Positions 1 to 34,410 of a stretch of DNA of 34,410 nt are shown in pieces. Each line of letters begins with the position of its first letter. The first letter of the stretch is position 1. The DNA comes from Spirobacillus cienkowskii. GTDB taxonomy: Bacteria; Bdellovibrionota_B; Oligoflexia; Silvanigrellales; Silvanigrellaceae. The stretch is from positions 1-34,410 of the forward strand of contig QOVW01000083.1 in assembly GCA_003339605.1 (NCBI GenBank). The letters run 5' to 3'. A program made the translations under genes and the position numbers. The notes beneath the pieces are model-generated. The model was not told the DNA's origin. It did not search any database and saw nothing but the letters and a program-made list of their open reading frames with translations.

Positions 1-1
1 G

Positions 2-454
2 AGAACAGGAAGAAGCCAAATATATAAACATTACTATCATTTAGTATTTGTTACAAAATATAGGCGTCATGTTTTTACAAAAGAAATTCTTGAACGCACT
101 GAAATTATTTTTAAAGAAACCTGTGAGCAACTTGATTGCGAACTGATAGAATTTAATGGCGAAGATGATCATGTACATATTCTTGTCAGCATTCCTCCAA
201 AACATTCTGTTGCTATTGTTGTTAGCAAATTAAAAGGAAAATCTTCTTATTTTATTAGAAAAGAATTTTGGGAACATGTTGAGAAAAAATTATGGGGGGA
301 TCATTTTTGGAGTCCTAGTTATTGTTCTGTCACTTGCGGTGGCGCACCACTTGAAGTTATTAAAAAATATATTGATGATCAAAGAAAACCATCATCCGAA
401 AAAGGTGTTGCTCAATCTATTCGGGAAAGAAAAGTTCGATTGCGAGCGGACTAA
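2..454 (+). CDS. tnpA: IS200/IS605-family transposase TnpA, 5' end cut off by the window
   Basis: The reading frame is open from the window edge to TAA at 452-454 (150 codons), so the N-terminus is missing. It reads as a Y1 (HUH) single-stranded DNA transposase: the start resembles the family's K-H-Y-Y-H-L-V-F-V-T-K-Y-R strand, the HUH metal motif is the HVH in DDHVHILVSIPP, and the KGKSSYFIRKEFW and LWGDHFWSPSYCSVTCGG segments are typical. The likely nucleophile is the Tyr of VIKKYIDDQ near the C-terminus. Such enzymes cut and rejoin ssDNA at hairpin ends without making target duplications. No TnpB gene is visible on the side that can be seen. A shadow ORF on the same strand in another frame (276-518) is not a gene. 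The family call is firm; whether the full element is intact cannot be judged here. Confidence 0.9.
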   Translation, partial: RTGRSQIYKHYYHLVFVTKYRRHVFTKEILERTEIIFKETCEQLDCELIEFNGEDDHVHILVSIPPKHSVAIVVSKLKGKSSYFIRKEFWEHVEKKLWGDHFWSPSYCSVTCGGAPLEVIKKYIDDQRKPSSEKGVAQSIRERKVRLRAD

Positions 455-461
455 TAGTTTT

Positions 462-485
462 AAAAAAGCACTAACGTGTTTTTTT
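462..485 (+). terminator. Hairpin and T-run after tnpA
   Basis: A6-G-CAC, loop TAAC, GTG-T then T6, starting 7 bases after the tnpA stop. It reads as a bidirectional A/T-flanked terminator, or as part of the right-end structure of the IS200/IS605 element. The exact element end between here and 588 cannot be fixed; an imperfect hairpin GCCCACTTCACTGGC lies just downstream. Confidence 0.5.
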
Positions 486-588
486 AATTCTCCGCCCACT
501 TCACTGGCAACAGTTTAGACGGCCTTAACTCGCTCCCAAAGGATCAAGAATGCGGCCTTGTTTTGTTCAATAAATATATCGTAACGTT

Positions 589-1806
589 TTACACAAATTC
601 CCATTTACTTAAATTTTCATTATAATTACAAAAGCCGCCGGAATTTTCTTTTACTAATTGAGAATTTTCTTTAGATAATAACTCACCTATATTTTTAGCA
701 GATTGTTCTGCAGTTATTTTTCCATTAATGTTCATATCTGTTTTTACACTACCTGGATGCAAACTTATAATTGCTATGTCTTTATTTTCTGCACGACATT
801 GCAAAGCTGCAAGTTGCGCATAATGCATGACAGAACGTTTAGAAAGGCGATAAGCAGCATAAGAATAATCGGTATAAGAAGAGTGCCCCATAATACTCGA
901 AACCATAGCAATAACTGAGTGCGGCGCCATAAAAGGCAATATTGCATTATTAAATTCTACTAAGCCAATTAAATTTGTATTAAACACATGCTGAATTTCA
1001 TTTGCTCCAAGTGACAAGGCGTAGCTTTCGCTCAGCTCATGCACTGTGGATAAAACTCCTGCATTATGCACATAAAGATTTATCTTTAAATTTAATTTCT
1101 CAAACAGTTGTTTTATAAACTGAATCGAATTTATTTTAGTAACATCGAGAGTAAGTGGACCAAAAATTTCTTTTTCTTCAAACGTACCTTTGCCACGTGC
1201 AGTGGCAATTACGGCATACCCTTGCTTAATCAATTGTTTTGATAAAGCAAGTCCAATCCCTCGAGAACTTCCCACAACCAAAGCAACCCCTCGAGGCGCT
1301 TGGCTTGCAACATCTGCAAGCCATTTTGTTAATTTTTCATGCAGGGCATCTTCAGGATCCCAAATACTCACTTCTTGATCATTCACAAATAATTTTGGTT
1401 CAACATGGCATCCAGAGCGCTTGATCATAGTTGAAACACCACAGTATTCTGTAAAGCTTAACTTAACAGCAAGTGCTACACGCTCAACACTGAGATCTTT
1501 TCCTTTTACATAATAATTTAAATTACAATGAGTAAACACAATCGGATGATGTTCAGACATACGCGCATCGCATTCGACTTCAAAAAATTCAAGTGGCTGG
1601 CGCATTTTTTGTAAAATACTGACGACATCTATTCCAGTACATGTTGCCATACTTTGTAATAATAATTCTTTTGGATTTGGCCCACCTTTAACAACTTTGT
1701 CGTCATTTTTACCTGCTATGAGGGTATCTTGCCCTTCGTCACAATGACCGGTAAATTCCCAATTTCTAGGATAAGGCAACGCTGACCAAGTTGATTTAAT
1801 TTTCAT
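589..1806 (-). CDS. Two-domain OsmC/Ohr-like + short-chain dehydrogenase (SDR) fusion
   Basis: A 405-residue protein in one uninterrupted frame. The start is the ATG at 1806, which has AAGGAG nine bases upstream; an in-frame ATG 33 bases earlier has no such site. Residues ~1-146 look like an OsmC-family domain (K-x-x-W-S start, GGPNPKELLLQSMATCTGIDV, EYCGVSTM) with the two conserved cysteines at C56 and C122, which in OsmC/Ohr proteins form the peroxidatic pair. A short linker (WDPEDALHEKLTKWLAD) leads to an SDR domain: nucleotide-binding VVGSSRGIG at 177-185, NAG at 248-250, Ser ~303, catalytic YRLSK (Y319, K323) and HPGSVKTD at 350-357. Both active sites look intact. It follows the SemiSWEET gene by 48 bases and may share its transcript. 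A redox role (hydroperoxide or thiol chemistry plus NAD(P)H-dependent carbonyl reduction) is inference; the substrate is unknown. Confidence 0.85.
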   Translation of the reverse strand: MKIKSTWSALPYPRNWEFTGHCDEGQDTLIAGKNDDKVVKGGPNPKELLLQSMATCTGIDVVSILQKMRQPLEFFEVECDARMSEHHPIVFTHCNLNYYVKGKDLSVERVALAVKLSFTEYCGVSTMIKRSGCHVEPKLFVNDQEVSIWDPEDALHEKLTKWLADVASQAPRGVALVVGSSRGIGLALSKQLIKQGYAVIATARGKGTFEEKEIFGPLTLDVTKINSIQFIKQLFEKLNLKINLYVHNAGVLSTVHELSESYALSLGANEIQHVFNTNLIGLVEFNNAILPFMAPHSVIAMVSSIMGHSSYTDYSYAAYRLSKRSVMHYAQLAALQCRAENKDIAIISLHPGSVKTDMNINGKITAEQSAKNIGELLSKENSQLVKENSGGFCNYNENLSKWEFV

Positions 1807-1854
1807 TTTACTATTCTCCTTGCTATTTTTATCTAGCAATCTCTAAAACTAAAT

Positions 1855-2148
1855 TTAACTACTTTTATTACACTGATTATTTTCTTTTTTTAAATTATAA
1901 AAAGAAATAAATAAAATAATACATGCAAAAATAAAAGTAATAACATTGGCTGCTATGATAATTTTATCTTCCACTAACACACCATAGACAAGCCAAAAAA
2001 AGATCCCAATAGTAAATAACGTGTACATTAAGGTTGATATCCCTTTGGTACATCGGGTCTTTATTGTTTTAATTGCTTGCGGCAAAAAAGAGAACGTTGT
2101 TAAAAAAGCTGCCAGATAACCAATCACGCTCGGTAAATACTCATCCAT
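1855..2148 (-). CDS. SemiSWEET-type (PQ-loop) small sugar transporter
   Basis: 97 residues with three hydrophobic segments (about 8-25, 40-58, 65-86) and a PQ motif (P23-Q24) in the first, inside LTTFSFLPQAIKTIKTRCTKGIS. This is the three-helix half-transporter layout of bacterial SemiSWEETs, which work as homodimers and move small sugars down a gradient. The ATG at 2148 has GGAGG closely upstream. The C-terminus is short and charged. Upstream lies a terminator that separates it from recD2, so its promoter probably sits in 2149-2165 or within the hairpin region. The OsmC-SDR gene follows. The family is clear; the substrate cannot be told from sequence. Confidence 0.85.
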   Translation of the reverse strand: MDEYLPSVIGYLAAFLTTFSFLPQAIKTIKTRCTKGISTLMYTLFTIGIFFWLVYGVLVEDKIIIAANVITFIFACIILFISFYNLKKENNQCNKSS

Positions 2149-2163
2149 TGAAACCTCCGTTTG

Positions 2164-2201
2164 AAAAATTACTTTTCTTGTGCTTTACTCAAGAAAAGTA
2201 A
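2164..2201 (-). terminator. Strong terminator between recD2 and the SemiSWEET gene
   Basis: A perfect 12-bp inverted repeat (TTACTTTTCTTG / CAAGAAAAGTAA, loop of 9) with five T directly after it on the minus strand. It lies ~155 bases past the recD2 stop and ends 15 bases before the SemiSWEET start. The spacer also holds an AT-only palindrome near 2315-2335. Confidence 0.7.
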
Positions 2202-2356
2202 GAAATTAAATATCTTTCTCATTGCTGAGTTTTTCTTTTCTAAGTATTTTAATAATACTCTCAAAAAGGATTTTGGTAAATAAAAAAGGGGTGTGTTACT
2301 GTACTAATTTAAAAATAAAAATTTTTATTTTACATTTTAAAAAACAAGGGGAGTAA

Positions 2357-4699
2357 TTACTTAACAAAATTAGTGAGAAGTTTATCTAAAAAAGTATATC
2401 TTTTAATCGTATTTTGACTGCCTATTGCTTTTTTTACTGCCCATTCTTCGCCAAAAATAATAACATACTTACTTGCTCTTGTGATTGCAGTATAAAGTAA
2501 GTTTCGATCTAGCATAGTAAAATAAACACCAAACATTGGTATAATACACAAAGGAAACTCAGACCCTTGTGATTTGTGAACTGTCATGGCATAACAAAGT
2601 TGCAGATCATCAATTTGTTCGTCCTTATACACAACTTCTTTATCAGAAAATTCAACAATAACTTCTGTTTTTTCTTTAGTTTTACTAATACTTTTACAAT
2701 ACCCCAAATCACCATTAAAAACATCAAGTTCATAATTATTTTTTGTTTGAATCACTTTATCTCCTTCTCTTAAGTTACCATTAAAAGGTAACGTACATTC
2801 CATTTTGTCAGGAGTAGAAGGATTTAAATGATTTTGGATAATTTTATTAATATTTTCTTGTCCGACAATGCTTTTTCTCATAGGCACAAGAATTTGGATA
2901 TTTTTTAACGGATCAAGATTGTAAATATGTGGCACAGTATCACTGATAAACCTAAGCAGAATATCATGAAAAGTATCTTGTGAGCATGGTATAAATGCAA
3001 AAGGCTCTGCCTTTGGAAATACAGGGCTTCTACTAATAAAACTGTATTCAGGTTTATTGCCCGCCATAATTTCACGTGCTGCGATTGGAATTGGGCTTTC
3101 TGAGCTTTGCCTAAAAATCTTAGTCAGCCGTGCAATTGGCACAACTCCCGATTTAATAATATCACGCAAACAATTGCCCGCCCCAATACTTGGTAACTGA
3201 TCCACATCTCCCACTAAAATCAATCGACGATTTGGACCTAATACAGAAAGCAAAGAATGTAACAAATCTAAGCTGAGCATTGAACTCTCATCAACAATCA
3301 CAACATTAACATTCTCTAACGCACTTGTACTGCCTTCGAGTTCTTCAATCACTTGCGCTGCCTCATCAGCACGACTTTTTCTTCCTAAACCAAGAAGTTT
3401 ATGTAAAGTATAAGCTTGTTCTCCAATTGATGCATGCATCCTTTTAGCAGCCAATCCTGTGGGCGCACACAGCGCAACCTTACGATTTAATGCTTTTTGA
3501 ATTTCATAGATTGCTCTAAGAACAAAAGTTTTTCCGCACCCAGGCCCCCCAGTTAGGATCATCACGCGAGAATTTAAACTCATCTCAACAGCATGACGTT
3601 GCTCCTCAGATAGCTTTTGCCAAGGGAGTGTAGGAAATAACTCTGCATAACTTTTATGTCCCAAAGCAATCTGTTCTAAATACTGCTTTTCTATAAATTC
3701 AACTGCACTGCCCTTTTGTAAAAGCCCACAGATGTAACCAGCAACCTCATCTTCTAAACGCAACACTTCTGGTAAATAAAACAAAATATCAAAAGACGAT
3801 TTTTGAGAAGAGGATTGTAACGTAAAAAGAGATGTGTCGCGAATTACAAAACTTTCTGTTTTATGATCTCTATTTTTTTTAAAAATAGTGCGCAATTGAT
3901 CGAGCACAAATTCTTGTGAAAATGTGGGATCCCATTTTGCCCCCAAAAGATCGCGCGCCTTCTCAATGAGGGCGTCTCGTGGTAAGCAGCAGTGCCCATC
4001 GTCTTGCGCAACTTCGAGTGCATACACAAACGCGGCTTCCATACGAAACGGCGAGGTATTTGGCAAACCTAATTTTTGAGCAATTGCATCGGCGCGAAAA
4101 AAACCAACGCGCCTAAAATCTGCAATCAAGCGATACGGGTTTTCAAGTAAATTGGTTAGAGAGGCGGAACCATACTTTTCATATATTCTCTTAGCAAAAT
4201 TTGGCGGAATATTATGTTCATGCAAAAATATCATAATATTTCTATAAATTTCGTCATTGACCATGACCGCAATAATATTTTCAGCAATTTTACGTCTTTT
4301 TTCTCCAAAAAATTCAAAAATTTTCTCATTGTTATCACGACACAGAGTCACTAAAGAATCAAGATCAGTGAGTTGAAGCTGAGTCACAAGTTTTTCGGCA
4401 GTGACTTGTCCAATTCCTTTAACATTATTAGAAAGGTAAGGAGCTATACCTGCCACTTCTGTTGGACGCGAAGCCTCAGCATAGACCGTGACAAAAGTTT
4501 CACCGTACTTAGGGGTCGTCTCCCAATGCCCAATTAATCGATAACGTTGCTTTGCATCGGCCTTAGGAGACAACATAATTTTTCCCGATGCTCTAAAACG
4601 CTTGGCTGATTGGGTATCAATAAACTCAGCAACAAGGAAATCTCCTCTATCTGATTTGTAGCGAATCGTTGAGAGAACGCCAACTATCTCCTGAGACAC
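2357..4699 (-). CDS. recD2: RecD2-type ATP-dependent 5'-3' DNA helicase
   Basis: About 780 residues, the usual size for RecD2, the helicase found without RecBC. The start chosen is GTG at 4699, six bases after AAGGGG; the in-frame TTG at 4705 lies directly against that site and is less likely. An N-terminal OB-like region and helix-hairpin-helix segment (IAPYLSNNVKGIGQVTAEKL) precede the SF1B core: Walker A GGPGCGKTF at ~384-392, Walker B VIVDESSM near 470, GDVDQLPSIGAGN, TKIFRQSSES, and the C-terminal UvrD-like motifs YAMTVHKSQGSEFP and YTAITRASKYVIIFG. It unwinds DNA in repair and replication-fork upkeep. It reads away from tRNA-Pro and stands alone. There is no sign of damage. Confidence 0.95.
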   Translation of the reverse strand: MSQEIVGVLSTIRYKSDRGDFLVAEFIDTQSAKRFRASGKIMLSPKADAKQRYRLIGHWETTPKYGETFVTVYAEASRPTEVAGIAPYLSNNVKGIGQVTAEKLVTQLQLTDLDSLVTLCRDNNEKIFEFFGEKRRKIAENIIAVMVNDEIYRNIMIFLHEHNIPPNFAKRIYEKYGSASLTNLLENPYRLIADFRRVGFFRADAIAQKLGLPNTSPFRMEAAFVYALEVAQDDGHCCLPRDALIEKARDLLGAKWDPTFSQEFVLDQLRTIFKKNRDHKTESFVIRDTSLFTLQSSSQKSSFDILFYLPEVLRLEDEVAGYICGLLQKGSAVEFIEKQYLEQIALGHKSYAELFPTLPWQKLSEEQRHAVEMSLNSRVMILTGGPGCGKTFVLRAIYEIQKALNRKVALCAPTGLAAKRMHASIGEQAYTLHKLLGLGRKSRADEAAQVIEELEGSTSALENVNVVIVDESSMLSLDLLHSLLSVLGPNRRLILVGDVDQLPSIGAGNCLRDIIKSGVVPIARLTKIFRQSSESPIPIAAREIMAGNKPEYSFISRSPVFPKAEPFAFIPCSQDTFHDILLRFISDTVPHIYNLDPLKNIQILVPMRKSIVGQENINKIIQNHLNPSTPDKMECTLPFNGNLREGDKVIQTKNNYELDVFNGDLGYCKSISKTKEKTEVIVEFSDKEVVYKDEQIDDLQLCYAMTVHKSQGSEFPLCIIPMFGVYFTMLDRNLLYTAITRASKYVIIFGEEWAVKKAIGSQNTIKRYTFLDKLLTNFVK

Positions 4700-4812
4700 A
4701 AACAACCCCTTAAATTTGTTAAATAAATAAAAAACCCCTGAAACTTTAAAAAAAAATCAGATTCTGAGCTTGCACTTAAATTTTTTATGTGGCAAGTATC
4801 GTTTCACTAAGT

Positions 4813-4887
4813 CGGGGGTTAGCGCAGTGGTAGCGCATCTGTCTTGGGAGCAGAGGGTCGCGAGTTCGAATCCCGCATCCCCGACCA
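4813..4887 (+). tRNA. tRNA-Pro (anticodon TGG), CCA encoded
   Basis: Cloverleaf: acceptor CGGGGGT pairs with ATCCCCG; D-arm GCGC-AGTGGTA-GCGC; anticodon stem TCTGT/GCAGA with loop CTTGGGA, giving TGG with G37 as usual for proline; T-arm GCGAG-TTCGAAT-CCCGC; discriminator A then CCA. The C1-G72 pair and A73 fit bacterial tRNA-Pro. One T-stem pair (A52-C62) is mismatched. It is divergent from recD2 and 286 bases ahead of rpsF. Confidence 0.93.
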
Positions 4888-5115
4888 TTTCTTTCCTTTT
4901 AAATTTATCTCGGGTCTACCAGCAAGTTTTAATTAAATTTTTTATTACACTCTCATAAAACTCTTTGATTTTAAAAGCCGCGCTTTTTATTTTGCAACAA
5001 TGTGATTTTAAATTGCTCTTAATGCAACGCAAGAAAACTTAAAGTTAACCTTATTTTAAAATTAGACTTGAAAAAAGTAGGAAATAAAGTTAGGGGATTT
5101 ACCTTGAACAAACTC

Positions 5116-5141
5116 CTTGCTCCTCATATTTGGGGCTCAAG
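5116..5141 (+). promoter_or_regulatory. Possible leader hairpin upstream of rpsF
   Basis: CTTG-CTCC, loop TCATATTT, GGGG-CT-CAAG: an 8-pair stem (one G-T wobble) with a two-base CT bulge, 33 bases before the rpsF start and outside its Shine-Dalgarno. Ribosomal protein leaders of the S6 operon are often autoregulatory; this hairpin sits in the right place but does not show the CCG motif of the known S6:S18-binding leader. Assignment is tentative. Confidence 0.3.
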
Positions 5142-5173
5142 TTTTAGTTGCACGATCCATAAGGAGAAAATCT

Positions 5174-5593
5174 ATGCGTGAATACGAAGCAATGATCATT
5201 GCTAAGGCTGATTTGCCTGAACCTGAACTTTCTAAAATGGTTTCTAAATGGGAAGCCATTATTGGTACAGATGGCGGCCAAATTGTAAAAAAAGACACTT
5301 GGGGCGTTCGCCGTCTTGCATATCCAATTAGAAAACAAACTCGTGGTAACTATTTTGTTTATGATGTTGCAACAGCACAAACAAATATTCACGAACTTGA
5401 ACGCATTTTAAAGCTCGAAGAAAACGTACTTCGTTCTATGGTTATTAAACTTGCAGATAACGTTAACGTCGATGCACGCCGTGTTGAGCTGCAAAAACAA
5501 GCTGAAGCAGCTGCACAAAGAGCAGCAGAAGCAGCTCGTGAAAAAGCAGAATCCGAGTCTCTTGGCGCACGCAGAGGACGTGACGACGAGTAA
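5174..5593 (+). CDS. rpsF: 30S ribosomal protein bS6
   Basis: 139 residues from the ATG at 5174, which has AAGGAG eight bases upstream; an in-frame ATG at 5117 would add 19 residues that do not belong to the family. The bS6 fold is plain: MREYEAMIIAKADLPE, WGVRRLAYPIRKQTRGNYFVYDV, and ERILKLEENVLRSMVIKL. Residues ~104-139 form a long A/E/R/K-rich helical tail ending GARRGRDDE, longer than the shortest family members. It heads a plus-strand block with the DUF2232 gene and rplI. In most bacteria rpsR (bS18, the S6 partner on the ribosome) follows immediately; here it does not. Confidence 0.97.
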   Translation: MREYEAMIIAKADLPEPELSKMVSKWEAIIGTDGGQIVKKDTWGVRRLAYPIRKQTRGNYFVYDVATAQTNIHELERILKLEENVLRSMVIKLADNVNVDARRVELQKQAEAAAQRAAEAAREKAESESLGARRGRDDE

Positions 5594-5603
5594 AAATTAA
5601 TCT

Positions 5604-5636
5604 CTTGTCCCTCGCTTCGCACAAAAAAGGGACAAG
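5604..5636 (+). promoter_or_regulatory. Stem-loop between rpsF and the DUF2232 gene
   Basis: CTTGTCCC (5604-5611) pairs perfectly with GGGACAAG (5629-5636) across a 17-base loop; a T6 run follows at ~5642. It could be a partial terminator or attenuator that sets the ratio of S6 to downstream genes, or a processing site. It occupies the place where rpsR normally sits. Confidence 0.5.
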
Positions 5637-5681
5637 CGTAGTTTTTTCTTCCCAGACTACAAATGCGACGCTGAGGCTACC

Positions 5682-7049
5682 ATGGCTCATAAATTAAACA
5701 ACTCTCAGGATTCGACTCCAACCAAAGAAAATGAAGCTTCTGCTAAAAAAATTACGCCAGCCTTGTTTCTTTCGGCTTTATTTGTTGCAGTTAGTTTTAT
5801 TGTCATGTTGATTCCGCTAGCTATTTTTAGTGTTTCGCAAATTGCAGCAGTGCTTGGCAAGAGGTTTGCGCTTCTTTCAATGTCAATTGTTTCTGCCGCA
5901 TTTATTATGCTGGGCATTATCTTTAATAGCTCATTACTTGGCACAACTGGGCTTATGGTTACAGTTTCCATTCCTTTTTTTATGGCTGCAATTGCAATCC
6001 GTGAAAAGAAATGGCATTGGTCTTTTTCTGCTTTTATTCTTTGTATTCCTGCAGCAATTTTAATTGGCACGTCTCTTGTATCAATGCCAAATCGCGCAGT
6101 CTTTGAGGAAAAATTTGCAGAATTACAAAGCACAGTTGCTGCTGTATCTCCTCCCTATAAAGCTCTTGATGAAGCTCAACAAGAGGCGGTACAAACAGGT
6201 GGGGCTGCATTCACATCTCCTGGTGCCAATATTGGTTTTAAAGAGTTCTTAGAACAGTTGAGCACATCTCCAGAACTAGAAAAAGTTAAAGAATTTCTTG
6301 ACTTGTCTGTCTGGCAAAGAGCAGGGTTTCTTGTATTTGGAATGGGTGCATCATCTTTTCTCTTTTTATTATTAATTTCATTTGCTAATATTGTTTTTGT
6401 TGACTTTGGTTTTGAACAAATAGAACGCCTGAGAGCAATTATTAAATATATCCGCCGCAGGTCATCTGATTTTTCAGAATCATTGAAAGCGTCTTTAACG
6501 GCAATGCCTATGGTTCAAGCAGAGAGATTAGAAACTCCCTTTACAATCACTCAACATGGTAAAAGTGTTGAAACCCCTTCTGCAGATGGCATGCTTGCTA
6601 GTTTTTTATCATCGGTTTGGCGCCCGCTAAAACCTAAAAATGTGATTTACTGGCAAGGCTATAGCTTTCAGTTTGCAGGGAAGCCAGTTTGGGGATTAAG
6701 AGAGTTTAGTATTCCGCTTCCTATCGTCTTAATGTCTGTAGGGTTTATAGGTTACATTGGCTTTCGATATGGCAGTTTTGAAGCGCTTTCTCCTTTTTTA
6801 AAGGAAGGGCCTGTTGCTGTGCTTCTTGCGGTTGCGAGTGTTTTATCATTTATTGTGGTAAATATCGTAGCTCTTCAAGGCATGTTCACTATTTATAAAA
6901 GAATGCGCACATTGGTGATTTTCGCACTATTGATGCTTATTTTATTTTTAGGAGCAAAATCATCCTTTGGCCCATATACCGTGATAGCGCTATTTGGTGC
7001 AGTTGGATTGTTAGATTATGTGTATGACTGGCGAGGAAGAAAAACTTAA
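5682..7049 (+). CDS. DUF2232 (YybS-like) integral membrane protein
   Basis: 455 residues. After a polar N-terminus (~1-22) come several membrane segments (about 25-110, 115-130), a long extramembrane stretch (~135-205), one further membrane segment near 215-235, a charged cytoplasmic-like region (~240-340), and a last membrane cluster (~345-450). Family membership rests on this layout and on the position between rpsF and rplI, where DUF2232/YybS genes sit in many bacteria. The molecular function of the family is not established. A GAGG lies seven bases before the ATG. The last residues, DYVYDWRGRKT, are typical of the family's charged end. Moderately sure of the family; function unknown. Confidence 0.75.
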   Translation: MAHKLNNSQDSTPTKENEASAKKITPALFLSALFVAVSFIVMLIPLAIFSVSQIAAVLGKRFALLSMSIVSAAFIMLGIIFNSSLLGTTGLMVTVSIPFFMAAIAIREKKWHWSFSAFILCIPAAILIGTSLVSMPNRAVFEEKFAELQSTVAAVSPPYKALDEAQQEAVQTGGAAFTSPGANIGFKEFLEQLSTSPELEKVKEFLDLSVWQRAGFLVFGMGASSFLFLLLISFANIVFVDFGFEQIERLRAIIKYIRRRSSDFSESLKASLTAMPMVQAERLETPFTITQHGKSVETPSADGMLASFLSSVWRPLKPKNVIYWQGYSFQFAGKPVWGLREFSIPLPIVLMSVGFIGYIGFRYGSFEALSPFLKEGPVAVLLAVASVLSFIVVNIVALQGMFTIYKRMRTLVIFALLMLILFLGAKSSFGPYTVIALFGAVGLLDYVYDWRGRKT

Positions 7050-7109
7050 GTTTTATTCTCAACTGTCTATTAAATTAAACTTTATTGTATTACTGAAGAG
7101 GGTAAATAT

Positions 7110-7556
7110 ATGCTCGTGCTTTTACAAGCAAATGTACCAAACCTAGGCCAAATTGGCGACCTAGTAAAGGTAAAATCTGGATTTGCAAGAAACTTTCTTT
7201 TTCCTCGTGAATTAGCAGTCTTAGCAGACGAAAGAAATAAAAAGCTGTTGGATCACCAACGCAGACAAGCTGCTGCAAAAAAACAAAAAGATCTTGGCAT
7301 TGCAAACGAACTTGCTGCAAAAATCAGTTCTTTATCATTAACAATTCAAAAACCAGTTGGTGAAGAAGATAAAATTTTTGGTACAGTCACAACTCAAGAG
7401 CTTGCTGACGCATTCCGTGCAGCTGGCCACGAAATCGATCGCCGTATGATTACAATCTTAGATGAAATTAAGCTTGTAGGCGTTTACAAAGGTGCGGTAA
7501 AGCTTCATCCAGAAGTGACTGCTCAATTTAATATTTGGGTTGTTGCCCAAAATTAA
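7110..7556 (+). CDS. rplI: 50S ribosomal protein bL9
   Basis: 148 residues, the normal length. The N-terminal RNA-binding domain reads MLVLLQANVPNLGQIGDLVKVKSGFARNF followed by LFPRELAVLA, then a long connecting helix (~40-75) and the C-terminal domain (IFGTVTTQELADAFRA, IKLVGVYKGAVKLHPEV). It binds 23S rRNA at the base of the L1 stalk. A purine-rich GAAGAGGG precedes the ATG by eight bases. It closes the rpsF block and is followed by a strong terminator. Confidence 0.97.
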   Translation: MLVLLQANVPNLGQIGDLVKVKSGFARNFLFPRELAVLADERNKKLLDHQRRQAAAKKQKDLGIANELAAKISSLSLTIQKPVGEEDKIFGTVTTQELADAFRAAGHEIDRRMITILDEIKLVGVYKGAVKLHPEVTAQFNIWVVAQN

Positions 7557-7583
7557 TATTTTTAATTTTGATTACTTGACCTT

Positions 7584-7613
7584 AAAAGCAGACCTTGTGT
7601 CTGCTTTTTTTTT
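7584..7613 (+). terminator. Rho-independent terminator of the rpsF-rplI block
   Basis: AAAAGCAGAC, loop CTTGT, GTCTGCTTTT running into a T9 tract, 28 bases after the rplI stop. A textbook intrinsic terminator. Confidence 0.92.
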
Positions 7614-7668
7614 GCCATATTTTTGCAAGGATTTAAGTTTCCTGTTCTATGTTCCGAATGCACTCATT

Positions 7669-8493
7669 ATGAAACATTTAAAAGAAGCCAGAATATTATT
7701 AGAACAAGGTGATTCCGCAGGCGCTATGGAGATTATCGAAAATCTTTTATCGCTATCCCCTAAAAATACGGAAGCCTTAAAAATGAAATCGTTTATCCTA
7801 GATTCATGGGGGCGATTTGATGAATCCTTGAGTCTGTTGCATCAACTTGGCAAACTCTCTTCACCCTCTGAAGAAGAACCTTTTTTTGAGCTCGACAAAC
7901 GTATAGAAGAAGATCGCGAGTCTTTAATTTATAGTCGTTTAACCCCAGAAGGCAGATGGTACTTTCAATTTTCTCCTCTGCAAATGTTTATCTCTTTAGT
8001 GGGTTTAATGGGATGTGTGTTATTTTTGCTCACAAGCCCGACTTACTTTGATGAAACAAATGCAACGAAATCAATATCTCCTGGTTTATTGCTGTCATTT
8101 TTTTCACTCGTTGTTTTACCTTGGTTTATATTAATAATGATAAACATTCGAGGAATAAAAAAAATATTAGTTGGCTTAACTGGAATTCATGTTTTTTATG
8201 GTTTAAAAAAAGTGATCTATACATGGGAAGAAATGGGTTCTGTTGTAATAGAATATGATACAAATTTAAATACTGATTATCTGCATTTAATTATATATTC
8301 AAAAAATACAAGAGAAGCTCTAGTCAATTTTGATATATCAAGAAACAGTAGCGTAATTAGAGCTCGCAGGCATTTTGTTCGATTAATTTTAAGTTATATT
8401 GATACTGTTAGCTATGTCCCCAGAGGAAAAGCAACAGAGTTTCTCAATCATAACGATAAAGCTCAAAATACCAATAATAGCTCTGCAGCTTAA
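7669..8493 (+). CDS. TPR-containing protein with two membrane segments, function unknown
   Basis: 274 residues from the ATG at 7669; the same frame is open back to 7540 but that part runs through the rplI terminator, so it is not used. No clear Shine-Dalgarno is visible. Residues ~1-62 form one or two tetratricopeptide-like helical pairs (ARILLEQGDSAGAMEIIENL, SPKNTEALKMKSFILDSWGRFDE). Two hydrophobic segments follow at ~103-122 and ~138-160, then a C-terminal soluble domain (~161-250) with a WEEMGSVVIEYD strand, faintly like bacterial PH-type domains that follow paired membrane helices. The tail is polar. It is convergent with rarA, 6 bases apart. I do not recognise a specific function. Confidence 0.7.
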   Translation: MKHLKEARILLEQGDSAGAMEIIENLLSLSPKNTEALKMKSFILDSWGRFDESLSLLHQLGKLSSPSEEEPFFELDKRIEEDRESLIYSRLTPEGRWYFQFSPLQMFISLVGLMGCVLFLLTSPTYFDETNATKSISPGLLLSFFSLVVLPWFILIMINIRGIKKILVGLTGIHVFYGLKKVIYTWEEMGSVVIEYDTNLNTDYLHLIIYSKNTREALVNFDISRNSSVIRARRHFVRLILSYIDTVSYVPRGKATEFLNHNDKAQNTNNSSAA

Positions 8494-8499
8494 AAAATA

Positions 8500-9780
8500 T
8501 TAATAATTTTTTTTATCCCACAGCTCTGATAATCTTTGTTTTAGGCGCAGTTCAACTCCAAATTGCGATGGCAAATAAGCAGGCTGTTTTTCTTTTTGTT
8601 TAAAATTAAATATAGCTTGAGGCAAATATTCGGTTAAAACAAAACTATTTTCATAATTGTGAGGATATTGATAGTGTTGACTCCCCTTGATTGTTAATTT
8701 TGTAGGGGGCTCAATCGACAATCCCTTTTCTTCTGCTTGCAAACGCCATTTACGCACAACCTCAATAGCAGCATAAGCTTTATTGCTTTTAAATGTGCTG
8801 GCTAAATACGTAACACATTGTGCCAGCGGAATTCTGCCTTCTGGCATACCAACACATTCTACCGCTTTATAAGCACTTGTCGCTAGAGTCAGCGCTTGAG
8901 GATCGGCATTGCCAACATCTTCGCTCGCAAAAATAATACAGCGCCTTAAAATAAATAAAGGATCTTCTCCTTTATCAAGAGCTGCAATGGCGTAAAATAA
9001 TGCCGCATCAGGGTCGCTGCCTCGCATACTTTTTATCATTGCGCTTACAAAGTCGTAGTGATTTTTAGCTGAAAAGAATTTTAATGAATTATTAAAAATT
9101 TCTTGTTCTTCTTCTGCATTTGTACAGTAAAAAATATTTTCAAGAAGGTTTAAGGCAAATCGCAAATCTCCGCCGCTCATTTTTGCAATTTTATGAATCA
9201 CATTATTTTTTAAATGATCGATAAATTCAGGATTTCTTTCGCTTACAACATGTTGCGCATTGTCAGCAAGGTAAGTCAGTCCTAAAAATAACCCTTCCAG
9301 AATTTCTGTTTCGTTTAGCGCAGACACATAAATACAACGCATCCGGCTTAATATTGGAGCACTCAGTTCAGTATTTGGTGGCTCCGTTGTTGCTCCAATA
9401 ATCCAAGCTTCAGTGAATTCGAGTATGGGAAGCAAAGCATCTTGTTGCGTTCGATTGAGCCTATGAATTTCGTCAATAAATACAAGAGGTGGCTTATTAT
9501 GGTTTGCAATCGCAGCGCGAATTTCTTTCACACCATCGCGCACCGCAGAAAGCATAATAAACGGTAGATGACTTGCTTCTCCTAAAAGTTTTGCCAATGT
9601 TGTTTTTCCACAACCAGGAGGTCCCCAGAGGATCACATGAAAAGGTTTCCCCTGAAGCCAATGTTTAAAATCTCTTTCCCATATTTTTTTTGCAGAACCG
9701 AGTAGGTGTAACTGTTGAAGTGAGGGACGAATTTTTTCGGGTAATAAATGTTGTGTTGTGGAATCTTTATTAAAAATCAT
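8500..9780 (-). CDS. rarA: Replication-associated recombination protein A (RarA/MgsA)
   Basis: 426 residues, normal for the family. It is an AAA+ clamp-loader-like ATPase: N-terminal RPSLQQLHLLGSAKKIWE, Walker A GPPGCGKTT, Walker B FIDEIHRLNRTQQDALLP, sensor GATTEPPN, arginine-finger region LSRMRC, and the C-terminal tetramerisation part (DPDAALFYAIAALDKGEDPLFILRR, ASEDVGNADPQAL). RarA acts at stalled replication forks. Its ATG overlaps the TGA of the preceding lnt gene as ATGA, so the two are probably translationally coupled. There is a slight drift from the typical N-terminus (LRPxxLDEVxGQ is written IRPSLQQLHLLGS). Confidence 0.95.
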   Translation of the reverse strand: MIFNKDSTTQHLLPEKIRPSLQQLHLLGSAKKIWERDFKHWLQGKPFHVILWGPPGCGKTTLAKLLGEASHLPFIMLSAVRDGVKEIRAAIANHNKPPLVFIDEIHRLNRTQQDALLPILEFTEAWIIGATTEPPNTELSAPILSRMRCIYVSALNETEILEGLFLGLTYLADNAQHVVSERNPEFIDHLKNNVIHKIAKMSGGDLRFALNLLENIFYCTNAEEEQEIFNNSLKFFSAKNHYDFVSAMIKSMRGSDPDAALFYAIAALDKGEDPLFILRRCIIFASEDVGNADPQALTLATSAYKAVECVGMPEGRIPLAQCVTYLASTFKSNKAYAAIEVVRKWRLQAEEKGLSIEPPTKLTIKGSQHYQYPHNYENSFVLTEYLPQAIFNFKQKEKQPAYLPSQFGVELRLKQRLSELWDKKNY

Positions 9781-11471
9781 GTTGATTTATTTCGTATTAT
9801 TAAAAATGACCATATTAAAGCAATGCCACCAAGAATTCTAAGCGGCCAATCAGAAAAAATCGAATACAATGTTGCTTCTTCAGAAATGGGAACATCTACA
9901 AAACCAGTACTTTGCGTTAATATTTGCGTAGACGGTAAAATAACTCTGCCTAAAGGATCGAATGCCATGGTTGGACCCGAATTTGTCACCATTATTAGGC
10001 TTCGCGAATTTTCAATCGCACGAAACTGATTGAGCACACTAAACTCAAGCCCAGCATTGCTATCTACCATCCAAATAAAATTTGCTTGATTAACAAAAAT
10101 CGAAGCCTTTCCTTTTGCTGCTTGCAAGCGTGGAAGCTCAGCGTAGATTGAATCAAAACAAATCAACGGTGCAACATAATGTTTTTCACTATAACCTAAT
10201 GCATCATAACTTTTCCCAACCTCGAGCTTACTCGCATTGGTAAAAATTTTACGATAAGCAATACCAAGAGATGGAAAAAAATTTTCTAAAGGTAAATTTT
10301 CTCCAAACGGCATTGGAATCCATTTTTCATATTCCTTGCTCAGCGAACCATCAGGTCTAATTAAAAAAGAAGCTGACCATACTTTTACATCTTCAAGACT
10401 TTTTAATTTTAAGTCTTGTTTATCCCATTTAGTTGCTTGCACTAAAATTGGTACATGAGTAGCAGTTGCAAGCTTTTTCGTTGCATTAAATTCATCATAA
10501 TCTAAGGTAAAATAACTTTGTGTTGCGCTTTCGGGCCACACAAGAAGATCGGGCTTTCTACCATCTGCTTTAATCGCTTTATCAATAGCCTCATAGCTTA
10601 AACGAATAAGATAAGACAAACTCTGACTGTGTGCCTCTTCAGTTGGAAGCTGTAATGACGCAACCGAACTAAATGTAAAGTTTGGTTGGACGTAAGCAAT
10701 GCGAGTTGTCGGTAAATTTTGTAAAGAATGATCAAATTTTCTAACTTTATAGTAACCAAACACAATGATAAAAAACCAAATAACTAAATGCGAACCTATG
10801 GTTAATAAAAATAATAGTCTATTTTTTAAAAAATTTATAATTGCTTTCGATAGTGCTAGATTTGTAAAAAATATAAAAAATGAAATCGCATGAAAACCAA
10901 AAATACTTGATAATTGATTCACATATTGCTCTGAACTCATTAAGCTTCCAAAAGTCCATGTAAAAAACCGTGGAGCTATCATTTCGAGAAAAACAATACT
11001 CATTGCAATAAGTACCAGAGGTATTTTTTTATTATGATGCCGAGTACTCAACCAAGTTTGTACAATTAATGGCGAAAAAATAAACGGAAAATAAAGTGAG
11101 GTTAATAAACAAATAAAAACATAAAGAGGATATGCAACGATTGGTTTTATTGTACTAAAATAAATAATTGGACTAGAGATCCAAAAAAAAGCAAATAATT
11201 GAACTATAAAACCAAAAAACCAAAACGCAAAAAATGCGTGTAAAGCCCTTTTCCTAGCACTAAATGCAATAGAGTGAGGTTTTAAATTAGAGGTTATTGT
11301 ATAAAACTTAGGAAGCGTTTCAATCACAATAAATAATGGGATTAAAGCAAATGGAAGAATAAAACCAATATTAAATGTAGGAAATTGGTAACCAGGAAAG
11401 CCCATTGATACCATTACGGCACTGAGAAAAAGAGCAAGGTACTTAAGAATTCTTGATTTTAAAGTTAGCAT
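9777..11471 (-). CDS. lnt: Apolipoprotein N-acyltransferase
   Basis: 564 residues, about 50 more than the E. coli enzyme. Multiple membrane segments fill ~8-250 (first KYLALFLSAVMVSMGFPGY). The periplasmic nitrilase-like domain carries the family's Glu-Lys-Cys set: E314 in VWPESATQSYF, K383 in YEKWIPMPFGE, and C438 in PLICFDSIYAELPR (the usual CYE is CFD here). FVNQANFIWMVDS and VTNSGPTMAFDPLGR match the family's late motifs, and a C-terminal membrane helix closes it. It adds the third acyl chain to lipoproteins in the inner membrane. The start at 11471 is ATG and lies 96 bases from the divergent DUF1573 gene; rarA overlaps its stop. Confidence 0.94.
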   Translation of the reverse strand: MLTLKSRILKYLALFLSAVMVSMGFPGYQFPTFNIGFILPFALIPLFIVIETLPKFYTITSNLKPHSIAFSARKRALHAFFAFWFFGFIVQLFAFFWISSPIIYFSTIKPIVAYPLYVFICLLTSLYFPFIFSPLIVQTWLSTRHHNKKIPLVLIAMSIVFLEMIAPRFFTWTFGSLMSSEQYVNQLSSIFGFHAISFFIFFTNLALSKAIINFLKNRLLFLLTIGSHLVIWFFIIVFGYYKVRKFDHSLQNLPTTRIAYVQPNFTFSSVASLQLPTEEAHSQSLSYLIRLSYEAIDKAIKADGRKPDLLVWPESATQSYFTLDYDEFNATKKLATATHVPILVQATKWDKQDLKLKSLEDVKVWSASFLIRPDGSLSKEYEKWIPMPFGENLPLENFFPSLGIAYRKIFTNASKLEVGKSYDALGYSEKHYVAPLICFDSIYAELPRLQAAKGKASIFVNQANFIWMVDSNAGLEFSVLNQFRAIENSRSLIMVTNSGPTMAFDPLGRVILPSTQILTQSTGFVDVPISEEATLYSIFSDWPLRILGGIALIWSFLIIRNKST

Positions 11472-11494
11472 TTATGTATCATGACCTATAAGGT

Positions 11495-11548
11495 TTGGAC
11501 TTAAGCAATAAAAAAGTTTATACCAACTGCGGGTCGCATGATATCATG
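11495..11548 (+). promoter_or_regulatory. Candidate promoter and operator palindrome, lnt/DUF1573 divergent region
   Basis: TTGGAC (11495-11500), an 18-base spacer and TATACC (11519-11524) make a weak vegetative-type promoter pointing at the DUF1573 gene. A perfect 12-bp palindrome, CATGATATCATG, at 11537-11548 would lie just past the transcription start, 20 bases before the start codon. A related half (TATCATGA) lies near 11478 on the lnt side. The position would suit a repressor site, but no regulator is identified. Confidence 0.35.
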
Positions 11549-11567
11549 TACATTTGGAGATGACAAT

Positions 11568-12833
11568 ATGCGTTTATCGGGTATTCACAAAATAATATTG
11601 TTTAGATTTTTTATTTTTATAAATATATTTCATATTTTTCCAAATCTATTTGCAAATTCATCGACTGAAATTAATTTACAAGGACAAATTCCAAGAGTTG
11701 AATTTGACTCAACTCGCTATGATTTTGGAGACATCTATCGTGGGCAACGTTTAATTCACCAATATAAGTTTATCAATACAGGAAATGGTACATTAGTATT
11801 CAGCAATATTCATGCTGCTTGCGGGTGTATGAATACAAAAATTTATGCCGAAGACAAAAAAACGATTAAAAATATATTCAAACCAGGAGAAAGAGGAGTC
11901 GTTAACGTAGAATTTAATTCGCAAGATTTTTCTGGAGCAATAATAAGAACCATCACTCTTGAAACCAATATGGGTTCCTCTTCACCAACTGTGACATTAA
12001 CAATAAGCGCAAATGTTTTACAAGAAATTAGCGCTAGTCCTGCCCTCTTGTATGTAGGAAAAATTCATGGAGATACAAACAAAACTTTTACAATTAACAT
12101 GAATTTTTTTGAAAGAGCAAAAAAACTTAACAATCAAGCGGAATCTGTAAGTTATATTCAATCCGAAATTGCCAATTCAAAAATTGCTGATTCTTTCAAA
12201 GACAGTATTTTATCTAACAACGAAAGTTTAAAAATACTTGCAGTCGAATCGAACGTTCCTTATTTAAAAGTCAAGCTTGTTCCAACTGTTCTTGCACAAC
12301 CACCACAAATTTTAGTGCAATTTGATGAAAAACAACTCCCCATAGGCTCAATTAATGCCAAAATTAGGGTTTGGAATAATTCAACATATTATAAAAACTA
12401 TGAAATTCCTGTTGTTGGAGAATCTGTTGGGCATGTTCAAGTGTCTGCTAAATATGTTGAGTTTGGCGTTGTGAATAGAACTCGATCTGCAGAACGCGTG
12501 ATCTCTTTTAAATCTAAAAATAAAAACTTTTTAGTCACAGGCGTTAAAGTCGATCTTAAAAAATTACCCGAACTACAAAGCGTTAAAGATACAGATTTTT
12601 TTGAAGTAAAAAGAGAGAAATCGGTTCATTCTGAAGCAATTTCTGATAGCACAATAACTTCTTTTTTAGTTTCTTTTAAACTATTTTATCCTAAAAAACT
12701 CAATCAAGCCTATGCAAGCATGCAAAAAGCCAATGGTCTGAATGTTTCAGGCTTTTTTATTGTCAAAACGAATGATCCCGACTACAAAGAAATTTCGGTA
12801 CCATTCTTTGGTGTATTAAGGGCAGATCCATGA
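11568..12833 (+). CDS. Exported DUF1573 (Ig-like) protein
   Basis: 421 residues from the ATG at 11568, which has GGAG eight bases upstream; an in-frame ATG at 11538 lies in the palindrome region and has no such site. The N-terminus is a signal peptide (basic MRLSGIHK, hydrophobic core to ~residue 30). Residues ~45-140 carry the DUF1573 pattern: YDFGDIYRGQRLIHQYKFIN, then TGNGTLVFSNIHAACGCMNT, and FKPGERGVVNVEFNSQ. The family is an immunoglobulin-like beta domain, often repeated in envelope proteins. A second, weaker repeat may lie at ~285-420 (YVEFGVVNRTRSAERVISFKS and FFIVKTNDPDYKEISVPFFG). The stop overlaps the start of a 49-codon gene as ATGA. It heads a run to ftsY. The function is unknown; a cell-envelope structural role is inference. 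Confidence 0.8.
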   Translation: MRLSGIHKIILFRFFIFINIFHIFPNLFANSSTEINLQGQIPRVEFDSTRYDFGDIYRGQRLIHQYKFINTGNGTLVFSNIHAACGCMNTKIYAEDKKTIKNIFKPGERGVVNVEFNSQDFSGAIIRTITLETNMGSSSPTVTLTISANVLQEISASPALLYVGKIHGDTNKTFTINMNFFERAKKLNNQAESVSYIQSEIANSKIADSFKDSILSNNESLKILAVESNVPYLKVKLVPTVLAQPPQILVQFDEKQLPIGSINAKIRVWNNSTYYKNYEIPVVGESVGHVQVSAKYVEFGVVNRTRSAERVISFKSKNKNFLVTGVKVDLKKLPELQSVKDTDFFEVKREKSVHSEAISDSTITSFLVSFKLFYPKKLNQAYASMQKANGLNVSGFFIVKTNDPDYKEISVPFFGVLRADP

Positions 12834-12979
12834 CAAGTCATACTACTGTAAAAATTTATCATGCAGCACAAATCTCTTCAGATTTTATTCAATTTGGAAT
12901 TTGCGCTGGTATTTTCTTTTTTTTGTTTGGTTTAACGCTTGTTTGTTTTGCGTTTAAATCAAAATGCAAGGGGTCATAA
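12830..12979 (+). CDS. Small single-pass membrane protein (49 residues)
   Basis: An ATG at 12830 overlaps the DUF1573 stop as ATGA and reads 49 codons to TAA at 12977-12979. The product begins MTSHTTVKIYHAAQISSDF, then has a hydrophobic stretch FGICAGIFFFLFGLTLVCFA (~22-41) and ends with a basic tail (FKSKCKGS), so an N-out/C-in single membrane helix is likely. The next gene starts one base after its stop. Its own 3' end holds the Shine-Dalgarno (AAGGGG, 12968-12973) of that next gene. The tight overlaps on both sides and the clean membrane segment argue that it is real, though it is short enough to be missed by length filters. It has no recognisable family. Confidence 0.65.
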   Translation: MTSHTTVKIYHAAQISSDFIQFGICAGIFFFLFGLTLVCFAFKSKCKGS

Positions 12980-12980
12980 A

Positions 12981-13640
12981 GTGGGATTTTTTCAAAAAAT
13001 TTTTTCTTCGCAACCTAAATCATATGATAAATATGGTGATGTTTTAAAAAAAATTATGACAACTAAGGAACAAAGGCTTGAAGCAATCGAATCCTTACAA
13101 AATCTTCAAGCAGAGTTTGCTGTACCGCAGTTACTCAAAAGATTTGAAATTGCGGTAGATTCTGGATTGCAAGACAGCAAAGAAAAAGAACAATGCTTAA
13201 ACATTATTGTTAAATTTTCTGATAAGGCCAAACCATTTTTAATTGAAGTTTTATCAAAACAACGTAAAATTTCTTGGCCAATTAAAATAGCAGAAAAAAT
13301 TTTTTCTGCAGAAGAATATGTAGACTTATTATTAAATAATTTATCATCACAAATATCAGTATTTGATGAAACTTCGTTAGAAAGAAACGAAGAAATTCTT
13401 TTAGCATTAAAAGAAGCAAAGGTGCATAGAGATACAATTGTTGATAAAGTAACACAATTTTTGTCTGCATCTGATGACAATGTGCGTATGGCTGCATTAG
13501 AGTGCTTAGAAGAACATGCTCTTTTTAATGCCACAGCAAAGAAAATTATTTTAGATCTTGCTACTGAACCAGTAACAGACGAAAACTCTCGATTTATTGG
13601 GGTTGTAAAATCTATTATTCAAAATCATAAATGGTTGTAG
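12981..13640 (+). CDS. HEAT-repeat-like helical protein, function unknown
   Basis: 219 residues from GTG at 12981, seven bases after AAGGGG; the frame is open upstream to an ATG at 12939 but that part overlaps the 49-codon gene and lacks a site. Apart from the N-terminal FFQKIF the protein is predicted helical and soluble, with HEAT-like pairs such as TTKEQRLEAIESLQNLQAEF + AVPQLLKRFEIA and SASDDNVRMAALECLEEH. Proteins of this sort are usually interaction scaffolds. The position directly between membrane-protein genes and ftsY (46 bases on) suggests co-expression with the SRP receptor, not necessarily a shared function. Confidence 0.7.
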   Translation: MGFFQKIFSSQPKSYDKYGDVLKKIMTTKEQRLEAIESLQNLQAEFAVPQLLKRFEIAVDSGLQDSKEKEQCLNIIVKFSDKAKPFLIEVLSKQRKISWPIKIAEKIFSAEEYVDLLLNNLSSQISVFDETSLERNEEILLALKEAKVHRDTIVDKVTQFLSASDDNVRMAALECLEEHALFNATAKKIILDLATEPVTDENSRFIGVVKSIIQNHKWL

Positions 13641-13685
13641 TTTGCCGTTATTAACAAAATATTCTTATTCTAAGGAATTGATCAA

Positions 13686-14918
13686 ATGGATGATCTCTTA
13701 AATAATCCTCTTATTATTTATTCTGGAATTACAATTTTAGCACTACTTGCTTTAAACGTTTTTACTTTAATTAAGTGCCGTAAAGGTAAAGCTAAGCAAG
13801 AGTCTTTGCCTGCAAAAGACTCTATTCGCAATTCCTTAATAGAACTTACAAACCAAAAATCGAATGATTATTTTGATAAACAACAATCTCCAAAAAAGAA
13901 ACTCTCTGTACCAGCTGACGTTGCAAAAGAAGTGTCAGATAAAAAATCCTTTGAAGTGCACTCATGGTTTCAACGATTAAAAGGGGGCTTAAGAAAAACT
14001 CACCATCAAATTATTCAAAATCTCGATGAGTTTTTTCTTTCTAAAGATGATAAAGCTGCTAGAGCAGAAGCATTAGAACTTTTATTTGAACTTTTGGTAC
14101 AAGCCGATGTGGGTGTGCGAACTTCTGAATTACTCGTAGATCGGGTAAAAAGTCGCTTAGGCGCTTCTGATTATTCAGACTCTCAAGTTTTTAAAAATGT
14201 GTTGCGCGAAGAAATTTTTAAAATCTTATCAAACACAAAAGACAATCCTAAAGGAACTCTCGAATCACCACTTCAAAGCCTTGCCAATAAAAAGATTCCT
14301 CATGTGGTGCTCATGGTTGGAGTGAATGGCGTAGGGAAAACAACCACAACAGGCAAACTTGCTTATAAAGCACATTTGCGTGGACAAAAGGTGGTTATTG
14401 GCGCTGCAGATACGTTTCGTGCTGCTGCTGTAGAACAGCTTGCCATTTGGGCGAATCGTTCGCATGCAGAGATGATTCGTTTAAAAGAAGGCTCCGATCC
14501 TGCTTCGGTTGCTTTTGAAACAATAAAACGCGCAACAGATAACTCAGCAAGCATTTGTTTAATTGATACTGCTGGACGCTTACAAAATCGTCAGGACCTT
14601 ATGCAAGAATTGGCAAAAATTGCGCGAGTGATTTCTAAAGAAAACCCCGATGCGCCTCATGAAGTTTTGCTCGTTCTCGATGCAACAACCGGCCAAAACG
14701 CCCTGCAACAAGCGCGTATTTTTAAAGAAGTGATTCAAATTACAGGTCTTGTATTAACGAAATTAGATGGCACTGCCAAAGGAGGCATTGCCATTGCTAT
14801 TGCTGCTGAGCTTGGCGTACCAATTCGTTATTTAGGAGTTGGAGAATCTGTTGAAGATCTAGAACCGTTTGAAGCCCACGACTTTGTGAATGCGTTGTTT
14901 GATTCTGACAAATCTTAA
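13686..14918 (+). CDS. ftsY: Signal recognition particle receptor FtsY, with N-terminal membrane anchor
   Basis: 410 residues. The NG GTPase domain is complete: N-domain helices (~105-190), G1 GVNGVGKTTTTGK at ~212, DTFRAAAVEQLAIWA, G3 DTAGR at 294-298, G4 TKLD at 358-361, and the closing GVGESVEDLEPFEAHDFVNALF. It docks ribosome-nascent chain-SRP complexes at the membrane. The N-terminus is one membrane helix (LIIYSGITILALLALNVFTL, ~9-28) followed by a basic/polar linker, in place of the acidic A-domain of the E. coli protein; membrane-anchored FtsY is known from other bacteria. AAGGAA precedes the ATG by eight bases. It closes the DUF1573 run. Confidence 0.96.
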   Translation: MDDLLNNPLIIYSGITILALLALNVFTLIKCRKGKAKQESLPAKDSIRNSLIELTNQKSNDYFDKQQSPKKKLSVPADVAKEVSDKKSFEVHSWFQRLKGGLRKTHHQIIQNLDEFFLSKDDKAARAEALELLFELLVQADVGVRTSELLVDRVKSRLGASDYSDSQVFKNVLREEIFKILSNTKDNPKGTLESPLQSLANKKIPHVVLMVGVNGVGKTTTTGKLAYKAHLRGQKVVIGAADTFRAAAVEQLAIWANRSHAEMIRLKEGSDPASVAFETIKRATDNSASICLIDTAGRLQNRQDLMQELAKIARVISKENPDAPHEVLLVLDATTGQNALQQARIFKEVIQITGLVLTKLDGTAKGGIAIAIAAELGVPIRYLGVGESVEDLEPFEAHDFVNALFDSDKS

Positions 14919-14938
14919 AAAATTATTTAAAAATTTAA

Positions 14939-16192
14939 TTACTTACAAATTAATAATTCTTTTATGCTTGTTGTGAATTTTTGTGTGACGTTTCCTTTGC
15001 GAGGCTTCCATTCCTCATTTAAAAACATATCGCCAAAATTTATTGTTGACGCTCCACACAAGTTGTTCACTTTATCAATCACAGAAAGCAACTCACTTTC
15101 TTTGTGTAAATTTCTAAAATCAAATAAGTTAGATGGAAGCATATTTTTGCCTTTTAGATCAAAAACCACTACCCCACATTTTTTATATTTTTTTTGTTCT
15201 TTAAAAATTTTTTTAAGCCCAATTTGCCCATATTTTAAAAAATCAGGTGTAAAATTTGAATAGTAAGGCAATCGTATGTTGATTGTGTCGCTATAAAAAT
15301 CTGCTTTATGATAATGCGTACTTAAATACACAGACAGATACTGCGCTTCAAGATTTTCAAGCCTAAGCTTTCTGCATGCAATGCCAATATGGTTGGCAAG
15401 AGCCGTATAAATATCTTCAAAGCTTGTGAGCAATTTAGCAAAACTTCTTGACACAATAATACTTTTTTTAGGCTCATAAAACAATTGAAAATCAATACAA
15501 GAAATGCCTTTTAATTCTCGAGCAATATTCAAGCCATTAATTGTAAAATATTTTTTTATTAAAAGATCGTCTTGTTTTATAAAATCATTTGCACAATGAA
15601 TTCCCAATTCTTGTAGTTTTTTTGCGTATTGTCTACCAATACCCCAAATATCACCAATTTCTACTCGTTCTAATGCTGCGTCAATATGATTATTTTGATA
15701 TAATGCAAGAACACCATTTGCTTTGTGTGATTTTTTAGAAAGTCTGTTTGCAATTTTAGCTAATGTTTTTGTAGAAGAAATTCCTACACTACAAGGTATT
15801 CCTGTGTATTGATAAATAGTATTTTTTATTTTCCAACCGTATTCATGTAAATCTTCCTTCGAAACATGCGAAACTTTTAAAAATGCCTCGTCTATAGAGT
15901 AAATTTCTACCTCAGGAGAAAATTGCTCAAGAATTTTCATAATTCTTGAAGACATATCACCATAGAGAGCATAGTTTGAAGAAAAATATTTGACATTATA
16001 CTTAGTAATTAAATGCTTAATTTGAAAAAAAGGCTGTCCCATTTTGATACCAAGTTCTTTGGCTTCATTGCTGCGACTCACAACTGCCCCATCATTATTG
16101 CTTAAGACAACAACAGGAACATTGCGTAACTTAGGGTTAAATACCCTTTCACATGACACATAAAAATTATTTCCATCCACTAATGCTATCAT
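14939..16192 (-). CDS. umuC: DNA polymerase V catalytic subunit (Y-family)
   Basis: 417 residues, normal length. Catalytic acidic residues are present: [19 protein letters not shown] near the start and the YSIDEAFL motif near residue 100. The finger region [28 protein letters not shown] and the HhH segment ([17 protein letters not shown]) match UmuC rather than DinB, as does the late NLFD/WKPRKGN part near the C-terminus. It performs error-prone translesion synthesis with UmuD'. It starts at ATG 16192, 11 bases after the umuD stop, with no strong Shine-Dalgarno, which suggests coupling to umuD translation. It converges with ftsY. Confidence 0.95.
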
Positions 16193-16202
16193 AATATTTA
16201 TG

Positions 16203-16616
16203 CTACACTGATTTGATGACTGTGGTCACCACACCCCAAATTTCAAAGTTCATACTGTTATTAATATGAATATTGCGATACAATTCGTTTTCTGCTGCAA
16301 GAATAATATTTTGATTTTTTGTAAAAAATCGTTTTACCGTAAACTCTCCATCAACAACTGCAACAACAATTTTACCATTTGTAGCCTTTAAAGATCTATC
16401 AACAACAAGAATATCTCCGTTGTGAATACCTGCCCCTATCATAGAATCTCCCGAAGAGCGAACATAAAATGTCGCAGCAGGATGTTTTACAACGTATTCG
16501 TTTAAATCAATGGATTTCTCGATATAATCGGTTGCAGGAGAAGGAAAACCAGCACAAACTGAACTAAAAACAAATGGAATATAACGCTTCGAGTTTAAAT
16601 TTGGAACAAAAAACAT
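16203..16616 (-). CDS. umuD: UmuD-type self-cleaving S24 peptidase, DNA polymerase V accessory subunit
   Basis: 137 residues from the ATG at 16616, preceded by GGAGG at 4 bases; an upstream in-frame ATG at 16640 lies inside the palindrome described separately. Catalytic Ser58 ([10 protein letters not shown]) and Lys95 (VDGEFTVKR) are in place and the spacing matches E. coli UmuD. The cleavage site reads C-A-G-F-P-S-P, so the cut would fall at A22-G23, an Ala-Gly bond as in LexA, where E. coli UmuD has Cys-Gly. RecA-stimulated removal of the N-terminal arm gives the active UmuD'. It is the first gene of umuD-umuC. Confidence 0.95.
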
Positions 16617-16630
16617 AGACCCTCCAAAAC

Positions 16631-16670
16631 AACCGTACATATATATGGTTTAATTTTAAGATCAAGTCAA
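16631..16670 (-). promoter_or_regulatory. umuD promoter with a probable LexA (SOS) operator
   Basis: The minus strand has TTGACT (16665-16670), a 17-18 base spacer, and an A/T -10 (CATATA/ATATAT, 16641-16647). The -10 lies inside a 20-bp palindrome at 16631-16650, AACCGTACATATATATGGTT (two mismatched pairs), whose last base is 15 bases from the chosen umuD start. A repressor bound here would cover the -10. Given the umuDC genes it most likely is the SOS box; the exact LexA motif of this organism is not known, so the link is inference. Confidence 0.6.
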
Positions 16671-16785
16671 ACATTAAAAATAATCTAAAATTTATTTTTC
16701 AATTTTTTTCTTGGATAATTTTAAGTTTTTTTAATAAATTAAGAATATAAACGGCGAGTACATGTATTTAATTAAAAAATTTTAA

Positions 16786-17937
16786 TTAATTTGCAATTTT
16801 ACACACAGCTTGCAAAAATAATTTATCTTCAGGAATAATAAAATTGATTTCTGCAATTAGTTTATCAAAATTTTTATCTTTAAAATAAAAATCATTTAAA
16901 AATTGTAACGATCGAAATTGACTTAAAACTCTTTTAACCGAAGATTTTGTATTTCTAAGACCTTCTTTGGCGCTCAAGTCACAAAATTGCGCAATATGAA
17001 TGGGTAAAATTTCTAAAATATTTTCTAAATTAAAAAGAGAAATTTCTGCACAGCAGTTTTTAGAAGACACACCATTGTCCCATGCAAAAAGAGAATTTGT
17101 AATAGAAATTCTAATATTTTGAGGTGTTATATTGTGACTATAAATACTAATGACAGTGGATGTTGTCAGATGCGTTTCTAAGCCTGCTTGCAACAGGTAA
17201 ATGGCCAATGGCAACTTATTGCAATGAGAAGGAACATCAAAATGAGAAGAAAGAATAAAAGAGCAATGTCCACTTTTTTCAAAAAAAATGCGACTCCACA
17301 AAATATCAACAGTCGAAATAAACGGAATATTTTTAAATTGTGGCAATTGGCAATTTTGCTGTAAAAAATCATTTGCGGTTAACGCTTCCCCATCTTCTTT
17401 TAATATCTCACACATCACAGCGGCATAGGGCATGTCTGCCATACGACACAACTCATAAAGAGCTTCTGTGTGCCCCGCCCTAGCAAGCAACCCACCACCC
17501 ATGGCACGCAAAGGAAACACATGACCAGGAGAAATAAAATCACGATGGGTTGCCTGAGAATTGATCATCAGTGAAATCGTGTAAGCGCGATCAGATGCCG
17601 AGATACCAGTTGTCACACCATGCTTAGCATCAACTGATAACGTAAAATTAGTATGAGACATACCCCCTGGTAGCTGAGGAGCGAGGCTAAACCCCAATGT
17701 GTCTGCAAGCTCGTGACTTAACGATACACATAAAAGACCTTTAGCATGTGTTAGAGCAAAATTTACGTTTGCTGGCGTAGCACCAGACGCATGAAAAACC
17801 AAATCAATTTCGTTTTCACGCGCACCGTCGTCTCCAACAAGAATAGGCGCACCTTGTTGAAAGAGCGTTAGACAATTATGAAGCCGCTCATACATCGCAA
17901 AGAGTTCATAAGTATAAATATTCTCAGTAGACACCAC
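16786..17937 (-). CDS. ribB: 3,4-dihydroxy-2-butanone 4-phosphate synthase with a degenerate C-terminal domain
   Basis: 383 residues from GTG at 17937, nine bases after AAGGAG; a TTG at 17961 would put that site inside the gene. Residues ~15-195 form the RibB domain that turns ribulose 5-phosphate into the four-carbon riboflavin precursor: DDGARENEIDLV (~36-47), HTNFTLSVDAKHG, GVTTGISASDRA (~107-118), PGHVFPLRA, RAGHTEA and CEILKEDG. DDGARENE departs slightly from the usual DDEDRENE but keeps Glu and Asn. Residues ~196-383 sit where bifunctional RibBA has GTP cyclohydrolase II, but no Cys-rich zinc motif (C-x-T-G-D-V-F...C-D-C-G) is visible, so that activity is probably absent. No FMN riboswitch is recognisable upstream. 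It is divergent from the TerC gene. Confidence 0.9.
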   Translation of the reverse strand: MVSTENIYTYELFAMYERLHNCLTLFQQGAPILVGDDGARENEIDLVFHASGATPANVNFALTHAKGLLCVSLSHELADTLGFSLAPQLPGGMSHTNFTLSVDAKHGVTTGISASDRAYTISLMINSQATHRDFISPGHVFPLRAMGGGLLARAGHTEALYELCRMADMPYAAVMCEILKEDGEALTANDFLQQNCQLPQFKNIPFISTVDILWSRIFFEKSGHCSFILSSHFDVPSHCNKLPLAIYLLQAGLETHLTTSTVISIYSHNITPQNIRISITNSLFAWDNGVSSKNCCAEISLFNLENILEILPIHIAQFCDLSAKEGLRNTKSSVKRVLSQFRSLQFLNDFYFKDKNFDKLIAEINFIIPEDKLFLQAVCKIAN

Positions 17938-18086
17938 CGATTGAAGCTCCTTTATAAACAACTAAAACAAACGGGTGAAAGGTATGCTGCACGCTCACAG
18001 TCCGATTCTTGCATTATCACAAGTTTTAGGAGAAAGCATTGTATGATGCATTCTGTTTTGTTACTGCATTTCGGAGAAAATTTTAA

Positions 18087-18821
18087 ATGGAAATTACAAT
18101 CACACATATCCTCATTATCTTAGAACTTATTATTTTAGAAGGGTTATTAAGTTTTGATAATGCGCTAGCTCTAGCCGCCCTGGTTCGCAAAAAACTAAAA
18201 GACCCTATTCAACAACAACGCGCTTTGGTTTACGGCATTTGGGGCGCATACATTTTAAGAATAGGAATTATTTTTGTTGGCGTTTGGCTCATGAAGTATG
18301 AATGGGTTAAAGCCATTGCTGGTTTTTATCTTCTTTATTTAGCAATTCATGAACTATTTCTTCATAAAACACAACAATCATTGACAGAAGACAACAATCA
18401 ATCTGCATCGCAAATGACAAGCTTAAAGGTTAGTGCAAAAACTTTTTTCATAGTCGTTGCTCAAGTTGAGTTGATGGATTTGATGTTTTCAATAGACTCT
18501 ATTGCAGTTGCATTAGCAATTTCTGATATAAAATGGGTTCTGATCACAGGCGCAGTGCTTGGAGTCTTATTTATGCGTATCGCAGCAGGCTTATTTATAA
18601 GACTAATTGAAAACTTTCCCGCACTTGAAAAAACAGCATTTGTACTGGTTGGTCTTGCAGGTTTAAATGTAATTTTAAAACTTAAAGACCTGAATCTAGG
18701 GTTTATGTACCTCACCATTGACAAACCAATACCTGAAAACATTTTTTTAGGATTAATAGTTTGTATTCTCGTATTTGCAATAGTATTTAGCAAGATATTT
18801 TCTAAAAAATTGGCAAAATAA
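18087..18821 (+). CDS. TerC-family integral membrane protein
   Basis: 244 residues with about seven membrane segments. The TerC signature is clear: LEGLLSFDNALALAALVRK near the N-terminus and the repeat-like LMDLMFSIDSIAVALAIS in the middle; the Asp residues (FDNA, FSIDS) are conserved in the family. TerC relatives include Alx and YceF-type proteins implicated in manganese export and metalation of exported proteins; which role applies here is not visible. GGAG lies ten bases ahead of the ATG. It is divergent from ribB. Confidence 0.88.
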   Translation: MEITITHILIILELIILEGLLSFDNALALAALVRKKLKDPIQQQRALVYGIWGAYILRIGIIFVGVWLMKYEWVKAIAGFYLLYLAIHELFLHKTQQSLTEDNNQSASQMTSLKVSAKTFFIVVAQVELMDLMFSIDSIAVALAISDIKWVLITGAVLGVLFMRIAAGLFIRLIENFPALEKTAFVLVGLAGLNVILKLKDLNLGFMYLTIDKPIPENIFLGLIVCILVFAIVFSKIFSKKLAK

Positions 18822-19026
18822 AAATTCCGTATATTCCTCACGATATATAAAATCAAATAAGCACAATTTATATAAATAATTAAAACTATAAAAATTTACA
18901 CTAAATTACTTGAGAAAATTTTTGAACTTTAAATCTATTTTAAACAATTAATAATGGATTTTTTTTCCAAATAAATTTTAAAAAAAAATTTGATTTTTTT
19001 TTAAATACTCTCTAGTAGATTAGCAA

Positions 19027-19048
19027 AGTTATCAAAAAAACGATAACT
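19027..19048 (+). promoter_or_regulatory. Inverted repeat upstream of the secreted four-cysteine protein gene
   Basis: AGTTATC, loop AAAAAAAC, GATAACT: a perfect 7-bp repeat 21 bases before the start codon and just ahead of its AAAGGG site. It could be a repressor operator or an mRNA hairpin in the 5' leader. The preceding 200 bases (18822-19020) hold no gene I can support. Confidence 0.35.
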
Positions 19049-19069
19049 GAATTTAAAGGGACTAATTTT

Positions 19070-19558
19070 ATGAAAATGCTTTTAAAAATGATGGTGTTCA
19101 TTGTTGCAAGCAAAGGTTTTTTTAGCTACGCCAATTGTCCCACCCCTGCCACTTTTGAAGTAACAGATAATTTAACCTTTATTGCAAAAACAGAGCAAGG
19201 AATATGGCAGCAAATCTATAATTATCAAAGCTATTACTATCAACAAAACTACGCTAGTACGGAAGTTTCGCTGTTTTTTGTCATAGCTCATAAAGAAAAT
19301 AATAGGCAATTTTTTAGTAATCACAAAATACATTCTAATAAAATAATTTGCATCTATCAAGTTAGTAACAAACCTGGCAAATTTATTATTCTTAAAAATC
19401 CAGAAAACACACACTACGAAATCAATGTACCAACAAGAAATGATGAAATAAATGGATGGAGAGACGGAGAACAAACACCCTATTGCTTTACAAAAACACT
19501 GCCTGCACGCGAAAATATAGATAACTATACTTATTGTAATTTTAATGCACTTAATTAA
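19070..19558 (+). CDS. Small secreted protein with four cysteines, function unknown
   Basis: 162 residues with an N-terminal signal peptide (MKMLLKMMVFIVASKGFFSYA, cut likely after SYA), giving a mature chain of ~140 residues that begins NCPTPATFEV. The mature part has four cysteines (NCP, IICIYQ, TPYCFTK, YTYCNF), enough for two disulfides, and is rich in Tyr/Asn/Gln beta-type sequence. Two pairs are close together near the middle and end. AAAGGG lies nine bases before the ATG. It stands alone, converging with fliW. I do not recognise a family; periplasmic or secreted location is inferred from the leader. Confidence 0.7.
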   Translation: MKMLLKMMVFIVASKGFFSYANCPTPATFEVTDNLTFIAKTEQGIWQQIYNYQSYYYQQNYASTEVSLFFVIAHKENNRQFFSNHKIHSNKIICIYQVSNKPGKFIILKNPENTHYEINVPTRNDEINGWRDGEQTPYCFTKTLPARENIDNYTYCNFNALN

Positions 19559-19627
19559 ATTAAAAACAATTTTTTAAAGTAAACAAAATGTTTTGGTAAT
19601 ATTGTTATAAAATAATGAATGAGTTTT

Positions 19628-19654
19628 AAAAAAATAGCGTAACATACTGTTACG
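19628..19654 (-). terminator. Terminator of fliW
   Basis: On the minus strand CGTAACA, loop GTA, TGTTACG, then CTA and seven T. The hairpin starts 18 bases past the fliW stop. It probably also helps separate fliW from the converging gene. Confidence 0.8.
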
Positions 19655-19672
19655 TAATCATGTACTTATTAA

Positions 19673-20194
19673 TTACTTTGTACTTACCTCTCCATCAACA
19701 TTATTATTCAATTGCTGTTGAATCGCTTTCTTTAAATCGTTTTGAGTATCACGATTAGAGTATCGCTTCATCTCTTCCATAATAAAATGCTTAGTTTGGT
19801 ACTGAGGATCTTTCAATACCAGCTGCTTACCTAATCTGTTACTTAAATTAAAAACAAGAGGAGCCTTTAGATTAGCGCTCATTTTTTTAGGATCCATTGG
19901 AATTGTTACAATGACGGATATAACAGCCTCATTTGGATTTGTAAGTTTAAGAGCTGCAACCTCCTCTTCAGTAACCTCTACCATATAATCAGGCCTAAAT
20001 GAAAGAGGACTAATTACAATAAAAGCCATTGTAGCTTCGTTAGTAGATTGAAGCCATTTAAACGGAGAATCAGTGTCATGATCAAGGAGAATAAATTGAT
20101 TCAATTCTGGAAAACCAATAAGTCCTTCAGGCAGTGAAATTATATCACCTTCATTAATTTCCACTTCTCCGAAGCGCGATGTATTTACCTTCAA
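19673..20194 (-). CDS. fliW: Flagellar assembly factor FliW
   Basis: 173 residues. The family pattern is plain: TSRFGEVEINEGDIISLPEGLIGFPELNQFILL, SPFKWLQSTNEATMAFIVISP, and NLKAPLVFNLSNRLGKQLVL. In known systems FliW binds flagellin and antagonises the RNA-binding protein CsrA, tying flagellin synthesis to export. The C-terminus (~145-173) is an extra polar tail. The start is TTG at 20194, six bases after AGGAGG; the ATG that precedes it is out of frame. No csrA or flagellin gene is next to it. The Shine-Dalgarno contains GGA motifs of the kind CsrA binds, which is only suggestive. Confidence 0.95.
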   Translation of the reverse strand: MKVNTSRFGEVEINEGDIISLPEGLIGFPELNQFILLDHDTDSPFKWLQSTNEATMAFIVISPLSFRPDYMVEVTEEEVAALKLTNPNEAVISVIVTIPMDPKKMSANLKAPLVFNLSNRLGKQLVLKDPQYQTKHFIMEEMKRYSNRDTQNDLKKAIQQQLNNNVDGEVSTK

Positions 20195-20639
20195 AGCATC
20201 CCTCCTATTTCATCAAATCATTAGCTCAATTCTCAGGTTATGTGACTCAAATAAAATGTGCAATAAGCGCACCTTTTTTTATTGACGTGTCAAAATATTC
20301 ATCGCTAAAAGGTGTCAAATGAATAATCAATATTAAAATAGATTTAGTTTTACACAATGGCTAGTCATAAAAGAAAAATTATAAAACCCCAAACGCAAAT
20401 ATCTGTAATCAAAGAAATTTATTAATTACTAAGGCTATAGATTTATAATCTACTGAGCACTAAAGAAAAGCAATAAAAAACAAAAAAAGCAATTAATAAA
20501 AACAGAATTTTTTTTCAAATATTGATAATCAAATTTTATCAAAAAAAAATCTACATACCAATTTTTAAAAAATTGGGAAATAAAATTAAAGTTAGAAAAT
20601 AGTACTCCGAAAAAATAAGGCGACAATTTGGAGAGACAA
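20195..20639. other. 445-base AT-rich intergenic region between fliW and the small basic gene
   Basis: It holds no gene I can support. Toward fliW are the -24/-12 candidate and its ribosome site. Near 20284-20295 is TTGACGTGTCAA, an inverted repeat (TTGAC/GTCAA), and GTGTCAAA occurs again about 28 bases on. From ~20340 to 20620 it is mostly A/T with runs of A and one 22-codon ATG frame (20357-20425) without a ribosome site. The promoter of the downstream gene probably lies in 20520-20620 but is not distinct. Confidence 0.6.
20259..20274 (-). promoter_or_regulatory. Possible sigma-54-type (-24/-12) promoter of fliW
   Basis: On the minus strand AGGTGCGCTTATTGCA has GG and GC exactly ten bases apart and a full TTGCA at -12; the -24 half is a poorer match (AGGTGCG for TGGCACG). 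Transcription would begin ~54 bases before the fliW start. A flagellar gene is a fitting target, but one match is weak evidence and no sigma-54 gene is seen here. Confidence 0.33.
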
Positions 20640-20987
20640 ATGTCAAAATTAGAAATACTAAAAAAAAGAAAAGAAGAAATAGAGAATACTTTAAATAACC
20701 TGCAAAAATTATTCGATGCAAGAAATGCATTTCTTGCTAACTACGAAAGACTAGCGTTTGAAAGAGTAATAAAAAAGAAAAGAACACTTTTAAATGTAAG
20801 TAACAATAAAAGAGTTAATTTTATGCGAAGATTAACAAAATCATCTGATATGGAAATGAAAAAAAGTAGATTATGTATTTTTTACTTAAACTCAAGAAAA
20901 CTTCATTTAATTAAAACATTAGATGACATTAAAGCAGAACTAGATATATTACAAACAACAGGAAATAATTTCGTCCCTAACGAGTGA
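20640..20987 (+). CDS. Small basic coiled-coil protein, function unknown
   Basis: 115 residues from ATG at 20640, with GGAG six bases upstream; a TTG at 20628 in the same frame overlaps that site and is not used. The chain is rich in Lys, Arg, Glu and Leu with heptad-like stretches at both ends (KLEILKKRKEEIENTLNNL, and LIKTLDDIKAELDILQ) and a very basic middle (VIKKKRTLL, NKRVNFMRRLTK). It has no signal peptide or membrane segment. It lies 90 bases ahead of the efflux operon. A DNA/RNA-binding or regulatory role is possible but unproven; I recognise no domain. Confidence 0.6.
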   Translation: MSKLEILKKRKEEIENTLNNLQKLFDARNAFLANYERLAFERVIKKKRTLLNVSNNKRVNFMRRLTKSSDMEMKKSRLCIFYLNSRKLHLIKTLDDIKAELDILQTTGNNFVPNE

Positions 20988-21044
20988 TACCAACAAGCAT
21001 TTTTTTCCTATTTACATAAATTAAAATATTCATTTAAATATTAT

Positions 21045-21050
21045 TATAAT
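21045..21050 (+). promoter_or_regulatory. Candidate -10 box of the efflux operon
   Basis: A perfect TATAAT lies 27 bases before the start of the adaptor gene, in the 90-base gap after the small basic gene. No good -35 is visible at the right spacing and the region is A/T-rich throughout, so chance is possible. Confidence 0.3.
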
Positions 21051-21077
21051 TAGTATTTTAAATTTGAGATTTTTTAA

Positions 21078-22271
21078 ATGCAAAATATACTTAAAAAAAA
21101 TTTATTAAAAAAATTTAAAGAAAATCGTAATAAATTTATTATATTTTGTATTTGCTTATTAGTGATCTCAACAACCACATATATCCTTATATTTGCATTC
21201 CCATTTAAAATAGTAATGACAGCAAATGCTGCAAGTAATAAAAAAGAAAATGTAATAAAAAATAAAAAAGAAAATATATTTAAAGTAATCTCCGAAAAAG
21301 CAAAAATAAAAAATATTCCAATTTTTTTAGAATCGATTGGAACTGTCTTACCAACTGAAAGCGCAGTAGTTAAAACACAGCTCAGTGGCGAACTAAAATC
21401 TGTTCAATTTAAAGAAGGACAGCTTGTAAAAAAAGGAGATTTATTAGCAGAAATTGATTCAAAAACATATCAAGCACAACTTATGCAATATGAAGGGCAA
21501 TTACTAAAAGATAAAGCATTACTCAATAACGCCCGTTTAGACTTAAAGCGCTATAAAATGCTTATTGAAACAGGTGGAATTTCAAAACAAACTCTTGATA
21601 CTCAAAGTTGGCTAGTTAAACAATATGAGGGTGCAGTAAAATCAGATAAAGGATTACTCGAAGTTGCAAAAATAAATCTCAATCGTTGTAAAATTACAGC
21701 GCCAATATCTGGCCTTGCAGGATTAAGAAAGGTAAATCCTGGTAATTATGTACAAGTTAGTGATCCAAACGGAATTGTAATTATAAATAAACTACAACCT
21801 ATTTCTGTTATTTTTTCGTTACCAAGCGATCATATTCAAAAAATAATTAATAAACTAAAAACAAAGTCAAAAGTTACGGTATCAGCACTAGACAAACAAA
21901 AAGAACAAATACTTGACTCTGGAGATCTGGTATCCAGTGAAAATCAAATAGAATCTACTACTGGAACTATTAAACTAAAAGCAAATTTTAAAAATGAAGA
22001 TTTGATACTATTTCCTAATCAGTTTGTAAATGTAAAAGTATTAATAGATTTTTTTGAAAATGCAATTGTTATTCCAACTTCTGCAATTCAACGAGACAAA
22101 AAAGGCCATTTTGTATACTTAATTCAAAATAATAAAGTTAAAATTAATTATATTTCTACGAGTATCGAACATGAAAACGAAACAATTGTTGTTTCAGGAA
22201 TTAAAAAAAACGACTTGGTTGTTTCTGAAGGGACAAACGGATTATTTGATGGCGCAGAGGTTGCGTTATGA
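21078..22271 (+). CDS. RND efflux periplasmic adaptor (membrane fusion protein, MdtA-like)
   Basis: 397 residues. An N-terminal membrane anchor (KFIIFCICLLVISTTTYILI, ~19-38) replaces the lipid anchor many adaptors use, followed by a Lys/Asn-rich linker. Then come the barrel-sandwich/lipoyl half (LESIGTVLPTESAVVKTQ, GELKSVQFKEGQLVKKGDLLAEID), a helical hairpin (~135-200), the second lipoyl half (KITAPISGLAGLRKVNPGNYV), and the beta-barrel and membrane-proximal domains (ENAIVIPTSAIQRDKKGHFVYL, SEGTNGLFDGAEV). It links the inner-membrane pump to the outer-membrane channel. Its stop overlaps the next gene as ATGA. Confidence 0.92.
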   Translation: MQNILKKNLLKKFKENRNKFIIFCICLLVISTTTYILIFAFPFKIVMTANAASNKKENVIKNKKENIFKVISEKAKIKNIPIFLESIGTVLPTESAVVKTQLSGELKSVQFKEGQLVKKGDLLAEIDSKTYQAQLMQYEGQLLKDKALLNNARLDLKRYKMLIETGGISKQTLDTQSWLVKQYEGAVKSDKGLLEVAKINLNRCKITAPISGLAGLRKVNPGNYVQVSDPNGIVIINKLQPISVIFSLPSDHIQKIINKLKTKSKVTVSALDKQKEQILDSGDLVSSENQIESTTGTIKLKANFKNEDLILFPNQFVNVKVLIDFFENAIVIPTSAIQRDKKGHFVYLIQNNKVKINYISTSIEHENETIVVSGIKKNDLVVSEGTNGLFDGAEVAL

Positions 22272-25200
22272 TCAATTTATCTGCTCCATTTATAAAACGC
22301 CCAATAGCAACATCTCTGTTTATGATTGCCATTTTACTAGTTGGTATTCTTGCCTTTAATTTATTGCCAATTTCTGCGCTTCCTGAAGTAGAATATCCAA
22401 CAATTCAAGTTGCAACGTCTTATCCTGGCGCAAGCCCCGAACTCGTAGCAACTACAGTCACAGCTCCATTAGAACGACAATTTGGACAAATGCCAGGACT
22501 ATTACAAATGACGTCTGCTAGCTCATTTGGAAGCTCAATCATTACACTGCAATTTAATTTAGATATGAATCTTGATGTCGCCGTTCAACAAGTTCAAGCA
22601 GCAATAATTTCAAGTCAAAATTTGCTGCCGGCAAACTTACCAACCCCACCTATTTATAGCAAAGTCAACCCAGCCGATGCACCAATTATTACACTGGCAT
22701 TAAACTCAAAATCTTTAAACCTAACCGAAGTGCAAAATTTTGCAGAAACTCGATTTGTTCCTAAAATTTCAGAAATCACAGGCGTTGGCATTGTCAGACT
22801 CAGTGGTGGCCAGCGTCCAGCAATACGAATTCAAGTTAACCCTGTTTTACTTGCTTCCTATGCGCTCAATCTTGAAGACATACGAACAACAATTAACAAT
22901 GCAAACTCAAATGGCGCAAAAGGAAGTATTGATGGCGAAATACTGACCTATACAATTAACTCAAATGATCAACTTTTAACAAAAAATGATTTTGAAAAAC
23001 TGATAATCACATACCTTGATCAAGGAGCGATTTACCTTAAAGATATTGCCGATATTTCTGAGGGACCAGAAAATACCCAACTTGCAGCTTGGGTCAACAA
23101 TGAACCAAGCATCATTCTTGATATTCAAAAACAGCCAAATACTAATGTTATCGAAATTGTAGATAAAATTAAAAATATCTTACCCAAATTAAAAGCAACT
23201 GTTCCCAAAGAAATTAATATATTAATTGTAAACGACAGAACAATTACAATAAGAAAATCTATAAATCATGCAAAATTTGAATTGATATTATCAATAATAT
23301 TAGTCGTATTAATAATATATTTATTTTTAAATAGCTTTTCGGCTACGTTTATTCCAAGTCTTGCCGTACCTTTATCACTAATTGGTACTTGTAGCGTAAT
23401 GTATTACCTTAACTTTAGCTTTAATAACTTAACAATTATGGCTCTAACTATTGCAACAGGATTTGTTGTCGATGACGCTATTGTCATGATTGAAAATATA
23501 TCAAGATATTTAGAAAAAGGTTTTACACCTTTAGACGCTGCGCTTAAAGGCGCAGCTCAAATTGGATTTACAATTATTACCTTAACAATATCTATAATTT
23601 CTGTGTTAATTCCACTTTTTTTTATGGAAGATATTATTGGCAGATTATTTAGAGAATTTGCTGTAACATTAGCGATTTCAATTTTTATCTCAGCAATAGT
23701 TTCTTTAACCTTAACCCCAATGCTTTGCAGACAATTATTAAAATCAGAGCATAGTAAAGAAATTAAAATAAATTTTTTTCAAAATTTATTAAATATTATT
23801 ATTGAAAAATATTCTGTAACTTTAAAGTTTGTATTATCTCAAAAAAATAAAACAATTTTAGTTTCATTTATTGTATTATTCATAACAGGAATTTTGTTTT
23901 TTGCAATTCCAAAAGGATTTTTTCCGATTCAAGATACAGGAGCTATTATAGCAATAACAGAGGCACCCCAGTCAGTTTCATTTTCTGAAATGAATAAGAG
24001 GCAAAAACATGTTGCTGAAAAAATATTAGAAGATCCCGCAGTTGAAAACATAACATCAATTACTGGAATTGATGGAATGAATACAACATTAAATAGCGGA
24101 AGAATATTAATTACTTTAAAACCATTTGAAATCAGAAAAATCACAAGTGAAAAATTAATAAAAAAAATTCAAAAAAAATTAGATAACATTAAAAATATTA
24201 AAACATATATGCAACCAGTTCAAGATCTTAATGTTGAAAATAAAATAAGCCGCACTCAATTTCAATATAGTATTACTTCTACAAACTCAAAAGAAGTTGA
24301 TGATTGGAGCAAAAAAATAATTGAAAAATTAATTGAAAGCCCTCTTTTTAATGATGTGACTAGTGATGTTCAAAACTCAGGGCTTCGCGCAGATATTGTG
24401 ATTGATCATCAAGTAATTGGCACTTTAGGAATTACGCAAACAATGATTGATAATGCAATTTATAATTCATTTGGACAACGGCCTATTTCTACAATATTTA
24501 CAAATATCAATCAATATAATGTAATATTAGAAGCAAATCCTAAACTAAAAATTACTATTCAAAATTTATTAGATCATATTTTTATTCAAAATAAAGGCAA
24601 TATTATTCCTTTTTCTGCGTTTGCTAAAGTTGTAGAATCAACTACGCCTCTTGTTATCAATCGAAAAGGACAGTTTCCTGTTGCCACTCTTTCATTTAAT
24701 TTAGCACCAGGAGCCTCCTTAGGCTCTGCCGTTGCAGCAATAGAAGACACAAAAAATAAACTACAAATTCCTCCATCTCTTCAGACATCATTTGAAGGGG
24801 TGACTCAAATATTTCAAAACTCAATAACCAATTCTTTATTGTTAATATTAGCATCCATCACAGTTGTTTATATAATTTTAGGTATTCTTTATGAAAGCTA
24901 TATTCATCCAATAACAATTCTTTCAACCATACCATCAGCAGGTTTAGGAGCACTCCTTGCATTATTTATCACAGGAAATGAATTTAATATTATCTCATTA
25001 ATTGGTATGATTTTATTGATTGGCATTGTCAAAAAAAATGCAATTATGATGATAGATTTTGCATTGGATCTTCAACGAAATCAAAAATTAATCGCAGAAG
25101 AAGCAATTTATCAAGCATGCCTTCTTCGCTTTAGACCAATTTTAATGACAACTATGGCTGCTTTACTTGCAGCAATTCCTTTGGCATTTGGCAATGGAAT

Positions 25201-25390
25201 AGGAGCAGAGCTTAGAAAACCATTAGGCATTTGTATAATTGGAGGGTTGATTTTAAGTCAAATATTAACCTTGTATACAACTCCAGTTGTATATTTATTT
25301 TTTGATAAAATATCTAAAACCTTTTTGTCTTTTGCTCAAAAAAATAGCGAAAAAGAAACTCCTCAAACAGTTTTGGATATAAAAAAATGA
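22268..25390 (+). CDS. RND efflux permease, first of two (MdtB-like)
   Basis: 1040 residues, the standard size for hydrophobe/amphiphile-efflux RND pumps. The start LSAPFIKRPIATSLFMIAILLVGILAF and PISALPEVEYPTIQV are typical. The proton-relay residues are present: D402-D403 in GFVVDDAIVMIEN (TM4) and K922-K923 in GIVKKNAIMMIDF (TM10). Large periplasmic porter domains lie at ~35-335 and ~560-860. It overlaps the adaptor gene upstream and the second permease downstream by four bases each (ATGA). With the second permease it resembles MdtB-MdtC, which assemble as a mixed trimer. Substrates cannot be told from sequence. Confidence 0.95.
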   Translation: MINLSAPFIKRPIATSLFMIAILLVGILAFNLLPISALPEVEYPTIQVATSYPGASPELVATTVTAPLERQFGQMPGLLQMTSASSFGSSIITLQFNLDMNLDVAVQQVQAAIISSQNLLPANLPTPPIYSKVNPADAPIITLALNSKSLNLTEVQNFAETRFVPKISEITGVGIVRLSGGQRPAIRIQVNPVLLASYALNLEDIRTTINNANSNGAKGSIDGEILTYTINSNDQLLTKNDFEKLIITYLDQGAIYLKDIADISEGPENTQLAAWVNNEPSIILDIQKQPNTNVIEIVDKIKNILPKLKATVPKEINILIVNDRTITIRKSINHAKFELILSIILVVLIIYLFLNSFSATFIPSLAVPLSLIGTCSVMYYLNFSFNNLTIMALTIATGFVVDDAIVMIENISRYLEKGFTPLDAALKGAAQIGFTIITLTISIISVLIPLFFMEDIIGRLFREFAVTLAISIFISAIVSLTLTPMLCRQLLKSEHSKEIKINFFQNLLNIIIEKYSVTLKFVLSQKNKTILVSFIVLFITGILFFAIPKGFFPIQDTGAIIAITEAPQSVSFSEMNKRQKHVAEKILEDPAVENITSITGIDGMNTTLNSGRILITLKPFEIRKITSEKLIKKIQKKLDNIKNIKTYMQPVQDLNVENKISRTQFQYSITSTNSKEVDDWSKKIIEKLIESPLFNDVTSDVQNSGLRADIVIDHQVIGTLGITQTMIDNAIYNSFGQRPISTIFTNINQYNVILEANPKLKITIQNLLDHIFIQNKGNIIPFSAFAKVVESTTPLVINRKGQFPVATLSFNLAPGASLGSAVAAIEDTKNKLQIPPSLQTSFEGVTQIFQNSITNSLLLILASITVVYIILGILYESYIHPITILSTIPSAGLGALLALFITGNEFNIISLIGMILLIGIVKKNAIMMIDFALDLQRNQKLIAEEAIYQACLLRFRPILMTTMAALLAAIPLAFGNGIGAELRKPLGICIIGGLILSQILTLYTTPVVYLFFDKISKTFLSFAQKNSEKETPQTVLDIKK

Positions 25391-28300
25391 GAAATATATC
25401 TTCTCTATTTATCAATCGCCCAATAGGAACTTCATTACTAGGAGCTCTCATCATATTAGCAGGAATTCTTGCTTTTAAATTATTACCAGTTTCACAATTA
25501 CCGCAAATAGAGTTTCCAACAATTGTTGTTCAAGCAGCTCTTCCGGGAGCCAATCCAACAATTATGGCATCCTCGGTGACAACACCACTAGAACGACAAT
25601 TAGGAAAAATTTCTGGCGTTTCTGAAATGACTTCTACATCAGGATCTGGATCATCACGGATTGTTTTGCAATTTGATTTATCTCGAAAAATTGATGGAGC
25701 TGCAAACGATGTGCAAGCAGCAATCAATGCCTCATTAAATCAATTACCTAAAGAGTTGCCAGCAGTTCCAACATATCGCAAAGTTAATCCAGCCGACGCA
25801 CCAATTATGATTCTTTCTCTTACATCTGACACATTAAAAAAAGAACAAATCTATGATGCGGCGTCTTCAATTCTGCAACAAAAAATTTCGCAAATAGAGG
25901 GTGTTGGACAAGTTAACATAGGAGGCAGCTCACTACCAAGCATCAGAATTGATCTCAACCCACACTTACTAAATCATTATGGAATATCATTAGAAAATGT
26001 AACACAAGTTATCAATCAAGCACACAGCATTACACCTAAAGGATTATTTGAAGATGATTTAAAGTCATATCAAATAGAAACATCCCCACAAATATTTTCT
26101 TCACATCAATATAATCCATTAATAATTTCGTATAAAAATAATAGTTATGTAACTTTAAAAGATATTGCTAAAGTTTATGATTCTGTCGAAGATTTAAAAA
26201 ATATGGGTTATGCCGATGGCAAACCTGCTGTAATATTAATAATATTTAAAGAACCAGGAAAAAATGTTATCGAAACAGTTGATCGTATTCAAAAAGAAAT
26301 TCCACAATTAAAATCTTTAATTCATAAAGATATAGATTTAACAGTTTCGTTAGACAGAACACTAACAATTAGAGCGTCTTTATTTGATGTAGAAAAAACT
26401 TTATTAATTTCTATTATATTAGTAATTTTAATTGTATTTTTATTTTTTAAAGATATCAATGCAACAATTATTCCATGCATCGCTATTCCATTGTCCCTTC
26501 TTGGAACATTTATTATTATGTTTTTATTGGGTTATAGTCTTGATAACTTGTCTCTCATGGCACTAACTATTGCCACAGGTTTTGTTGTTGATGATGCTAT
26601 TGTTGTTTTAGAAAATATTAATAGACATATTGAATTAGGAAAGACTCCATTTCAAGCTTCATTAATAGGTGCTAAAGAAGTTGTATTTACTATAATATCA
26701 ATTAGTATATCTTTAGTTGCAGTATTTATTCCGCTCCTTTTTATGGATGGAATCGTTGGCAGATTTTTTAGAGAGTTTTCAATCACATTATCAATTGCTA
26801 TTATTGTATCGTTATTTGTATCAATCATATTTACACCTACTATGTGCTCAAAAATGTTAAAAAATTCGCGAAGTCAAAATTACAAAATAAATATGCTATC
26901 TAAAATTTATGAAAAAAGTTTATTTTGGAGTATCAATCACAAAAAAACAATTATTCTAGTTACATTATTAACAATATTTACAAGTGTTTATTTATACAAA
27001 GAAACACCTAAAGGATTTTTTCCGCAACAAGATACCGGAAGAATTATTGGCGCAATTCAAACCGACCAAAATATTTCATTTATTAATTTACAAAAAAAAT
27101 TTACTAAGTTTATTGATATAATTAAACAAGATGAAGCAATTGAGCATGTGGTTGGTTACGTTGGAGGAAGCTCCGCAAATTCAGGTAATGTATTTATAAG
27201 TTTAAAGCCGTTAAAGGATAGAAAAGTTTCTTCTGATCTTGTTATCAAACGTCTGAGACAAAAATTATCAACTCTACCTGCGGCTAAAATATTTTTGCAA
27301 TCTGCTCAAGATATTGTAATAGGAGGTCGCCAAGGAGGGGCACAATTTCAATTTTCATTATCTGCCGATAACTTAACTGAATTAAAAAAATGGACTCAAA
27401 TATTAACGAAAGAACTTGCCACACTCCCTGGAATTGCTGACATAAACAATAATCAAAAAGAAAATGGATTAGAATTATTTATAAATATAAACAATCAAAA
27501 AAAATCCGAATTTAACATAAACAATAATTCAATAAATAAGTATCTTTATAGTTATTTTGGCCAAAAAGCGGTTGCTACAATTTACAAAAATTTAAACCAG
27601 TATCGAATTATTATGGAAGTCGATCCAAAATTTGCTGATAATACAAAAATTATAGATGGGGTTTATATTAATAATAGTAAAAATACACTAGTTCCTTTAA
27701 ATTCGTTTTCTCAACATCATGTAACAAATTCTTTATTATCAATAAATCACCAATCTAGTTTTCCTTCAACAACCTTATATTTTAATTTACTTCCTGGAAT
27801 TTCTTTAGGAAATATTGTTAATCAAATCAATGATTCTGTTAAAACTTTAAATTTACCTCCAACAGTTCAAGCCTCGTTTCAAGGAAGCGCAAAAGAGTTT
27901 CAAAAATCACTAGATAATCAACCTATTTTAATTTTATCAGCAATAGTCACTGTGTATATTATTCTTGGTATATTATATGAAAGCTTTATTCACCCCATTA
28001 CAATATTATCAACTCTACCTTCTGCAAGCGTTGGCGCTTTAATAGCACTATATATTACTAAAACTGATTTAAACTTAATTGCATTAGTTGGTATAATATT
28101 ACTAATTGGGATTGTTAAAAAAAACGCTATCATGATGATCGATTTTGCAATTAACGTTCAAAAAGATAATGCTATATCATCGAGTGATGCAATTTTTAAA
28201 TCAGCATTACTAAGATTTAGGCCAATTATGATGACAACTTTAGCGGCAGTATTAGGAGCTGTTCCCTTAGCATTTGGAGAGGGAGTTGGTTCTGAATTTA

Positions 28301-28455
28301 GAAAACCTCTGGGAATTACTATAATAGGTGGATTATTATTTAGTCAATTATTAACCTTATATACAACACCAATTATTTATATTTATTTTGATAAATTATC
28401 AGAGTGGTTTAAAAAAAATAAACCAAAAGTTTTAGGAAATAATTATGAAAAATAA
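25387..28455 (+). CDS. RND efflux permease, second of two (MdtC-like)
   Basis: 1022 residues, clearly homologous to the preceding permease but diverged over the porter domains. N-terminus SSLFINRPIGTSLLGALIILAG; proton-relay residues D402-D403 (GFVVDDAIVVLEN) and K911-K912 (GIVKKNAIMMIDF) are conserved, so neither partner looks inactive by these positions. The tandem probably arose by duplication, and as in MdtBC the two may form a heterotrimer; separate homotrimers are the alternative. It overlaps the channel gene start by 11 bases. Confidence 0.95.
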   Translation: MRNISSLFINRPIGTSLLGALIILAGILAFKLLPVSQLPQIEFPTIVVQAALPGANPTIMASSVTTPLERQLGKISGVSEMTSTSGSGSSRIVLQFDLSRKIDGAANDVQAAINASLNQLPKELPAVPTYRKVNPADAPIMILSLTSDTLKKEQIYDAASSILQQKISQIEGVGQVNIGGSSLPSIRIDLNPHLLNHYGISLENVTQVINQAHSITPKGLFEDDLKSYQIETSPQIFSSHQYNPLIISYKNNSYVTLKDIAKVYDSVEDLKNMGYADGKPAVILIIFKEPGKNVIETVDRIQKEIPQLKSLIHKDIDLTVSLDRTLTIRASLFDVEKTLLISIILVILIVFLFFKDINATIIPCIAIPLSLLGTFIIMFLLGYSLDNLSLMALTIATGFVVDDAIVVLENINRHIELGKTPFQASLIGAKEVVFTIISISISLVAVFIPLLFMDGIVGRFFREFSITLSIAIIVSLFVSIIFTPTMCSKMLKNSRSQNYKINMLSKIYEKSLFWSINHKKTIILVTLLTIFTSVYLYKETPKGFFPQQDTGRIIGAIQTDQNISFINLQKKFTKFIDIIKQDEAIEHVVGYVGGSSANSGNVFISLKPLKDRKVSSDLVIKRLRQKLSTLPAAKIFLQSAQDIVIGGRQGGAQFQFSLSADNLTELKKWTQILTKELATLPGIADINNNQKENGLELFININNQKKSEFNINNNSINKYLYSYFGQKAVATIYKNLNQYRIIMEVDPKFADNTKIIDGVYINNSKNTLVPLNSFSQHHVTNSLLSINHQSSFPSTTLYFNLLPGISLGNIVNQINDSVKTLNLPPTVQASFQGSAKEFQKSLDNQPILILSAIVTVYIILGILYESFIHPITILSTLPSASVGALIALYITKTDLNLIALVGIILLIGIVKKNAIMMIDFAINVQKDNAISSSDAIFKSALLRFRPIMMTTLAAVLGAVPLAFGEGVGSEFRKPLGITIIGGLLFSQLLTLYTTPIIYIYFDKLSEWFKKNKPKVLGNNYEK

Positions 28456-29854
28456 TAATGATAAATTTAAAATACTACTCACTTTAACTTTTCTTTTTTA
28501 TTCTTGTACTAGTGGCCCCAAATACAACCCAATACCTTTTGAACTTTCTGATAAATATAAAGAAACAAATGATAAAAACTGGAAAATAGCCGAACCAAAT
28601 GACGAAATTCCTAAAGGAAAGTGGTGGGAAGTATTTAATGACCCTATCCTTAATCAATTTGAAGAAACTCTCGAACACTCAAATCAAAATATTCAAGTCG
28701 CTCTCCATCAATTTGAGCAAGCTCAAGCACTTGTTGCACAGGCGTCATCTGCATATGGTCCCTCTGTAGCGGTTGCAGGTGGCGCATCTCGCCAAAGACA
28801 GCCCGCTAGCAAACAAATACCTCAAGCCACCTATTCTAACTCCTTTCAAAGCTCAATCAATGCCTCATGGATTCCTGATCTATGGGGCGCTGTCCGCCAT
28901 AACGTAGATGCAAACAGAGCCGCCGTAGAAGCAAGCGCTGCGCAATTAGAAAATACTAAACTCGCATTACAAGCCTCACTTGCTCAATATTATTTTTCAG
29001 TCAGAATTCTCGATCATAATCAACAAATTTTTACGCAAATTATAGAGTGCTATAATACCATAAACAATATAACAGAAAAGGCAAAAAATGCGGGTATAGC
29101 TTCTTCAATAGATTATGAAAACTCAAATGCGCAACTCGAGCAAGCTAAAATTCAATTATCTGAAATTAAAATATCTCGTTCTCAATATGAACATGCCATT
29201 GCCGTATTATTAGGAAAGCCTCCTTCTGAATTTACCCTAGAACCACAAAAGACAAAAATTACTATTCCAGAAATTCCTTTATTGTTACCTTCTCGTTTAC
29301 TAGAACGCCGCCCCGATATTGCGCAAGCAGAAAGACTTGTTGCGCAAGCAAATTCACAAATTGGACTGGCAGAAGCTGGTTATTTTCCTGATTTTACGTT
29401 TTCAACAAGTGCTGGATTTTCCAAAACTGACATTGATAGCCTTTTTTCATTACCATCCCTATTTTGGAGTTTAGGGGTAAGTTTAACCGAAACAGTTTTT
29501 GATAATGGATTACGTGCTGCAAAAGTACGGTCGGCAGAAGCGAATTATCAAGTGACAGTCGCAAAATATCGTCAAACGGTATTAGGTGCACTGCAAAATG
29601 TTGAAGATATTTTAGCTTCAATTAGAAATATTAAAATAGAGGAAGAATTTCAACATAGCATCACAGATCGCAATAAAATCATTGAAGAAATAATATTAAC
29701 AGGATTTCACTTAGGAAAAAATTCTTATCAAGAAGTCATGCGAGCTCAAATCAATTTATTACAAGCCCAAAAGTCTGTTGCCGATTTATTAGGACGGAAT
29801 ATCTCAGCACACCTCAATCTTATCGGGGCACTTGGCGGGATTTGGTCTCATTAA
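28445..29854 (+). CDS. RND efflux outer-membrane channel lipoprotein (NodT/OprM family)
   Basis: 469 residues. A lipoprotein signal ends LFYSC with Cys21 as the lipidation site, so it would be a substrate of Lnt in this genome. The mature part has the TolC-type double repeat: KGKWWEVFNDPILNQFEETL, NIQVALHQFEQAQALVAQA, SWIPDLWGAVRHNVDANRAAVEA, then LLERRPDIAQAERLVAQANS, IGLAEAGYFPDFTFS and GLRAAKVRSAEANYQ. It forms the trimeric exit duct through the outer membrane. It is the last gene of the operon and starts inside the second permease gene. Confidence 0.94.
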   Translation: MKNNNDKFKILLTLTFLFYSCTSGPKYNPIPFELSDKYKETNDKNWKIAEPNDEIPKGKWWEVFNDPILNQFEETLEHSNQNIQVALHQFEQAQALVAQASSAYGPSVAVAGGASRQRQPASKQIPQATYSNSFQSSINASWIPDLWGAVRHNVDANRAAVEASAAQLENTKLALQASLAQYYFSVRILDHNQQIFTQIIECYNTINNITEKAKNAGIASSIDYENSNAQLEQAKIQLSEIKISRSQYEHAIAVLLGKPPSEFTLEPQKTKITIPEIPLLLPSRLLERRPDIAQAERLVAQANSQIGLAEAGYFPDFTFSTSAGFSKTDIDSLFSLPSLFWSLGVSLTETVFDNGLRAAKVRSAEANYQVTVAKYRQTVLGALQNVEDILASIRNIKIEEEFQHSITDRNKIIEEIILTGFHLGKNSYQEVMRAQINLLQAQKSVADLLGRNISAHLNLIGALGGIWSH

Positions 29855-29871
29855 AAACACGTATTTTTAAT
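29850..29871 (+). terminator. AT-only inverted repeat at the end of the efflux operon
   Basis: ATTAAAAA, loop CACGTA, TTTTTAAT, overlapping the stop codon. It has the shape of a terminator with a T-run in the stem but no G/C pairs, so termination would be weak. Confidence 0.3.
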
Positions 29872-29951
29872 TAAACTATTTATTTTTTATATTTAATTTC
29901 GATAAATAAATAACAAAATATTTCTTAAAATTAATTAAGGAAAGATTTTTA

Positions 29952-30959
29952 ATGTATCAAAAAACATTAGTATTTATTTGTATTTTTTTATTTTTTATAA
30001 ATTCATGCAAAAAAATTATTAATTCAGAGATCGCGCGTAGTCCAGGACCATCCTCATGCTTGGCAAACAGAAACGAAATTTTATCTACAAATATAGTAGG
30101 AGGCCAAGTTGTTGATAATACTACAGTTCCTTCGGGCAGAAATACGGTTGGAATTGTATTGCCTTTGGGAAATTCAATGTATGTCGTATGCACCGGAACC
30201 GTTGTGGCAGATAACCTTATTCTTACCGCAGCGCATTGCTTAGATGACATAGATCATAACAATGTTTCTCCAGGCCATATTGTGTTTTCAGATCAATTGA
30301 ACTTTAGCCGGAACTCTGTGGTATCATCCCCAATCACATGTTGGCAAAAACACGGCAGCTACACCTCTTGTGCCGACACCAATTCATTGGGCTGTACTCT
30401 ATTTGATATAGCCTGGTTAAAAATTGGCAATAGCGCAACAGCAAATTATGGCTACAATACTATTTCTGTTTTAGCAAATCCTCAATTGATTACAGCAACT
30501 GAATCAAAGTGGATGTTTGGCTTTGGACATTTGAGTGATTCTCAGTCAAATACATCAAATAGAAAGTATTCTGTTATGTCTGCCTCATCGATTAATTTTC
30601 CAGACACTATTCCAGGAGGGGCTATTACAAATTTCAATGCAATTACATTTAACAATGCTTATCAAAGCTATTTAACCGTTATCGGGCCAAACAACCAACC
30701 AGGCTCTGCAAAAGGAACCTGCATGGGGGATTCTGGAGGTCCCGTATACCTTAATCGCAATGGAAATTATATTTTAGCTGCACTCACACAAGGCTCAAAC
30801 TCAGTGCTAACCCCACACCCCACAAACACGGCACCCCCTTACAGCTTTAATTCGTCTCAGTATGCTTTATGCAATGACGGCTATGGCGTTTACACAACCA
30901 TTGGTAACTATATCAATTGGATACAAACGAGCAGTGGAGTGACATTGAGCCTCTTTTAA
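29952..30959 (+). CDS. S1-family (chymotrypsin-fold) serine protease, lipoprotein
   Basis: 335 residues. The signal ends FINSC with Cys19 as a probable lipidation site, followed by KK. The propeptide runs to the activation site IVGG (48-51). The catalytic set is complete: H95 in LTAAHC, D152 in LFDIAWLKI, S261 in GTCMGDSGGP. The residue at the S1-pocket base (chymotrypsin position 189) is Gly, not the Asp of trypsin, so cleavage after Lys/Arg is unlikely; chymotrypsin- or elastase-like preference is inference. Cysteines near 191 and in YALCNDGYGVYTTIGNYINWI would give the usual late disulfide. Located on the outside of the cell envelope if the lipobox holds. Single gene, convergent with the kinase gene. 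Confidence 0.92.
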   Translation: MYQKTLVFICIFLFFINSCKKIINSEIARSPGPSSCLANRNEILSTNIVGGQVVDNTTVPSGRNTVGIVLPLGNSMYVVCTGTVVADNLILTAAHCLDDIDHNNVSPGHIVFSDQLNFSRNSVVSSPITCWQKHGSYTSCADTNSLGCTLFDIAWLKIGNSATANYGYNTISVLANPQLITATESKWMFGFGHLSDSQSNTSNRKYSVMSASSINFPDTIPGGAITNFNAITFNNAYQSYLTVIGPNNQPGSAKGTCMGDSGGPVYLNRNGNYILAALTQGSNSVLTPHPTNTAPPYSFNSSQYALCNDGYGVYTTIGNYINWIQTSSGVTLSLF

Positions 30960-30972
30960 AAAATCAAACAAT

Positions 30973-31887
30973 TTAACAGTTGTTTTGAACAGTTAACTGA
31001 TCGAGTAAATCTTTAACCGTCATGCGCGAGACACCAAGACTTCTCAAGGATGAAGCAACAACATTTAAAATTGATTTTTCTAAATCAAATACTTTTTCAT
31101 CACCAACTTGACGATAGACTGGCTGATGCGCATCAATAAGCGCAATGGCATCTGAACCCAATTCTGTTTTTAAATAATCAACACTAGGATGCACATTTTC
31201 AATGTAAAATTGATACCGACTTAATAATGATGTTTCATCATCATCAGCCCTGCCTCGTTTTGTGGCTCTTGATAACATTTCTTGTTTACTAATACTTAAA
31301 TGCAATACTTTAATAACCGGAATACCAAACCGTTTTAAAAAAGAAATTAAATGTTGCGCAGCTTTAACAGTTCGTGGGTAACCATCTAAAATAAAAGGAT
31401 GAGTTTTAAATTCTGGAGAATGTTCTATATGAGCCGCAATAAAATCTTGCGTCCATCTATTTGGAACCAACAAGCCATTCATTGTGCAAAATTCAAGCCA
31501 TTCTAACTGACTTGTAAATTTATCCATTTCTTTTCGTTTAAAATACAACTCCATTTCTGGTACATAATTTAAAACTTTGCGTGTTAAATCGTCTGTGGTA
31601 TCCACACAGTCAAAAATATTGACTGCATCTGAAATTTTATAATTTTCAGCAAGTAAAGTTGCATAGCTTTTTTCATTTTTGGCACGTTGAAAAGTTGTAC
31701 GCAAAATTTCGCCCATTGATAAATGAGCTTCTTGAGGAATAGACATTACCTTAGATAAGGCAACAGCAACCTCTCCTTTTCCGCAGCTTGAGGGTCCTGT
31801 TAAAATTAAAACCCCCGGACCCCGTAATGAAACACGTTCAACTTTAATTTTAGACTCTAATTCATAAGCAACTCGGCTCAATGACAT
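30973..31887 (-). CDS. Adenylate-kinase-like nucleoside monophosphate kinase, enlarged
   Basis: 304 residues, ~90 more than a usual adenylate kinase. The P-loop GPSSCGKG is at 31-38, FILDGYPRT at 165-173, and RGRADDDETSLLSRY at 211-225, the family's core motifs. The extra length lies in an N-terminal ~25 residues, an insertion between the P-loop and the DGYPRT strand (~68-145), and a helical C-terminal tail (~270-304). There is no Cys-rich zinc LID; the LID is the short type. It lies 17 bases after dapA on the same strand. It may be the housekeeping Adk or a paralogue; I favour a divergent paralogue because of the insertions. Phosphoryl transfer to AMP or another NMP is inference from the motifs. 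Confidence 0.85.
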   Translation of the reverse strand: MSLSRVAYELESKIKVERVSLRGPGVLILTGPSSCGKGEVAVALSKVMSIPQEAHLSMGEILRTTFQRAKNEKSYATLLAENYKISDAVNIFDCVDTTDDLTRKVLNYVPEMELYFKRKEMDKFTSQLEWLEFCTMNGLLVPNRWTQDFIAAHIEHSPEFKTHPFILDGYPRTVKAAQHLISFLKRFGIPVIKVLHLSISKQEMLSRATKRGRADDDETSLLSRYQFYIENVHPSVDYLKTELGSDAIALIDAHQPVYRQVGDEKVFDLEKSILNVVASSLRSLGVSRMTVKDLLDQLTVQNNC

Positions 31888-31904
31888 GTTTCATTTCCTA
31901 TTTA

Positions 31905-32846
31905 TTAAAGTAATATTTGTACTTGATTTTGTTTTAGCTGTTCGAGAATTGATTTTAAAATAGTTTCTTCTTGAGAAATTGCTGGGTATAAAGGAGCGCG
32001 AAGATTAGGACCACACAAACCCAAATGAGAAAGCATCCATTTTACTCCAATAGGGTTTGGTACAGAAAATATGCCACTATTTATGCAGTATGTTGCTAAA
32101 TGAATTTTTTGCATTTCTATTAAATTGTTATTATGAAAATTTTGTAAAATTTGTAAAAGCGCATTAGGAATAATATGCGAAGTGACAGAAATCACCCCTT
32201 CGGCTCCACACAAAAGCGCTGGCGCATAAGTTGCATCGTCTCCTGATAAAATTCTTACATTGTTTTTGTTACTTTCTTTTAAAGCATTTTTCATTTCTAC
32301 TATTGCATTTACATTTCCAGCAGCTTCTTTAATAGCAACAATGTTTTCATTTTCAGAAGCAATTGTAGCTAATGTACCTGGTAAAATATTAACGCCCGTT
32401 CGACTTGGCACATTATAAATACAAATAGGTGTATTTTTTAATGCTAATGCCACCTCTCCGTAGTGCTTAATCAAACAATGCTGACTTGGTTTATTATAAT
32501 AAGGAGTGACTACCATGACTCCATTTGGAGAATTATTATTAGTATTTTTTATTTGTGAATATTTTATTGATTTATCAATAGTTGTTTTTGTATAATTTGT
32601 GCCTGTGCCAACATATACATGAAAATGATCATCTTGATGATTTAATGCAGCAAGAACTATACTTTCTGACTCTTGTTCTGTGAGTGCTGCGTTTTCTCCT
32701 GTTGTTCCCAAAACAACAATCCCATGAATTCCTGCTGCTTTTTGATAAGCGATTAGTTTATCAAAAGATTGAAAGTCAACCTCTCCATATTTATCAAAGG
32801 GAGTTACGATTGCGGTCATGACTCCAGTAAAAGGTTTGTGACTCAA
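31905..32846 (-). CDS. dapA: 4-hydroxy-tetrahydrodipicolinate synthase
   Basis: 313 residues, slightly above the usual ~292. It condenses pyruvate with aspartate semialdehyde in the lysine/diaminopimelate pathway, in the cytosol. Schiff-base lysine K173 is in VAIKEAAGN, Y144 in IYNVPSRTG, and the pyruvate-binding GTTGENAAL is near residue 47. The start is TTG at 32846, six bases after AAGGAG. Small insertions (for example at ~95-105, SQIKNTNNNSPNG) explain the extra length. It is the first gene of a two-gene unit with the kinase. Confidence 0.96.
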   Translation of the reverse strand: MSHKPFTGVMTAIVTPFDKYGEVDFQSFDKLIAYQKAAGIHGIVVLGTTGENAALTEQESESIVLAALNHQDDHFHVYVGTGTNYTKTTIDKSIKYSQIKNTNNNSPNGVMVVTPYYNKPSQHCLIKHYGEVALALKNTPICIYNVPSRTGVNILPGTLATIASENENIVAIKEAAGNVNAIVEMKNALKESNKNNVRILSGDDATYAPALLCGAEGVISVTSHIIPNALLQILQNFHNNNLIEMQKIHLATYCINSGIFSVPNPIGVKWMLSHLGLCGPNLRAPLYPAISQEETILKSILEQLKQNQVQILL

Positions 32847-32929
32847 GGGTTTCTCCTTCCAAGTTAAAAACTTCTGCCTGGCAAAGGATAGCTATGTTAA
32901 AGAAACTTAGCAAGAATTGCATGAGCCTG

Positions 32930-32958
32930 TTGACCTCTACGTTGAGATTTGCTAACCA
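32930..32958 (+). promoter_or_regulatory. Candidate promoter of the CAT-anticodon tRNA
   Basis: TTGACC, a 17-base spacer, and TAACCA; the -10 is poor. Transcription would start about 10-12 bases before the tRNA. No other gene lies between dapA and the tRNA. Confidence 0.35.
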
Positions 32959-32976
32959 CTCAATTACTCAAAAAGG

Positions 32977-33053
32977 GGGCCGGTAGCTAAATGGTTACGG
33001 CAGCTCGCTCATAACGAGACGATCTGGGGGTTCGAGTCCCTCCCGGCCCACCA
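32977..33053 (+). tRNA. tRNA with CAT anticodon (elongator Met or Ile2), CCA encoded
   Basis: Acceptor GGGCCGG pairs with CCGGCCC, discriminator A, CCA encoded. D-arm GCTAAATGGTTACGGC; anticodon stem GCTCG/CGAGA (outer pair G-A mismatched) with loop CTCATAA; T-arm GGGGG-TTCGAGT-CCCTC. The G1-C72 pair rules out the initiator. The GGGCC start and CTCATAA loop occur in both elongator tRNA-Met and the lysidine-modified tRNA-Ile2, and I cannot separate them by eye. It directly precedes the IS982-like element. Confidence 0.9.
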
Positions 33054-33088
33054 CTTTTATGATTTTAACACCTCCGCCATCTATTATC

Positions 33089-33111
33089 TATGCCAGTTAA
33101 TAGTTGAGAAA
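33089..33111 (+). repeat. Left terminal inverted repeat of the IS982-like element
   Basis: Matches the right repeat at 21 of 23 bases; differences are two G/A changes at repeat positions 8 and 20. Confidence 0.85.
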
Positions 33112-33117
33112 AATCAA

Positions 33118-34010
33118 TTAGAATTTGAATAAGTAGTTAAACAGGCAGGCAGAAAATTGTCCGAAAACATGGACGATAAGGCCTTTAGTTGATCGAACTT
33201 TTGATGCGATTTGAATTCCACTAGATTCAATTAACCAGTTAAAAAGAATTTCAATGGACTGCCGAATAGATCTAACAGATTTAGAATAAACTTTTTCATC
33301 ACTGGAAAGGGTTTTTTACTCCGAGAGAGTTTAATTGGAGTATATAATTTAGAGTTTATTTGACTCAAGTTTTTTTTGGTAGATTTGTCACAGTAAGCAC
33401 GATCGGCAAAGATTTGCGAATGTTTAAAGTTTAAAAGATCATTCTTAACAGCAGTTAAGTCGTGAGTTGCAGCAGGTGTGACTTTAAAATCAATAGGGGA
33501 AGCAAGTTTTTTATTTTGAAACAAAGTGGCGAGATGAAGTTTTAAACCGTAGTAAAATTTATCTTTTGAAGAGCAATAGCCAATAGAAGAGATATCATTT
33601 GCAGTATTGCATTTATGCGCCAGAAAACCAGTTGTGAGCATAATAGGCAAAGAGTCAATCAAAATAAAAGGTTGCGACTTTTTTTCAGGAATTTTGAACT
33701 TGTTATTTTTTAAAATAAAGTTTGCAAGTTCTGGAAAGAGTTTACTAAGGCTATTAAGTCGTGACAAAAATCCTTCATAAGAAGGCAAGTGAAGAAACCA
33801 GTTTAGAATAAAATTTTTAGTGAAGTTAAAAATAGATTTTGTATTTTTTTGTTTTCTTAAAACTCCAAAAATGTAAATAGTGACGACTTCTTGGTCTGTG
33901 AACAAGGGATTTGAGTTTGGACTTATTTTTAAAAAAGAGGTTGGAGAGAGTTGAGAAAAGAAATCGCAGGTAGTAAGGTATACAGTGATGAGTTGACTCT
34001 GCCAGTCCAT
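33118..34010 (-). pseudogene. IS982-family DDE transposase, split by a -1 frameshift
   Basis: The first frame starts at ATG 34010 with AAGGAG six bases upstream and ends at 33231 (259 residues). It has the IS982 motifs: D119 in LIDSLPI, GYCSSKDKFYYGLKLHL, and D203 in FADRAYCD. After ATG-AAA-AAG (33291-33299) this frame turns into unrelated sequence, while the -1 frame continues with VYSKSVRSIRQSIEILFNWL, ASKVRSTKGLIVHVFGQFSACLF, to TAA at 33118. Joined at the AAG codon the product is 297 residues, the family's normal size, and the third catalytic residue, Glu254, lies only in the second part. So the first frame alone lacks the full DDE set. Either a base was lost or gained, or ribosomes slip on the A5G run; mutation is the plainer reading. 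Confidence 0.82.
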
Positions 34011-34087
34011 TGGTAGCTCCTTTGTTAATTTTGTTTTGCAAAAATTATTTAACAAATTGGAGCTATTTCTTCAAGCCTCACAATAAC

Positions 34088-34110
34088 TTTTTCAACTATT
34101 AATTGGCATA
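34088..34110 (-). repeat. Right terminal inverted repeat of the IS982-like element
   Basis: Complement of the left repeat with two changes; it lies 77 bases upstream of the transposase start. Confidence 0.85.
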
Positions 34111-34133
34111 ATTACTTATCGAAAACCAGCATT

Positions 34134-34409
34134 TTATTTATCAATAGAATTTCTCCTTTTAGGAATAATGGCTTGAATATTTTTATCAGCTAATTTCTCT
34201 CTGATTTTTTGACTACCATATGCACGGTCAGCAACTAAACTTTCTGCATGGCTTATTTCAATAAGTTGATTTGCAATTTTACTATCGTGAACGTGGCCTT
34301 CGCTTAAAATGAAATCTATTGGATTCCCATGTGAATCTGAAAGCATGTGTATTTTACTTGAATTTCCACAAACTGAGCGACCAATACATTCCCGTTTTTT
34401 ACATTTTGA
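34134..34409 (-). pseudogene. IS5-family (IS427-like) transposase fragment
   Basis: The frame is open from the window edge to a stop at 34134. The sequence ECIGRSVCGNSSKIHMLSDS, HGNPIDFILSEGHVHDSKIA and LVADRAYGSQKIREKL is the central DDE region of IS5/IS427-type transposases. It ends at IPKRRNSIDK; the usual ~80 C-terminal residues holding the catalytic Glu are missing, and no continuation is found beyond the adjacent IS982-like element. The N-terminus runs off the window. It is a remnant, probably cut by rearrangement or by the neighbouring insertion. Confidence 0.8.
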
Positions 34410-34410
34410 A

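Follow-up and report, generated by a model that had tools for sequence, protein, structure and literature searches.

The 34,410-nt window of the Candidatus Spirobacillus cienkowskii genome analyzed here contains a gene (positions 589..1806, minus strand) that we confirm to encode a genuine, conserved two-domain protein, in which a YhfA-type OsmC domain is joined to a short-chain dehydrogenase (SDR). What is new is the joining of these two families, which has a narrow distribution; the parts themselves are known. Judging from its residues and its relatives, we put the probability at roughly 0.5 that the protein arose by one fusion event and combines an OsmC-fold dimer with thiol chemistry and an active NADPH-dependent carbonyl reductase on the same chain. 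The producing organism, a member of the Silvanigrellaceae, is a pathogen of Daphnia (PMC6284087).

The frame runs without a break from an ATG at position 1806 to a stop codon at 591-589, specifying 405 amino acids, and is preceded by an AAGGAG ribosome-binding site 9 nt before the start codon (1816..1821; this and all features of the fusion gene given below lie on the minus strand). In Pfam, residues 41-136 match OsmC (PF02566) with E 4.1e-15 and a score of 56 bits, the cut-off being 27.5, and residues 174-360 match the short-chain dehydrogenase family adh_short (PF00106) with E 3.6e-24; both matches lie well above their cut-offs. The original prediction of an OsmC-like domain and an SDR in one uninterrupted frame is thus borne out, the first domain matching OsmC by profile, and the motifs that it named (C56, C122, GSSRGIG, NAG and YRLSK) are all present. 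The linker between the two domains (residues 147-170; 1297..1368) is the least conserved stretch of the protein, with 25-75% identity between species. On the plus strand, an inverted repeat of nine pairs with a T-rich tail lies within the linker-coding part (window 1301-1323); the count of such sites in the region is not above that in shuffled sequence.

A fusion created by sequencing or assembly was ruled out. In an independent, one-contig genome of the same species (G057; 2,806,830 bp) the ORF is full length and 99% identical, and five further genomes of the genus, one of them also in one contig, have full-length versions of the protein that are 41-55% identical. A profile search recovered the full-length fusion in seven of the eight genomes of the genus, by which we mean the grouping of genomes as used in this analysis; the eighth genome, which lacks it, is just 72% complete. 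Codon comparison of the closest species pair (G002 and G003) gave dN/dS ratios of 0.09 (OsmC part) and 0.07 (SDR part), and purifying selection acts on both halves.

On the evidence of alignment, tree and profile matches, the N-terminal domain (residues 1-146; 1369..1806) belongs to the wider YhfA subfamily and is not the E. coli YhfA equivalog. Its sole strong NCBIfam match is PRK10738 (YhfA), at 78.5 bits and below the equivalog cut-off of 138. Among the OsmC/Ohr models (TIGR03561/TIGR03562), the OsmC model reached E 0.11 and 12.6 bits (cut-off 85.8) and the Ohr model gave no match; a genuine Ohr of the genus (L071), taken as a positive control, scored 179 bits with the latter. In the tree, YhfA-type proteins including the OsmC half of the fusion split from OsmC and Ohr with support of 97/94. 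Among solved structures, E. coli YhfA (1ml8) comes nearest, found at E 6.6e-45 with a profile of 11 rows that has E. coli YhfA among them, and the fusion protein sequence alone also finds 1ml8 first (E 2.5e-17). With the subfamily, represented by E. coli 1ml8, T. maritima 1vla and Aquifex 2e8c, the fusion shares the OsmC fold, the two cysteines, conserved Asp60 and Lys67, and the lack of a glutamate at the position of Ohr Glu51. It differs in its C-terminal SDR, a longer N-terminal part and an additional cysteine, and its OsmC half and E. coli YhfA share 35% identity across the domain. This additional residue, Cys133 of an SGC motif (1408..1410), is invariant in the OsmC-SDR, OsmC-CinA and lone OsmC proteins of the family and absent from E. 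coli YhfA.

Both cysteines of the OsmC fold are kept: Cys56 (1639..1641) and Cys122 (1441..1443), which align with the peroxidatic and resolving cysteines, are invariant across 11 diverse YhfA-type proteins. The position of the Ohr/OsmC catalytic glutamate is occupied by Lys46 (1669..1671), a nearly invariant lysine in the YhfA-type set, which shares a column with Glu51 of X. fastidiosa Ohr, the spacing of 12 residues between the Asn-Pro motif and the cysteine being the same in both. The residue aligned to Arg19 of X. fastidiosa Ohr is a tryptophan, in an N-terminal alignment that is loose (E. coli OsmC has a lysine there), and no catalytic arginine could be placed. The domain shares PF02566 and the two cysteines with the Ohr/OsmC hydroperoxide reductases, but differs from them in having Lys46 for the glutamate and no meaningful match to their subfamily models. 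The proposal that both active sites are intact accordingly has to be divided: it stands for the SDR half, whose motifs are complete, and falls for the OsmC half, where two cysteines alone do not make an intact site when the catalytic glutamate is a lysine. These features agree with published descriptions of YhfA proteins, which keep the two cysteines, lack the catalytic arginine and glutamate, and have no demonstrated activity (PMC8945050, PMC4069020, PMC5962072).

The C-terminal domain (residues 171-405; 592..1296), delimited by Pfam, NCBI models and a structure profile, has the sequence of a classical SDR with complete active-site motifs. The GSSRGIG dinucleotide-binding motif spans residues 179-185 (1252..1272), and the catalytic tetrad consists of Asn278 (973..975), Ser304 (895..897) and, within YRLSK (838..852), Tyr319 and Lys323; each of the four is invariant, and the tetrad, NAG and the GxxxGIG pattern are kept in all fusions. 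Position 182 is an arginine in the fusions (lysine in one relative), and Arg204, after beta-2, is invariant. In SDRs, basic residues at such positions go with the use of NADPH, and Arg182 and Arg204 suggest this cofactor for the SDR half. The closest models are PRK06953/PRK08177, and the closest solved structures are the NADPH-dependent carbonyl reductase 5tqv and 5idq. Carbonyl reductases of this type share with the fusion GxxxGIG, NAG, the Asn-Ser-Tyr-Lys tetrad, a short C-terminal part and the basic residues expected for NADPH; the SDR of the fusion is only about 30% identical to lone SDRs and is set apart by its placement behind an OsmC-fold domain.

A conserved architecture in several genera, which would have supported the original prediction, was not found, and the genomes and plasmids searched speak against a wide distribution. 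A profile built from six full-length fusions and searched against 58 genomes of the phylum gave full-length matches in this genus only. No full-length match appeared in 398 sampled Pseudomonadota, for which only the best four first-look candidates per genome were scored, none of 72,556 plasmid records covered 80% of the protein, and a peptide-pattern scan of genome contigs returned just one distant SDR. The YhfA-type domain itself is common, occurring in 168 of the 398 Pseudomonadota (about 42%), where it is standalone among the matches listed, the largest such frame having 276 aa. Within the phylum, every copy besides the OsmC-SDR fusions is encoded alone, in a frame of 147-223 aa, apart from those of a sister genus, which are joined to CinA. 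The SDR halves of the fusions are monophyletic (support 100/100) on a long, separate branch, and since they form one branch, the fusion most likely happened once. The original prediction knew of no described enzyme of this kind, and likewise we found neither an OsmC-SDR nor an OsmC-CinA fusion described in the open-access papers searched.

The gene neighborhood suggests where the fusion originated. In four relatives, for which about 20 kb were examined, the order is carbonic anhydrase, BadF-type kinase, nagA-like deacetylase, fusion, cinA, and a fifth relative has nagA, fusion, cinA. Spirobacillus has the same cluster without the fusion, with nagA followed directly by cinA about 28 bp apart (L088:8548-11092), and its fusion gene adjoins a SemiSWEET-like gene and recD2. 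In G057 the two sites lie at 0.90 and 1.95 Mb, about 1 Mb apart. The ancestral place of the fusion is thus between nagA and cinA, and the Spirobacillus gene has left it. Two more genera of the family have the YhfA-type gene either adjoining cinA (G007) or fused to it (G009, G011 and G012). The OsmC-CinA proteins, encoded in three genomes of the sister genus (L086:8674-10557, minus strand; L090:8791-10728, minus strand; L011; also L008/L009), have about 627-650 aa, with the Pfam order OsmC-MoCF_biosynth-CinA for G012. Their N-terminal YhfA-type domain is 42-43% identical to that of the OsmC-SDR fusion and occupies the syntenic place beside or in cinA, whereas the partner is MoCF/CinA in one case and an SDR in the other. 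A lone SDR adjoining a YhfA-type gene was seen nowhere among the loci examined. In the OsmC-SDR genus, CinA has an eroded C-terminal PncC domain (L088:9731-11092, L083:10976-12343), with Pfam CinA scores of 31 bits in Spirobacillus and 20 bits (below cut-off) in G003, compared to 148 for an OsmC-CinA fusion. At 30 loci from Pseudomonadota (L096-L125), the short flanks showed no conserved link of yhfA to cinA or an SDR; the standalone gene has crp close by in 27 of the 30 and prkB in 12, as in E. coli.

We propose that, in the ancestor of the genus, a PRK06953/PRK08177-like SDR was added in a single joining to the C-terminus of a YhfA-type OsmC protein, whose gene would already have stood beside cinA. 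The SDR half would reduce aldehydes or ketones, probably with a preference for NADPH, through Asn278, Ser304, Tyr319 and Lys323. The YhfA half would form a homodimer, in which the Cys56/Cys122 pair might take part in disulfide exchange or in the capture or reduction of electrophiles, and would not perform the Arg/Glu-assisted hydroperoxide reduction of Ohr/OsmC. Such a dimer would hold two reductase domains, and a reactive carbonyl from the thiol site, probably lipid- or thiol-linked, could be handed over to the reductase of that chain for reduction with NADPH. For the thiol chemistry this is an extrapolation, since no protein of the YhfA subfamily has a known biochemical activity. Because the fusion is found in this genus only and the Spirobacillus gene is off its ancestral neighbors, functional coupling of the halves rests on one event. 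A single-sequence structure prediction of the fusion had a pLDDT of 37.1 and was set aside.

Several other readings of the architecture deserve consideration. It is possible that the YhfA half serves as a dimerization or substrate-binding module devoid of redox catalysis, making the protein in effect an SDR on a new scaffold, as the missing catalytic glutamate and the tight homodimers formed by OsmC-family proteins (PMC5962072) might suggest. We find this unlikely, given that the invariance of both cysteines across such diverse proteins speaks against it and that, in most comparisons between species, the OsmC domain has changed more slowly than the SDR, unlike a mere scaffold. Somewhat less likely still is the pairing originally predicted, in which a lipoyl-dependent Ohr/OsmC hydroperoxide reductase would be coupled to an SDR that clears the aldehydes arising from lipid peroxidation. 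Besides the conserved cysteines, its attraction is that the Spirobacillus genomes encode no OsmC-domain protein other than the fusion; relatives have one or two additional, standalone OsmC/Ohr proteins, whose role the fusion could therefore have taken over. The first domain nevertheless falls in YhfA and not in Ohr/OsmC, carries Lys46 for the glutamate with no placeable arginine, and belongs to a subfamily that is excepted from demonstrated peroxidase activity (PMC4069020, PMC8945050). A peroxidase with an aldehyde reductase is possible, but less likely than YhfA-type thiol chemistry with a carbonyl reductase.

We consider it quite improbable that the fusion is functionally neutral, with adjacent genes merged into one translation unit and the halves acting independently. 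The parental OsmC gene stood in a nagA-osmC-cinA cluster, where the loss of a stop codon could easily produce a fusion; the sister genus merged the same OsmC gene with cinA instead, and the linker is poorly conserved, all of which would fit a neutral merger. Against it, no near-complete genome of the genus has lost the fusion, and in Spirobacillus the gene was relocated whole to its new site.

One YhfA-type domain is tied to two different pyridine-nucleotide proteins within one bacterial family, which is suggestive. CinA is an NMN deamidase/ADP-ribose pyrophosphatase, PncC being its NMN deamidase domain. Since the same domain is fused once to CinA, which recycles pyridine nucleotides (PMC4246079, PMC3680494), and once to an SDR of the NADPH type, YhfA-type OsmC domains might act on or next to pyridine-nucleotide chemistry. 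We regard this as improbable, and the CinA fusion could be explained by gene neighborhood alone. If it were true, both fusions would be Rosetta stones for YhfA function, for example one in which a nucleotide or carbonyl metabolite, damaged or conjugated, is first handled through a thiol and then processed by the fused partner. Although it is widespread and its structure is solved, the YhfA branch of OsmC is a functional orphan, for which two independent fusions in one family offer testable hints, and the OsmC-SDR fusion, with its two putative active sites, is the sole OsmC-family protein left in the reduced genome of an invertebrate pathogen.

The remainder of the window offers some observations on the surroundings of the gene. 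A multicopy element of about 570 bp (window 1-572) ends 17 bp past the fusion stop codon. The one-contig genome contains two copies that are near-complete, and both genomes of the species have further partial ones; the element is absent at this site from the other genome, making it an insertion difference between strains. The recD2 gene is one open frame in the window (2357-4705) and is split in the one-contig genome (L082:10948-13297), where we find a one-base insertion near window position 4361 and, at 3386-3444, a short cluster of mismatches together with compensating gaps. An ORF that resembles an IS-family transposase lies on the minus strand toward the far end of the contig (window 33231-34055).
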